Shown in pieces: positions 1-64,000 of a DNA stretch of 64,000 nucleotides. A program made the translations under genes and the position numbers. How positions within the stretch are numbered: the first letter of the stretch is position 1; each line of letters begins with the position of its first letter. A model generated the notes under the pieces. The model was not told the origin of the DNA. It did no database searches and saw only the letters and a program-made list of their open reading frames with translations. This stretch comes from Alphaproteobacteria bacterium (GTDB lineage: Bacteria; Pseudomonadota; Alphaproteobacteria; SHVP01): the NCBI GenBank assembly GCA_016869765.1, contig VGES01000020.1:1-64000 (forward strand), read 5' to 3'.

Positions 1-127
1 GGTGGCGCTCGGCGAACGCCGCCGCCCCTTTGGCCGCGGCCTCGATATCCCGGGCGAGTTCCGGACTGTCGGGTCCGGCATAGAGATCTCCGAGGTCCCA
101 ACGCGGCAATTGCTGTTCGCTATCCAT
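1..127 (-). CDS. Oligoendopeptidase F-like (M3 family) N-terminus, partial, runs off window edge
   Basis: Reverse translation from ATG at 127 gives MDSEQQLPRWDLGDLYAGPDSPELARDIEAAAKGAAAFAERH, resembling the PepF N-terminus; overlaps the end of the upstream thioesterase. Confidence 0.65.
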   Translation of the reverse strand, partial: MDSEQQLPRWDLGDLYAGPDSPELARDIEAAAKGAAAFAERH

Positions 128-575
128 CCTGACCCTCGCGCTTGAGGAGAAAATGCCCATGGGCGGCGGCGATCGGCCGTTCTCGATCGTCCTGCCAGGC
201 TTCGACACGGACGTTGGCGACGCGGCGGCCCTGCTTGTAGACGCGCCCCGTCGCGAGCACGTCGACAGGCCGGCCGGTGCGCAGGAAATCGAAGGACATG
301 TTCACGGTCACCGGAACGACCCCAGGCTCCGACTCCCAGAGCAAAAGGATGATCGCCGCGCTCTCCAGCAGCCCGCCGATGACGCCGCCGTGTAGCGCCG
401 GGATCAATGGATTGCCGATGAGCGCGTCGGCATAGCGCAGGCGGCAACGTGGGTGGCCGCTGTCATCCAGGTCGGCCGCGATGCCGGCAAACGCCGCATA
501 GGGCACTCCCGTGACGAGGTGTTGCGGGCGGTTCTCCCGGCGCGCGACTTCGACCCGCTCCCGCCAGGTCGTCAT
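120..575 (-). CDS. PaaI-like hotdog-fold thioesterase
   Basis: Start trimmed to MTTWRERVEVARR; HGGVIGGLLESAA hotdog motif; ATGA overlap with the next thioesterase. Confidence 0.8.
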   Translation of the reverse strand: MTTWRERVEVARRENRPQHLVTGVPYAAFAGIAADLDDSGHPRCRLRYADALIGNPLIPALHGGVIGGLLESAAIILLLWESEPGVVPVTVNMSFDFLRTGRPVDVLATGRVYKQGRRVANVRVEAWQDDRERPIAAAHGHFLLKREGQDG

Positions 576-1045
576 GTTCGGGTCCCCTGGGTCTTCACCC
601 AGGCGGGCAAGGAACTCGACTGCAGCATGAACGTCGCGAGCGAAGCGGCGACATCGTCGCCACCCTCCTGATACGCGCGGGCTCGCACGAAGGCGACCGA
701 GCGCGAGAGCCGGTAGCACGTGGCTTCCGCAAATACCGGCAACCTCGGCCGGGCCGGGCGAAGGTAGTCGATCCGCAGATCCAGCGTCGCGATCTGCATG
801 ACCTCGGTGACGCGGCTCATCACGGCCAACCCGCTGACGGTGTCCACGACGGTCGTCAGGACACCGCCATGGAGGACTCCTGTGCCAGGGTCGCCGACCA
901 AGTCGTCCCGCCAGTCGATCCTGGCGAGGGCGCGCCCGACATCGATCTCGGTCACTTTCAATCCGAGAACTCCGACGTGCGGAATCGCCTGGACGATCTG
1001 CTCCAGCAGTTCGCGGTCGAAAGCAGGGCGTTCAGCGCGCGACAA
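572..1045 (-). CDS. PaaI-like hotdog-fold thioesterase
   Basis: VLHGGVLTTVVDTVSGLAVMS hotdog motif. Confidence 0.85.
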   Translation of the reverse strand: MSRAERPAFDRELLEQIVQAIPHVGVLGLKVTEIDVGRALARIDWRDDLVGDPGTGVLHGGVLTTVVDTVSGLAVMSRVTEVMQIATLDLRIDYLRPARPRLPVFAEATCYRLSRSVAFVRARAYQEGGDDVAASLATFMLQSSSLPAWVKTQGTRT

Positions 1046-1048
1046 CGG

Positions 1049-2017
1049 TCATCCGTGGTAGGCGCGGAACCACTCGACAAAACGCGGCACGCCGATATCG
1101 ATCGAGGTCCGTGGATGGAAGCCGAGGTCGCGCTCCGCGGCGGAGATATCGGCGAATGTCTCGTGCACGTCTCCGGGTTGCATCTCGTCGAGTACGATTT
1201 CCGCCTTCCGGCCGAGCGTTTCTTCGATCAGCTGGATCAACCGCGGTACCGGCTCCGCTCTGTGGTTGCCGAGGTTGTAAATCCGGCAGGGCGCCGCGTT
1301 GCCCTGAGACGGACGATCGAGCGCCGCCAGAACACCCTGAACGATATCGTCGATGTAGGTGAAGTCGCGCTTCATTGCGCCGCGATTGAACAGGCGGATC
1401 GGCTCGCCCCGGCTGATCGCGCGCGTGAAGATGTATAGCGCCATGTCCGGGCGACCCCAGGGACCATAGACCGTAAAGAAGCGCAATCCGACCTGCGGGA
1501 TCTTGAACAGGTGGCCGTACGCGTAGCTGATGAGTTCGTCCGATCGTTTGGTGGCGGCATAGAGTGAAATCGGCGTATCGACCGGATCGTCGATCGAGAA
1601 CGGCAGTTTCGTGTTGGCTCCGTACACCGAACTCGAACTCGCATAGACGAGATGCTCGAAGGCCGGCAGCCGGCGCGCGGCCTCGAGAATCTGAACGTGG
1701 CCGGTCAGGTTTGCTTCGACGTAGGCCAACGGGTCTTGCAGCGAATATCGCACCCCCGCTTGGGCCGCGAGGTGGACGATCCGGCGGACGCCCTTGAACG
1801 CCGCCAGGGTTTCAACGAGGTCCCGGTCGGCGATGTTCTTGCGGATGAAGGTGAAGGCCTTCTCGGCCGCGAGACGGGCGACCCGCGCCTCTTTGAGCTT
1901 GACGTCATAGTAGCTTGACAGATTGTCGAGCCCGATCACCTGCTCGCCGCGGGCGAGCAGCGCGGCGCTGACGTGATAGCCGATGAAACCGGCGGCTCCG
2001 GTCACCACAACGGGCAT
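1049..2017 (-). CDS. NAD-dependent epimerase/dehydratase, UDP-glucuronate 4-epimerase-like
   Basis: VTGAAGFIGYHV Rossmann motif, YAATKRSDE (YxxxK), RFFTVYGPWGRPDMA; start trimmed to MPVVVTGAAG. Confidence 0.88.
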   Translation of the reverse strand: MPVVVTGAAGFIGYHVSAALLARGEQVIGLDNLSSYYDVKLKEARVARLAAEKAFTFIRKNIADRDLVETLAAFKGVRRIVHLAAQAGVRYSLQDPLAYVEANLTGHVQILEAARRLPAFEHLVYASSSSVYGANTKLPFSIDDPVDTPISLYAATKRSDELISYAYGHLFKIPQVGLRFFTVYGPWGRPDMALYIFTRAISRGEPIRLFNRGAMKRDFTYIDDIVQGVLAALDRPSQGNAAPCRIYNLGNHRAEPVPRLIQLIEETLGRKAEIVLDEMQPGDVHETFADISAAERDLGFHPRTSIDIGVPRFVEWFRAYHG

Positions 2018-2185
2018 CTGACGCGTTTCCTCGCTTTGCGGGCGCAAGATAGACGGGGCCCCGCGCCGAATCACGAAGGTTTTTTCTCGCCCCTTTGGGG
2101 TGGCAGAGTTCGTCTTGAGACCCGACAATCGCACCTTGATCCCCGGCACAACACCCCCAACCTCTGGGGCGATGGGAATCTCCGG

Positions 2186-5100
2186 ATGACGCGATCCGCG
2201 GTAACCTTGGATGACAAGTACGCGCTCGAGTCCGGGCGGGTGTTCCTCACCGGGACCCAGGCCCTGGTGCGCTTACCCCTGATGCAGCGCCAGCGTGACC
2301 TCGAGCAGGGCCGCAACACGGCGGCTTTCATCTCGGGCTACCGCGGCTCGCCGCTCGGGAGCTACGACCAAGCGCTGTGGCGCGCCGAATCGTTCCTCAA
2401 GTCGAACCACGTTCGCTTTCAGCCCGGGATCAACGAGGAGTTGGCCGCGACGGCCGTCTGGGGCTCGCAGCAGGTGCACCTCTTTCCCGGTGCGCGCTAC
2501 GACGGTGTTTTCGGAATTTGGTACGGCAAGGGGCCCGGCCTCGATCGCGCGATGGACGCGATGAAACATGCCAACGGTGCCGGCACCTCGCCCTGGGGTG
2601 GCGTGCTGGCGATCGCGGGCGACGATCACAATGCAAGTTCCTCCACGATCGCCCATGCCAGTGGGCTCAACTTCGTGGCGGCCGGCGTCCCCGTCCTCAA
2701 CCCGGCGGGCGTCCAGGATTACCTGGATTTCGGGTTGACCGGCTTTGCCATGTCGCGCTTCGCGGGGCTTTGGGTCGGGTTCACCGCAATTGCCGAAACC
2801 GTGGAGAGTTCTGCGAGTGTTTTCGTCGATCCCGACCGATTGACGATCCGACGACCCGACGACGCGGTCATGCCCGCGGACGGTCTCAACATACGCTGGC
2901 CCGATACACCGCTGCAGCAGGAAGCAAGGCTGCACGACTTCAAACTGCCGGCCGCACTCGCATTCGCCCGTGCCAACCCCTTTGATCACCTGATCATCGA
3001 CTCGCCACAGCCCCGCCTCCTGGTGGTCGCGACCGGCAAGGCCTATCTCGACGTTCGCCAGGCGTTCGACAACCTCGGCCTCGGTCCTGCCGACGCCGCA
3101 CGCCTCGGGGTGCGTCTCTACAAGGTGGGCCTCGCTTGGCCGATGGAAGCCCATGGTCTCATCGCCGCCGCGACCGGCTGCGAGGAGGTGCTCGTCGTCG
3201 AGGAGAAGCGATCGCTTCTCGAGGACCAGATCAAAGCGGCGCTCTACGCTTTTCCCGCCGATCGACGCCCGCGGATTATCGGCAAGTTCGACGAGAGTGG
3301 CCGGCGCGTACTCTGCACGGCTGGCGTCCTGTCTCCCGGGCAGGTGGCCCGTCTCATCGTGGGTCGCATCGGTCGGTATGCTGCCGGGCCTCAGCTGCTC
3401 GATCGCATCGCCTACCTCGACGCCAAGGAACATACCCAGGCCCTGCGCCCCGCCCCGACGACCCGCATTCCCTATTTCTGCTCGGGCTGTCCGCACAACA
3501 CCTCGACCAACGTCCCGCCCGGAAGCCAGGCCTTTGCCGGCATCGGGTGTCACTACATGGCGATCTGGATGGGGGGCCGGCGGACCGCGACGTTCACCCA
3601 AATGGGGGGCGAAGGCGCGACTTGGGTCGGTCAGGCTCCGTTCACCGCGACGTCTCACGTCTTCCAAAACCTGGGCGACGGCACCTACACGCATTCGGGC
3701 AGCCTCGCGATCCGTCAGGCCGTGGCGGCCGGCGTCAACATCACGTACAAGATTCTATTCAACGACGCGGTCGCGATGACGGGCGGACAGGCGGTCGACG
3801 GCGAACTCACGGTCGCCAAGGTCGCGCGGCAGGTGGCTGCTGAAGGCGTGTCGCGCATCGTCGTGCTCAGCGAAGAACCGGCTCGGCACAGCCCGGTGCA
3901 GTTGCCGTCGGGAACCCTCATCGCCCATCGCGACGAACTCGACGCGGTGCAACGCGACCTCCGCAGCGTCCAGGGCACGTCGGTGCTGATCTACGACCAG
4001 ACTTGCGCCGCGGAGAAGCGGCGCCGGCGCAGGCGGGGGCGCTATCCTGACCCGCCGCAACGGATCTTCATCAACAGCCTCGTTTGCGAAGGCTGCGGCG
4101 ATTGTTCGGTGCAATCGAACTGCCTGTCGGTGGTCCCGGTCGAAACCGAGTTCGGGCGCAAACGCACGATCGATCAAGGGTCGTGCAACAAAGACTATTC
4201 CTGCGTCAAGGGATTCTGTCCGAGTTTCGTCACCGTGCACGGCGGGTCGCCGCGTCGAAAGACAAATGTATTTCCCGCCTGGGACGCCATCGCCTCCACC
4301 TTGACGGCCCCCCGCCAGCCCCGACTCGATGAGCCCTACGGCATCCTCATCGCCGGGATCGGTGGCACCGGCGTCATCACCTTGGGCGCGCTGCTCGGGA
4401 TGGCCGCGCACATCGACGGCAAGGGTGTCACCGTGCTCGATCAGTCGGGGATCGCGCAAAAGGGGGGTGCGGTCACCAGCCACGTTCGTATCGCCGAGGA
4501 GCCCAATCGTCTTCATGCCGTGCGCATCGATGTGGGTGGTGCGCGCCTGTTGCTGGGCGCCGACCTCGTCGTCGCGGCGGCCGCCGACAACGTTCTCACA
4601 ATCGACAAGGGGCGGGCGCACTTGGTCGTCAGCGACCACGAGACGCCTACGGCGGAGCTCACGCACAATCCAGACGCCGACGTGAAAGCCGAGGCCCTGC
4701 GGCAGCGGTTGATCGATGCAGGCGGGCCCGAGCGAACCCTGTTTGTCGATGCCGGAACGATCGCCACGGCAATGTTCGGCGACTCGATCAGTGCCAATCT
4801 GTTTCTCCTCGGCTTTGCCTGCCAGCGCGGCCTCGTGCCCATCGCCACCGTGGCGCTCGAGCGCGCGATCGCGCTCAATGCCGTGGCCGTGGAGGAGAAT
4901 CAGCGTGCCTTCGCCTACGGCCGCGTCGCCGCTGAGCGCCCGGATCTGGTCGCGAACCTCGTGACACCTCGCGATAGGCCCGCGACCGGTCTCGATTCGT
5001 TGATCGCGAGTCGTGCTGCGGATTTGACCGCCTACCAAGACCAGCGCTGGGGCGATCACTATCGTCGGATAGTCGAGCAAGCTCGACTGGCAGAGACGAG

Positions 5101-5647
5101 AATCGGGCGCGATGGATTTGCCTCAGCTGTCGCGCGCTACGCCTATAAGCTGATGGCCTACAAGGACGAATACGAGGTGGCGCGACTGTTCACCGACGGG
5201 CGATTTGCCGAAGCGATTCGCCAGGCGTTCGAGGGTGACGTCCGGCTCGATTTTCATCTTGCACCACCACTGATGGCGCCACGCGATCCCCGCACGGGAA
5301 AACTCGAGAAACGTCGTTTCGGCCCCCTGGTGATGCTGCTGTTCCGGCTGCTCGCAGCGCTCCGTTTCTTACGCGGCACACCGTTCGATGTGTTCGGCTA
5401 CCTTCCGGAACGACGACGCGAGCGTCGCCTGATCGAGGAGTACGGGCGCACGATCGAGGAGTTGACCGCGGGCCTGAATGCCGAAAATCACGACCTTGCA
5501 GTGAAAATTGCCAGCTTGCCGGAGGAAATTCGCGGTTTTGGCGAGATCAAAGACGCAGCGATCCATCGCAGCAAAGCGCAGGAGGGAGACCTGATGTTCC
5601 GTTTTCGATCGACGACGAAAGAAGTCCAACCAGGAGCCCCAGCATGA
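2186..5647 (+). CDS. Indolepyruvate ferredoxin oxidoreductase, fused alpha/beta
   Basis: Single ~1150-aa ORF; CSGCPHNTSTNVP, EGCGDCSVQSNC Fe-S motif, C-terminal GIGGTGVITLGALL domain; start trimmed to MTRSAVTLDDKY. Confidence 0.9.
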   Translation: MTRSAVTLDDKYALESGRVFLTGTQALVRLPLMQRQRDLEQGRNTAAFISGYRGSPLGSYDQALWRAESFLKSNHVRFQPGINEELAATAVWGSQQVHLFPGARYDGVFGIWYGKGPGLDRAMDAMKHANGAGTSPWGGVLAIAGDDHNASSSTIAHASGLNFVAAGVPVLNPAGVQDYLDFGLTGFAMSRFAGLWVGFTAIAETVESSASVFVDPDRLTIRRPDDAVMPADGLNIRWPDTPLQQEARLHDFKLPAALAFARANPFDHLIIDSPQPRLLVVATGKAYLDVRQAFDNLGLGPADAARLGVRLYKVGLAWPMEAHGLIAAATGCEEVLVVEEKRSLLEDQIKAALYAFPADRRPRIIGKFDESGRRVLCTAGVLSPGQVARLIVGRIGRYAAGPQLLDRIAYLDAKEHTQALRPAPTTRIPYFCSGCPHNTSTNVPPGSQAFAGIGCHYMAIWMGGRRTATFTQMGGEGATWVGQAPFTATSHVFQNLGDGTYTHSGSLAIRQAVAAGVNITYKILFNDAVAMTGGQAVDGELTVAKVARQVAAEGVSRIVVLSEEPARHSPVQLPSGTLIAHRDELDAVQRDLRSVQGTSVLIYDQTCAAEKRRRRRRGRYPDPPQRIFINSLVCEGCGDCSVQSNCLSVVPVETEFGRKRTIDQGSCNKDYSCVKGFCPSFVTVHGGSPRRKTNVFPAWDAIASTLTAPRQPRLDEPYGILIAGIGGTGVITLGALLGMAAHIDGKGVTVLDQSGIAQKGGAVTSHVRIAEEPNRLHAVRIDVGGARLLLGADLVVAAAADNVLTIDKGRAHLVVSDHETPTAELTHNPDADVKAEALRQRLIDAGGPERTLFVDAGTIATAMFGDSISANLFLLGFACQRGLVPIATVALERAIALNAVAVEENQRAFAYGRVAAERPDLVANLVTPRDRPATGLDSLIASRAADLTAYQDQRWGDHYRRIVEQARLAETRIGRDGFASAVARYAYKLMAYKDEYEVARLFTDGRFAEAIRQAFEGDVRLDFHLAPPLMAPRDPRTGKLEKRRFGPLVMLLFRLLAALRFLRGTPFDVFGYLPERRRERRLIEEYGRTIEELTAGLNAENHDLAVKIASLPEEIRGFGEIKDAAIHRSKAQEGDLMFRFRSTTKEVQPGAPA

Positions 5648-6360
5648 CGTCCTCCTGTGTCGTCCTAGGGGTCGGCCCCGGAACCGGCGGCGCCGTCGCC
5701 CGACGCTTCGCTAAAGCGGGTATGGCGATAGCGCTAGGGGCGCGTCGAACCGAAAGTATTGCCGCCGTGGCACGCGAGATCGCCGTAACCGGTGGGAACG
5801 CCCTACCGGTAGCGACCGATGCGACCAGCGAATCGGACGTCGCCCGATTGGTCGATCGAGCCGAGCGGGAGTTCGGACCCATCGCCGTTGCGGTCTACAA
5901 CGCCAGCGGCCGAGCCGTGAAAAGCATCCTCGAATTGACCGCCGCCGAGGTGACGGAAGCCTGGCAACGCTCGTGTTTCGGTGCATTTCTTTTCGGGCGC
6001 GAGGTGGCCCGTCGCATGGTGGAACGCGGCGAGGGCACGATCATCTTCACCGGCGCAACGGCCGGCGCTCGCGGCGGCAAGAACTTTGCCGCCTTCGCGA
6101 TAGGCAAGTTCGGCCTGCGGGCCTTGGCCCAGAGCATGGCCCGCGAACTCGGGCCGCGCGGGATCCACGTCGCCTACGCCAACATCGATGGTCCGATTCT
6201 GACGCCGACCCCTCACGCTCAGGCACTGGCCAAGGAACGGGCACCCGATGCGCTACTCCATCCGGACGCAATCGCCGAGGCCTATTTTCAGCTCCACCGC
6301 CAGCACCGCAGTGCCTGGACGCAGGAGCTCGACCTGCGGCCGTGGGCCGAGAAGTTCTGA
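5644..6360 (+). CDS. SDR family oxidoreductase
   Basis: GVGPGTGGAVARRFA nucleotide-binding motif and SDR-like length; overlaps the preceding CDS by 4 bp. Confidence 0.82.
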   Translation: MTSSCVVLGVGPGTGGAVARRFAKAGMAIALGARRTESIAAVAREIAVTGGNALPVATDATSESDVARLVDRAEREFGPIAVAVYNASGRAVKSILELTAAEVTEAWQRSCFGAFLFGREVARRMVERGEGTIIFTGATAGARGGKNFAAFAIGKFGLRALAQSMARELGPRGIHVAYANIDGPILTPTPHAQALAKERAPDALLHPDAIAEAYFQLHRQHRSAWTQELDLRPWAEKF

Positions 6361-6367
6361 GGCCACC

Positions 6368-6814
6368 ATGGAAATCAAGGAACTCGGCCACGTCGTGCTC
6401 TACGTCCGGGACTTGGAACGATCGCGGCGCTTCTACGGGGAAACGCTGGGGTGGCAGGAGGTCGGCCGGTTCGGCGGAATCGGCGTTGCGTTCTCCACGG
6501 GACGAACCCACCACGAGCTGCTGCTGCTCGAGGTCGGCGTGGACGCCACGCCCATCCCCAAAGGTCGTCGGGTCGGCATGTATCACGTCGGGCTCAAGAT
6601 CGGTGATCATGACGACGACCTGCGAGCAGCCCACCGCGAGTTGCAGGCAGCCGGCGTCCCGATCGTCGGGACCGCCGATCACGTCGTCACCCACAGCCTC
6701 TACATCGCCGATCCGGACGGCAACGAGATCGAACTCTACATCGACGTGGAGCCCGCGATCTGGCGCGAACGCCCGGAAGCGATCCTTTCACCACCGCGAC
6801 CGCTTCGTCTTTAG
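6368..6814 (+). CDS. VOC/glyoxalase family protein
   Basis: MEIKELGHVVLYVRDLERSRRFYGETLGW...DPDGNEIELYID. Confidence 0.88.
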   Translation: MEIKELGHVVLYVRDLERSRRFYGETLGWQEVGRFGGIGVAFSTGRTHHELLLLEVGVDATPIPKGRRVGMYHVGLKIGDHDDDLRAAHRELQAAGVPIVGTADHVVTHSLYIADPDGNEIELYIDVEPAIWRERPEAILSPPRPLRL

Positions 6815-6816
6815 CC

Positions 6817-7035
6817 TCAAACCTGGTCGTCGTAACCGCGTCGGGCGCTAAAGAACACGAGGGCCATGAGGCCGATTCCGAGACCGGTGGCGAAGAAGAC
6901 CCCCAACCCGAGCGCAATCCAGCCGTGCGCGCTGATCGCCACGCCCTCGAGGCCCGTCCAGATCACGACGGCGAAGATGACGGTGCCGACGAGCATCGCC
7001 ATCAGGGCACCCACCAGGAGGACCCGCCGCAGCAC
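6817..7035 (-). CDS. Small two-TM hypothetical membrane protein
   Basis: 72 aa with two hydrophobic segments; abuts the GapR-like gene. Confidence 0.6.
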   Translation of the reverse strand: MLRRVLLVGALMAMLVGTVIFAVVIWTGLEGVAISAHGWIALGLGVFFATGLGIGLMALVFFSARRGYDDQV

Positions 7036-7037
7036 GA

Positions 7038-7280
7038 TCAGGCCATTCCGAGGGCGCTCTTGTAGATGTCGAGCAGGGCCTCCTGCTCGTCGTACTCGGC
7101 CTTGTCCATCTTCCTCATGCGAACGAGTTGACGAACGATCTTGGGCTCGAAGCCCGTGCCCTTGAGTTCGGCGTAAACCTCGCGGATATCGCCCGTCAGG
7201 GCGGCCTTTTCCTCTTCGAGGCGTTCGATTCGCTCGATGAAAGAACGCAATTGATCAGCAGCAATCGTGCCCTTGGCCAT
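7038..7280 (-). CDS. DUF2312 / GapR-like nucleoid-associated protein
   Basis: LRSFIERIERLEEEKAALTGDIREVYAELKGTGFEPKIVRQLVRMRKMD is characteristic of the family. Confidence 0.92.
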   Translation of the reverse strand: MAKGTIAADQLRSFIERIERLEEEKAALTGDIREVYAELKGTGFEPKIVRQLVRMRKMDKAEYDEQEALLDIYKSALGMA

Positions 7281-7328
7281 GCCAAAAGCCTCCCGGTTCG
7301 TGTTGGTGGCGCGTCGCGCGGTGGACGG

Positions 7329-7643
7329 CTAGGCCTTCTTCGCCTCGGCCGCCTGGTGTCTGGCAAAGGCCGCCAGCTGGTCGGCCGTCGCCTCGGTCTG
7401 AAACTTGTGCTTCCAGTCGGCGTAGGGCATGCCGTAGATGCGCTCGCGCGCCTGTTCGTAGTCGATCGCGAGGCCGCGTTCTTCCGCCGCCGCGCGATAC
7501 CACTTCGCGAGGCAATTGCGGCAGAAGTCCGCTGTCTGCATCAAGACAATGTTCTGCACTTCGGGATGGTCGCGAAGGTGCTGGACCAAACGGCGGAATG
7601 CCGCCGCCTCGAGTTCGGTTTGGGTCTTCTGATCGGTGGCCAT
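7329..7643 (-). CDS. DUF1244 domain protein
   Basis: Start trimmed to MATDQKTQTELEAAAFRRLVQHLRDHPEVQNIVLMQTADFCRNCLAKWY. Confidence 0.88.
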   Translation of the reverse strand: MATDQKTQTELEAAAFRRLVQHLRDHPEVQNIVLMQTADFCRNCLAKWYRAAAEERGLAIDYEQARERIYGMPYADWKHKFQTEATADQLAAFARHQAAEAKKA

Positions 7644-7710
7644 GCTCGCCCTCCGTTTAGGACTGGAAATATTGGCCGGGGCTCCAAAACAAGCAAGGGC
7701 CGTGGCGAGG

Positions 7711-8496
7711 TCAGGCGCGCGTTGGCGCCAACGCATAGAGCTGGCGATCCGCCAAGACACCCGCGAGGACGGGCGCCAACCGTTCGGCCCAGCGGGCTGC
7801 ACCCGCGGCTGTTTCGACGAGGTCCTGCCGTACCTCGACCATGACGTGCGGGCGCCCAGGCCCTTGACCGTAGGCATCGAGCCCGTACCCGAGCGGGCTC
7901 GATCCGGCGTAGGGCTGGTTGTCTCCGATCACGAGATCGGGTTCAGCGCACAGCGCGACCAGGAGCGGGTCCGCCATCCGGCGATCTCGGTCATAGAGAA
8001 TCCCGACGTGCCACGGCCTGGCGATCCCCTTCATGGCGGGCGTGAACGTGTGAACCATGATCACGGCGTGAACGCCCTTTTCCGACTCGCGAGCCGACAG
8101 CAGCGCCGACGCTTCCCGGTGATAGGGCCAAAAGGCGAGGCGCGCCCGACGCTCGGCCTCCTCGGGCATGATCGTCGCGTTGCCGGGAATCTCTACGCCA
8201 TCGCTCTCCCGGACGATCGAGAACGGCGTACCGGGGGGACGGTTGGCATCGATGAACAGACGCGAGTAGGTGGCGAGCAGCGCCGGAGCATCGAGGAGTC
8301 GGGCGAGTTCGCGGGTCAGGTCCCCGGCGCCGATGTCCCAGGCGATGTGACGATCGAGGGCGCGCGACGGCAATCCGAGGTCCCGATACTCGCTCGGGAT
8401 ATGGCGGCCTGCGTGGTCGCAGAACAACACCAACCGGCGCGATCCGGAAAGATTGACGTGTTCAAAGGCAGACGGCGCTGGCACGACGTTCGACAC
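7711..8496 (-). CDS. N-formylglutamate amidohydrolase family protein
   Basis: FCDHAGRHIPSEYRDLG...IDANRPPGT...HTFTP. Confidence 0.85.
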   Translation of the reverse strand: MSNVVPAPSAFEHVNLSGSRRLVLFCDHAGRHIPSEYRDLGLPSRALDRHIAWDIGAGDLTRELARLLDAPALLATYSRLFIDANRPPGTPFSIVRESDGVEIPGNATIMPEEAERRARLAFWPYHREASALLSARESEKGVHAVIMVHTFTPAMKGIARPWHVGILYDRDRRMADPLLVALCAEPDLVIGDNQPYAGSSPLGYGLDAYGQGPGRPHVMVEVRQDLVETAAGAARWAERLAPVLAGVLADRQLYALAPTRA

Positions 8497-8576
8497 CGCC
8501 GAGGTTATAGCGCACCCGGGTCGACGCGGAAGCGCCGTACTTCCTGCTTGGGAACCGGTCCGTTATAACCGCGACC

Positions 8577-9458
8577 GTGACGCGACCGACCCCACTGGCG
8601 CTGGCGTTGCCCGCCCTGCTCGCGGGAGCGACCGCGATTGCGCTCGCCCCGATCTTCGTGCGCCTGAGCGAGACCGGGCCCGTCTCGACGGCGTTCTACC
8701 GGTTGTTCCTGTCGTTGCCACCCCTGTGGCTCGCGGTCACGCTGTTCGATCGAGCGATCGGAACACGACGCGTCGCCTCGCGGATGCCGTGGCTCGCCTT
8801 GTCCGGGTTCTGCTTTGCCGCCGATCTCGCGACCTGGCACTGGTCGATCGTGCTCACGTCCGTTTCGAGCGCCACGTTGTTCGCCAATTTTGCCCCGATC
8901 TGGGTGACGCTCGGCGCCTGGCTGTTTCTCGGGGAACGAATCGCCGGCGGCTTCATCGCCGGGCTCGTCATTGCGCTCAGCGGTGCGGCGTTGGTGATGG
9001 GTGTCAGCATGGGCGTCGGGAATCAATTGGCTGGCGACTCGCTGGCCATGGTGGCCGGCGTTTTCTACGGCGGCTACCTGCTACTCACCAAGTTCACGCG
9101 CGCCCAGTTGTCGACGGCGACCGTCATGTTCTATTCGGCCGTGGCTTCGGCGGCTTGCCTGTTGCCGGCGGCTTGGCTGAGCGAGGGCGTGACGTGGCCC
9201 GCTTCGCTCGATGGCTGGTTGGTCCTGGTCGCGCTGGCGCTGGTCTCCCACGTCGGAGGACAGGGCCTCATCGCGTTTTCCCTTGCCCACCTGCCGGTCG
9301 CTTTCTCGTCTGTGGCGCTGTTGTTTCAGCCGGTGTTGGCGACCGCCTTTGCCTGGTGGCTGTTGGCCGAACCGATCGGTTGGTGGCAGGGCGTTGGCGG
9401 CATTGTCGTGCTGGCAGGCATCGCGATCGCCCACCGCTACAGCGTGGGTCGGTCGTGA
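8577..9458 (+). CDS. DMT superfamily (EamA) transporter
   Basis: ~10 hydrophobic helices; FANFAPIWVTLGAWLFLGERI motif. Confidence 0.88.
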   Translation: MTRPTPLALALPALLAGATAIALAPIFVRLSETGPVSTAFYRLFLSLPPLWLAVTLFDRAIGTRRVASRMPWLALSGFCFAADLATWHWSIVLTSVSSATLFANFAPIWVTLGAWLFLGERIAGGFIAGLVIALSGAALVMGVSMGVGNQLAGDSLAMVAGVFYGGYLLLTKFTRAQLSTATVMFYSAVASAACLLPAAWLSEGVTWPASLDGWLVLVALALVSHVGGQGLIAFSLAHLPVAFSSVALLFQPVLATAFAWWLLAEPIGWWQGVGGIVVLAGIAIAHRYSVGRS

Positions 9459-10702
9459 ATCGCTCGCGCGACCTCGGGTCGTTTTTGGGTTGGACCATCT
9501 GGGGCCTGGGGGCCCTGTTCTACGCGTACGCCTATTTTCAGCGCGTCGCCCCGAGCGTCATGACCAGCGAACTCATGCGCGAGTTCGACGTCACCGCAGC
9601 CGCCCTCGGCAACCTCTCGGCTTTCTACTTCTACCCCTACGCGCTTCTGCAGATACCGCTCGGCATGATGATCGATCGGCTCGGACCCCGCCGCGCGATT
9701 CTGGCCGCCGCCGCCCTGTGCACGATCGGAAGCTTCCTGTTCGCGCTCACGCCATCCGTGACCGGCGCTTCCCTCGGCCGGTTGCTGATCGGCGCCGGTG
9801 CGAGCATCTCGTGGGTCGGAACGCTCGCCCTGGCGATGCACTGGTTGCCGGCACGGCGTTTCGCGACCGTTACGGGTCTCACCCTTCTGTTCGGGCTGGT
9901 CGGCGCGGTCATCGGCCAGGCCCCGTTGGCCGCCTTGATGACACTCGCCGGTTGGCGCGATGCCATGTTGGGAGCGGCGGTCGTCATGCTGATCGTGGCC
10001 GGGGCATGCCTCGTGCTGGTGCGCGATCACGACGCGGGCATGAGCGTGAGCGGACCGCGACCCGGGGTTCTCGCCTCGCTCCTCCTCGTCTTGCGCGACC
10101 GCCAGGCCTGGAAGGTTGCGATTTTCACCGGTTTCATGGTGACCCCGATGGCCGCGTTCGCCGGGCTGTGGGGGGTCCCGTTCGTGGTCCAAGCCTATGG
10201 CCTCGACGTGACGGCCGCTGGCGCCTCGGTTTCGCTCATTCTTGTCGGCTGGGCGATTGGCGGCCCGCTCGCGGGCTGGATTTCCGATCGTTTGCAGCGG
10301 CGCCGACCGGTCATGGCCACGGGCTGCGCCATGGTCATCACCTGTTGGCTGCTCCTCTTGGGCGTCGAGGCCCCGCTGTGGGTCTTTCAGGTCCTGCTGC
10401 TGGTCAACGGCCTAGCGAGCGGCGCCATCATCCTCAACTTCGCCGCCATTCGCGACATCGTGGCGACCCCCGTGGTGGCGGCAGCAATGGGGCTCGTCAA
10501 CATGATCGGGATGGGGTTCTCGGCGCTGGCGCTGCCCCTCCTCGGCCTGCTCCTCGACTGGCAATGGCAGGGAGTCGTCGTCGACGGCGTTCGCCAGTAT
10601 TCGGCCGAGGCCTATCGCAACGCCTTCTGGTGCTTTCCCGCCAGCATGATCGTCAGCTTCACGGCCATCCTCATGCTCCGTCCGGGATCGCGAGGACGCT
10701 AG
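9455..10702 (+). CDS. MFS transporter
   Basis: GTG start overlapping the previous stop (GTGA); GMMIDRLGPRRAIL MFS motif; 12-TM-like. Confidence 0.88.
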   Translation: MNRSRDLGSFLGWTIWGLGALFYAYAYFQRVAPSVMTSELMREFDVTAAALGNLSAFYFYPYALLQIPLGMMIDRLGPRRAILAAAALCTIGSFLFALTPSVTGASLGRLLIGAGASISWVGTLALAMHWLPARRFATVTGLTLLFGLVGAVIGQAPLAALMTLAGWRDAMLGAAVVMLIVAGACLVLVRDHDAGMSVSGPRPGVLASLLLVLRDRQAWKVAIFTGFMVTPMAAFAGLWGVPFVVQAYGLDVTAAGASVSLILVGWAIGGPLAGWISDRLQRRRPVMATGCAMVITCWLLLLGVEAPLWVFQVLLLVNGLASGAIILNFAAIRDIVATPVVAAAMGLVNMIGMGFSALALPLLGLLLDWQWQGVVVDGVRQYSAEAYRNAFWCFPASMIVSFTAILMLRPGSRGR

Positions 10703-11931
10703 CGCTTCAGCAGTTCCTTGGCGATGATCATGCGGCGAATTTCCTTGGTGCCACCGCCGATTTCGTGAATTTTGGCAGCCCGGTAGATGCGGTTGACCTC
10801 GGTTTCCCGCATAAAGCCCATGCCCCCGTGAATCTGGACGGCCTCGTCGCAAATCTTCATCCCATTTTCCCCGACGATCATGAACGCCGCCGCCGTCAAG
10901 GCGTGAATGTCGCCGCGACCGCCCTGTCCGCCTTCCAAGCCGTTGCACGCCGCCAACGCCCGATAGGCTAGCACCTTCATCGACTCGAGCTGGACGTACA
11001 TCTCGGCCAGTTTCGACTGGATCATCTGGAAACTGCCGATGGCCTGGCCGAACTGCTGTCGGGTCTTCGCGTAGTCCAGCGCCAGGTCGAAGGCCCGTTC
11101 CGTGGCCCCGATCACCGACATCGAACAAAATCCCCGTTCGATGTCGAGACCCGACATCATGACGCCGACCCCTCCGTGTTCGGGCCCGATCATGTTGCGC
11201 ACTGGCACACGACAATCGTCGAAGAACAGTTCGCCCGTCGGGCTACCCCGAATTCCCATCTTGTCGAACTTGGGTCCGGCGCGAAAACCCGAAAAGCTCT
11301 TTTCGACCACGAATGCCGAGATACCGCGATTGCCACGTTCGGGCGCGGTCTTGGCATACACCAACACGACATCGGCGATCGGGCCGTTGGTGATGAAGAT
11401 CTTGCTGCCATTCAGCCGATAGTCGCCGCCGTCGCGAACAGCGGTCGTGCGCATCCCACCCAACGCATCGGAGCCGGCGTTGGGTTCGGTCATCCCGAGG
11501 GCCCCGACGAGGCTTCCTTCGCAGAGCCCGGGCAGATAGTTGCGGCGCAGATATTCGCTGCCATTGCGGTAGATGTTGTTGACGCAGAGGTTGTCGTGGC
11601 TCTGCCAACTGGTGGCGATCGAGGGCTCGACACGACCCAGGGCCTGCCCGAGCAATCCGGCCGAGAACAAATCCAACCCCTGGCCGCCGTACGTTCTAGG
11701 GACGCTGGCGCCAAGGACCCCGAGGTCGGCCAGCATGCGAAAGCCGTTCTCGGGCCACCACGCCTCGCGGTCCATTCGGTCGCCGAGGGCGCCGAACCTG
11801 GCCCGCGCCGAACGCGTGATCTGATTGAGCAGGGCCTGATGCTCGTCCGAGAGATCGAAGTTCACCGAGTTCACCGGCCCGCCCAGCATGCCGCTATCGT
11901 CGGGCTGCTCGACCGAAGTCCGTTGGGTCAT
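10699..11931 (-). CDS. Acyl-CoA dehydrogenase (isovaleryl-CoA dehydrogenase-like)
   Basis: GMTEPNAGSDALGGMRTTA, QIHGGMGFMRETEVNRIYRAAKIHEIGGGTKEIRR. Confidence 0.92.
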   Translation of the reverse strand: MTQRTSVEQPDDSGMLGGPVNSVNFDLSDEHQALLNQITRSARARFGALGDRMDREAWWPENGFRMLADLGVLGASVPRTYGGQGLDLFSAGLLGQALGRVEPSIATSWQSHDNLCVNNIYRNGSEYLRRNYLPGLCEGSLVGALGMTEPNAGSDALGGMRTTAVRDGGDYRLNGSKIFITNGPIADVVLVYAKTAPERGNRGISAFVVEKSFSGFRAGPKFDKMGIRGSPTGELFFDDCRVPVRNMIGPEHGGVGVMMSGLDIERGFCSMSVIGATERAFDLALDYAKTRQQFGQAIGSFQMIQSKLAEMYVQLESMKVLAYRALAACNGLEGGQGGRGDIHALTAAAFMIVGENGMKICDEAVQIHGGMGFMRETEVNRIYRAAKIHEIGGGTKEIRRMIIAKELLKR

Positions 11932-11939
11932 GGCTCCTC

Positions 11940-12494
11940 CTAGATGTCGCGACCGATCCGTCGGCGCAACTCACGCAAGTTTTCCTTGCCGCCAACCAGA
12001 TGGGGGTTGATCGCCATCGCACGCTCGAATGCCGCGATTGCGGCTTCGACTTGGTCGAGGTTCGTCCGAATCAGGCCGAGCCCAGACAACGCTCCGAAAT
12101 GGCGTGGTTCCAGTTCGAGCGTACGGTCGATATCGCGCAACGACGACGGTAGATCGCCCATGAGATAGAGCAACGTCGCCCGCCGATTCCAGCCCTCCGC
12201 CAGCTTCGGGTCAATCTCGATCACGGAATTGAACTGCGCCAGCGCATCGATCATCTGGCCGCGATTCATAGCCTCGTTGCCGCGTTCCAGGAGCCTGTTC
12301 ACGGTCTCATTGCCCGACTCGAACCAGATCGACCAGATCAGCGCCTCGATCGCGCGAGCTTCTTGGACGTTCTGCGTCGCCTGCAGCCGCGTGAACAGGT
12401 CCTTGAGCCGCTCATCGTCCTGACGAGCCATTCCGGTCGGGGCTGCCATGAGAGCTACCAGCGAAACGAGGAGCGCCAAGAAAAACCGCGTCAT
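11940..12494 (-). CDS. TPR-repeat periplasmic protein
   Basis: Signal peptide MTRFFLALLVSLVALMAAPTGMA followed by TPR-like helices. Confidence 0.8.
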   Translation of the reverse strand: MTRFFLALLVSLVALMAAPTGMARQDDERLKDLFTRLQATQNVQEARAIEALIWSIWFESGNETVNRLLERGNEAMNRGQMIDALAQFNSVIEIDPKLAEGWNRRATLLYLMGDLPSSLRDIDRTLELEPRHFGALSGLGLIRTNLDQVEAAIAAFERAMAINPHLVGGKENLRELRRRIGRDI

Positions 12495-12577
12495 CGAGTT
12501 ACGATACGCCGGAGAACCGCGAGGGCCAAGAGTGGTCCCGGCTGGCCCCCGCCGGGGCACCCGACTACGATCCGGCC

Positions 12578-14020
12578 ATGTTCCGAGGCCGCCATACCAA
12601 GGTCGTCGCAACGCTCGGTCCTGCGAGTTCGAGCCCGGAGCAGATTCGCGCGCTGTTCGATGCCGGCGCAGACGTGTTTCGCCTGAACATGAGTCACGGG
12701 GGCAGCGACGATCACCGTTTGCGCTACGAGGCCATTCGTCGCATCGAGAAACGCGCCCAGCGCCCGATCGGAATCCTCGCCGACCTGCAGGGGCCGAAGT
12801 TGCGCATCGGACGCTTCGCCACCGAGCGGGTCGCGCTGCGGGCTGGGCAGAGGTTTCGCCTCGACTCGGATCCGACGATCGGCAGCGAGGACCGGGTTCA
12901 CCTACCCCACCCCGAGATCCTCGCCGCCCTTCGCGATGGCACGGAAGTCCTGCTCGACGACGGAAAGATCCGATTGCGCGTCGAGCGACGCACCGACCAA
13001 TTGGCCGAGACGATCGTCCAGACGGGCGGAACGCTATCCAACAACAAGGGCGTCAACGTTCCGGGCGTCGTGCTGCCGATGCGGGCGATGACCGAGAAGG
13101 ATCGTCGCGACCTCGACTTCGTCCTCAACCTGGGGGTCGACTGGGTCGGCCTTTCTTTCGTTCAGCGCGCCGAAGACGTCGCCGAGGCACGAAAGCTGAT
13201 CGCCGGCCGCGCCGGTCTGCTGGCCAAGATCGAGAAACCGTCGGCGTTGGCCGCCCTCGACGATATCGTCGAGATCGTCGACGGCATCATGGTGGCGCGC
13301 GGCGATCTCGGTGTCGAACTGCCGCTGGAAACCGTCCCGGGCCTGCAGAAACGAATCGTGTCGGCCGCACGGCAGGCCGGGAAACCGGTCGTGGTCGCAA
13401 CGCAGATGCTCGAATCGATGATCGGCGCGCCAAGCCCGACGCGTGCCGAGGTGTCCGACGTGGCGACGGCGGTTTACGACGGCGCCGACGCCGTCATGTT
13501 GTCGGCCGAGTCGGCGGCGGGACAGTACCCGACCGAAGCGGTCGCGATGATGGATCGGATCATTCGCCAGACCGAGCGCGAAACCGTCTACCACCAACTG
13601 CGGGCCGCATGGCACCCGGGGACCGAAGCGACATCGGCGGATGCGATCAGCACCGCAGCCCGGCAAGTGGCCGAGACGCTGGGCGCGACCGCCATCGTCA
13701 CGTTCACCACGACGGGTTCCACGGCATTGCGAACCGCGCGCCAACGCCCCGCGGTTCCGGTCATGGTGATGACGCCGCGGCGCGGCACCGCCCGCCGACT
13801 TGCGGTCCTGTGGGGCGCGCACTGCGTGCGGGAGAAGAATATCGACGACTTCGCGGAGATGGTCGAGCGGGCCAGCCGCGCCGCCGCCCGGGAAGGCCTG
13901 GCGAAGCCCGGCGAGCGGATCGTCATCACCGCCGGCGTTCCTTTCGGCACACCCGGCGCGACGAACATTCTGCGAATCGCCCTGGTCGAGGATGCGTCGG
14001 CTCCACCGACCGGCGACTGA
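12578..14020 (+). CDS. pyk: Pyruvate kinase
   Basis: RHTKVVATLGPASSS, FRLNMSHG, MVARGDLGVELPLE, TQMLESMI. Confidence 0.95.
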   Translation: MFRGRHTKVVATLGPASSSPEQIRALFDAGADVFRLNMSHGGSDDHRLRYEAIRRIEKRAQRPIGILADLQGPKLRIGRFATERVALRAGQRFRLDSDPTIGSEDRVHLPHPEILAALRDGTEVLLDDGKIRLRVERRTDQLAETIVQTGGTLSNNKGVNVPGVVLPMRAMTEKDRRDLDFVLNLGVDWVGLSFVQRAEDVAEARKLIAGRAGLLAKIEKPSALAALDDIVEIVDGIMVARGDLGVELPLETVPGLQKRIVSAARQAGKPVVVATQMLESMIGAPSPTRAEVSDVATAVYDGADAVMLSAESAAGQYPTEAVAMMDRIIRQTERETVYHQLRAAWHPGTEATSADAISTAARQVAETLGATAIVTFTTTGSTALRTARQRPAVPVMVMTPRRGTARRLAVLWGAHCVREKNIDDFAEMVERASRAAAREGLAKPGERIVITAGVPFGTPGATNILRIALVEDASAPPTGD

Positions 14021-15207
14021 TGTCGATCGACGCGACCGTTCGCCTGCAACCTGGAGCGCACACGCGCATCGCCCATGGGCACCCGTGGGCGTTCTCCAAC
14101 GAAATTGTCATGGGCCCGGAAGCAAAGACTTTGGCACGGGGGAGCATCGTGCGCGTCGTCGGCGACGACGGGCGGGACTTCGGTGCCGCCTTCTTCAATC
14201 CGCACAGTCTGATTTCGCTGCGGTTGCTCCGCTCACCGGCCGATCGCCCGATCGACGCCCAGTTCCTGGGCGAGAGGCTGTCGCGTGCGCTCACCTTGCG
14301 CCAGGCTCTCTACGACGAGCCATTCTATCGCCTCGTCCACGCGGAGGCCGACAGCCTACCCGGGTTGATCGTCGATCGTTACGGCGACGTGCTGAGCGTC
14401 CAGGCCAATTGCGCCGGGATGGACAACCTGATCGAAGAGCTCGTGGGGGCGCTGACGGCCATGCTGCAACCGCGGACGATCGTCCTGCGCAGCGATTCCT
14501 CGGCGCGAACGCTCGAGGGTTTGGAGCGATCGGTCCGCGTCGTCGGTCAGCCGCTGGCGGGGCCGATCGGTTTGCGCGAGAACGGCGCCACGTTCCGTGC
14601 CGATCTCGAACATGGCCAGAAGACCGGCTGGTTTTTCGATCAACGCGACAATCGGGCCTTCATGGCCGCGCTATGCCAGGGGCGCCGGGTCGCTGACTTC
14701 TACACGTACCTTGGCGGCTTCGCGATTCAAGCCGCGCGCGGCGGCGCCAGTTCCGTCCTGGCCGTCGACCGATCCGAGGATTCCTTGGCGCTGGCAACGA
14801 TCGCCGCGACGGAGAACGGCGTCGGCGATCGCGTGGCGTTCAAGGCCGCCTCGGTGTTCGATTGCCTCGAAGAGCTGGCGGCTCGGGGGGAACGCTTCGA
14901 CGTCGTGATCGGCGATCCACCCGCGTTCGTCAAGTCGCGCAAGTCCTTGCCTTCCGGCGTCAAGGGCTACCGCAAGCTCGCCCAGCTCACGGCACGGCTC
15001 GTCGCTCCAGGCGGCTTCCTGTTCCTGGCATCGTGTTCGCAGGCCGTGGAGGCCGAGCGCTTTCACCGCGAAATCGCGATCGGGATCGCCAAGGCGCGCC
15101 GCGACGCCCGGATCATTCGCACGGCGGGCGCCGGCCCCGATCATCCGGAACACCCCCAGCTCCCCCAGTCGACATACCTCAAAGCGCAGGTGTTCTGCCT
15201 CGACTGA
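14020..15207 (+). CDS. Class I SAM-dependent rRNA methyltransferase (RlmI/RlmK-like)
   Basis: N-terminal PUA-like domain, GWFFDQRDNR, DPPAFVKSRKS; TGATG overlap with pyk. Confidence 0.88.
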   Translation: MSIDATVRLQPGAHTRIAHGHPWAFSNEIVMGPEAKTLARGSIVRVVGDDGRDFGAAFFNPHSLISLRLLRSPADRPIDAQFLGERLSRALTLRQALYDEPFYRLVHAEADSLPGLIVDRYGDVLSVQANCAGMDNLIEELVGALTAMLQPRTIVLRSDSSARTLEGLERSVRVVGQPLAGPIGLRENGATFRADLEHGQKTGWFFDQRDNRAFMAALCQGRRVADFYTYLGGFAIQAARGGASSVLAVDRSEDSLALATIAATENGVGDRVAFKAASVFDCLEELAARGERFDVVIGDPPAFVKSRKSLPSGVKGYRKLAQLTARLVAPGGFLFLASCSQAVEAERFHREIAIGIAKARRDARIIRTAGAGPDHPEHPQLPQSTYLKAQVFCLD

Positions 15208-15209
15208 GA

Positions 15210-16502
15210 TCACCGAACGAGTGGGGACGGGCGCTCGCCGCCAGTCGCCCAGTCGAGCAACTCGACGGTGTGGAGCACCGGCGTACGCCCGTATTGCGCC
15301 AACTGAACCTTGCAGCCGATGTTCCCCGTCGCGATGGCGTCGGCGCCAGCGGCATCGAGCATGGACGCCTTCTCTCGTCCCAGAATCGCGGCGATTTCGG
15401 GCTGGAGAACGTTGTATGTACCGGCGGAACCGCAGCACAGGTGCTCATCGGCGACGTCGACGAGTTTGAACCCGGCCGCGGCGAGAAGTTTCTTGGGCAG
15501 CGTCGTCAGTTTTTGCCCATGCTGCATGGAACAGGAGGACTGATAGACCACTACCTGATCTCCGGCAGCTCCCGTAACCGGGGGAAGTCCGAGGCGATCG
15601 AGCAATTCGGTCACGTCTAGGGCGAGCGACGAGACCTTCGTTGCTGGTTCGGCGAGCGCCGGATCGTGTCGGAACTGAAAACCCCAATCCTTGACATGGG
15701 TGCCGCAACCGGAAGCGTTGACCACGACGGCATCGAGGGCCCCGGCCGCGAGTTCCCGGTGCCAGGCCGTTATGGTCGCGGCCGCGGCAGTCTTCGCCTC
15801 GTCCGCGCGCCCGAGGTGGTGGGCAAGCGAACCGCAACACCCCGTCCCGCGCGCGATGACGACCTCACAGCCCGCGCGCCGTAGCAACCGAATCGTCGCA
15901 TCGTTGATCGCCGGATCAATCGCCCGTTGTACGCAGCCGGTCAGGAGCGCGACACGGGCGCGTCGGAGACCAACGGCGGGGAGCGTCTGGGGCGTGTCCC
16001 AGGGCGAAGGACCGCGCGGCACGACACCCGCCAGTCGCTGAGCCGCGCCCAGCCGACCCGGAAGCCGTAGCCCAACCGCTCGTCCGACCCGCGCCAAGGC
16101 GAGCAACGGCCGGAGCCGAGCGGGAAAGGGCAAGGTCCGTGCGAGTAGACGGCGCAGCGCGCGGTCCCGCCATGGCCGACTATAGGTCCGTTCGATGTGG
16201 ACACGGGCGTGATCGACCAGATGCATGTAATTGACGCCCGACGGGCAGGTCGTCATGCAGGACAGGCAAGAGAGGCACCGATCGATGTGGCGAGCCGTGC
16301 GCTCGGTCGCGGGCCGATCGTTCTCCAGCATTTCCTTGATCAGGTAGATCCGGCCGCGCGGACCATCGAGTTCATCGCCGAGCAGTCGGTAAGTCGGACA
16401 CGTCGCATTGCAGAAGCCGCAATGGACGCAGCGCCGCAGGATCGAATCGGCGTCCTGGATCTCGGGGTTGCGGCGCTGCTCGGCGCTGAAACGTGTCTGC
16501 AC
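15210..16502 (-). CDS. glcF: Glycolate oxidase iron-sulfur subunit
   Basis: CVHCGFCNATCPTY and CLSCLSCMTTCPSGVNY ferredoxin motifs, CCGSA; probable GTG start VQTRFSAEQ. Confidence 0.92.
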   Translation of the reverse strand: MQTRFSAEQRRNPEIQDADSILRRCVHCGFCNATCPTYRLLGDELDGPRGRIYLIKEMLENDRPATERTARHIDRCLSCLSCMTTCPSGVNYMHLVDHARVHIERTYSRPWRDRALRRLLARTLPFPARLRPLLALARVGRAVGLRLPGRLGAAQRLAGVVPRGPSPWDTPQTLPAVGLRRARVALLTGCVQRAIDPAINDATIRLLRRAGCEVVIARGTGCCGSLAHHLGRADEAKTAAAATITAWHRELAAGALDAVVVNASGCGTHVKDWGFQFRHDPALAEPATKVSSLALDVTELLDRLGLPPVTGAAGDQVVVYQSSCSMQHGQKLTTLPKKLLAAAGFKLVDVADEHLCCGSAGTYNVLQPEIAAILGREKASMLDAAGADAIATGNIGCKVQLAQYGRTPVLHTVELLDWATGGERPSPLVR

Positions 16503-16503
16503 G

Positions 16504-17739
16504 TCAGACCCCCGCGTACATGCGCCCGGGGTTGAGAACGCCGCGCGGATCGAAGGCCTGCTTGATGCGTCGACTGAGGGCAGCCAGTGCGTCGGGCTGT
16601 GGCTGAAACACCGGGACCTGGCGCCGCGTATCGTTGGACGCGCGGAACAGCGTGGCATGCCCCCCGCCATGGGCGACAAGGGCCCCACGAACGGCCTCGT
16701 GAAGACCGCGGCGCGGGGAATGACCGAACCAAATGAGGCCGCCAGCCCAATCGAAATACAGGGCACAACCGCCCTGCGCCATGAGCCGCGCCGCAACCGC
16801 TGGCGATTCGCTCGGTACGACCGAAAGACGCCACACGTCCCAACCGCGAAAACTCTCTGCCGCAAACGGCGCACCACCACCGAGCTCGCGCCACACGTGT
16901 TTGGCCGCGTCGGTCGGCAGTTCCGCAACCTCCGTCCGTTGGTCATGCTGTCGACAACGCGCCATCACGCGAGCAAGCCGGTCAGCTACCCCGATCGTGG
17001 TGCCCTCGATTCGCACGACCGTCACGTCGCCCTTGGAACCCAGGGACTGCAGACCGACGATCTCGCTCGCAATCGATTGCGGCAGATGGGCGAGGCCCGT
17101 CGGTTCCTCGGCGGACGCCGCGAGATCGCGCAGCAACGGCAAGGCCACCGCCGTCGCGATGCCGCCGAGCATCAGGGTCGTCGTCGCCTCCGGCCGCGGC
17201 AACACCTTGAGCGTGATCTCGGTTGCGACGGCGAGCGTTCCGAACGACCCCGCCATCAAGCGCGGGATGTCGTACCCGGTGACGTTCTTCATCACGCGGC
17301 CCCCCGCTTTGAACACCTCGCCCCGGCCCGACACCGCCTCGACGCCCAAGAGATGATCGCGCAGCGATCCTGCCATTGGTCGCCGGGAGCCCGACAGGTT
17401 GCCGGCCACGAGTCCGCCAAGCGTGCCCGCTCCACCGGCACCGAACAGCGCCGAAAAGTCCGGGGGTTCGAAGGCCAGGTGTTGGCCTTCGCGCGCCAGC
17501 GCCGCCTCGATGTCCTCGATCGGCGTCCCCGAACCCGCGCGCAGCACCAGTTCATCGGGCTCATAGAGTGTGATCCCGCTCAGCGCCCCGAGGTCGAGCA
17601 TCCGAGCGGCTTCGACGGGCCGCCCGAGTCGGCGCTTGGTGCCACGTCCGACGATCTCCCAAGGAACCGACTCGGCCGCCGCCCAGGCGATCGCCTCCTG
17701 CAGGTCGCTGGCGTCGCGGACACGAAACCGATCGGTCAT
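16504..17739 (-). CDS. glcE: Glycolate oxidase FAD-binding subunit
   Basis: FAD_binding_4-like domain between glcD and glcF; start trimmed to MTDRFRVRDASD. Confidence 0.9.
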   Translation of the reverse strand: MTDRFRVRDASDLQEAIAWAAAESVPWEIVGRGTKRRLGRPVEAARMLDLGALSGITLYEPDELVLRAGSGTPIEDIEAALAREGQHLAFEPPDFSALFGAGGAGTLGGLVAGNLSGSRRPMAGSLRDHLLGVEAVSGRGEVFKAGGRVMKNVTGYDIPRLMAGSFGTLAVATEITLKVLPRPEATTTLMLGGIATAVALPLLRDLAASAEEPTGLAHLPQSIASEIVGLQSLGSKGDVTVVRIEGTTIGVADRLARVMARCRQHDQRTEVAELPTDAAKHVWRELGGGAPFAAESFRGWDVWRLSVVPSESPAVAARLMAQGGCALYFDWAGGLIWFGHSPRRGLHEAVRGALVAHGGGHATLFRASNDTRRQVPVFQPQPDALAALSRRIKQAFDPRGVLNPGRMYAGV

Positions 17740-19226
17740 CAGAACCGCGGGAGATCGGGAAAACGGAGTTGCCCGGCATGAACGTGCAGGCGCCCGAGTT
17801 CGGCGCAACGATGCAGCGTCGGAAACATCTTGCCGGGGTTGAGTCGGGCGTCGGGATCGAAGGCGCACTTTAGCCGCATTTGATGCGCCAGATCGCGTTC
17901 GTTGAACATCGTGCCCATGAGGTCGCGCTTCTCGACGCCGACCCCGTGCTCACCCGTGAGCACACCACCCACCTCGACGCACGCGGTCAAGATCGCCGAT
18001 CCGAGTTCCTCGGCACGCTCGAGCTCGCCGGGAATCGCGGCATCGTAGAGAATGAGCGGGTGCAAGTTGCCGTCGCCCGCGTGGAACACATTGGCGACTC
18101 GCAGGGCATAGCGCTGCGACAGCTCGGCGATCCGCGACAGGACTTCGGGCAGTCGCCGGCGCGGAATCGTTCCGTCCATGACGTAGTAGTCCGGCGCCAG
18201 GCGGCCGACGGCCGGTAGCGCATTCTTGCGTCCTGCCCACAGGGCCGTCCGCTCTGCCTCGCTGTGGCTGACGCGCAGATGAGTGGCGCCAACGCCCTTC
18301 GCAATCGCCTGTACGCGATCGACCAGGGCGTCGACCTCGGATGGGAAACCGTCGACCTCGACGATGAGGATCGCCTCGACATCGAGCGGATAGCCGGCGT
18401 GACAGAATTCCTCGGCCGCATGGATCGCGTCGCGATCCATCATCTCCATCCCGGCCGGGATGATGCCGGCGGCGATGATTTTCGCCACGCACGCCCCCGC
18501 CGCCGGATTGCCGGCAAATCCCAGCAGCACCGCTCGTGCCGTCGCCGGTTTTCGTAGCAGGCGGACGGTGACCTCCGTGACGACGCCGAGTAGCCCCTCC
18601 GATCCCGTCATCACCGCGAGAATGTCGTAGCCTTCGGCATCGAGGTGCCGTCCCCCGAGCCGGATCACGTCGCCCGCGATCGTCACGAGCTCGATCCCGA
18701 GAACATTGTGCGTGGTGAGGCCGTATTTCAGGCAATGGAGTCCGCCGGCGTTTTCGGCGACGTTGCCCCCGATCGTGCACGCGATCTGACTGGAAGGATC
18801 AGGCGCATAGTAGAACCCGGCGTGGGCGACCGCTTGCGAGATCGCCAGGTTGGTCACACCGGGCTGCACCACGGCGCAGCGGTTGGCGAGGTCGATCGAG
18901 AGCACGCGATTGAGACGACCGAGGCCGAGCACGATGCCATCGGCCAGCGGCAGGGCTCCTCCCGAGAGCGACGTGCCGCCCCCGCGTGGCACCACCTTCA
19001 CCCCTTCGTCGTGGCAATAGCGCAGGATCTCGGCGACCTCCCGGGTTGATCGCGGCAACGCGACAGCGATAGGAACCTGGCGATAGGCTGTCAGACCGTC
19101 GCTCTCGTATGGCTTGAGCCCCTCGTCATCGGCGATGACGCCGTCGTCGAGCAGGATGCGCCGCAGACCGGCGACGATCGCCTCTCGGCGGGCAAGGACA
19201 TCGCCATCGGGTTCGGGCATGCGCAT
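17739..19226 (-). CDS. glcD: Glycolate oxidase FAD-linked subunit
   Basis: VVPRGGGTSLSGGALPLADGIVLGL, GNVAENAGGLHCLKYG, VFHAGDGNLHP. Confidence 0.94.
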   Translation of the reverse strand: MRMPEPDGDVLARREAIVAGLRRILLDDGVIADDEGLKPYESDGLTAYRQVPIAVALPRSTREVAEILRYCHDEGVKVVPRGGGTSLSGGALPLADGIVLGLGRLNRVLSIDLANRCAVVQPGVTNLAISQAVAHAGFYYAPDPSSQIACTIGGNVAENAGGLHCLKYGLTTHNVLGIELVTIAGDVIRLGGRHLDAEGYDILAVMTGSEGLLGVVTEVTVRLLRKPATARAVLLGFAGNPAAGACVAKIIAAGIIPAGMEMMDRDAIHAAEEFCHAGYPLDVEAILIVEVDGFPSEVDALVDRVQAIAKGVGATHLRVSHSEAERTALWAGRKNALPAVGRLAPDYYVMDGTIPRRRLPEVLSRIAELSQRYALRVANVFHAGDGNLHPLILYDAAIPGELERAEELGSAILTACVEVGGVLTGEHGVGVEKRDLMGTMFNERDLAHQMRLKCAFDPDARLNPGKMFPTLHRCAELGRLHVHAGQLRFPDLPRF

Positions 19227-19252
19227 GGCAGCGTGATGCTAGACCGCCCAAA

Positions 19253-19279
19253 CAAAAACCGCACCCGAGGGGTGCGGTT
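19253..19279 (-). terminator. Rho-independent terminator downstream of rpmJ
   Basis: On the minus strand: AACCGCACC-loop-GGTGCGGTT hairpin followed by TTTTTGTT. Confidence 0.8.
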
Positions 19280-19302
19280 CCACGACACGCGATGGCGTTC
19301 GT

Positions 19303-19428
19303 TCAGCCCTGGCGGGCCTTGAAGCGCGGGTTCGTCTTGTTGATGACATACAACCGGCCCTTGCGGCGGACGACACGGCAATCCCGGTGCCGTTTCTTCG
19401 CGGACTTGAGCGAACGAATGACTTTCAT
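19303..19428 (-). CDS. rpmJ: 50S ribosomal protein L36
   Basis: [41 protein letters not shown], 41 aa. Confidence 0.96.
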
Positions 19429-19520
19429 CGCGGGCCTCTCGTTTGGCGGCGGCGGACCATAGGGGGGGCGCCGGCCCTTGTCAACGCCGGGCCGGCCTAC
19501 GCCACTCCAGGCAGCCGAGC

Positions 19521-20633
19521 CTATTTCCGGATCACGAAGATGTCGTGGCGACCGCGGGGGACACCATCGGTGGTGGTTGCGCCGGGCTTGGACTCCTGGA
19601 GCTTGCCGAAGGTCCCGACGTGCACGTGGCGATAGCCGATGCGCTTGAAGATCGCAGCATAGTCGGCATGGGCACACGCGGCCATGAAGGGCTCGTTGTT
19701 GAGGAAACAATTGGCATCCTGCACGGCGGTCTGGAACGGGTCGGCCGTCGCTCCCAATTCCATCCCGAGGAACACTCCCCCACGTTTCAGCACACGGTGC
19801 GCCTCACGCAGCAGCGGCTCCGTCGCCGCCGGTGGAATCTCGTGCAGCATGAAGCAGAAGAACACGACGTCGAAGTGATCGTCGGGATAGTCGAGGTGTT
19901 CGAGATCCTGCTGCGACAGCAGGACCTTGACCCCGTGAGCGCGGGCCTTGGCGTAAGCGTACTTGAGGCAGGGCGCACTCAGGTCGACGCCATGCACCTC
20001 CGATTCGGGATGGCTTTCGAGCCAAGTCAACGCGCCGTCGCCATGGCCGATTCCCCAATCGAGCACGCGACCGGTGGCCGCGTCGGGCGGCAGGTAGGAG
20101 AAGATCAGGCGGTAGATGTCGTTGGGATCGCTGTGGGCCGCGATCGTCGTGCGCCGCGCCAAGTCGTAGGCCAACCCATCGAGGGGATGCTGCCAGACGC
20201 CGCCGGGATGCTGATGAAAGTCGACGAGGGAGAAATAGTCCGGAATGCGGAGCGCGGGATCGAGGCGAAGCTCACCCCGTCGGATCCCCTCGGCCGCGAT
20301 TGCCTCGAGCTTGGGCGCCAGACGTTCGGTTTCGCGCCGCGCGGCGGCCACCACGCCCCAATCGGGGTTGTTGTACTTGAGCTGCTGGCTGTTGCGAAAC
20401 AGCCAGGCATAGAGTTGATACTCGGGAAGATCGTCGAGAATGGCATTGGCCCCCGCCACACTCGACGGGCGGCGCTCGCCCCCGACCGCGCGCTCGTAGG
20501 CGCGGTAGAGATCGGGATAGAGATCGCTCTCGGCATAGACCTTGGCCTGGCGCAGGAACGTGTGAAACGCGTGGAACGAGCGGGTTTCCTCGATACCGAC
20601 CAGGTCGACTGGCTGATTGCTGCGATTGCCCAT
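19521..20633 (-). CDS. Class I SAM-dependent methyltransferase with N-terminal extension
   Basis: [19 protein letters not shown] motif, [15 protein letters not shown]; start probably at [11 protein letters not shown]. Confidence 0.85.
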
Positions 20634-20672
20634 GTGATCCCCTGGAAGACGACAGCTTAGCACGCCCAGCGG

Positions 20673-21377
20673 TCAGCGGGCGGCGAGCGCGAGAAGTTCC
20701 TTGGCCTGGCGCGGCCCGATCCCGGCGTCTTCGTGTTTGAAGAACACATAGGTGTCGGTCCACGACTGGCCGGCGATCCGCTTCAACCACGCCCGCAGAG
20801 TCGGTTTGGGATAACGCGGCTGACGCAGGCGCAGGTAGCCCCAGGAGGCTGTTGCGACGAACGGCGATGCCTGTTCGTCTTTTTCGACATCGTTGATGCA
20901 GAGCGCAACTCCGTGTTCGCGCAAACGATTGAAGACGTCATCGGTGAACCAGGATTCGTGACGGAACTCGAACGTGACGCGCCGGTCCTTGGGCAGGATT
21001 GCCAGGAATGCCTCGAGGCGTTCGAGGTCCTTGCGCTGGAATGGCGGCAACTGGAACAGCACGGGCCCCAAGCGATCGCCCAAGGCTTCGAGGCTCTTGA
21101 ATAGAAACGACGTCGGTTGCTCGGCGTCCTTGAGGCGCTTGAGGTGCGTGATCTGGCGCGAGGCCTTGATAACGAAACGAAAGCTCTCGGGCGTTCGCTG
21201 GGCCCAGCCTTCCAGCGTCTTGGTGTTGGGAATCCGGTAGAACGAGTTGTTGATCTCGACCGCCGGGACGTGACGCGCGTAGTAGTCGAGGAAGTCGGCT
21301 TCCTTGAGCGTCTCGGGATAGAACGATCCTCGCCACTCCTTGTAGGCGAACCCGCTCGCGCCGGCGTACAGGGTCAT
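20673..21377 (-). CDS. DUF72 family protein
   Basis: YAGASGFAYKEWRGSFYPETLKEADFLDYYARHVPAVEINNSFYRIP. Confidence 0.92.
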   Translation of the reverse strand: MTLYAGASGFAYKEWRGSFYPETLKEADFLDYYARHVPAVEINNSFYRIPNTKTLEGWAQRTPESFRFVIKASRQITHLKRLKDAEQPTSFLFKSLEALGDRLGPVLFQLPPFQRKDLERLEAFLAILPKDRRVTFEFRHESWFTDDVFNRLREHGVALCINDVEKDEQASPFVATASWGYLRLRQPRYPKPTLRAWLKRIAGQSWTDTYVFFKHEDAGIGPRQAKELLALAAR

Positions 21378-21401
21378 CGCAGGCCTTCGAGCATGCGAAC
21401 C

Positions 21402-21863
21402 CTATCGCGCTATCTGGCGTCGCATGTCCGACGCCGACGCTCGAACCGGCGCTTCGCCGAACGCCCGTTGGACGGCACGACGATAGCGGGCCGCAAGAGC
21501 GAGCTGGTCCAACACCGCCGGCCCCACCAGGCGCCATTCCTTGTGCTCATCGCTCAGCGCGGGCGCGAGTGCCGTCGTTTCGGCACACAGGTACACCAGG
21601 ACCAGCGTGTTCGGCTTGTCGCTGCGAACACGGACCCAACTGTCGACCAGGCGCATAGGCTCGATCGCAAGGCCGATCTCCTCGCGCGCCTCTCGGATCA
21701 GGCATTTTTCGACCGCCTCGCCGGCGTGAATTTTCCCGCCCGGCAGATCCCAGCGATCGCGCCGGTTCCTGAGCAGCAGCACTTGCCCGCGGTGGGGAAC
21801 AATGCCCTTGACGGCGACCGGGAACACCGCGGTCCCTCGGCCCGGCATTAGCAACTGCGCCAT
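21402..21863 (-). CDS. NUDIX hydrolase
   Basis: GGKIHAGEAVEKCLIREAREEIGL Nudix box. Confidence 0.92.
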   Translation of the reverse strand: MAQLLMPGRGTAVFPVAVKGIVPHRGQVLLLRNRRDRWDLPGGKIHAGEAVEKCLIREAREEIGLAIEPMRLVDSWVRVRSDKPNTLVLVYLCAETTALAPALSDEHKEWRLVGPAVLDQLALAARYRRAVQRAFGEAPVRASASDMRRQIAR

Positions 21864-21933
21864 GGACTCCCAACCCCGGTGGTCGCCCGCTCTCTCCGCA
21901 CAATATCCGGAAAAGCCCAAGTCACACTAGGGG

Positions 21934-22332
21934 CTAACGGGCGAGGATGCGACCGTCGAGTTGATAGCGTTCCCGATCATCCTCGATCTCGAGGACCCAG
22001 AGATCGCGGTCGCGTTTGATCTCCCGCGCGAGGTAGTCCTCCGCGTCGATCTCGGACAGCTCGGTCGCGTCGCTGATCGCCATCCAGTTCATCGAGCCAT
22101 CGAGGTCGGACACCCGTCGCAGCACGAGGCAGCGATCGCGCCCGCGCGCGAGCTTGAGTACCACGCCGCCGGCGTCGGGATCGCCGCGATGCCGGATCGC
22201 CACGGGGATCGCGTGTCGGTCGCACATTCGGACCTGTGCCTGGACCCAAATCCCGCTCTTCAGGCGCGCTTCCATCGGCGCACCGTGCGCCAAACCGGCG
22301 AACTTGAAAAGGGCCCTGGCGCCGTTCGACAT
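21934..22332 (-). CDS. DUF1491 family protein
   Basis: MEARLKSGIWVQAQVRMCD...RRGDPDAGGVVLKL; true start may be at MEARLKS. Confidence 0.8.
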   Translation of the reverse strand: MSNGARALFKFAGLAHGAPMEARLKSGIWVQAQVRMCDRHAIPVAIRHRGDPDAGGVVLKLARGRDRCLVLRRVSDLDGSMNWMAISDATELSEIDAEDYLAREIKRDRDLWVLEIEDDRERYQLDGRILAR

Positions 22333-22372
22333 GCGTGAGTGCTACGCTCGGGTTCGGGCAAACCACAGGGAG

Positions 22373-23125
22373 ATGGTCATGTCGTTCACGGGCAAGGTTT
22401 GTATCGTCGCGGGCGCGAGCCGCGGCATCGGACGGGTCGCCGCCGAGACCCTGGCACGCGCCGGGGCCCACGTCGTCGTTTCCTCCCGGGACGCTGCGGC
22501 GTGCGAAGCGGTTGCCGCAGGTATTCGCCAGACTGGCGGTCAGGCGACGGCCGTCGCCGCCGACGTCACCCGGGCGAGCGACATGCAGACGCTGGTCGAT
22601 CGGGTGGTTCAGCGGCACGGGCGACTCGACCTTGCGTTCCACAACGCCGGAAACCTGTTCGGCATGAGTCCGCTCCACGAGACGGCTGTGAAACGCTTCG
22701 AGGACACGATTGCCGTCAATCTGCACGGACCGTTCTACGGCCTGCACGCTTACCTCCCGGCGATGATCAAGGGCGGCGGCGGCGCAATCGTGGTCACGAC
22801 CGCCGGGTCGGGCCTGCGGCCACGGGCGAGCCTGGCCGACACCAGCGCATCGAAATGGGGCGCCAACGGCCTGTGCCAGGCGGCTGCCCTCGAGGTTGCC
22901 AAGCACAACGTTCGCATCAACGTCGTGGCCCCGGGGTTCATTGCGACCGAGTCCTGGATGGCGCTGCTCGGCGCCAACGCCAAACCGCTCGCGGCTCGCG
23001 TTCCCTTAGGCCGCCTGGGCGAAGCGAGCGACGTGGCCGACGTCGTGATGTGGCTTCTCGGCGACGGAGCGCGCTATGTCACCGGCGCCGTCATCCCGGT
23101 CGACGGCGGCCTCGTGCTGGTGTGA
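22373..23125 (+). CDS. SDR family oxidoreductase
   Basis: GASRGIGR, HNAG, C-terminal YVTGAVIPVDGGLVLV. Confidence 0.9.
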   Translation: MVMSFTGKVCIVAGASRGIGRVAAETLARAGAHVVVSSRDAAACEAVAAGIRQTGGQATAVAADVTRASDMQTLVDRVVQRHGRLDLAFHNAGNLFGMSPLHETAVKRFEDTIAVNLHGPFYGLHAYLPAMIKGGGGAIVVTTAGSGLRPRASLADTSASKWGANGLCQAAALEVAKHNVRINVVAPGFIATESWMALLGANAKPLAARVPLGRLGEASDVADVVMWLLGDGARYVTGAVIPVDGGLVLV

Positions 23126-23128
23126 GCA

Positions 23129-23836
23129 CTAGGCCGCGATCCAGCGCAGCGCGTCGTGCGGGCCGATCAGCGGCAGTTCGCGGTGGCGCGCGTAGAGGTC
23201 CTTGAACTTGAGCGCTTGGAGTGCGGCGAAGCGATCGGCGTAACGCCAATCCTGCCGGATCTTGCGCGCGACGCCGACGCCATGGTCGATCTCGACCAAT
23301 TTGAACTCGATTCCATCGCTCGATGCGAGTTCGAAGGCGGTCTTCCACACATCGCCCGTCCACTCGCCTTGCAGCGCCGGGACGTTGGCCGACCGCCAAT
23401 CCCGTGGCAAGAAATCGTGGAACAGCACGAAACCACCGACCTCGCAGACGTCGATGGCATGGACCGCGTCGCGACGACACTGGGCGAACTCGTGCAGGCC
23501 GTCGACGAAAACGACATCGAAGCGCCTGTCGTTGGCGGCAAAGAATGCGTCGCTCGTCATGCGATGGGTCCCGCCGCGCGCCGGGTCGACGCCGATCTTG
23601 TCGAGTGCCAGGATCGAGTCGAAGCAGGCGTTGCCGGCGCAGCCGATTTCGAGATAGCGGGCGGTCGCGCCACCACGCCGGGCGAGCGCCGCATTGATCA
23701 GGCTGACGCGGTTGTAGCGGATGTCCTCCCAGCGATAGTCGAGTCGGTGGGGAAACGCGTTGTCCGCGTACGGACGATCGCGGCGTTCCTGCCGGCGCCG
23801 GCGGCGGTAATCCCTGATCGATCGCAATGACACCAT
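23129..23836 (-). CDS. Class I SAM-dependent methyltransferase
   Basis: RYLEIGCAGNACFD, FDVVFVDGLHEFAQCRRD. Confidence 0.75.
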   Translation of the reverse strand: MVSLRSIRDYRRRRRQERRDRPYADNAFPHRLDYRWEDIRYNRVSLINAALARRGGATARYLEIGCAGNACFDSILALDKIGVDPARGGTHRMTSDAFFAANDRRFDVVFVDGLHEFAQCRRDAVHAIDVCEVGGFVLFHDFLPRDWRSANVPALQGEWTGDVWKTAFELASSDGIEFKLVEIDHGVGVARKIRQDWRYADRFAALQALKFKDLYARHRELPLIGPHDALRWIAA

Positions 23837-23890
23837 GTCGGGGCCGCATCATCTTGATCCTGGCAACGTTCGTCCAGCCCAGGGGAACCG

Positions 23891-24058
23891 ATGATCCGAC
23901 GAGAGGGTCGAGTGTACGTCGTCCGCAGCGAGTCCGGCCGAAACCTCGGCCGCTACCGGACCCGGGCCGAGGCCGAGCAACGGCTCCGCCAGGTCGAGTT
24001 CTTCAAGCACCGGACAAAACGCAAGGATCGACCCAGTCGACGTAGGTCGCGGCCGTAA
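23891..24058 (+). CDS. Small basic conserved hypothetical protein (55 aa)
   Basis: MIRREGRVYVVRSESGRNLGRYRTRAEAEQRLRQVEFFKHRTKRKDRPSRRRSRP; below the size cutoff of the supplied ORF track. Confidence 0.7.
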   Translation: MIRREGRVYVVRSESGRNLGRYRTRAEAEQRLRQVEFFKHRTKRKDRPSRRRSRP

Positions 24059-24140
24059 GAACTCGCGGCATCTTCCTTGCGCTGACCTAGATCAACGGAG
24101 GACGCGACCAGCGGACCTATCTCCCACAAAGGGGGGTTCG

Positions 24141-24600
24141 ATGCGAATTCCGAGCGTGATTTCCGTGCTGGGCGTTGGGTTGACGCTGCTCGCCGCCGAC
24201 CTGGCGATGGCCCAGGGGCCCCATAGCCCGCCCCCAGGTCCGACCCAGCGATCGCCCGAACGCCCTCCAACGGTGATCACTCCGCTTGCCCGGGTCGCAC
24301 CTCCACCACCGCGAGTGCAGGATGCACCACCCCAACGGCCCGCCGGCCCGGTGGTCGTGGCCCCACCCTCAGGGCCAAAGATCGTGGTCGAGGGCCTCAG
24401 CCCCGCGGAGCGTGAGGCTCTAGATCGCGATATACAGCGATACGCCGAGGAGGTCGGACGCGACTTCAAGGCCGACAAAAAGTTGAAGTTGTCCGTCCTG
24501 GAATCGAAACCCAGTCGCGGAGGTTTCCTGGTGACACGCGAGTATGACGACTACAACTCGCTTCTGTCCGACGGACGGCCACGCTTCCGCTGGTCGATCA
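24141..24600 (+). CDS. Secreted Pro-rich hypothetical protein, 3' end disrupted or fused
   Basis: Signal peptide MRIPSVISVLGVGLTLLAADLAMAQ followed by a Pro-rich region; the open frame runs without a stop into an unrelated CbtA-like tail. Confidence 0.55.
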
Positions 24601-24664
24601 CGCGACCTGGGTGCCCGCCGAGACCATCAGTCCGAAGCCGACGGTCCCGACGACGACGGGCACG

Positions 24665-24845
24665 AGGCCTGCCACATCTCGTCGGTGCGCCACGTCCGGC
24701 CGAGGCGTCAGGACCGGTGCCGGCCGAGCTGGCCCGGCAGTTCATCGCCGCCTCGTTGCTCGCCAGCGCCGTCTTCTGGCTGGTACTCGGCGGGGCCAGC
24801 GGCTGGCTCTACGGCTGCAGGGTGCTTGATAATGTAACACTATAA
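24665..24845 (+). pseudogene. C-terminal fragment of a CbtA-like cobalt transporter subunit
   Basis: GLPHLVGAPRPAEASGPVPAELARQFIAASLLASAVFWLVLGGASGWLYG resembles the CbtA C-terminus; no upstream TM helices in any frame. Confidence 0.6.
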
Positions 24846-24849
24846 CATT
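24831..24849. promoter_or_regulatory. Zur-box-like palindrome upstream of porin
   Basis: AATGTAACACTATAACATT matches 16/19 positions of AATGTTATAATATAACATT, my recollection of the Zur consensus. Confidence 0.55.
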
Positions 24850-24882
24850 AAAGAGTTAGCCTTTGCTTGTTGGGAGAGTTGC

Positions 24883-26388
24883 ATGCATTCGATCCGCGCT
24901 GGCCTGCCTGCCGCCGCCCTGGCCCTGTTCGCCCTCGCCGTGCCGGCGCAGGCCGAAGAGGACAACCAGCGCGGCGTCAAATACGAGGTCGGCAACCTCT
25001 CGCTGAATCTCATGGTCGACGCGGCGCTAGGCTTCTATCACGTGAAAAATAGCAATTTCGGCCTGGGCACCACCAGCCTCGATGCCAACGGTGCCCGTAA
25101 GGGCACGCGCCGCTGGGGCGAGTTCTTCCTCAAGCCCTCGCTGGGGGTGGATTACGACCTCCAGGGTACGGGCGTCGCCTACGGCCTGTTCAGCGTCATC
25201 GGCGCGGGAACGCGCGGCGATGGCGACGCGGCCAATCCCTCGGCAACCGCGGGACGGCCGGAACGGCTCCTCGTCGAGGATGCCGCCATCGGCTGGAAGT
25301 CGGGCGACGTCTTCGCCAGCCTGGGTGAGAACGCCATCGACCTGTCGGCCGGTCGCCAGTCGCTGCGCGTCGGCGACGGCTTCATGATCCTCGAGGGCAC
25401 CGCCAACGGGGCGCGGCGCGGCGCGTCCGTCCTCGGGCCACGGACGGCGTTCGAGCAGACGGCGGTCGCGCGCCTCAACACTCAGCCTATCCGCGCCGAA
25501 CTGTTCCACGCCCGGGCGGTCGTCGACCAGTCCTTCACCCGGGATAGCGACAACCCGCATTCGGCGTTCGTCGGCGCCAACCTTGAGTGGTTCGAATCAA
25601 GCCACGCGGACCATGGGCGGTCCGAGTACGACGAGCGGCTCTGGTATGTCGGCGTGATGGCCCTGCGCTTCACCGAGGCGGATTCCACCGGCGGCCGGAA
25701 CTTCTCTTTCGCCAACGGCGGCAACGGCTCGGCGCTCGGGGCCAACCGCGACGGGCTCAACGTCTACTCGGTGCGGGTCGGCGGCGCGATCCTGCCGATA
25801 CTGCCGGACTTCGCGCTCTACGGCGAATACGGCGTCCAGCGCAACAGCGAGACGCTGCACAAGGTGCGGGCCGATGCCTGGTACATCGAGCCGCAATACA
25901 GGCTCTCGATGCTGCCCTGGACCCCGCACCTCGGCTACCGCTACGGCCGCTTCAGCGGTGACGGCAATCCCAACGACCAGACCGACAAGTCATGGGATCC
26001 GCTGTTCCCCGGAAACGGACCGCGCGGCCTCGGAACCTGGACCCAGGGCGAGATCTACGGCCGCTATACCGGCCTGGGGAACAGCAACCTCGAAGTCCAC
26101 CAGATCCACCTGAAGGCCGTGCCGATCGAGGACACGCTGCGCCTTGGTGCGATCCTCTACCGCTTCAATTACGACGAAGCGCGGCAGACGGCCAACGTCA
26201 CCAAGAAGGGCATCATGGACGAGGTCAATCTCTACGGCGAATGGGAAACGCCGGTGAAGGGCCTGACCGTCGTGCCGCTGCTCGGCGCCGGCACGGCGCG
26301 CGACGGCCTCAAGCAGTCGCTGGGCACCGCCGGCGTCAACAGCCGCACGGTCTGGCTGGCACAGATCGCCGCGGCGTTCAGCTTCTAG
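24883..26388 (+). CDS. Outer-membrane porin, alginate-export-like beta-barrel
   Basis: Signal peptide MHSIRAGLPAAALALFALAVPAQA; amphipathic strands; IDLSAGRQSLRVGDGFMILEG; C-terminal AAAFSF ends in Phe. Confidence 0.75.
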   Translation: MHSIRAGLPAAALALFALAVPAQAEEDNQRGVKYEVGNLSLNLMVDAALGFYHVKNSNFGLGTTSLDANGARKGTRRWGEFFLKPSLGVDYDLQGTGVAYGLFSVIGAGTRGDGDAANPSATAGRPERLLVEDAAIGWKSGDVFASLGENAIDLSAGRQSLRVGDGFMILEGTANGARRGASVLGPRTAFEQTAVARLNTQPIRAELFHARAVVDQSFTRDSDNPHSAFVGANLEWFESSHADHGRSEYDERLWYVGVMALRFTEADSTGGRNFSFANGGNGSALGANRDGLNVYSVRVGGAILPILPDFALYGEYGVQRNSETLHKVRADAWYIEPQYRLSMLPWTPHLGYRYGRFSGDGNPNDQTDKSWDPLFPGNGPRGLGTWTQGEIYGRYTGLGNSNLEVHQIHLKAVPIEDTLRLGAILYRFNYDEARQTANVTKKGIMDEVNLYGEWETPVKGLTVVPLLGAGTARDGLKQSLGTAGVNSRTVWLAQIAAAFSF

Positions 26389-26464
26389 GGCGGCACGCTT
26401 CCAGCCGCGATACTTCTAGACGGACCGGGAATATGGGAGGCTGGGCCCCTGTAAGAGGGTGGCC

Positions 26465-26706
26465 ATGGACCTTCCCATCACCATCATCGATGCGTTCGCG
26501 GAACGGCTGCTGACCGGGAATCCGGCGGCGGTCTGCCCGCTCGATGCATGGCTACCCGCGGCGACCATGCGGGCCATCGCCGCGGAGATGAACCTGTCGG
26601 AGACCGTGTTCTTCGCGCCGGAGCTCCCTGGCAAGCTCCCGGGGGGGCGAGGCCTTCGGCATCCGCTGGTTCACGCCGACGCGCGAGGTCGAGCTGATCG
26701 GTCATG
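26465..26706 (+). pseudogene. PhzF family isomerase, N-terminal fragment with frameshift
   Basis: MDLPITIIDAFAERLLTGNPAAVCPLDAWL...NLSETVFF, then GEAFGIRWFTPTREVELIGHA in another frame after a 7-G run. Confidence 0.8.
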
Positions 26707-27111
26707 CACCGCAGGGTGGAGGCACGGAAGGTGATTGAAGCTGCCACACTGAGTGCGGCCGATCTGTTGAAGGCAACACCCTACGATCTACGTCACACCA
26801 TGGCGGTTGAAATGCGCAGACAAGGCGTACCCGCGTGGGAAGTCAGCGGAATGCTGGGCCACCGTTCCAGCGGGTATGGCACGACCGAGATTTACGCGAA
26901 GCATGACCCCGGCTACATGGGCAAAGCGGTCGCCGCAATCGACAGCTACTTCGTTGAACTGCAACGGCTGACGAGCCGTCCGCTGGTACTCTCAACCCCG
27001 AGCCTGCGTGCCACTTGCGTAGCAGGCCTAGGCATCGAGGTTGCGGAACTTGGCAGAAAAGTGGTGGGCGCGACAGGGATCGAACCTGTGACCCCTACCA
27101 TGTCAAGGTAG
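26704..27111 (+). pseudogene. Tyrosine recombinase/integrase C-terminal catalytic fragment
   Basis: TPYDLRHTMAVEMRRQGVPAWEVSGMLGHRSSGYGTTEIYAKHDPGYMGKAV; N-terminal and core-binding domains absent; lies beside tRNA-Val. Confidence 0.8.
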
Positions 27112-27136
27112 TGCTCTACCGCTGAGCTACGCGCCC
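27062..27136 (-). tRNA. tRNA-Val (anticodon GAC), CCA encoded
   Basis: Reverse complement GGGCGCGTAGCTCAGCGGTAGAGCACTACCTTGACATGGTAGGGGTCACAGGTTCGATCCCTGTCGCGCCCACCA folds as a cloverleaf; anticodon loop TTGACAT. Confidence 0.95.
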
Positions 27137-27260
27137 GGGACGGGCTTTGCCGTTGCGGGCACTCATATCGTCGGGCCCCTCCGGTGGCAAGCCTCTTGCC
27201 CATCGCACTCACGCATTTTTTCGATCGCTACCTGCGGCTCGCGCCGTTAGGGTTCCGCGC

Positions 27261-28169
27261 ATGGTTCCGCTCTCCGCCTTCGGGCCGAAGCCCTTCGTCG
27301 TGCACAGCCCGACCGAGCCAAAACTTCCCTTCGTCTACGCCTCCCCCCATTCGGGGTCGATCTACCCTGCGGAATTGATCGCCGATTCGCGGCTCGATCC
27401 GAAGACGCTGCGTCGCTCCGAGGACGCCTTCGTCCAGGACCTGTTCGGCGCCGCCCCCGGACTCGGTGCGCCGTTGATCGAAGCGTTGTTCCCGCGGGTC
27501 TTCCTCGATGCCAACCGCGAACCCTATGAACTCGACCAGTCGATGTTTGCCGAAGCGCTGCCGAATTTTGCCAACACGACCTCGGCGCGGGTTTCGTTGG
27601 GTTTGGGCACGATCGCGCGGGTGGTGTCGAACGGATCGGAGATCTATCGCCGGCGTCTGATGGTCGCCGAAGCCGAGGCGCGAATCGAGGGCCTGTATTT
27701 TCCCTATCACACGGCGCTCAAGCAGTTGCTGCTCACCGCGCGAGCGCACTTCGGCGGCGTCGTGCTCGTCGACTGCCATTCGATGCCTTCGACCGGCGGC
27801 CCGATGGACGAGGACTCGGGCCGTGCCCGAGGCGACATGGTGCTCGGCGATCGCTACGGCATGAGCTGTGATCCGCGGGTCGTCGAACTGGCAGAGCGCA
27901 CGCTGCGTCGGATGGGATATCGCGTGACCCGCAACGAGCCCTATGCCGGCGGGTTCGTGACGCAGAATTACGGCCGCCCGCACGAAGGGCTGCACGCGCT
28001 GCAGATCGAGATCAATCGCGCGCTCTACATGGACGAAGTGGGCATCCGGCCCAACGCCGGCTATGCGCGGTTGAAGAACGATGTTGCGGCCCTGATCGCC
28101 GAAATGGGCAAGGTCGACCCGGCCTGGTTGGCGCCGGCCGGCGAGCGCTTCGCCCAGGCCGCGCAATAA
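27261..28169 (+). CDS. N-formylglutamate amidohydrolase family protein
   Basis: YASPHSGSIYPAEL, FLDANREPYELD, DCHSMPSTG, YGRPHEGLHALQIEINRALYMDE. Confidence 0.9.
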   Translation: MVPLSAFGPKPFVVHSPTEPKLPFVYASPHSGSIYPAELIADSRLDPKTLRRSEDAFVQDLFGAAPGLGAPLIEALFPRVFLDANREPYELDQSMFAEALPNFANTTSARVSLGLGTIARVVSNGSEIYRRRLMVAEAEARIEGLYFPYHTALKQLLLTARAHFGGVVLVDCHSMPSTGGPMDEDSGRARGDMVLGDRYGMSCDPRVVELAERTLRRMGYRVTRNEPYAGGFVTQNYGRPHEGLHALQIEINRALYMDEVGIRPNAGYARLKNDVAALIAEMGKVDPAWLAPAGERFAQAAQ

Positions 28170-28185
28170 CGACCCGGCAAAAAAG

Positions 28186-28213
28186 GGGCCCGCCTACGTT
28201 GGCAGGTGGGCCC
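28186..28213 (+). terminator. Putative Rho-independent terminator/hairpin
   Basis: GGGCCCGCCT - loop - AGGTGGGCCC, directly after the CDS, A-run on the 5' side. Confidence 0.65.
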
Positions 28214-28377
28214 GAGTTTAGGGAGGAAATACCCAGATAGGGTATTCGGCACCGCTGGCATGAGGCTAACGGTGCCGCGCACTATATATAGGGCCATTCC
28301 CATATTGAGACCAAGGAATATTTCCCGTTCGCGATGAGTATCTGGCCTCGTGTGACAAAAATAGCACTATCAATGAC

Positions 28378-28393
28378 TTGGCACAGGTCTTGC
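28378..28393 (+). promoter_or_regulatory. Putative sigma-54 -24/-12 promoter
   Basis: TTGGCACA-GGTC-TTGC matches YTGGCACG-N4-TTGC with one mismatch; ~45 bp upstream of the downstream ATG. Confidence 0.65.
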
Positions 28394-28439
28394 GACCTTT
28401 TCCGCAGGAAACGCCCTAACACGCCGGGAGAAAACCGAA

Positions 28440-29135
28440 ATGCTCAGGGCTCTGTGGTTACGCTGGTGGCTGGCCAGCGTCGGTCTCGTCCTCGTAGCGC
28501 CTGTCGCCCATGCTGGGCAGGCGCCCTTTTCTGCGACCGTCGCCAAGGTCTGCCGCGACACGATTGCCCGCGTCGAACGCGAACAGGGGATCCCGAAGCT
28601 CCTGCTCTCGGCGATCGCGCTCGCAGAAACCGGGCGCTGGCACGCGGAACGGGGGGAAAGTATTGCCTGGCCGTGGACGGTGACCAGCGGCAAGGACTCG
28701 AGCTACCACCCCAACAAAGAAGCCGCGATTGCCCACGTCCGGGCGCTCCAGGCCAAAGGGGTGCGCAACATCGATGTGGGCTGTATGCAGGTCAACCTGC
28801 ATCATCATCGCCGCGCCTTCGAATCCCTCGAAGAGGCCTTCGACCCGGAGGCCAATGTCATGTACGCCGCTTCGTTCCTGAAGACGCTTCAGGGCGACCT
28901 CAAATCGTGGTCGCGGGCGGTCGCGCATTACCACTCGGCCACCCCCGAGCTGCACACGCGCTACAAGGAAAAGGTCGACAAACTCTGGCAGGGCGAGCGC
29001 CGGCGAGATGCGATCGAGCGGACGGAATCCGTGATGGCAGCCTATCGCGAACGTCAGGCCAAGCGCGAGTCCGACCAGGCCCAGCGGGCGATGAACCGGG
29101 CCAACATCCTGAGTCAGTTGGCGACGTCGCGCTGA
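28440..29135 (+). CDS. Lytic transglycosylase (SLT domain)
   Basis: Signal peptide; LLLSAIALAETGRWH, NIDVGCMQVNLHHH, FDPEANVMYAASFL. Confidence 0.85.
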   Translation: MLRALWLRWWLASVGLVLVAPVAHAGQAPFSATVAKVCRDTIARVEREQGIPKLLLSAIALAETGRWHAERGESIAWPWTVTSGKDSSYHPNKEAAIAHVRALQAKGVRNIDVGCMQVNLHHHRRAFESLEEAFDPEANVMYAASFLKTLQGDLKSWSRAVAHYHSATPELHTRYKEKVDKLWQGERRRDAIERTESVMAAYRERQAKRESDQAQRAMNRANILSQLATSR

Positions 29136-29166
29136 GATCAGAAACGAATCGTCGAACCGGCGGTCG

Positions 29167-30372
29167 TCACGTTTCGCGCGACGGCGGTGGCCGCCGCACC
29201 CGCCGCGCCGACGCCAGCGGAATATTTCCGGCCATCTCCTGGTTGTGGCGTCGCCCTCCCGGCTCGAAATCCTGCAGTCGGACGGGAATTCGTTTGCGAC
29301 CCCAAGTGCCGGGGGCTCCTTCGATTACACCCGCCATCGCCGTCCCGCATTTCCGGCAATGTCCGTCGGGCGTCAAGTTCCATTCATCCAATGCGTGCCA
29401 GTCACGACCGATCAAAACCTCGCCGCAATGGTGGCAATAGGTGCTCGACGCGGCGCGGTCGTGCACGTTGCCGACGTAGACGTAGCGCAGGCCGCGCCGC
29501 ACCGCGATACGCCGCGCCCGCAACAGGGTCTCGTGCGGCGTTCGCGGCTTATCGGTCATTTTCCAATCGGGATGAAAGGCCGTGAAATGAAGCGGCACGT
29601 CGGGACCCAGGTTGTCGAGGATCCACGACGTCATCGCGGTCAATTCCGAATCGGAATCGTTTTCGCCCGGGATCAGCAGAGTCGTGATCTCGAACCACAC
29701 CTTGGTCTCGCGCTTGAGGTAGACCAGCGTATCCAACACGGGCTGGAGGTGACCGCCGCAGACGCGGTGGTAGAACGCCTCGGTGAAGCCCTTGAGGTCG
29801 ACGTTGGCCGCATCCATCCATTCGTAAAACTCGCGGCGCGGCTCCTCGGTCATGTAACCCGCCGTGACCGCGACCGTCTTGATACCGGCCGCGCGGCACG
29901 CCTTGGCAACATCGACCGCATACTCGAGGAAGACGACCGGATCGTTGTAGGTAAATGCGATCGAGCGGCAATCCAGGGCCTGCGCCGCCCGAACCAACGT
30001 CTCGGGCGAGGCCGCGTCAGCCAGCGTGTCCATCGCACGCGACTTGCTCATGTCCCAGTTCTGGCAGAATTTGCACGTCAGGTTGCAGCCGGCGGTGCCG
30101 AACGACAGGATGGCCGAGCCCGGTAGGAAGTGGTTGAGCGGCTTTTTCTCGATCGGATCGACGCAGAAACCGCTCGACCGACCGTAGCTGGTCAGAACGA
30201 TTCCGTGTTCGCCGGCCCCGCGCACGAAACATAGGCCGCGTTGACCCGGGCGCAACCGGCAGAATCTAGGACAGATGTCGCACTGGAAGCGGCCGTCCTC
30301 GAGCCGATGCCAATATCGGCCGGGGACGGTGCTCGGCGATCTCAAGATCTCAGGACCCAGGACATCTTCCAT
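29167..30372 (-). CDS. amrS: AmmeMemoRadiSam system radical SAM enzyme
   Basis: CDICPRFCRLRPGQRGLCFVR, CNLTCKFCQNWD (CxxxCxxC), C-terminal YCHHCGEVLIGR. Confidence 0.92.
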   Translation of the reverse strand: MEDVLGPEILRSPSTVPGRYWHRLEDGRFQCDICPRFCRLRPGQRGLCFVRGAGEHGIVLTSYGRSSGFCVDPIEKKPLNHFLPGSAILSFGTAGCNLTCKFCQNWDMSKSRAMDTLADAASPETLVRAAQALDCRSIAFTYNDPVVFLEYAVDVAKACRAAGIKTVAVTAGYMTEEPRREFYEWMDAANVDLKGFTEAFYHRVCGGHLQPVLDTLVYLKRETKVWFEITTLLIPGENDSDSELTAMTSWILDNLGPDVPLHFTAFHPDWKMTDKPRTPHETLLRARRIAVRRGLRYVYVGNVHDRAASSTYCHHCGEVLIGRDWHALDEWNLTPDGHCRKCGTAMAGVIEGAPGTWGRKRIPVRLQDFEPGGRRHNQEMAGNIPLASARRVRRPPPSRET

Positions 30373-30454
30373 CGCGCGAACTCCTCGCCGCGACTACTGT
30401 GTACTAAGATGTGTCGGACGCGCCGAGGCCACAAGGGGCATCGGCGCCGATGCC

Positions 30455-31843
30455 ATGACGACAGCGGCCAATGTTCGCGCACCGGCGGTGGCCGGGACCT
30501 TCTACCCCGGCGATGCCGAGAAGCTAAAACGCTTGATCGACGGCTATCTCGGCGCCGTACCAATGCCGGCCGATCCCATACGCCCCCGGGCGATCATCGT
30601 GCCACACGCGGGCTACGTCTATTCGGGAGCCACCGCTGCCTACGCGTACGCGCCGCTCCGCGCCTTTGCCGGAACGATTTCGCGCGTCGTGCTGATCGGC
30701 CCGGCGCATCGCGTACCGTTTCGCGGCATCGCGCTGTCATCGGCCCGCGCGTTTCTCACGCCTCTCGGACCCATCCGCCAGGATCTGACGGCGATCGAAC
30801 GCTTGAAGACGATCGCGGGCGTGGTGGCGCTCGATGAGGCCCATCGGCTCGAGCACAGCCTCGAGGTCCAGTTGCCGTTTCTGCAGCGCGTCCTCGGCGA
30901 CTTCCGATTGGTGGCGCTGGTTGCCGGGGCGGTGACGCCTACGACGGTGGCCCAGGTTCTGTCGGTGTTCTACGACGATCCGGAAACGCTGCTCGTGATC
31001 AGCACCGATCTCAGTCACTACCACGACTACGACCGCGCCAAGGCGCTGGATCATCGCACCGTCGACGCGATTCTCGAGGGTACGACCAACGACATCAGCG
31101 ACGAGGGCGCATGCGGCCGGATTCCGGTCAAGGGTATGATGCAGATCGCGATGGAGCACGGCCTCAAAGCAACCTTGCTCGACTACCGCAATTCCGGTGA
31201 TACCGCTGGCAGCCGCGATCGCGTCGTGGGTTATGCCGCGTTGCGCTACGACGATCCGGCGTCCGCACACCTCGGCGTCCGCGATCAGGATCGCCTGCTC
31301 GACCTCGCGGAAGCATCGGTGCGTCACGGGCTGTCGACGGGACAACCGCCCACGATCGTGGTCGAATCCGAGAGCGAGGCGCTGCGGGCCCGCGGCGCCG
31401 CCTTCGTCACCCTGACCAAACACCACGTCCTGCGCGGCTGTATCGGCTCGCTCGCCGCCCACCGTCCCCTCGCCGCCGATGTCGTTGCCAATGCCTATTC
31501 GGCGGCGTTCAAGGACCCCCGCTTCCCGGCCCTCACGGCGGCCGAATGGCCGGAGCTCGAGATCGATATTTCGGTGCTGAGCCCGCCGATCGCATTTGCC
31601 GTCGCCTCCGAGGCCGACCTCCTCGGCCGCCTGCGGGTTGGGCGGGACGGCCTGATCCTGCAGGAGGGAAACACGCGCGCGACCTTCCTGCCCAGCGTCT
31701 GGGAGCAACTGCCGGATCCGAAGGTGTTCCTCGCCCACCTCAAGCGCAAAGCGGGGTTGGCCATCGATCACTGGAGCCCCGACCTCCGATTTTGGCGCTA
31801 TTCGACCTACGCGTTTTCCCGCCCGGTCCGACGGTCCTCCTGA
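30455..31843 (+). CDS. amrB: AmmeMemoRadiSam system proteins B and A fused (Memo-AMMECR1)
   Basis: Memo: RAPAVAGTFYPGDAEKL, IIVPHAGYVYSG, STDLSHYHDY; AMMECR1: GAAFVTLTKHHVLRGCIGSLAAHRPLAADVVANAYSAAFKDPRFPALT. Confidence 0.93.
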   Translation: MTTAANVRAPAVAGTFYPGDAEKLKRLIDGYLGAVPMPADPIRPRAIIVPHAGYVYSGATAAYAYAPLRAFAGTISRVVLIGPAHRVPFRGIALSSARAFLTPLGPIRQDLTAIERLKTIAGVVALDEAHRLEHSLEVQLPFLQRVLGDFRLVALVAGAVTPTTVAQVLSVFYDDPETLLVISTDLSHYHDYDRAKALDHRTVDAILEGTTNDISDEGACGRIPVKGMMQIAMEHGLKATLLDYRNSGDTAGSRDRVVGYAALRYDDPASAHLGVRDQDRLLDLAEASVRHGLSTGQPPTIVVESESEALRARGAAFVTLTKHHVLRGCIGSLAAHRPLAADVVANAYSAAFKDPRFPALTAAEWPELEIDISVLSPPIAFAVASEADLLGRLRVGRDGLILQEGNTRATFLPSVWEQLPDPKVFLAHLKRKAGLAIDHWSPDLRFWRYSTYAFSRPVRRSS

Positions 31844-31889
31844 AACCTGAAGATTCCCCCTGAATCCATTGATTCCGGCTGAAATTTGG

Positions 31890-31918
31890 TTGACAGAGGC
31901 GTTTGTCGTCCGCATTCT
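31890..31918 (+). promoter_or_regulatory. Putative sigma-70 promoter for M23 peptidase gene
   Basis: TTGACA - 17 bp - CATTCT; the -10 element is weak. Confidence 0.35.
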
Positions 31919-31974
31919 GCCGCCTCGTTTGGGATTTGTGCGTCCTTTCAAGGGGTTCGTGAGGGGTTCGCGCG

Positions 31975-33399
31975 TTGGGCCGTCGCTGGGATCAAGAGGA
32001 AGTCGCTGGACCGTCCCCGGTCGGGGCGCTCGAAGCGCCGTCCGAGCGCGCGCATTCGTGGCTCCACACCGGCCGCTTGGCCCTGCTCGGGGCGGTCACC
32101 GGCGCCATCGTTGCCGTGATCGCTGCCTACGTGCTGGACGCCAGCGGCGTCACGGTGCGCATTCGTGACAACCCTGTTCGTTCTAGCGTCAGCGCCTTGG
32201 CCGAGTTGACCGATGCGGAGCTGACTTCCCTCGCCGCGGTATCGCGCAACTCCTTGCCGATGAATACCCCGATCGAACGCACGATCCGGGTCGCCCGCGG
32301 TTCCACGCTGACCAGCTCGCTGCTCGAAATCGGCATCGATCGCGATCAGGTCCAGCAAGCGGTGTCCGCTCTATCGACGCTGTTCGATCCGCGTGCGTTG
32401 ACACAGGGCCAACGCATCAACGTCACGTATCTCGACGTCGGTCGGCGCGAGCGCGTGTTACAGACGGTCGCGATTCCTCTCAGCCCGACGCGCGAAATTC
32501 GAGCCTATCGTGGCGTCGGCGAGGGCTTCATTCCGGAGAACCTGACCAAGAAGCTCGAGCGCGTGCTCGCGCGTTATTCCGGCACGATCGAGGACAGCTT
32601 CTATGTCGCCAACAAGCGTGCCGGGGTCCCCGACAGCGTGATCATGGAACTGATCCGCATGTTCAGCTGGGACGTCGACTTTCAACGCGATATCCAGCGC
32701 GGCGACCAATTCGAGCTTCTGCTCGAGTACTTCCACGACGAGGAGCGCGAACCGGTCAAGATCGGCAACGTGTTGTATGCCGCGCTACGCAGTGGCGGCG
32801 AAACTCTGCGCCTCTATCGCCATCAGATGGGCGATGGCACAGTCGACTACTTCAACCCCGAGGGCGAGAGCGTTCGTAAGGCGCTGCTGCGCACGCCACT
32901 CGATGGCGCCCGAATAACCTCGACCTTCGGCAACCGCCGTCACCCGATCCTCGGATTCACCACGGTCCACCGCGGCGTCGACTTCGCCGCCCCGACGGGC
33001 ACCCCGGTGAATGCGGCCGGCGACGGCGTCATCGAAATGGCGAATTTCAACGGCAACTACGGCAACTACGTCTTGCTGCGGCACAACCAGCGCTACCGGA
33101 CGGCCTATGGGCACCTCAGCTCGTTTGCCAAGGGCGTCAAACCTGGCAAGCGCGTTCGCCAGGGCGAAATCATCGGGTTCGTCGGCTCGACTGGTCTTTC
33201 GACCGGCGCCCACCTGCACTACGAGGTCCACGAGGGTGAACGACAGGTGAACCCGCTGAGCATCAAAGTGGCGGGTGGTCAGAAGCTCAAGGGACCCGAC
33301 CTAAACCGGTTCGTCGCCGAACGCGCCCAGATCGAGATGCGTCTCGCCGCCACCCCGGCCGCGACGACCAAGTTGGCCGCGGACCTGACCCGACGCTGA
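31975..33399 (+). CDS. M23 family metallopeptidase (peptidoglycan endopeptidase)
   Basis: Single N-terminal TM; RHPILGFTTVHRGVDFAAPTGTPV, STGLSTGAHLHYEV; possible TTG start. Confidence 0.9.
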   Translation: MGRRWDQEEVAGPSPVGALEAPSERAHSWLHTGRLALLGAVTGAIVAVIAAYVLDASGVTVRIRDNPVRSSVSALAELTDAELTSLAAVSRNSLPMNTPIERTIRVARGSTLTSSLLEIGIDRDQVQQAVSALSTLFDPRALTQGQRINVTYLDVGRRERVLQTVAIPLSPTREIRAYRGVGEGFIPENLTKKLERVLARYSGTIEDSFYVANKRAGVPDSVIMELIRMFSWDVDFQRDIQRGDQFELLLEYFHDEEREPVKIGNVLYAALRSGGETLRLYRHQMGDGTVDYFNPEGESVRKALLRTPLDGARITSTFGNRRHPILGFTTVHRGVDFAAPTGTPVNAAGDGVIEMANFNGNYGNYVLLRHNQRYRTAYGHLSSFAKGVKPGKRVRQGEIIGFVGSTGLSTGAHLHYEVHEGERQVNPLSIKVAGGQKLKGPDLNRFVAERAQIEMRLAATPAATTKLAADLTRR

Positions 33400-33405
33400 C
33401 CGCGG

Positions 33406-36006
33406 CTAGGCCGCCTGGTCGACGTTGACCGCGACGCCGTTCAGCACCAAACCTTTCTCGTTCGCCGTGACCTCGACCGTATCCCCGTCACGAATCTTGC
33501 CTTCGAGCAACTGCGTCGCCAGGGCGTTTTGCAGTTGGCGCTGGATCACCCGTTTCAACGGACGCGCCCCGTAGGTCGGGTCGTAACCAGCGTCGCCCAA
33601 CCAGCGGCGCGCCCTGTCGTCGATGACGAGGGCGACCTTGCGGTCCGACAGGAGTCTTTCGAGGTGGCGCAACTGGATGGTGACGATGCCATCCATGTGC
33701 AACCGGCTCAGGCGATGGAACAGGATCGTCTCGTCCAGGCGGTTGAGAAACTCGGGCCGGAACGCCGCGCGCACGACCTCCATGACCTGGGGCGCGACCG
33801 CTGCCGTATCCTGACCATCCTGTTGATTGGCCAGAATGTCCGAGCCGAGGTTGGACGTGAGGATGATCACCGTATTGGTGAAGTCGACCGTTCGTCCCTG
33901 CCCGTCGGTCAGACGGCCATCGTCGAGAACTTGAAGCAGAACGTTGAAAACGTCGGGATGGGCCTTCTCGACCTCGTCGAAGAGGATGACCTGGTAGGGA
34001 CGGCGGCGGACCGCCTCGGTCAGGGCCCCGCCCTCGTCATATCCGACATAGCCCGGCGGGGCACCGATGAGGCGGGCGACCGAGTGTTTTTCCATGTACT
34101 CCGACATGTCGATGCGCACCATGGCGGCATCGTCGTCGAACAGGAAGAGCGCAAGCGCCTTGGAAAGCTCCGTCTTGCCGACTCCGGTCGGCCCCAGGAA
34201 CAAGAATGACCCGATGGGCCGATTGGGGTCTTGCAGGCCGGCGCGCGCCCGGCGTACGGCGTTCGCGACTGCGACGATCGCGTCGTCCTGGCCTACCACC
34301 CGCTGCCGCAGGTTGTCCTCCATCCGGAGCAGTTTGTCGCGTTCGCCTTCGAGCATCTTCTCGACCGGAACACCGGTCCAGCGCGAGACCACCCCGGCGA
34401 TCTCCTCGTCGGTGACCTCCTCCTTGAGCATGGTCTTGCCGCCTGCGGCCTGCGCGGCGGCCAGTTCTTTCTCGAGCGCTGGAATGGTGCCGTAGGTCAG
34501 TTCGCCAGCCTTCGCCAGGTCTCCCTTCCGCCGCGCGGCCTCGAGCGCGCCGCGGGCCTGTTCGAGCTTCTCTTTGACCCGCTGAGCGCTGCTCAGCTTG
34601 GTTTTTTCCGCCGTCCACTGGGCGGTCAAGGCTGCGGATTGTTTCTCCAGTTCGGCGAGTTCGCCCTCGAGCGCCGTCAGGCGTTCCCGCGACGCGGCAT
34701 CACTCTCCTTCTTCAGCGCCTCGCGCTCGATCTTTAGCTGGATGATGCGACGATCCAGTTCGTCGATCGCCTCGGGCTTGGAGTCGACCTGCATACGCAG
34801 GCGGCTCGCTGCCTCGTCCACGAGGTCGATGGCTTTGTCGGGGAGAAAACGATCCGTGATGTAGCGGTTCGACATCGTCGCAGCGGCGACGATCGCACCG
34901 TCGGTGATCCGTACCCCGTGATGGAGTTCGTATTTCTCTTTGAGGCCGCGCAGGATCGAGATCGTGTCTTCGACAGTCGGTTCGGAGACGAAGACCGACT
35001 GAAAACGCCGGGCCAGAGCCGCGTCTTTCTCGATGTGTTTGCGGTACTCATCGAGGGTCGTCGCCCCGATGCAATGCAACTCGCCCCTAGCCAGCGCCGG
35101 CTTGAACAAGTTCGAGGCGTCCATGGCACCCTCGGCCTTGCCGGCGCCGACCAGGGTGTGCAGTTCGTCGATAAACAGGACGATCTCGCCTTCGGCCGAC
35201 GAAATTTCGGCCAGAACCGCCTTCAAGCGCTCCTCGAACTCGCCGCGATACTTGGCGCCGGCCAGCATGGCGCCGAGATCGAGCGCCATCAGCCGGCGGT
35301 CGCGCAGGCTCTCGGGAACATCGCCATTGACGATGCGCAAGGCCAATCCCTCGACGATGGCGGTCTTGCCGACACCGGGTTCGCCGATGAGCACCGGGTT
35401 GTTCTTGGTGCGGCGCGATAGAACCTGGATCGTCCGACGAATCTCTTCGTCGCGACCGATTACGGGATCGAGTTTGCCGTCGCGAGCGGCAGCCGTCAGG
35501 TCGCGAGCATACTTCTTGAGGGCGTCGTAGGCGTTCTCCGCCGTCGCGGACGTGGCCGTGCGCCCCTTGCGAATCTCGTTGATCGCGGCGTTGAGCGCCT
35601 GGGCGGTGACCCCCGCATTGCGCAGGATATCGGCGGCCGGCGTTCCGGAGGCTAACGCCAAACCGAGAAGCAATCGTTCCGCCGTGACGAAGCTGTCCCC
35701 GGCTTTGTCCGCGAGTTTTTCTACAGCTTCCGTGAAGCGGGCAAATTCGGGGCTGAGGTAGACCTGTCCCGCGCCAGCGCCCTCAACCTTGGGGAGTTTG
35801 GCCAGAGCCGCCGCGGTTTCCTGACGAACCTGCTCGGCTCGACCGCCAGCGCGGGCGATCAGGTTGGCCGCAAGACCCTCTTTGTCGTCGATGAGAACGG
35901 AGAGCATATGCTCCGGCGTCAAACGCTGATGACCGGAACGAAGAGCTAGGGTCTGGGCAGATTGAACAAAGCCGCGCGACCGCTCGGTGTACTTCTCTGG
36001 GTCCAT
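33406..36006 (-). CDS. clpB: ATP-dependent chaperone ClpB
   Basis: Two Walker A motifs [10 protein letters not shown] and [10 protein letters not shown]; coiled-coil middle domain; Clp N domain. Confidence 0.97.
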
Positions 36007-36165
36007 CTCGTCCCTCGATCAAGGCAACGATTCGATGCACAGATGCGCACCCGCCGTGCCCCGACAGGCGGCAGCACGGCTTGTTTCCTTAGATGGGTGT
36101 TGCGCCCCGATCACACAAGGGTGCGCGCGCCGAAATGTCGCGATCGGCGCGCGGTGCTGGCGCCG

Positions 36166-36642
36166 CTAGCGTTCGCCGCCCTGGCTGTCGGGGTCCTCGG
36201 TCGGAGCCGCCGTCAACTGCGCATCGCCGGACGGTGTTTCGCTGTGCAGCGGTTCGATGACCTCCGGACTGTCGAAGTCCCCATAGAAGTCGTCGTCGCC
36301 CGGGCCCTGGAGGCGCCCTTGCTGATGCTGCTGTTGGCCCTGCTGATGTTGGGGCTGCCCCCCGTTCTGGCGCTCGGCTTCGCGACGGGCCGTGAACGCC
36401 GCATGAAGACGAAAGTAGTGTTCGGCGTGCTGGTAGAAGTTCTCGGCGGCAACCCTATCCCCGCTCGAAGAGGCGTCCCGGGCCAGCGCCAAATACTTGT
36501 CGAACACCTGCGCCGCGGTACCGCGAAGTTTCACTCCGGGGCCGTTCGATTCGAAGCTGCGGTTGGGACCGAAGTTGAACGGGCGCTTGCCGTTCGGCCG
36601 CCCCGACCGCTGGCGCCGTTGATGATTTCCACCCTGTCTCAT
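36166..36642 (-). CDS. DUF4167 domain protein
   Basis: MRQGGNHQRRQRSGRPNGKRPFNFGPNRSFESNGPGVKLRGTAAQVFDKYLALARDASSSGDRVAAENFYQHAEHYFR. Confidence 0.92.
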   Translation of the reverse strand: MRQGGNHQRRQRSGRPNGKRPFNFGPNRSFESNGPGVKLRGTAAQVFDKYLALARDASSSGDRVAAENFYQHAEHYFRLHAAFTARREAERQNGGQPQHQQGQQQHQQGRLQGPGDDDFYGDFDSPEVIEPLHSETPSGDAQLTAAPTEDPDSQGGER

Positions 36643-36813
36643 GCGTTCCTGCCGCCCTTGTGCGGATGTGCTCAGACACGGAACCAGATTCCGAGGGATT
36701 CCGGTTCTCAGCCCTCGACCGCTCGACGTTGACGTTTGAAGGCGGCCTGCTCCCAAACTCGCTGGAGCGTTCTGGCCCTGGCCCCCGGTTGAAAGCTAGT
36801 CCGAAGGCCTGCG

Positions 36814-37719
36814 CTAATCCACCCCTTTTTTGACCTCTTGCGGCGCTTTGTCCCTTGCCTTGAGCACCAGGCAGCGGGCGATCCCGGCGAGATCCCGGGG
36901 TCGGTCGGTCACGATCAACTCGGCCGCGCCGAACAGGCTTGCGACCGGATCTGCCTGGCCCGCCCCAACCTCGATGACAGCCACGCCTCCGCTGCGCAGC
37001 AACGATCGGATCATCGGCGCCAGGCGGCGATACGCTTCGAGTCCGTCCGCCCCACCCGACAGCGCGACATGCGGATCGTAGGCACGCACCTCGGGGGACA
37101 AACTCGCGATTTCGGCCGCCGCCACATAGGGCGGGTTGGCCAACACGAGATCGAACTCGGCGGATACGGCCGTCGACCAGTCGCCGACCACGAACTGCGC
37201 CCGATCGCGCAAACCGAGCATCTGCGCATTTCGCCGTGCCGTCCGCACCGCATCGAAGGAGCGATCGATCCCGACCCCCGACGCGAGCCGATTCTCTTGC
37301 AGATACGCGAGCAGCAGGCACCCGGTGCCGGTTCCCAGGTCGAGCAAGCGACACGGCCGACATCGATCACGCAGGGCCAGGGCAGTCGCAATCAGGGTCT
37401 CGGAGTCGGGACGCGGGTCCAAGGTCTCCTTCGATAAGTAGAAAGAGAGGCCCCAGAACTCGCGTCGGCCGAGGATGCGCGAAACCGGTTCTCCCGCCGC
37501 TCGCCGCTCGACGAAGGAGAAAAATTCGTTCCCAACGCCCACGGGAATCGGCTGGTGCGGGTCGGCGAGAAGGGTCTCACGCGAAAGTCGAGCGCTCGCT
37601 TCGAGCAACAATCGAGCGTCGCGGCGCGGCCCCTCGATGCCGACCGTTCGCAACCGCCGCGTCGCCTGGCACAGCACGCGCCCGACGGTCAGAGCCGGGT
37701 CACGATCGGCCTCAACCAT
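36814..37719 (-). CDS. prmC: Peptide chain release factor N(5)-glutamine methyltransferase
   Basis: [24 protein letters not shown] (NPPY); directly downstream of prfA. Confidence 0.95.
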
Positions 37720-38788
37720 CGCCGAGCCGGGCCAATCGTTCCGCTTGGTCGTTGGCGACCAGCCCATCGATCATCTCGTCGAGACCTTCGGCATTGATCA
37801 ACCGATCGAGCTTGTGGAGGGTCAAATTGATGCGATGGTCGGTAACCCGGTTCTGCGGAAAATTGTAGGTGCGAACCCGCTCTGAACGATCGCCCGAACC
37901 GATCTGGCTTCGGCGGGTCTCGGCCCGGGCTTCGTCGCGCATCTGGCGTTCCCGCTCGTAGAGCCGGGCACGCAGGATCTTCATCGCCTTGGCGCGGTTC
38001 TTGTGCTGCGATTTCTCATCCTGCTGCGAGACGACGATCCCCGTCGGAAGATGCGTGATCCGCACGGCGCTATCGGTGGTGTTGACGGACTGTCCACCCG
38101 GCCCGGAGGAGCGAAACACATCGATCCGGAGATCCTTGTCCTCGATCTTGATGTCGACATCCTCGGCTTCGGGAAGCACGGCCACCGTGGCCGCCGAAGT
38201 GTGAATGCGGCCGCTCGCCTCGGTGACCGGAATCCGTTGGACACGGTGGACGCCGGACTCGAATTTCAAGCGGGCGAACACGCCGCGGCCCGAAATCGAC
38301 GCCGCCGCGTCCTTGATTCCCCCCAAGTCGCTTTCCGAAACGTGCATGATCTCGAACGTCCAGCCGCGGGCATCGGCGTAACGCTGATACATGCGAAACA
38401 GGTCAGCCGCGAACAACGCCGCCTCGTCCCCGCCCGTTCCGGCTCGCACTTCGAGAATCGCGTTCTTGGCATCCGCCTCGTCGGCCGGGAGCAACATGAT
38501 CTGTAGATGGCGTTCGAGGGCCGGCCTGTTGGCCAGAGCCGTATCGAGTTCCGCCTGCGCCAGCGATCGCATGTCGGGGTCCGCCGTCTTGTCATTGAGA
38601 ATGTCGCGCAGGCCCGAAATCTCGTCGTCGGCGCGGCGCAACTGACGGATCGCCGCGACCACGGGCGTCAGCTCGGCGTACTCCTTCGACAACCGAGCGA
38701 ACGAGTCTTGCCCGCCGCCCGCGTTGAGGGCCTGCTCGATGTCGGCAAACCGCGCCAGCACCTGATCGAGTTTTTGGGGGGCAATCAC
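37712..38788 (-). CDS. prfA: Peptide chain release factor 1
   Basis: [38 protein letters not shown] (GGQ motif). Confidence 0.97.
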
Positions 38789-38836
38789 AGCGTCGTAACC
38801 GTCGGCGTGCGTAAGAAGAAGCGGGCAAACTGGTCG

Positions 38837-39958
38837 CTAGGACGCTACGGCCAACGGGCGTTGCGCCGCCGCGATCTCGGCCGCCTTGTTCTCGACGAGG
38901 CGAACGATGTGCTCGACCAACGATTCGTCGTCGATCTTGTGGTCGGCCACGCCGTGCAGATACACCATATGTTGCCCACGGCCCCCACCCGTGAGACCAA
39001 CGTCGGTCTCTCGGGCCTCGCCGGGACCGTTCACGACGCAACCGATGATCGATAGGCTCACCGGAGTCGTGATGTGCGCGAGCCGTTTTTCGAGCACTTC
39101 GACCGTCTTGATCACGGGGAACGCCTGACGCGCGCAGGACGGGCACGAAACGATTCGGACGCCACGATGACGAAGACCCAGTGAACGGAGGATCTCGAAC
39201 CCGACCTTGACCTCTTCCACGGGATCGGCGGATAGCGAAACACGAATGGTGTCGCCGATGCCGGCCCACAGGAGGGAGCCGATGCCGATTGCGGACTTGA
39301 CGGTCCCGCCGGTCAGTCCCCCGGCCTCGGTGATCCCGAGATGCAGGGGGAAATCTCCGACTTCCGCCAACTGCTGGTAGGCCGCGACGGCAAGAAACAC
39401 ATCTGAGGCTTTGACGCTGATCTTGAAGTCGTGGAAGTCCTCGTCCTGCAGCATGCGCGCGTGGCGGAGCGCGCTTTCGACCATGGCCTCCGGACATGGT
39501 TCGCCGTAACGCTCAAGCAGGTCGTGTTCGAGGGATCCAGCGTTGACGCCGATCCGCATCGAACACCCATGATCGCGTGCCGCCTTGACCACGTCGCGCA
39601 CCCGCTGTTGGGACCCGATGTTGCCGGGATTGATCCGCAGGCAGGCGGCGCCGGCGGCCGCGGCTTCGATCGCACGTTTGTAGTGGAAGTGAATATCGGC
39701 GACGACCGGAATGGAAACCTGGCGGATGATCGCCGGCAGGGCAGCCGTCGATTCCTCGTCCGGGCAGGAGATACGGACGATATCCGCGCCGGCCGCCTCG
39801 ACGGCACGAACCTGGGCGACCGTCGCCGCGACATCGCGGGTCAGCGTGTTGGTCATCGTCTGGACGCTGATAGGCGCATCACCCCCGACCGGCACGGAGC
39901 CGACGTGGATCATCCGCGAACGGCGGCGCTGAATATCGCGATAGGGTCGTACGCTCAT
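38837..39958 (-). CDS. ispG: Flavodoxin-dependent 4-hydroxy-3-methylbut-2-enyl-diphosphate synthase
   Basis: [52 protein letters not shown]. Confidence 0.96.
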
Positions 39959-40044
39959 CGATGAGAACCGGTCGGCCAAACCGCCCAATGGCGGAGCGGT
40001 CGGACTATGCCCGCGTCATATGGACCGATCAAGCCGAGCAGGGC

Positions 40045-42210
40045 TCAGTCGAAGAAGACGCCGAACATCAGGCGGTCGGGATCGAGCGGAATGTCGCGAG
40101 CGCCGCCACCACTCGGCCCGACCGGCGCCATCCGCCGACCATCGACATAGACGGCCAGCGCGCCGGCATCACCGGCGTTCATCAGGAGGCCTGGTCGATT
40201 CGGAACCTGATACCGATCGCCCGACCGCAGCACGCGGGTGAAAAGCACTTCACCGCCCGGAGCGCGGACCTGAATGGGACTGTCCCCTATGGCGTAGATC
40301 GATATGCGCGAATCGGGGCTGGTCGAGCCGAACACCTGTGGACCCGCCGCCGATGTGGTGGCCGGCGCGGTCGGTGACACCGCCGCGGTCGGTGGGGTTG
40401 TGCTCGGTGCCGGGGGTGTGGGTGTCGTCGCGGCGCTCGGAATCGCACTCGACGGAGCGGCGGGAGACGCCGCGGCCGTGGTCGTTGCCGAGCTCGGCGC
40501 GGGTAGCGTCGGCGAACTGGAAGCGCTCGGTGTCGTGGTCGCGGCGCTGGGCCCGGTCACCGACGGAACGGGTGTCGGTGTCGTCGTGGCAGGCGCGGAC
40601 GACGGCGTTGGCGGAGATGCCGCGCTACCCACGGCGCTCGCGCCGGGATTGGGCGCTGGAGCTGGAGTTGCAGTTGGCGCTGGCGCAGTTGCTGACGCCG
40701 CTGGCCTCGGTGGAGGCGCCGGCGACGTCGGAGGTGCCGTAGGCGTCGAGGCCGCCGGCGTGCTCGGCGTTGTTGAGGCCGTCGACGGACTTGTCGTGGT
40801 TGCCGGCGGCGCAGGCACCGCCGTCGTCACCGTCGGAGGCGGGGTGGCGGGCGCGGGGACCGGTAGACGGGGAACCGCAGGATTGACGGCCGTAGCGACC
40901 GACGCACTTTCGGACACAGGCGAGCCGCTCGGGCGGGTCGCCCCACCCGGCGCCGTTGGCGTTGAACCTTGGGTGGTCGATGGCACGGGAGGGACGATCG
41001 GCGTCGAAGCGGAGACGGCAGGGCGATTTCCGACGGCCGGGTCTGGACCGTCACCGCCGGGTCGACGCTGCGTCGCCAGTTCTGAAGGCCTCGGGGGCGT
41101 CGTGGCCAACGGTGGGGTCGCCGCCGAACCGCCCACCGGAGGCGTCGACACGGCCCCCGCCGGCGGCGGCGATGCAGGAGCTGCCGTCGTTCCCGCCGTC
41201 GAAGGCGTCGGCGAGGCGGGCGGCGGCGCGGAAGACGCCACGGTGCCCGGCGACGACGATGACGTCGCGGCCGCAGGCCGCGGGGATGTGGTGACCGCAG
41301 GCGGAGCGGGCGTCGTCAACGTCACGCTCGGCGGCGGCGATGAACTCGTGGCACTCGACACCGGCGCGGTCGTGGTCACGCTGGGCGAAACGGTCGGGGG
41401 CGTCGGTCGCTCCGGAGCAACCGAAGGTGTCGTCGGCGTTGCTGGGGGCGAGGCCCTAGGAACCGCTGTGGCGCCGCTCGAGGACTCGATCCTTGGCGCT
41501 GGCGCAGGACTGGGCGCGACAGAACCTGTGGTAGATGCCCCCGGTGATACTGCGGCCGACGCACCGACGGGCTCGGAGACGGCGGGCGCGGCAGGAGCAG
41601 GCGTGCTCGGCGGCGGTTGTGGGGCGGCCGGGCGACGTGCCTCGGCGAGCGAAGTACTGGTGCTGCTGTTCTCGGCGGGCGCACCGCCACTCGCGGGCGG
41701 CGCCAAGCGTTCGGGCACCGGCGGCACCAACTCCGCGGTACGACGATCTTCGCGCGTGTAGGCTAGCCAGCCGGCATAGATGACAGCGGCGCCCAGAAGG
41801 GAAATTACCAGTAGGCGGCCCGTCGGGAGACGGCTCTGGTCCATTGGCGATGGAAAATCGAGACGCGTGTTCTGACGCGGCTGGGCCACCTCGCGGCGAA
41901 ATTGCTCGAGCACCCGATCCTGATCGAGACCGATCAGGCGGGCGTACGACCGCAGGAAGCCCGAGGCGTAAACTGGACCGGGCAATTGCGCGAACTGCCC
42001 CGACTCGATCGCCTCTAGGTAGCGACTATTGATTCGCAGACGGCGTGCGGCCTCCTCGACCGACAGGCCGACACGGCCGCGGGCGGCCCGTAGTTCCACG
42101 CCGATGCCGTCGTAGACATCGCGATCGCCAGAAACCTCGCGCAAATGCAATCGGCGACGCCCGGGTGCGCCACCGGGTTGGTCATCGTTGTGGGGTTCTT
42201 GACTTGCCAT
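40045..42210 (-). CDS. RodZ-like protein (HTH_25 - TM - long PTAS linker - DUF4115)
   Basis: N-terminal HTH LRAARGRVGLSVEEAARRLRINSRYLEAIESGQFAQLPGPVYASGFLRSYARLIGLD; TM LLVISLLGAAVIYAGWLAY; C-terminal DUF4115-like domain; rodZ-ispG order. Confidence 0.88.
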   Translation of the reverse strand: MASQEPHNDDQPGGAPGRRRLHLREVSGDRDVYDGIGVELRAARGRVGLSVEEAARRLRINSRYLEAIESGQFAQLPGPVYASGFLRSYARLIGLDQDRVLEQFRREVAQPRQNTRLDFPSPMDQSRLPTGRLLVISLLGAAVIYAGWLAYTREDRRTAELVPPVPERLAPPASGGAPAENSSTSTSLAEARRPAAPQPPPSTPAPAAPAVSEPVGASAAVSPGASTTGSVAPSPAPAPRIESSSGATAVPRASPPATPTTPSVAPERPTPPTVSPSVTTTAPVSSATSSSPPPSVTLTTPAPPAVTTSPRPAAATSSSSPGTVASSAPPPASPTPSTAGTTAAPASPPPAGAVSTPPVGGSAATPPLATTPPRPSELATQRRPGGDGPDPAVGNRPAVSASTPIVPPVPSTTQGSTPTAPGGATRPSGSPVSESASVATAVNPAVPRLPVPAPATPPPTVTTAVPAPPATTTSPSTASTTPSTPAASTPTAPPTSPAPPPRPAASATAPAPTATPAPAPNPGASAVGSAASPPTPSSAPATTTPTPVPSVTGPSAATTTPSASSSPTLPAPSSATTTAAASPAAPSSAIPSAATTPTPPAPSTTPPTAAVSPTAPATTSAAGPQVFGSTSPDSRISIYAIGDSPIQVRAPGGEVLFTRVLRSGDRYQVPNRPGLLMNAGDAGALAVYVDGRRMAPVGPSGGGARDIPLDPDRLMFGVFFD

Positions 42211-42381
42211 CCGGACTCCAGCCATCGGGTCACGCGATCCTGCGCCCGATTCGAATCTGCTCTAGCCGTCCTCAAGCCTTAGCGGACGACTGCCATAGCC
42301 CCTTTGCGTCGTGGAACACTCCGTTCCCGCGCCCTCCCCTTTGCCAACATTAGGTCAGCAAAGCTTTTGTGCCGCAATAGG

Positions 42382-44640
42382 TTAAATGGCCAAGCCATGA
42401 TCCTGGGCGAAGTGGCGCAACTCATCGCGCACGGACCGGCCCGAATGATCGAGCAAGGTTGTAACGTAATCAGTGACTTGGAGGCAGTTCATACGCCGAA
42501 CAAGGAACTTGATCGGGCCAATGGCAGCGGCGGCCAGCGACAGCGTTCGGTAGCCCAACCCGATCAACGCCAGGGCTTCCAGCGGTCGCCCAGCCATGTC
42601 GCCGCAGACCGAAACCGTCACCCCCGCCGTGTCACATCGGCGTACGACGGTGCGCATCAGCGACAAAAACCCGGGCGAAAGTGGATCATAGCGTCCAACC
42701 AAACGTGGGTTGTCCCGATCTGCGGCGTAGAGGTACTGGATCAGGTCATTGGTCCCAACCGAGACGAAGTCGACCTTCGGAAGCAGCGCCGCCAGCTGCC
42801 AGATCAGAGCCGGAACCTCGAGCATGACACCGACCTTGACCGATCGCGGCGCGGCGATACCACGGTGTTCCAACCGCTCCAGTTCGCGCCACAAGAGGCC
42901 CTTGGCCTCCTCGTACTCGGCCAACTCGGCCACCATCGGGAACATCACGGCGAGGTCTCGTCCCGCCGCGGCCAACAACATGGCCCGCAGCTGATTGCGC
43001 AGAATGGCCGGCCGATCGAGCCCCACGCGCAGGGCGCGCCATCCCAACGCGGGATTGGTTTCGGGCGCCGACGACTGCTCCATGTAGGGCAGGATCTTGT
43101 CGGCCCCGATGTCGAGCGTCCGGAACACAACCGGCTTCCCGTTGGCGGCCTCGAGGACGCGGGCGTAGATCTCTTGCTGCGCGGCGGTGTCGGGGAAGTC
43201 AGTTCGCACCATGAATTGAAGCTCGGTGCGAAAGAGACCAATGCCGTCGGCTCCGGTCTCCCGTAGCCGCGGCAGATCGATGAGCAGTCCGGCGTTCATT
43301 TGCAACGAGACGCTGACGCCGTCCGCCGTAACGGAAGGCTGTTGGAGAACTTCGGCGAACGCCTGACGCAACTGGGTCTGGGTCGCCACCGCCTCTTGGT
43401 AGGCTTGATACGCATCTTCACCGGGTCGCAGGTAGACGGCTCCCGAGCTGCCGTCGACGATCAGGGGGTCTCGCTCTCTGATCCGGTTGAGGCCGCTCAA
43501 TCGTCCGATCACCGGCAGATCCAACGCCTTGGCGATGAGAACGACATGAGAGGTCGGTGTGCCCTCTTCGAGCAGCAGACCGCGAAGACGATTGCGATCG
43601 TAGTCGAGCAACTCCGCAGGACCTAGCGTGCGGGCGATCAGGATTGCGCCTTTCGGCAACCGTCGGCGGACCTGAGCCCCGGTCAGATGGCGCAAGAGCC
43701 GGTTGGACAGATCGTCCAGGTCCTGGACGCGTTCGCGAAGGTAGGCGTTGGCCGACGCGCCGAGTCTTTGCCGCGACTCGATACGGGCTCGGTCGACGGC
43801 CGCTTCCGCCGTCAACCCGGAATCGATCCCATCGCGCAGCCGCCGAACCCAACCGCGATCCTCGGCGAGTAGGCGGTAGGTCTCGAGCACGTCACGATGC
43901 TCATGGCCCGGGAGAGCGTCGGTCTCCGTGAGCAGCGCATCGATGCTGGCCTTGAGTTCCGTCAGGGCGACGTCCAGCCGACGCCGTTCCTCGAGCGGGT
44001 TCTCCGCGATGTGGGTCCGCACCTCGACGGGCGGCTCGTGCAGCACGGCGACACCCGAGGCAAGACCATCCGCCAGGGGCAGCCCTTCCCAGCGCTGCGG
44101 CAATGTCGCGTTGCCGTCCAACTCGACCAATTCCTCGGCGCGAATGAGCTCGGCCGAGGTCACGAGTTCGGCGAGTACCATCGCAATCGTCTGGAGCGCT
44201 TCGGCTTCGTCTTCGGTGTAGTCGCGCGCGGTACGGTTCTGGACCGCAAGAACCCCGATGACCCGGCCGCCACGCAGGATCGGAACGCCGAGCATCGATT
44301 GAAAGATCTCTTCACCCGTTTCCGGTCGATACGCGAACTGGGGATGGGATTGGGCATCGCGCAAACTCAGTGGTCGCGAATGCGCGGCGATGTCGCCGAC
44401 GATGCCCTCGCCCAGGCGCAATCTGGTCCGGTGGACGGCCTCGGGCTTCAGGCCTTTGGTCGCGTAGAGTTCGAGGATTTCGCCCGGCCGCAGCAGGTAG
44501 ATCGAGCAGACCTCCGCCACCATGTTGGCAGCGATAATGCCGGTGACTTGATCGAGGCGCTGCTGCGCGGATCCCGATCCCGCCATCACCTCGCGTAACT
44601 GGCGCAACAAGATGCGCGGCCCTGTTGCGCCCGGTGACAT
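42382..44640 (-). CDS. ptsP: Phosphoenolpyruvate-protein phosphotransferase PtsP (nitrogen PTS EI, GAF domain)
   Basis: N-terminal GAF; GTPTSHVVLIAKALDLPVIG; FRTLDIGADKILPY; SVGTNDLIQYLYAADRDN. Confidence 0.95.
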   Translation of the reverse strand: MSPGATGPRILLRQLREVMAGSGSAQQRLDQVTGIIAANMVAEVCSIYLLRPGEILELYATKGLKPEAVHRTRLRLGEGIVGDIAAHSRPLSLRDAQSHPQFAYRPETGEEIFQSMLGVPILRGGRVIGVLAVQNRTARDYTEDEAEALQTIAMVLAELVTSAELIRAEELVELDGNATLPQRWEGLPLADGLASGVAVLHEPPVEVRTHIAENPLEERRRLDVALTELKASIDALLTETDALPGHEHRDVLETYRLLAEDRGWVRRLRDGIDSGLTAEAAVDRARIESRQRLGASANAYLRERVQDLDDLSNRLLRHLTGAQVRRRLPKGAILIARTLGPAELLDYDRNRLRGLLLEEGTPTSHVVLIAKALDLPVIGRLSGLNRIRERDPLIVDGSSGAVYLRPGEDAYQAYQEAVATQTQLRQAFAEVLQQPSVTADGVSVSLQMNAGLLIDLPRLRETGADGIGLFRTELQFMVRTDFPDTAAQQEIYARVLEAANGKPVVFRTLDIGADKILPYMEQSSAPETNPALGWRALRVGLDRPAILRNQLRAMLLAAAGRDLAVMFPMVAELAEYEEAKGLLWRELERLEHRGIAAPRSVKVGVMLEVPALIWQLAALLPKVDFVSVGTNDLIQYLYAADRDNPRLVGRYDPLSPGFLSLMRTVVRRCDTAGVTVSVCGDMAGRPLEALALIGLGYRTLSLAAAAIGPIKFLVRRMNCLQVTDYVTTLLDHSGRSVRDELRHFAQDHGLAI

Positions 44641-44644
44641 TCCG

Positions 44645-45724
44645 CTATCCCCCGCCGGTGGCGCCGGCTTCCACCCGACGCCGGACGCCAATCGCCATCA
44701 CCGCCTGCTCGACCAGTTCGGCGATGATCTCGGGGACGGATTGCTCCCTGATGACCAAACCGATGCTCTGCCCGGCCATCACCGACCCGAACTCCACGTC
44801 TCCATCGATCGCCGCGCGCCGCAGCGCTCCGGCCCAGAAGTGCTCGATGGCGAGCTGCGCCTCATTCTGCGCCAACTCGCCACGCGAGAAACGTCCGATG
44901 ACATCGCGTTGAACTTCGAGGAAACTGTCGGTGCCCTTGTTTCCGACCGCCCGCACTGGAATCACGGGGAAGCGGGCATCGAGTTGGACCGAGGGTACCG
45001 CCTCGCGCGCACTGGCGCGCAAGAACGCCTTCTTGAACGCCGCATGGGCGATGCACTCGGTCGCGCAGACGAAGCGGGTTCCCATCTGGACCCCGGCGGC
45101 GCCAGCCCCGAGGTACATCGCCATCGCCTCGCCCCGACCGATCCCGCCGGCGACGAAAATCGGCACGTCGGGAATTCCCGGGAGAATTTCCTGAACAAGC
45201 ACACCCGTCGCGACCGGACCGATGTGGCCGCCCGCCTCCATGCCCTCGATGACCAAAGCATCGACGCCGGCCCGAACCAGGCGCTTGGCGATCGCCAGGG
45301 CGGGTGCAAAGGCCAGCACCTTGGCGCCGAGCGCCTTCAACCGGGCAATCGAAGCCGCGTTGGGAACCCCGCCGGCCAATGCGACGTGGCTGACCCGACG
45401 CCGCCCGCAGACCTCGATGAGATCGGACAACTGCGGATGCATCGTGATCAGATTGACGCCGAACGGTCGCCCGGTGAGAGCCAGCGTGCCGCCGATCTCC
45501 GCATCGAGCTGGGCCGGGCCCATCGAGCCGCAGGCAATGACCCCGAATCCCCCGGCATTGGAAAGCGCAGATACGAGATGGCGCTCGGACAACCAGCTCA
45601 TCGCCCCGCCCATGATCGCGTAGCGGCTGCCGAGGAACTCAGTGCCGCGCCGTGACAGCCGCGCGAGAATCGTTTGGGCGTCCGCCCGTTCCTCGGTGCT
45701 CAGATCAGGCGGCGTCGAGGCCAT
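44645..45724 (-). CDS. NAD(P)H-dependent flavin oxidoreductase / nitronate monooxygenase family
   Basis: GGAMSWLSERHLVSALSNAGGFGVIA, VIEGMEAGGHIG, AGGIGRGEAMAMYLGAGAAGVQMGTRFV. Confidence 0.9.
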   Translation of the reverse strand: MASTPPDLSTEERADAQTILARLSRRGTEFLGSRYAIMGGAMSWLSERHLVSALSNAGGFGVIACGSMGPAQLDAEIGGTLALTGRPFGVNLITMHPQLSDLIEVCGRRRVSHVALAGGVPNAASIARLKALGAKVLAFAPALAIAKRLVRAGVDALVIEGMEAGGHIGPVATGVLVQEILPGIPDVPIFVAGGIGRGEAMAMYLGAGAAGVQMGTRFVCATECIAHAAFKKAFLRASAREAVPSVQLDARFPVIPVRAVGNKGTDSFLEVQRDVIGRFSRGELAQNEAQLAIEHFWAGALRRAAIDGDVEFGSVMAGQSIGLVIREQSVPEIIAELVEQAVMAIGVRRRVEAGATGGG

Positions 45725-46925
45725 AGGCGCTGTGCAGCGATCGCAGGGCGAGTTCGGTGTATTCCTCGTCGATCAAGACACTGACTTTGATCTCGGACGT
45801 CGAGATGACCTGGATATTGATGCCGCGACTCCCGAGCGCGGCGAACATCCGTTGCGCGACACCGGCATGACTGCGCATGCCGACGCCAATGACCGATACC
45901 TTGGCAACCCGCGGGTCGGAATCGAGTTCGGCGAAGCCGACCGCGCTCTTCACCGATTGCAACACCATGAGCGCGCGATCCGAATCCGTGCGCTTCACCG
46001 TGAACGTGATGTCGGTGTACGTGCTGTCCTGCGAGGTGTTCTGCACGATCATGTCGACGTTGATGTCGGCCTCGGCCAGCTTCCCGAACACGGTCGCCGC
46101 CACACCCGGTCGGTCCGGTACCTTGCGCAACGTGATCTTCGCTTCGTCGCGTGAATACGCGATACCGCTGACGATCTCTTTCTCCACGATTTCGTCCTCG
46201 TCTACGACCAGAGTTCCAGGAGCATCATTGAAGCTCGACAACACTTGCACGCGTACACGATGGTTCATGGCCATCTCGACCGATCGTGTCTGCAACACCT
46301 TGGCGCCGAGCGACGCCATCTCGAGCATTTCTTCGTACGTGATCTTATCGAGCTTGCGCGCCTTCGCAACGATTCGCGGGTCCGTCGTGTAGACGCCGTC
46401 GACGTCGGTATAGATGTCGCAACGATCGGCCTTGATCGCGGCCGCGATCGCCACCGCCGTGGTATCGGAACCACCGCGCCCCAGAGTCGTGACCCGCCCC
46501 GCTTGAGTCACGCCCTGAAACCCTGCGATCACAGGGACCTCGCCCTGTTCCATGTGGCGCAACAGCGTGTCGCCGCGGATATCGAGAATGCGCGCGCTGG
46601 CGTGGGCGTCATTGGTCCGAACCGGGATCTGCCATCCCATCCACGACCGCGCTGGAACGCCGATGTCCTGGAGGGCGATCGCCAGCAGTCCGATCGTAAC
46701 TTGTTCACCGGTCGATGCCACGACGTCGTACTCGCGAGGATCGTGGATACGCGCAGTGTCGCGAACCCACTTGTCGAGTTGGTTGGTGGCGCCGGACATA
46801 GCCGACACGACGACGGCAACCGAGTTTCCAGCGTCGCGAATGCGCTTCACCCGCTGGGCGGCAGCCTTGATCCGGTCGACGTCGCCAACCGAGGTTCCAC
46901 CAAACTTGAGAACGAGCCTTGCCAT
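45705..46925 (-). CDS. lysC: Aspartate kinase
   Basis: VLKFGGTSVGDVDRI, GRGGSDTTAVAIAAAI, C-terminal ACT domains. Confidence 0.96.
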   Translation of the reverse strand: MARLVLKFGGTSVGDVDRIKAAAQRVKRIRDAGNSVAVVVSAMSGATNQLDKWVRDTARIHDPREYDVVASTGEQVTIGLLAIALQDIGVPARSWMGWQIPVRTNDAHASARILDIRGDTLLRHMEQGEVPVIAGFQGVTQAGRVTTLGRGGSDTTAVAIAAAIKADRCDIYTDVDGVYTTDPRIVAKARKLDKITYEEMLEMASLGAKVLQTRSVEMAMNHRVRVQVLSSFNDAPGTLVVDEDEIVEKEIVSGIAYSRDEAKITLRKVPDRPGVAATVFGKLAEADINVDMIVQNTSQDSTYTDITFTVKRTDSDRALMVLQSVKSAVGFAELDSDPRVAKVSVIGVGMRSHAGVAQRMFAALGSRGINIQVISTSEIKVSVLIDEEYTELALRSLHSAYGLDAA

Positions 46926-47056
46926 GCGCGAACGCCCAACAAACCTGGACGGGAATCCCCCGGTGGACCGCGGCGGGATGACGCGAAATCGCGGTCATGC
47001 CTGGAAAAAGGCGCGTATAAATATACGGTACGTCTCCCCGATACAAGGCGCACTGA

Positions 47057-47818
47057 GTGACCCCCAGCCCCGCCGCTAGCCTCCGTACCACCATCGACCC
47101 CGACGAGGTCGACAAGTTCGCGCGCTTGGCGGAAACGTGGTGGGACCCCGACGGGCCGTTCCGGCCGCTGCACCGCCTGAACCCGGTGCGACTCGAGTAC
47201 ATCCGGTCGAAGCTGATCCAGCATTTTGGTCGCGACAGCCGCAGTTTCTTGCCCTTCGACGGTTTACGCCTCCTCGATCTCGGGTGCGGGGGAGGACTGC
47301 TGGCCGAACCGATGGCGCGCCTCGGTTTCACGGTCGTAGGGGCCGACGCGGCCGCGGAGAATGTGCGGGTGGCGCGCCATCATGCCGCGAACATCGGACT
47401 GGCCATCGATTACGTACACTCGACGGCCGAGGAGTTGGCGCAGTGGGGCGAGCGCTTCGACGCCATCCTGGCTCTGGAGGTGGTAGAGCACGTGTCCGAT
47501 GTGGGCACGTTCGCCGCCGCCTGTGCCACGATGCTCAAGCCGGGCGGCGCACTCGTCCTCAGCACCCTCAATCGAACGCTGCGCAGCTACGCGCTCGGCG
47601 TTGTGGCGGCCGAATACCTGCTGCGTTGGGTACCGGTCGGCACCCATGATTGGAACAAGTTCTTGCGCCCGAGCGAACTCGCCCGTGCCCTTCGTGGGGT
47701 TGGCCTGGAGCTGTCCGATCTGACGGGCATGTCGTTTTCGCCGCGTTCGAATCAGTGGCGACTGACCGACGATCTGACCGTCAACTACCTCGGCCTCGCG
47801 ACGCGGTCGCGCGCCTGA
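47057..47818 (+). CDS. ubiG: Ubiquinone biosynthesis O-methyltransferase
   Basis: LAETWWDPDGPFRPLHRLNPVRLEYI, LLDLGCGGGLLAEPMARLG. Confidence 0.95.
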   Translation: MTPSPAASLRTTIDPDEVDKFARLAETWWDPDGPFRPLHRLNPVRLEYIRSKLIQHFGRDSRSFLPFDGLRLLDLGCGGGLLAEPMARLGFTVVGADAAAENVRVARHHAANIGLAIDYVHSTAEELAQWGERFDAILALEVVEHVSDVGTFAAACATMLKPGGALVLSTLNRTLRSYALGVVAAEYLLRWVPVGTHDWNKFLRPSELARALRGVGLELSDLTGMSFSPRSNQWRLTDDLTVNYLGLATRSRA

Positions 47819-48268
47819 TCAGGAATTGGTCCGCGACGACCACGGCAATATCCCGAAGTCCACGCCTTCATCCGTCAGGTCCTTCGCCTCTTGCGGTGTG
47901 GTCTGACCGTAAATGTTGTGCGGCTTTACTTCGCCGTAATGAATTTTGCGCGCTTCTTCGGCAAAGCGCTCACCGACATACTTGCAGTTCTTCTCGATCT
48001 GCTGGCGCAGTTCTGTGAGCGCCCGTTGCACATCGGCCGGGCGCTCGTAGTCGCCCTTGGTGGCCATCGCCGGCCCCTCGCTCGGACGGCCACCCTGGCG
48101 ACGATTGGTGTTGAGGTTGGGGGCCATCGGCGCCTTGTTCACCTTGCTCGTGCCACAATGCGGACAGGTGATGACACCCGCCTTCGACTGGCGTTCGAAG
48201 GCGGCACCACTGGCGAACCATGCCTCGAAGGCATGGCCGTTCTTGCACTTGAGATCGAATACGATCAT
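47819..48268 (-). CDS. DUF1178 family protein
   Basis: MIVFDLKCKNGHAFEAWFASGAAFERQSKAGVITCPHCGTSKVNKAPMAP. Confidence 0.94.
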   Translation of the reverse strand: MIVFDLKCKNGHAFEAWFASGAAFERQSKAGVITCPHCGTSKVNKAPMAPNLNTNRRQGGRPSEGPAMATKGDYERPADVQRALTELRQQIEKNCKYVGERFAEEARKIHYGEVKPHNIYGQTTPQEAKDLTDEGVDFGILPWSSRTNS

Positions 48269-48378
48269 GAACCGACCACCGGCACGGAACGAGCGGCCCC
48301 CCAATATAGGAATGCCATCGTGCAGGCAAGGTGACGCGCGGCCGCCGTTAACCAGGACGTAGAGAGACTTCCAAATCA

Positions 48379-48951
48379 ATGAGTTGTGAGCCGCTTCCCC
48401 TTCCGCCCTCGTCGTGGGTCGAGCGCTTCTGCGTCCCCGCCCGCGCGGGTGAACGCGCGCTCGATGTCGCCGCGGGTGGCGGACGCCACACGATCCTCCT
48501 GCGACGCCGCGGCTATCGCGTGGTCGCCCTCGACCGCGACGATGGTGCCCTTCGGCGCGCGTTTGCCACGGACCCCGAGGTTCGCATCGTTCGCGCCGAT
48601 CTCGAGGGCACGGAACCCTGGCCGCTGCCGGGCGAGCAATTCTCGCTCATCGTCGTGACCAACTACCTGCACCGGCCGCTGTTTCCTGCGCTGTTGGCCG
48701 CACTAGCCGAGGGAGGCCTGCTCGTCTACGAAACCTTTGCCCGCGGCCACGAAGTGATCGGGCGTCCACGACGGCCGGAGTTTCTCCTCAACGAGGGTGA
48801 ACTCCTGGACCTTTGCCGCAGCCTCTCGGTCGTCGCCTATGAACACGGCTTGGTTCGCGGCGGACAGGCGCTGGTGCAGCGCATCTGCGCACGACGAACC
48901 GATGGCGCTAGTGCGCCCTTCCCGTTGGATGGACGAACGCCGACGCCCTAA
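48379..48951 (+). CDS. Class I SAM-dependent methyltransferase
   Basis: ALDVAAGGGRHTILLRRRGYRVVALD. Confidence 0.85.
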   Translation: MSCEPLPLPPSSWVERFCVPARAGERALDVAAGGGRHTILLRRRGYRVVALDRDDGALRRAFATDPEVRIVRADLEGTEPWPLPGEQFSLIVVTNYLHRPLFPALLAALAEGGLLVYETFARGHEVIGRPRRPEFLLNEGELLDLCRSLSVVAYEHGLVRGGQALVQRICARRTDGASAPFPLDGRTPTP

Positions 48952-49769
48952 GCCGTTCGCGTCGCGGCGAATGGGCGATCGTGCTGCAGCGAGGGGATGC
49001 TGCGCCGTGCTTCGGCGACCTTGTTCAAGTCGATGTCGGCGACGGACACCCCCCGCTCGTCCCCCGCATCGAGAAGCACCTCGCCCCACGGGGCGACGAC
49101 GAGCGAATGGCCGTAAGTCTGCCGATTCCCGGGGTGGCGCCCGGTCTGGGCGGGCGCCACGATGAAGGCCCCACATTCGATGGCACGGGCGCGCAGCAGC
49201 ACGTGCCAGTGGGCGCGACCCGTCACCGCGGTGAACGCCGAGGGCACCGTGATGAGAACTGCCCCGGCCTGGGCCAGCGCGCGATAAAGATGTGGGAAGC
49301 GCAGGTCATAGCAGACCGTGAGCCCGACCGGGCCCCATGGCGACGCAACCACCACGGATTCCGCGCCCGGCTCGAAGTTCGCCGACTCGCGGTAGACCTC
49401 GCCGTTGGGCAACTCGACATCGAACATATGGATCTTGTCGTAGCGCGCCACAATCTCGCCGCCGGCGTCGATCAGGAACGATCGATTGGCGACCTTGCCG
49501 CTCGGCAAGGCGATCCCGAGCGAACCCGCCAAGACCCAGGATCGGGTGTCGCGAGCGGCCACACGGAACGCGGCCAAACCGGGATGGTCATCCTCGCGAC
49601 GCGCGTTGGCGCGCGTCTCGCGACCACTGCTCGCCATCATGGTGACGTTCTCCGGCGTCGTGATGAATTCCGCGCCGCGCCCGGCCGCGGCGCGGATTCC
49701 GTCACAAGCGGCGGCGACATTGGCCGCCATGTCGTCGCCGGCGGTGATCTGGACGCAAGCGACGCGCAT
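48948..49769 (-). CDS. Carbon-nitrogen hydrolase (nitrilase superfamily)
   Basis: TTPENVTMM, YDKIHMFDVELPNG, VCYDLRFPHLYRALA catalytic E/K/C motifs. Confidence 0.93.
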   Translation of the reverse strand: MRVACVQITAGDDMAANVAAACDGIRAAAGRGAEFITTPENVTMMASSGRETRANARREDDHPGLAAFRVAARDTRSWVLAGSLGIALPSGKVANRSFLIDAGGEIVARYDKIHMFDVELPNGEVYRESANFEPGAESVVVASPWGPVGLTVCYDLRFPHLYRALAQAGAVLITVPSAFTAVTGRAHWHVLLRARAIECGAFIVAPAQTGRHPGNRQTYGHSLVVAPWGEVLLDAGDERGVSVADIDLNKVAEARRSIPSLQHDRPFAATRTA

Positions 49770-49775
49770 GGCGTA

Positions 49776-50033
49776 TCAGGCCGCTAGCAGCGGGTCGAGG
49801 CGTCCCTCTCCATCGAGGGCATAGAGGTCATCGCACCCGCCCACCCCTTTGCCGTCGATGAAGATCTGCGGCACGGTCGAACGCCCGTCGGCGCGGCCGA
49901 TCATCTCCTCGCGCAGGGAATCGGAAAACGTGATGTCGATCTCCTGATACGGCACCCCCTTGCGATCGAGCAGTTTTTTTGCGCGCGCGCAAAAGCCGCA
50001 CATCATCCGCGTGTAAATCTCGACCTTGGCCAT
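49776..50033 (-). CDS. grxC: Glutaredoxin 3
   Basis: VEIYTRMMCGFCARAKKLLDRKGV...TVPQIFIDGKGVGGCDDL. Confidence 0.95.
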   Translation of the reverse strand: MAKVEIYTRMMCGFCARAKKLLDRKGVPYQEIDITFSDSLREEMIGRADGRSTVPQIFIDGKGVGGCDDLYALDGEGRLDPLLAA

Positions 50034-50057
50034 CCGGGCCCCTGCACGTTGATCGGT

Positions 50058-50849
50058 TCAGTGAGCATCCACTTTAACAGGTTCCGCAGACGCTCGAACG
50101 GGCGCGACCAGAGGCCGTACGACCTGGGCGAACGTCAGCACGTCGACCCGTATCGCGCCAGCGGCCCGCAAGACTCGGGTGCAGGCCGCAACCGTCGCGC
50201 CGGTCGTCAACACATCGTCGATCAGCAGTACAGCGCGCCCGGCCACTTGCTGCGGGCGACGCACGGCAAATGAACCCCGAACGTTGGCGAAACGGGCGCG
50301 GCGCCGCTGGCGGCCCTGCGAAGAGGTTGCCCGGATGCGCGCGAGGGCCTGTGTCGCAAGCGGTTTGTGCCCGCTTCGGGCGATGGCGCGGGCCAGCAAC
50401 GCCGCCTGATTGAACCGCCGCCGAAACAATCGCCAGCGGTGCAACGGCACCGGCACGATCACGTCTGCTTCGGCGATCAACGGAGCCCCCGCCCGCATCA
50501 TCATCGCGGCGAGCGCCGGAGCGAGCTCCGTGCGGTCGCCGTGCTTGAACGCGAGGACGAGACCCCGAACGGTATCCCCATAGCGCGCGCACGACCGTGA
50601 TCGGGCGTACAGTGGTCGGCGCAAGAGGCACGCCCCACAGAGGAGCGTGGCCCCTGCTTCGTCGGCAAAAGGAGCCCCGCAAACCTGGCACTGGGGCGGC
50701 GTTATGAACTCCACCGTCGCAAAGCAGGTCGGGCACAGTTGCCCGGTCTCAGGTGTGGGTTCCCCACACGCCAGACATAGCGGAGGAAACACGGTATTGA
50801 GCAGCGTATTGCCGGCGGCCCTCAACCAGCCGGGCAACCGCAGTCTCAT
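50058..50849 (-). CDS. ComF family protein
   Basis: N-terminal zinc Cys motifs (CLACGEP, CPTC, CQVCGAPF, CGAC); PRTase motif VLLIDDVLTTGATVAACTRVL. Confidence 0.93.
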   Translation of the reverse strand: MRLRLPGWLRAAGNTLLNTVFPPLCLACGEPTPETGQLCPTCFATVEFITPPQCQVCGAPFADEAGATLLCGACLLRRPLYARSRSCARYGDTVRGLVLAFKHGDRTELAPALAAMMMRAGAPLIAEADVIVPVPLHRWRLFRRRFNQAALLARAIARSGHKPLATQALARIRATSSQGRQRRRARFANVRGSFAVRRPQQVAGRAVLLIDDVLTTGATVAACTRVLRAAGAIRVDVLTFAQVVRPLVAPVRASAEPVKVDAH

Positions 50850-51895
50850 GGGGCGACCTGGAGCACCATGTTGCCGACGAAATCCCGGCTCTCCAACATC
50901 TGGTGCGCCGCGGGGGCATCGGCCAAGGGAAACAACCGAGCCAACACCGGCCGCAGCTTGCCCTCGGCCAACAGGTTCAGGACGACTTTGTTGGTTTCCT
51001 TGGGGGCGAAGTGCGTACCGGTCAACCAGATCTGCTTGCGCAACAGGCGGAAGATGTCGATCTCGACTTTGGCACGCCCGATCGAGCCCGCGGTCGCCAA
51101 GCGACCATTGTGAACCAGCGCCTCGATACTCTGCTGGAGAATGGTCCCCCCGACCGACTCGATCACGGCATCGACGCCGCGACCGCCGGTCAAGCGCTTC
51201 ACTTCATCGAGCAGGTTCTGGCGGTTGTAGTTGACCACCGCGTCGGCGCCGAATTGCTTGGCTCGTTCGAGCTTCTCGTCAGATCCGGCGGAGGCAATGA
51301 CGCGCGCGCCAGCGAGCCGGGCGATTTGCACGGCGGCACTGCCGACGGCGCCCCCCGCCGCGTTGACGAGAACCGTCTCGCCCTGACGAATCTTGCACCG
51401 CGACATTGCCAACTCCCACGCGGTGGCCATCGCGACCTGCCCCGCCGCCGCGTCCACCGAGGAGAGTTTGTCTGGGATGCGAATGACATTGTGGTGGGTG
51501 ACTTTGACGTACTCGGCGTAGGTGCCCCAATGGGTCAGTCCGAGCTTGTCGAAATCGGCGCAGATGTTGTCGTAGCCCTGCGCGCAGTAGCACACGGGAT
51601 GCCGGCAGAGACCGCGCGAGGTCGTAAGCATCGGCATCACGCGGTCACCGACGTCGAAGGTGGCCACATTGTTGCCCTTGTCGACGACGCGGCCGGCGCC
51701 CTCGACTCCGAGCACGTGGGGGAACGAAACTTTGGCATAGGGAACATCGCCCCGGCGTGCCGATACGTCGAAGCGGTTGACGCCCACCGCTTCCAGCTTG
51801 ATCAACACGTCGTTCGGGCCGACCTTGGGCGTTTCGATTTCGCCGTATTGCATCACCTCGGGACCACCGTGGGCCCGAATAACGACTGCTTTCAT
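50846..51895 (-). CDS. Zinc-type MDR / quinone oxidoreductase family
   Basis: VVIRAHGGPEVMQYGEIETPKVGPNDVLIK, VNAAGGAVGSAAVQIARLAGARVIA. Confidence 0.92.
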   Translation of the reverse strand: MKAVVIRAHGGPEVMQYGEIETPKVGPNDVLIKLEAVGVNRFDVSARRGDVPYAKVSFPHVLGVEGAGRVVDKGNNVATFDVGDRVMPMLTTSRGLCRHPVCYCAQGYDNICADFDKLGLTHWGTYAEYVKVTHHNVIRIPDKLSSVDAAAGQVAMATAWELAMSRCKIRQGETVLVNAAGGAVGSAAVQIARLAGARVIASAGSDEKLERAKQFGADAVVNYNRQNLLDEVKRLTGGRGVDAVIESVGGTILQQSIEALVHNGRLATAGSIGRAKVEIDIFRLLRKQIWLTGTHFAPKETNKVVLNLLAEGKLRPVLARLFPLADAPAAHQMLESRDFVGNMVLQVAP

Positions 51896-51982
51896 GAGGT
51901 TCCTCGTTCGTGCGGGGCGGCCATCCTAGCAAAGGATATGTGCGGATTTGGCCGCTTTTCCTGACCGTGCGATAACCCCGCT

Positions 51983-52888
51983 GTGTCTGACCCGCGGATC
52001 TTCGATCGTCGCGCGGTGCGTGCCCATCGTCGACGCGCCGCTTCGTCCTTCGCTGACCACGATTTCCTGTTTCGCGAAGTAGCCGATCGCCTGGCGGAGC
52101 GGCTGCTCGACATTCAGCGGCCGTTCACTTGGGTGGCGGAGATCGATGCCCGCGGTCCGATTCTCGAGCAGGCGCTACGGAACGCCGGCGTGTTCGAGCA
52201 CCGAGGGATTTCCCGCTATCTCAGGCTGACCGACGACCGTAGCGCCGGCCCATCGATTCTCGCCGACCCCGAACTTCTGCCGCTGGCCCCTCAGGCCGTC
52301 GACCTCCTGGTCTCGAACCTGGCGCTACACTGGGTCAACGATCTTCCCGGCCTCCTTGTTCAGGCACGCCGCGCCCTCCGCCCCGACGGCATGCTGCTCG
52401 CTTCACTCCTCGGGGGGCAGACGCTACACGAACTGAGAGCGGTTCTGCTCGAGGCCGAGAGCGAAATCGATGGTGGGGTGAGCCCGCGGGTATCCCCCTT
52501 TGCCGACATTCGCGACACCGGCGCGCTGCTGCAGCGCGCCGGCCTGGCGCTTCCCGTCAGCGATGTGGATTCGATCGACGTGACCTACCAAGACGCGTTC
52601 GCCCTACTGCGGGATCTGCGCGGCATGGGCGAGACCAACGCCGTCCGTGATCGCCGTCGTGCGTTCTCACGGCGGGCGATGCTGATGCGCGCGGCGGAGC
52701 TTTACCACGAGCGCCATCGAACCGCCGACGGCCGCATCCACGCCACCTTTCAGGTCCTCTACCTCGCGGGATGGGCGCCCCACGAGTCACAGCAGAAACC
52801 GTTGCGACCCGGCAGCGCCAAAGGCCGGCTCGCCGACGCCTTGGGCGCCGTCGAACACTCGGCTGGCGAGAAGGCACGGCCCCGCTGA
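51983..52888 (+). CDS. SAM-dependent methyltransferase (BioC/NDUFAF5-like)
   Basis: GTG start; LDLLVSNLALHWVNDLPG, LRPDGMLLASLLGGQTLHELRAVL. Confidence 0.9.
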   Translation: MSDPRIFDRRAVRAHRRRAASSFADHDFLFREVADRLAERLLDIQRPFTWVAEIDARGPILEQALRNAGVFEHRGISRYLRLTDDRSAGPSILADPELLPLAPQAVDLLVSNLALHWVNDLPGLLVQARRALRPDGMLLASLLGGQTLHELRAVLLEAESEIDGGVSPRVSPFADIRDTGALLQRAGLALPVSDVDSIDVTYQDAFALLRDLRGMGETNAVRDRRRAFSRRAMLMRAAELYHERHRTADGRIHATFQVLYLAGWAPHESQQKPLRPGSAKGRLADALGAVEHSAGEKARPR

Positions 52889-52931
52889 CTTGGGTCAACG
52901 TCAGCGTCTCGCGGCCCGGTCAGTATTGGCC

Positions 52932-53261
52932 ATGGCTCGCTTCTTATTCCTCGCTCTGGTTTGCTGCACGCTTGCTGGAACGCCGGCTTTGGCTCAGGAC
53001 AGCATCCGCGCCGGCCGCGGATTGGTGATCGCTCAGCAGTGGTGCTCCAGTTGCCACAAGGTCGTGGACGGCCAACCGTCGACCAGCGATGTCGCCCCGA
53101 CGTTCGCGTCGATCGCTCAACGTCCCGATCGAGAATCCGCATTCCTCCGCGCCTGGCTGCTCGATCCCCACCAACCGATGCCCAAACTCGAGCTGTCGCG
53201 TTCGGATGTCGACGATCTGGTCGCCTACATCTTTAGCCTGTCTCGATCGCCTCAGAGGTAG
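52932..53261 (+). CDS. Small periplasmic c-type cytochrome
   Basis: Signal peptide MARFLFLALVCCTLAGTPALA; CSSCH haem motif; MPKL Met ligand region. Confidence 0.88.
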   Translation: MARFLFLALVCCTLAGTPALAQDSIRAGRGLVIAQQWCSSCHKVVDGQPSTSDVAPTFASIAQRPDRESAFLRAWLLDPHQPMPKLELSRSDVDDLVAYIFSLSRSPQR

Positions 53262-54223
53262 TCGCGGATCATCGCGACCAGCGGCACGTCCGCCGGCGGC
53301 ATCGGGTACTCCGACAGCCTTGGAATGGGCACCCACGTGAGTTCGGCATGCTCGCGGGCGCGCGGCGTTCCCGTCCAGACTCGACACACATAGAGCGGCA
53401 TCACGAGATGGAAGTTCGCATAGCCGTGCGAGGCGAAGGTCAGAGGCGCCAGGCAGCTCGCCTCGGTGTCGATTCCTAGCTCCTCACGCAGTTCGCGAAT
53501 CAGCGCGACTTCGGGAGTCTCCCCAGGCTCGATCTTGCCGCCGGGGAACTCCCAGAGGCCCGCCATGCTTTTCCCCGGCGGACGCTGGGCCAAAAGGACA
53601 CGATCATCCGCGTCGATCAGGACAACGGCCGCCACGTGGACGATCGGCTTGGCGGCTCGGGCGGCCCAACGGTCACGTTGCAGCACGTAGAAGATCGAGG
53701 GACTTGCCTCGCGTCGCGCCGGTTTGTAGCTCAGCACCGTGCCCATCGGTTCCAGTCCACACTTGACCAGGATGCGTTGCGACCCGGGGTTGTCCAAGTC
53801 CGCATTGGCGATGATTCGTCTTAGCGAGAGCGATGAAAATCCGTAGTCGATGACGATCGGCACAGCTTCGCCGGCGTAGCCCTGACGCCAATAGGGTCGC
53901 GCAAACCAATAGCCGAGCACCCCGGTCCCAGCGATCCCTGTCCGCTCGCGATCGTTTGCCGCGCCGGGGTGAATACTGACACAGCCCAAAAGGGCCTGAT
54001 CGGCGTGCCGTTCCACGGCAAACGCGTGGCCCACGGCCAGGGGTCCCTTTCCCTCCGCCGAGGCGATGAACTCCTCGGCATGGGCGCGGGTATACGGAAA
54101 GGGAACTATGGCGAGATGACGGACCGTCTCGAAATCGTTCAGGCCGGCCACCAGGGCCTCGACATCATCGGGGCGAAACGGGCGAAGCGACACCCGTTGT
54201 CCACGAAGGACGGGCAGCGTCAT
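53252..54223 (-). CDS. Fused GNAT acetyltransferase / MutT-type NTP pyrophosphohydrolase
   Basis: GNAT half YWFARPYWRQGYAGEA; Nudix half GGKIEPGETPEVALIRELREELGI. Confidence 0.92.
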   Translation of the reverse strand: MTLPVLRGQRVSLRPFRPDDVEALVAGLNDFETVRHLAIVPFPYTRAHAEEFIASAEGKGPLAVGHAFAVERHADQALLGCVSIHPGAANDRERTGIAGTGVLGYWFARPYWRQGYAGEAVPIVIDYGFSSLSLRRIIANADLDNPGSQRILVKCGLEPMGTVLSYKPARREASPSIFYVLQRDRWAARAAKPIVHVAAVVLIDADDRVLLAQRPPGKSMAGLWEFPGGKIEPGETPEVALIRELREELGIDTEASCLAPLTFASHGYANFHLVMPLYVCRVWTGTPRAREHAELTWVPIPRLSEYPMPPADVPLVAMIRDYL

Positions 54224-54759
54224 CGCGGCACCAACCGCACATAACGATGCACGAGCTTCTGATCGCCGGCCGGACGCAGCAGCGTCTCCTGACCGACGCG
54301 GTCGAACCCGGTTTTGCGCAGGACCTGCATGGACGCCTCGTTACCATCGAAAACGAAGGCGACAAAACGGCGGATCCCGATCGTATCCACGGCAAACGTC
54401 AGCGTTGCGGCGGTCGCTTCGCTGGCATACCCCTGCCCCCAGTGACTGCGGCCGAACCAGTATCCGAGTTCGTGTCCGAGGGGATGGGGCAGCAACGACA
54501 CCCCACCGATGAGAGCACCGTCGCCGCGCCGCGTCACGGCGAACCGGCAACCGTCACGCTTGCCCGGCGGATTGGCCAGACAATCCTCGATCCAACCCTG
54601 GGCGTCGACCAGGCGATAGGGATAGGGCACATGAGTCAACTGCTGCGCCACGTCCCGGTTGGCCAGTTGCCGTACGAGATCGCTCTCATCTCCGCGGGCG
54701 AATGGCCGCAGCGTCAGTCGGGCGGTTTCGAGAACCGACGAAGCCACGGCGAACGTCAT
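54220..54759 (-). CDS. GNAT family N-acetyltransferase (RimJ/RimL-like)
   Basis: ETARLTLRPFARGDESD, YWFGRSHWGQGYASEAT. Confidence 0.88.
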   Translation of the reverse strand: MTFAVASSVLETARLTLRPFARGDESDLVRQLANRDVAQQLTHVPYPYRLVDAQGWIEDCLANPPGKRDGCRFAVTRRGDGALIGGVSLLPHPLGHELGYWFGRSHWGQGYASEATAATLTFAVDTIGIRRFVAFVFDGNEASMQVLRKTGFDRVGQETLLRPAGDQKLVHRYVRLVPR

Positions 54760-55295
54760 GATCGAATCAACGAATCCCGGTCGAGAACGTACCAGCCGAG
54801 CAATCGTTTGCCGCCGCGCTCGGGGAGGAGTTCCGGAAGATCGCCGAGACGGCGGAATCCGCATTTGTCCAGCACGCGTGCCGCCGCTTTGTTTTCGACG
54901 AACGCAGAAGCGGTGAGCTTGGCAATCGCCAGTTCGTCGAACGCGAAGACCGCAACGGCTCTCAGCGCCTCGGTCGCATACCCGCGATTCCAGAACTCCT
55001 TCGCGACCCAAAATCCGGTCTCCCAATCCTCGTGCCGGACGTAGAGACCGATGGCGCCGACGATTCGCTCGCTCGCCCGCTCGATCATGACGAACCGATA
55101 CTCGCCCCGCGGCTTTTGACTGATCCAGGCCCGGGCGTGTTCGGGCGAAAATGGATGGGGCAGCGACTCGGTCGACCGGGCAACAGCCCAGCTGTTCGCG
55201 ACGCGCGCGAGCGGCCTGGCGTCGGCGTCCTCCGGGCTCCGAACCACGAGGTTCGGTGTGTCGAGCGTCGGCGTATCGTCGACCGTCGTGGTCAC
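54756..55295 (-). CDS. GNAT family N-acetyltransferase
   Basis: FWVAKEFWNRGYATEALRAV, NKAAARVLDKCGF; GTG start overlapping argJ stop. Confidence 0.87.
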   Translation of the reverse strand: MTTTVDDTPTLDTPNLVVRSPEDADARPLARVANSWAVARSTESLPHPFSPEHARAWISQKPRGEYRFVMIERASERIVGAIGLYVRHEDWETGFWVAKEFWNRGYATEALRAVAVFAFDELAIAKLTASAFVENKAAARVLDKCGFRRLGDLPELLPERGGKRLLGWYVLDRDSLIRS

Positions 55296-56533
55296 GACCG
55301 GTAGTCGGCGTTGATCCGCACGTATCCTTCGGTGAAGTCGCACGTCCACGCGGTGTAGCGCCCGCGCCCGACCCCGACATCGACCCCGATGACGATCTCT
55401 TGTCCCTGCATATGCGCCGCCCCGTCTTCCTCGCGATAGGAGGGCGCCACCGCACCGTGTTCGGCGACGAGAAGGTCCCCGAAGGTAATGCGCAGGCGAT
55501 CGCGTTCGGCTCGTTCTCCCGCCTTCCCCACGGCCATCACGACGCGCCCCCAATTCGGGTCCCCGCCGGAAATCGCAGTCTTGAGCAGCGGCGAGTTGGC
55601 GATCGCCATGGCGATCCGCCGCGCGGCGCGGCGCGAGGCAGCGCCCGTCACGTTGACCGTGATGAACTTGCTGGCGCCTTCGCCGTCCCGGGCGATCTGC
55701 TGCGCCAAATCGGACATGACGCTGCGGAGCACGCGCTTGAACCCATTGAGACGAGGGTCGCGCGCGCTTTTTAACGGCGCGTGCATAGGCCCGCGTCCGG
55801 TCGCAAACAGCAGCACCGTATCGCTGGTAGAAGTGTCACCATCGACCGTCACGGCGTTGAAGCTGACGTCGGCCGCCGCGGCCAAAATCGGTTGCAGGAT
55901 CTCGGGCTCGATCTTGGCGTCGGTCGCCAAATACGCGAGCATGGTCGCCATGTCGGGCGCGATCATTCCCGACCCCTTGGCGATTCCGTTCAGCACGTAA
56001 CTCTGACCGTCGATCGCGAAACGCCGAGTCGCCGCTTTGGCGAACGTATCGGTCGTGCGAATGGCTTCCGAGGCGAGCGCCCACTGGTCGGGCTGTAGAC
56101 CGCCGACGAGCGTCGGCAACGCCGCGAGCAACCGATCATCCGGCATCGGTTGACCGATGACGCCGGTCGAGGACACGAAGACCTCCTCCGGGCGGCAATC
56201 GATCAACCGCGCGACGCCTTGGGTCGACTTTTTGACCGTTGCGACCCCGGCGGCGCCGGTAAAGGCATTGGCGTTGCCCGAGTTGACCAGCAGGGCCCGC
56301 GCCCGGCCGCCGCGCAAGGACGCGCGGCACCAATCGACCGGCGCCGACGCCGTCAGCGAACGCGTCAGCACACCGGCCACGGCGGTCCCGGGTTCGAACA
56401 CGGCCAGGGTCAGATCGACTCGGTCGTAGCGAATCTGGGCTTTCGTGGCCGCCCAGCGCAGGCCGGCAACCGGGGGCAATGTGGGAAAGCTCGACGGCGC
56501 CAACGGCGACCGCGGCAGAGGCGACTTGGCCAT
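55292..56533 (-). CDS. argJ: Bifunctional glutamate N-acetyltransferase/ornithine acetyltransferase ArgJ
   Basis: LVNSGNANAFTGAAG, KGSGMIAPDMATMLAYLATDA, DGDTSTSDTVLLFATG. Confidence 0.96.
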   Translation of the reverse strand: MAKSPLPRSPLAPSSFPTLPPVAGLRWAATKAQIRYDRVDLTLAVFEPGTAVAGVLTRSLTASAPVDWCRASLRGGRARALLVNSGNANAFTGAAGVATVKKSTQGVARLIDCRPEEVFVSSTGVIGQPMPDDRLLAALPTLVGGLQPDQWALASEAIRTTDTFAKAATRRFAIDGQSYVLNGIAKGSGMIAPDMATMLAYLATDAKIEPEILQPILAAAADVSFNAVTVDGDTSTSDTVLLFATGRGPMHAPLKSARDPRLNGFKRVLRSVMSDLAQQIARDGEGASKFITVNVTGAASRRAARRIAMAIANSPLLKTAISGGDPNWGRVVMAVGKAGERAERDRLRITFGDLLVAEHGAVAPSYREEDGAAHMQGQEIVIGVDVGVGRGRYTAWTCDFTEGYVRINADYRS

Positions 56534-56599
56534 GCGATCGATCTTGTTCAGGAGAGAAATCTAACGTCGCAGCCGCTGCCGCGACAAGCATCGGTCGTC

Positions 56600-57436
56600 T
56601 CAGGGCGTCGCCGGCAACGGTTTTCCGTCGGCGCCGTACATGACGACCTTCTGCTTCTTGCGCGCCTCTTCGGCAATTTCGCGCACGATCTCGCTGGACA
56701 GCTCTTCGCTGATCTGGTCACGCAGTTCGTCGAGCGGCGGCGGTGGTTGGCGGCGGCGGTCGGTGACCTTGAGCACGTGCCAGCCGAACTGCGTCTGCAC
56801 CGGACCCGACACTTGATTCTTGTCGAGCGAGAACGCGACGTCGGCGAGCGCCGGGATCATTTGCTCCTTCTGGAAGTAGCCGAGGTCGCCACCCTTCACC
56901 TCGGCCCTCGGATTGGACCGGGTCCGAATCAACTCGTCGAAGTTCGCGCCGCGCTTGGCATCAGCCGCAACACGTTCGGCCTCGTCCTTGCCCGCGAGGA
57001 CGATGTGACTGGCCCGCACTTCGTCGATCGGCTTGATCTCCTTGACGATCTCATCGTAGCGCTTCTTGACGCGGGCATCGGTCAGTCGCTCACGGACCTT
57101 TTTGCCGAGGTAGACTTCGCCGACCAAACGATCGGTCACGAACTTCAGGCGGCGCTGGAACTCGGCGTCTTTCTCGATCCCATCGGCCCGCGCGGTAACC
57201 CCAATGACACGGGTATTGATCAACTCGTTGACGACAAGGCGTTGCAACTCTTCCCGAGGAATCTGCTGCGCCTGCGGCGGCAGGGTCGCGATGAACTGAT
57301 CGATGTCGCTCGTGCGAATCTCCTCGCCGTTCACGGTCGCGACCAGCGCGTTGGTAGCGGCCGGCCGATTCTGGGCCTGAACCCCGGTCGCGACGACCAA
57401 GCCGAGCACGACAAGCGACACCAAACGAGTCTTCAT
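56600..57436 (-). CDS. Peptidylprolyl isomerase, parvulin/SurA-like
   Basis: Signal peptide; VRASHIVLAGKDEAERV, GGDLGYFQKEQMIPAL, QTQFGWHVLKV. Confidence 0.93.
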   Translation of the reverse strand: MKTRLVSLVVLGLVVATGVQAQNRPAATNALVATVNGEEIRTSDIDQFIATLPPQAQQIPREELQRLVVNELINTRVIGVTARADGIEKDAEFQRRLKFVTDRLVGEVYLGKKVRERLTDARVKKRYDEIVKEIKPIDEVRASHIVLAGKDEAERVAADAKRGANFDELIRTRSNPRAEVKGGDLGYFQKEQMIPALADVAFSLDKNQVSGPVQTQFGWHVLKVTDRRRQPPPPLDELRDQISEELSSEIVREIAEEARKKQKVVMYGADGKPLPATP

Positions 57437-57571
57437 GACTGCCTCGTAGCCCATTGGGGCCAAAATTCGAGGTGGACTTGTAGCACGCTTCCCCGACACG
57501 TGACCGGCGTTTCCAGGCCTCACGCACCAGTGAAGGAACGGCGTCCGGCGGAAAACCGAGGCCACGACGCG

Positions 57572-57600
57572 TTGACTCCAGGGATGTCCCTCCTTATTTG
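57572..57600 (+). promoter_or_regulatory. Putative sigma-70 promoter for secA
   Basis: TTGACT - 17 bp - TATTTG ~57 bp upstream of the secA ATG. Confidence 0.4.
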
Positions 57601-57656
57601 TCAGTTTTCCGCGGCCAGGCCCCGCCTCGCCGCCTCCCTCGTTTTCGGGGTCTGCG

Positions 57657-60368
57657 ATGTTGGGCGGCATAGCCCGCAAGGTGTTTGGCACGGCGAACGA
57701 TCGCGTCGTCCGTGGCATGCGAAAAACGGTAGAACGTATCAACGCCCTCGAGCCGGGGGTCGCCCGGCTGAATGACGGCGAGTTGCGGGCGCGAACCGAC
57801 GATTTCCGACGACGCTTGAAAGAAGGGACGCGCCTCGACGACCTGTTGCCCGAGGCCTTTGCCACCGTTCGCGAAGCGGCCAAACGAACCCTGGGCGAGC
57901 GTCACTATGACGTGCAGCTGATTGGCGGCATGGTGCTGCATCAGGGCATGATCGCCGAGATGAAAACCGGCGAAGGTAAGACCCTGGTCGCCACCCTGCC
58001 GGTCTACCTCAACGCCCTCGTCGGCAAAGGCGTCCACGTCGTCACGGTCAACGACTACCTCGCCAAGCGCGACGCCGGGTGGATGGGGCGCGTCTACAAC
58101 TTCCTCGGTCTCGGCGTCGGCTGCATTGTCCATGGACTGGACGATCACGCGCGCCGCGAACAGTACGCGGCCGACGTCACGTACGGGACGAACAACGAGC
58201 TCGGCTTCGACTATCTGCGCGACAACATGAAGTTCGACCTGGCGTCGATGGTTCATCGGCCGTTCCAATACGCCATCGTCGACGAAGTCGACTCGATCCT
58301 GGTCGACGAAGCCCGCACCCCGCTGATCATCTCCGGCCCGGCCGAGCAGAGTTCGGAACTCTATGCCAAGGTCGACGCGTTGATCCCCTCGCTCCAGACG
58401 GGCGACTACGACATCGACGAAAAAGCACGCACGGTGAGCCTCTCGGAGCAAGGCGTCGAGCATATGGAGCAGTTGCTCAAGGAGGCCGGGCTCCTTCGTG
58501 GCATGACGCTCTATGATCTCGACAACGTCACCGTGGTTCACCACTCGACCCAGGCACTGCGTGCCCACAAGCTGTTCAAGCGCGATACCGACTACATGGT
58601 GCGCAACGGCAAGGTCATCATCATCGATGAGTTCACCGGCCGCGCCCTCGAAGGACGTCGCTATTCCGAGGGCCTGCATCAGGCCCTCGAGGCCAAGGAA
58701 AAGGTCGAAGTCCAGCAGGAGAACCAGACGCTGGCCTCGATCACGTTCCAGAACTACTTCCGGCTCTACCCGAAGTTGGGCGGAATGACGGGCACGGCCG
58801 CCACGGAAGCAGCCGAGTTCAGCGACATCTACAAGCTCGAAGTCGTCGAAATCCCGACCAACTTGCCGATGGTCCGCAAAGACGAGGACGACGAGGTCTA
58901 TCGGACGGTCGGCGAAAAGAACAAGGCGATCATCGATCAAATCGCCGATTGCCAGCAGCGGGGGCAACCCGCGCTGGTCGGCACCGTTTCGATCGAGAAG
59001 TCCGAGATGCTCGCGGCGGAACTCAAGAAGCGGAACGTGCCTCACAACGTCCTGAACGCGCGCTACCACGAACAGGAAGCCCACATCATCGCGCAGGCCG
59101 GCCGCCCCGGTGCGGTCACCATCGCGACCAACATGGCTGGTCGCGGGACCGACATCAAACTCGGCGGCAATCTCGAGTTTCGCATCGCGGATGAACTGGG
59201 TGACAAGATACAGGGCGCCGAGCGCGAGGCCGCGATCGCACGAATTGCAGCCGAGATCGAAGAGGCCAAAGCCAGGGTCCTTGCCGCCGGCGGTCTGTGC
59301 GTGATCGGCACGGAGCGCCACGAGAGCCGGCGCATCGACAACCAGCTCCGCGGTCGCTCGGGACGCCAGGGCGATCCCGGCCGCTCGCGCTTCTACCTGT
59401 CGCTCCAGGACGACCTGATGCGCATCTTCGGGTCGGAGCGCATGGACGGGATGCTCAAGCGTCTCGGGCTCGAAGAAGGTGAAGCGATCATCCATCCATG
59501 GATCAACAAAGCGATCGAAAAAGCGCAGCAGAAGGTCGAAGCGCGCAACTTCGAGATCCGCAAGAACTTGCTGCGCTTCGACGACGTGATGAACGATCAG
59601 CGCAAGGTCATCTACGAACAGCGGATCGACCTGATGCGGGCGAGCGATGTCGCCGAGACCGTCAAGGACATGCGCTCACAAACGATCACGCAGTTGATCC
59701 AGCGCTACATTCCGGAGAACGCCTACTCCGAGCAGTGGCAAACCGAAGAGCTGCAGAGCGAGGTGCAGCGCCTCTTCGGCCTCGATCTGCCGATCGTCGA
59801 CTGGGGCAAGGAAGAAGGCATCGCCGACCAGGAGATTCGCGAACGTGTCAGCGACGCGGTCGACCGCAAAGCCGCCGAGAAAGTGGCCCGCTACACGCCG
59901 GAGCTCTGGCGCGTGGTCGAGAAAAGCGTGCTGCTCAACCTCCTGGATCAGCATTGGAAGGACCATCTTCTGGGCCTCGACCACCTGCGCCAGGGCATCG
60001 GGTTGCGCGCCTACGGCCAGAAGGACCCGCTCAACGAGTACAAACGCGAGGCGTTCGTCCTGTTCAACAACATGCTGAATTCGTTGCGCGAGGGTGTGAC
60101 CGGATATCTCGCCAACCTCGAGATCCAAACGCAGCAGCCCGAACCACCGCGGCCGGCGCTGACCGGGACGCAAGCCATCCATGCCGACCCGACGACCGGC
60201 GAAAACGAAATGGACGAGCCGCTGGCCGCTGGCGTCTTGATGGTCCGCCGTCGCGCCGGGGATATCGACCCCAATCGGCCGGAGACGTGGGGTCGGGTCG
60301 GGCGCAACCAGCCGTGCCCCTGCGGCTCGGGCAAGAAATACAAACAGTGTCACGGCCGCATGGCGTAG
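57657..60368 (+). CDS. secA: Preprotein translocase subunit SecA
   Basis: [41 protein letters not shown]-terminal [14 protein letters not shown] zinc motif. Confidence 0.98.
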
Positions 60369-60378
60369 GGTCGTGGCC

Positions 60379-60777
60379 ATGACCATCGAACTCTGGACGG
60401 TGGTCGCGGCGGTCGTTCTCGGCCTCGTCCACATCGGGTTGGCCAGTACGCTGGCCAAACGCCAGACCGGGATTGCGTGGTCGGTGGGCGCCCGTGACCA
60501 GTCGATCGCGTTGACCGGCGTGGCGGGCCGGCTCGAGCGGGCACAGCGCAACTTTCTCGAGTCGTTTCCTCTCTTCGTCGCGATCGTCCTGGTCGCCCAT
60601 GTTGCGGAGCGTTCGAACGATTGGTCGCTGGTCGGAAGCCAGCTCTATCTCTGGGGGCGTGTCCTCTACCTGCCGCTCTACGCGCTTGGCTGGCCCTGGG
60701 TCCGAACCACGATCTGGCAGATCAGCATGATCGGCATCGTCTTGGTCGGCGTTTCGCTGATCACGGGAGGCGGCTGA
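60379..60777 (+). CDS. MAPEG family membrane protein
   Basis: ~130 aa, 4 TM; RLERAQRNFLESFPLFVAIVL. Confidence 0.88.
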   Translation: MTIELWTVVAAVVLGLVHIGLASTLAKRQTGIAWSVGARDQSIALTGVAGRLERAQRNFLESFPLFVAIVLVAHVAERSNDWSLVGSQLYLWGRVLYLPLYALGWPWVRTTIWQISMIGIVLVGVSLITGGG

Positions 60778-60797
60778 CCGAGGTGCTGTCGGCCGCG

Positions 60798-61748
60798 CTA
60801 GGTCAGCCGGCCAATGGCGAGGTACTTGTCACGCCGGCGCTGTCGTCGGGTTTCCACGGATTCGGCGAGGACATCCGAGAGCACTTCGTCGATGGCGTTG
60901 CCGAGGAGCTCGATCGCGCGGTCGGGATGGCGGTGTGCGCCACCCAGGGGCTCGCTCACGACGACGTCGATCACCTTGAGCTCCATCAAGTCCATCGCGG
61001 TGAGCTTGAGCGCGTCCGCGGCATCACGCGCCTTGGCTGGGTTCCGCCATAGAATCGAGGCACATCCCTCGGGCGAAATCACCGAATAGACGGCATGCTC
61101 GAACATCAGCACGCGATCGCCGGTCGCTAGCGCAATCGCTCCACCGGATCCGCCCTCGCCCACGATCGTCGCGATCAACGGCACGTCGAGGCCGAGGCAT
61201 GTCTCGATCGAACGGGCAATCGCCTCGGCCTGTCCACGCTCCTCGGCGCCGACGCCGGGATACGCGCCCGGGGTGTCGACGAACGTCAGCACAGGCAAAC
61301 CGAATTGATCGGCCATTTCCATCAAACGGATCGCTTTGCGGTACCCCTCGGGATGGGCCATCCCGAAGTTGTGTTTGACGCGACCGTCCGTCCCCTTGCC
61401 TTTCTCATGGCCGATGACGACAACGGATCGGCCGCGAAAACGGCCGATCCCCCCGAGGAGCGCCGCATCGTCCCCATACGACCGATCGCCGGAGAGGGGC
61501 GTGAAGTCGGTGAGCAAATGGCCGACGTAGTCGAGGAAATGGGGGCGGTCAGGATGGCGGGCGACCTGCATTTTCTGCCACGGCGTCAACTTGGCGTAGG
61601 TCTGGCGCAGAACCTGCTCGACCCGGGCTTCGAGCCGCGCCACTTCGTCACCGATGTTCAGCGCTCCACCATGCGCAACGTGGCGCAACTCTTTGATCTT
61701 TCCTTCGAGTTCGGCGACGGGCTTCTCGAAGTCGAGAAAGACGTTCAT
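60798..61748 (-). CDS. accA: Acetyl-CoA carboxylase carboxyltransferase subunit alpha
   Basis: FLDFEKPVAELEGKI, FVDTPGAYPGVGAEERGQAEAIA, GEGGSGGAIAL. Confidence 0.97.
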   Translation of the reverse strand: MNVFLDFEKPVAELEGKIKELRHVAHGGALNIGDEVARLEARVEQVLRQTYAKLTPWQKMQVARHPDRPHFLDYVGHLLTDFTPLSGDRSYGDDAALLGGIGRFRGRSVVVIGHEKGKGTDGRVKHNFGMAHPEGYRKAIRLMEMADQFGLPVLTFVDTPGAYPGVGAEERGQAEAIARSIETCLGLDVPLIATIVGEGGSGGAIALATGDRVLMFEHAVYSVISPEGCASILWRNPAKARDAADALKLTAMDLMELKVIDVVVSEPLGGAHRHPDRAIELLGNAIDEVLSDVLAESVETRRQRRRDKYLAIGRLT

Positions 61749-61779
61749 GACGCTCAACCTAGTGCCTGCGTCGAGTCCG

Positions 61780-62727
61780 TCAAGTACCGTCCGGTCGAGG
61801 TTTGGCCAACGGATGGTGCGTTTCGATCACTTGGCGCAAGCGCTCGTGCAACACGTGGGTGTAGATCTGCGTCGTGGAAATGTCCGCGTGACCGAGGAGC
61901 TGTTGCACCGTCCGTAAGTCGGCCCCATGAGCCAGGAGGTGCGAGGCGAACGCATGACGCAGCACGTGCGGCGACACCGCGCGTGCTGGCAAGCCGATCG
62001 CGATCGCCAACTCTTTGAGTTTAAGCCCGAACCACTGCCGCGTGAGATGGCCGTCGCGACCGCGCGATGGAAACAGCCACGTCGAGTCCTTATCGGAAGG
62101 AACGAAGGCCGGGCGCACCCCGAGATAGGCTTGGACCGCCCGCCGCGCAGCGTCGCCGACGGGCACCATACGTTCACGACCACCTTTTCCTCGGACGAGC
62201 AGCAGTCGCTGGTCCCGCGCCAGCGCCGACAGCGGCAGCGACAGGAGTTCGCTGACCCGCAGCCCCGTGGCGTAGATCAATTCGAGCAGCGCTGACAGCC
62301 GGAGGCCCTCCGGGCCTTCCGTGCGCCGCGCCGCCTCCAGAAGCTGCTCGACTTGAGTTTCGCTCAGCACCTTCGGGATCGGGCGACCCCGGCGCGGTGC
62401 CTCGATCACGTTCGTCGGATCGTCGGCCCGGCGTCCCTCGGCGAAGAGAAAGCGGTGGAACTGGCGCAAGCACGAGAGGCGTCGGGCCTGGGTCGTCGCC
62501 GCCCAACCCCCGCCTCGCATCGCCGCCAAGTACCGCCGGATCAGCTCGCCCGAGGCGGTGTCGACGGCCGCGCCGTGTCGACCAGCGAAAGCCGCAAAAT
62601 CTTCGAGATCCCGGCGATACGCGGCGATCGTGTTGGTCGCGGCGCCACGTTCAGCCGCCAGCATATCGAGAAAGGCATCGACCGACGGCGAGAGCGCCGC
62701 GCCCGCGTCAGTACTGCGTTTGACCAA
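61780..62727 (-). CDS. xerD: Site-specific tyrosine recombinase XerD
   Basis: YATGLRVSELLSL, SPHVLRHAFASHLLAHGADLRTVQQLLGHADISTTQIYTHV. Confidence 0.93.
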   Translation of the reverse strand: MVKRSTDAGAALSPSVDAFLDMLAAERGAATNTIAAYRRDLEDFAAFAGRHGAAVDTASGELIRRYLAAMRGGGWAATTQARRLSCLRQFHRFLFAEGRRADDPTNVIEAPRRGRPIPKVLSETQVEQLLEAARRTEGPEGLRLSALLELIYATGLRVSELLSLPLSALARDQRLLLVRGKGGRERMVPVGDAARRAVQAYLGVRPAFVPSDKDSTWLFPSRGRDGHLTRQWFGLKLKELAIAIGLPARAVSPHVLRHAFASHLLAHGADLRTVQQLLGHADISTTQIYTHVLHERLRQVIETHHPLAKPRPDGT

Positions 62728-64000
62728 GGACGGCTTCGAACGCTATTGCCTGCGCTTCGTTGGCCAGGCCCACATTGCGCAGCGCTCGAACGACGGCGTC
62801 GAGCGTAACCGGCGACACCTGTGGCGGGCCGCCTTCACCAAGGGCGACGAGCGCCAGCACGACCGTCTCCCCGAGTCGTCCGGCCTCAGCCGACGCGCGC
62901 AGCGCCCGCAGCAGGATCGCCGAGGCGGGGACGCTCGGGGCCGTGCCCTCGACGATCGACAACCAAGCGGGGGGATCGACGTCTTGACCGAGGGAATCGA
63001 AGGCGGCCACCACGAGTTCCGCGCGTTGCCGTCGTTTCTCCGGTGGATAGACGGCCAAGCCCTGGTACCACGACTTGAGCGTCGCCGGGTCCCAGGCCAA
63101 CGGTCGCTCCCGATCCCCGAGCTGGAAAAGCGGCCAGAGATCGATGACCGCGCGCGCGGCCTCGGGTTGTGCCGCCGACACGTTCGCTCGGGCGAGTTCG
63201 AACCAGCGTCGTGCCGCGGCAAAGTCGCCGGCCGTGATGAGCGCCAGTGCCGCCTCGCCGCTGAACCACGCCAAGTCGGCTTCGGGACTCATGGCGGCCA
63301 GGGGCTCCTTCAACGCCCTCGCGACCGACGCATACGTTTTCGTCGCCCGCGATGCCGTCAAGGCATCGCGGATCGCCTCGGCCTGGGCGGCTGCGATCGT
63401 CTGAGCGCCGACGACGCGATGAAGCAAAGCATTGCGGCGACCGATCGAGACCGGCTCCACGGACTTCGGATTGGCGAGTTCCTCCGCCCGGACCGGAAGG
63501 TTCCGGAGAAGTTGGCCGTAGACCTCACTCGTGACCAAGCCGAGCGACTCGGCCGACTGCCCCGCAGCGAGGCGAACCTCGGGGCTCGCATTCGCGGCAC
63601 TCGCCAGGGCCTGGAGCACCGACGGCGATGTCGTGGTCACGGCGCCGTCGGGAACTTCGAGGCGCGCCGCACGGAGCATCGCAAGATGGAGGGCGCTCAG
63701 ATCACCGAATGTCGTGGGCCTGTTGCTGGAGTCTCCGAGCAAGAGGGCGATCAACGCGAAGAACTGTTCGTCGTCCTTCTCTCCCATCTCGCGCAACAAT
63801 TCCATAGCCAGGCGGGCAGCATCGCGTTCGCCGAGCAGGGTCCGGCAGAAGGCCAGCCGCTTCAACCAGAACGACCCGGTGGCCCCGGCGGCGATCGCCT
63901 GATCGACGCGACCGCAGCCCCCTTGATTGTCGCCGCTGGTGAAACTCAGGTCGGTCACCACCCGATCGATCGCCGGGTCGCGAAAACCGGGCGGCGCCAG
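62708..64000 (-). CDS. Hypothetical helical-repeat protein, 5' end beyond window
   Basis: Frame stays open past 63961 to the window edge (LAPPGFRDPAIDRVVTDLSF); no recognisable domain. Confidence 0.65.
   Translation of the reverse strand: MAPPGFRDPAIDRVVTDLSFTSGDNQGGCGRVDQAIAAGATGSFWLKRLAFCRTLLGERDAARLAMELLREMGEKDDEQFFALIALLLGDSSNRPTTFGDLSALHLAMLRAARLEVPDGAVTTTSPSVLQALASAANASPEVRLAAGQSAESLGLVTSEVYGQLLRNLPVRAEELANPKSVEPVSIGRRNALLHRVVGAQTIAAAQAEAIRDALTASRATKTYASVARALKEPLAAMSPEADLAWFSGEAALALITAGDFAAARRWFELARANVSAAQPEAARAVIDLWPLFQLGDRERPLAWDPATLKSWYQGLAVYPPEKRRQRAELVVAAFDSLGQDVDPPAWLSIVEGTAPSVPASAILLRALRASAEAGRLGETVVLALVALGEGGPPQVSPVTLDAVVRALRNVGLANEAQAIAFEAVLGQTQY

Follow-up and report, generated by a model that had tools for sequence, protein, structure and literature searches.

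The 64-kb window considered here (the whole stretch of DNA that was analysed) contains a stand-alone SLT-domain gene, slt, at 28440..29135 on the forward strand, preceded by a sequence resembling a -24/-12 promoter. This raises the question of whether the sequence is a true promoter for sigma-54 (RpoN), and what an SLT enzyme under such control would do in this organism. The site, TTGGCACAGGTCTTGC, occupies 28378..28393 (+), with TTGGCACA as its -24 element and TTGC as its -12 element, and a 46-nt gap separates the C of the -12 GC from the ATG at 28440; its position ahead of slt is as described in the first-pass annotation of this DNA. That annotation also reported agreement with the consensus YTGGCACG-N4-TTGC at all core positions. 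The GG at -24 and the GC at -12 are present at standard spacing, but position -20 is A rather than G (TTGGCACA), the sole mismatch to the consensus, and A occupies this position in 11 of 57 aligned relatives.

The slt product is a predicted lytic transglycosylase of 231 aa with an N-terminal signal-peptide-like stretch and a match to PF01464 (1.5e-7; 31.4 bits against a cut-off of 21.3; profile positions 34-100 of 117). E63 (codon 28626..28628, +) is the presumed catalytic glutamate; it lies in an AETG that aligns where SLT enzymes have their ES motif, and is invariant in 44/44 sequences, its position having been assigned from the motif rather than from a structure. No solved structure was related to the protein by sequence at E 0.01.

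How far does the site exceed what chance would provide? Within the 64-kb window TTGGCACRNNNNTTGC has a single exact match, for a chance expectation of ~0.06 under uniform bases. Across the 3.99-Mb genome, TGGCAC-N5-TTGC occurs 8 times and the reversed control pattern 11 times, so that the core pattern shows no excess over its control, and we dropped enrichment as evidence for a promoter. The motif alone is therefore no evidence that a promoter exists, and this absence of genome-wide enrichment is what speaks for a chance resemblance, in which the 16-mer would be no promoter and slt would be expressed from elsewhere. A simple scan upstream of slt found no sigma-70-type promoter.

The site rises above chance because it is conserved at orthologous loci. 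Most of the SLT orthologues gathered from public genomes and from relatives of the window's genome have a sigma-54 site at the equivalent upstream position. Using fixed scoring of upstream segments, 50/76 orthologous SLT loci carry a site matching at least 10 of 11 positions, compared with 10 of 1520 shuffled upstream segments (0.66%). A per-position profile, partly circular in that the sites were chosen by the motif itself, drops at once on both flanks of the motif, and in many relatives the start codon is locked to the site. Each of these observations argues against chance resemblance, which we consider very improbable.

The site is also associated with rpoN, of which the window's genome has one copy. 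Perfect 11/11 sites are found in 38 genomes with rpoN and in 1 without, and loci short of a perfect site in 27 genomes that have rpoN and 10 that lack it (Fisher p = 0.003, uncorrected for relatedness); relaxing the threshold to at least 10/11 weakens the association (46 with rpoN, 4 without; p = 0.04). Perfect sites are conserved upstream of slt orthologues and absent where rpoN is absent, with a single exception in a metagenome bin (G049, locus L019), and 19/65 rpoN-bearing relatives lack the site. Besides rpoN, the window's genome encodes activators with the GAFTGA loop (NtrC and a PspF-like protein) and one with GSFTGA; here and below, the names NtrC, NtrX, FlbD and PspF are assigned by gene order, architecture and sequence features rather than by a curated model. 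The deep conservation and the rpoN association support the first-pass claim that a lytic transglycosylase gene is driven by sigma-54 here, and on this comparative evidence slt very likely has a true sigma-54 promoter at 28378-28393. This promoter shares with known alphaproteobacterial RpoN promoters the invariant GG/GC, the correct spacing, and a genome that encodes rpoN and enhancer-binding proteins; it differs in having no recognised upstream activator site, in its target, a stand-alone SLT gene, and in the coincidence of start codon and predicted transcription start in many relatives. What began as a motif guess would then be a deeply conserved alphaproteobacterial sigma-54 promoter, and slt a sigma-54 target not among the nitrogen and flagellar genes of the textbooks.

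If the C of the -12 GC is numbered -12, the usual sigma-54 spacing puts the inferred transcription start at 28405 (+). The predicted 35-nt leader contains a GGAGA Shine-Dalgarno sequence (28427..28431, +) 8 nt before the ATG, which is also found in seven other family members, and the window gene accordingly represents a leadered form. Elsewhere the arrangement differs: at 25/44 loci the first in-frame ATG, 12-15 nt downstream of the GC, coincides with or adjoins the predicted start and mostly opens a signal-peptide-like sequence. A Shine-Dalgarno-like word precedes the ATG at 1/25 of these loci and at 15/19 of those with longer leaders (p = 2e-7, uncorrected for relatedness); one locus counted among the 25, L093, has a second ATG with a Shine-Dalgarno downstream. 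An ATG placed on the predicted start and lacking a Shine-Dalgarno predicts leaderless sigma-54 transcripts. On balance we favour the view that in several lineages, the Acetobacteraceae above all, the AUG would itself be the sigma-54 start, forming a conserved, leaderless, activator-controlled class, and that elsewhere, the window's family included, slt would be leadered with a Shine-Dalgarno, paired with the small RNA MmgR (see below), and retained after the loss of flagella.

In the literature searched we found no precedent linking sigma-54 to leaderless mRNAs. Leaderless mRNAs as such are familiar in alphaproteobacteria, 171 having been mapped in S. meliloti (PMC3616915). The predicted slt transcripts resemble these in having the AUG at the transcription start and no Shine-Dalgarno; they differ in being predicted from a sigma-54 promoter, and they concern relatives rather than the window gene. 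Because leadered and leaderless forms of slt occur in cultured genera, these relatives offer a natural test of the combination of a sigma-54 promoter with leaderless translation. Cultured relatives with the site include Roseococcus, where the predicted start falls on the AUG, Kiloniella laminariae and Pelagibius litoralis.

What the enzyme is for is a separate matter. The first-pass annotation, noting that sigma-54 controls many flagellar genes in alphaproteobacteria, had suggested that it remodels the wall for an envelope-spanning machine. Flagellar transglycosylases include PleA of Caulobacter, of a type comparable to SltF. SltF itself, from Rhodobacter sphaeroides, is a FlgJ-binding protein encoded within a flagellar operon (PMC7277832). 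The slt product shares with SltF a signal peptide and an SLT domain. An SltF-like role would have sigma-54 and FlbD drive slt so that its product opens the cell wall to the rod or stators of the flagellum, with the site in non-flagellated genomes a relic. Several observations are in keeping with this: genes resembling motA and motB are found close to slt (at a distance of one gene in a Roseomonas MAG, and beside the pair formed by slt and an N-formylglutamate amidohydrolase-family (FGase) gene in L019), a distant SLT homologue directly precedes flhA in G031, most rpoN-bearing relatives also carry flhA, and G076 and G081, flagellated relatives with perfect sites, have no GAFTGA activator other than FlbD.

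Against it, FlhA, FlgI and the Flg_bbr_C rod/hook protein are all absent from the window's genome (99.64% complete, 164 contigs), and all three give strong scores in the family members G001 and G006. The slt gene lies outside any flagellar operon here: unlike sltF, it is flanked by the FGase gene, mmgR and an AmmeMemoRadiSam gene. The site is intact in three further genomes lacking all three markers (G003, G005 and G036), of which G003 has flagellated congeners, so that its loss of flagella was probably separate. Two Acetobacteraceae, G064 and G069, keep the site but have neither FlhA nor Flg_bbr_C, and their FlgI gene is broken or split (an in-frame stop or split at C2:283134-284159 and C1:34566-35584, respectively), which suggests decaying flagellar genes. 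G034 (86% complete) has FlgI, and its lack of FlhA probably reflects a gap in the assembly. Among rpoN-bearing genomes, finally, site and flhA are unassociated, the site being found in 39/56 genomes with flhA and in 7/9 without (p = 1).

With the flagellar genes searched for missing, this organism is unlikely to use the enzyme in flagellum assembly, and we regard the SltF-like alternative as improbable overall; some flagellated relatives do leave space for a link to motility in other lineages. The suggested part in an envelope-spanning machine is hence unsupported in this genome; a non-flagellar role is likely in the window's organism, judging from its gene content, and the enzyme probably has a different function, perhaps one linked to nutrients. 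Separately, the same genome encodes five flagellin-like proteins (PF00669; on contigs C8, C9, C13 and C48) despite having none of the three markers; none of the five genes has an upstream sigma-54 site, and we rejected them as sigma-54 targets.

The neighbourhood of slt is itself partly conserved. Upstream lies the syntenic FGase gene (27234..28169, +; PF05013, 7.5e-73), found by eye at eight other loci, and downstream the AmmeMemoRadiSam radical SAM gene (29167..30372, -; TIGR04337), found by eye at four of them. Adjoining the latter, MEMO and AMMECR1 domains are fused in one ORF (window 30275-31843). In some Acetobacteraceae (L056, L033, L016 and L112) slt is near lptA-, lptC- and kdsD-like genes, and the coordinates place rpoN within a few kb; in L112 slt and rpoN are adjacent and convergent.

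Between the FGase gene and the promoter, on the opposite strand, is a gene for the MmgR/suhB/alpha-r8 small RNA (28172..28250, -), comprising a hairpin, UUUCCUCCCUAAAC and a terminator. It matches Rfam RF00519 at 51.8 bits (gathering threshold 41), and its fold is strong (z -6.75). An extra 5' hairpin, CGGCACCG...CGGTGCCG, is predicted at 28251..28277 (-), and similar hairpins occur at two further loci of the family. CTTGGTC-17 nt-CTATAT at 28286..28315 (-), which we take to be a housekeeping promoter, would transcribe mmgR away from slt. The AT-rich tract here had been put forward as a possible enhancer or IHF region; the composition is indeed AT-rich, but the tract contains the predicted mmgR promoter on the minus strand. 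At most of the 40 loci scanned, an MmgR gene on the opposite strand is found upstream of slt. The window's small RNA resembles other MmgR/alpha-r8 RNAs (S. meliloti MmgR, Caulobacter SisA-D) in scoring above the RF00519 gathering threshold and in its CCUCCC single strand and terminator; it differs in lying back to back with the sigma-54 promoter of an SLT gene and, in the window's family, in its extra 5' hairpin.

NtrC is an activator and AniA/PhaR a repressor of mmgR in S. meliloti (PMC8401924, PMC12542648), where MmgR lowers polyhydroxybutyrate (PMC8401924). The PhaR site of S. meliloti mmgR is CAATTGTGCACCGCAGCATTA (PMC12542648), and in relatives the stretch from mmgR to the sigma-54 site is enriched in similar CTGC-N3-GCAA elements (e.g. 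TTTTGCATTGCAGCATT); the window has degenerate versions only. The arrangement suggests joint control of a wall enzyme and a small RNA of carbon storage.

Transcription from a sigma-54 promoter would require an enhancer-binding protein. NtrX was rejected as a candidate: the GAFTGA loop, through which sigma-54 is contacted, is missing from NtrX in every genome read (fourteen loci), and for this reason NtrX of these alphaproteobacteria cannot, on its sequence, be a classical sigma-54 activator. In addition to NtrC and the PspF-like protein, the window's genome has a receiver-type activator on contig C51. In G036 and in the 86% complete G034, both of which have the site, NtrC is the only GAFTGA activator found. 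This, together with the activation of MmgR by NtrC in Sinorhizobium, makes NtrC our best guess for slt, a tentative one. NtrC-type sites are not enriched upstream of slt, with 12/40 loci scoring at least 9 compared with 23% of shuffles, and the presence of FlbD alone in G076 and G081 implies that NtrC either is not the activator or is not so in every genome; the activator may differ between lineages.

Either the PspF-like or the C51 receiver-type protein could instead drive slt through sigma-54 as part of an envelope-stress response. Both exist in the window's genome, and a wall enzyme would suit an envelope-stress regulon; neither type is found in G036 or G034 despite their sites, however, and there is no known binding site upstream of slt. 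We think this unlikely, and slightly more so than the SltF-like role.

Returning to NtrC, the reading we prefer is that RpoN holoenzyme transcribes slt from 28378-28393, starting near 28405, and that the leader with its GGAGA Shine-Dalgarno would direct translation of a predicted periplasmic peptidoglycan-cleaving enzyme. The enhancer-binding protein needed would most plausibly be NtrC, responding to nitrogen limitation, and this is the weak step. MmgR would be transcribed back to back with slt by its own housekeeping promoter, and in rhizobia it is tied to nitrogen status through NtrC and to carbon storage through PhaR/AniA. With a sigma-54-dependent slt placed beside a nutrient-linked MmgR, the locus would couple wall remodelling to nutrient status. 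Taken as a whole, this model of an RpoN promoter, NtrC and a nutrient-linked wall enzyme beside mmgR seems to us somewhat more probable than its alternatives combined, with NtrC its weakest element.

The window's site is not the only copy of the 16-mer. An identical sequence lies on contig C14 of the same genome, ahead of a ~120-nt small-RNA-like element with a terminator (~40866-40998, -; L173:4353-4499; fold z -4.19) that has no Rfam match. The element is conserved in G002, G006 and G008, where TGGTAYG-N4-TTGC precedes it at the same spacing. In the alignment seven pairs are changed on both sides with pairing kept, all of them in the terminator stem and drawn from four sequences. We regard the element as a candidate small RNA under sigma-54 control. 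The genome has further strong sigma-54-like sites, among them L174 5382-5397 and L175 2479-2494, one of which precedes a GGDEF-like (diguanylate cyclase) protein.
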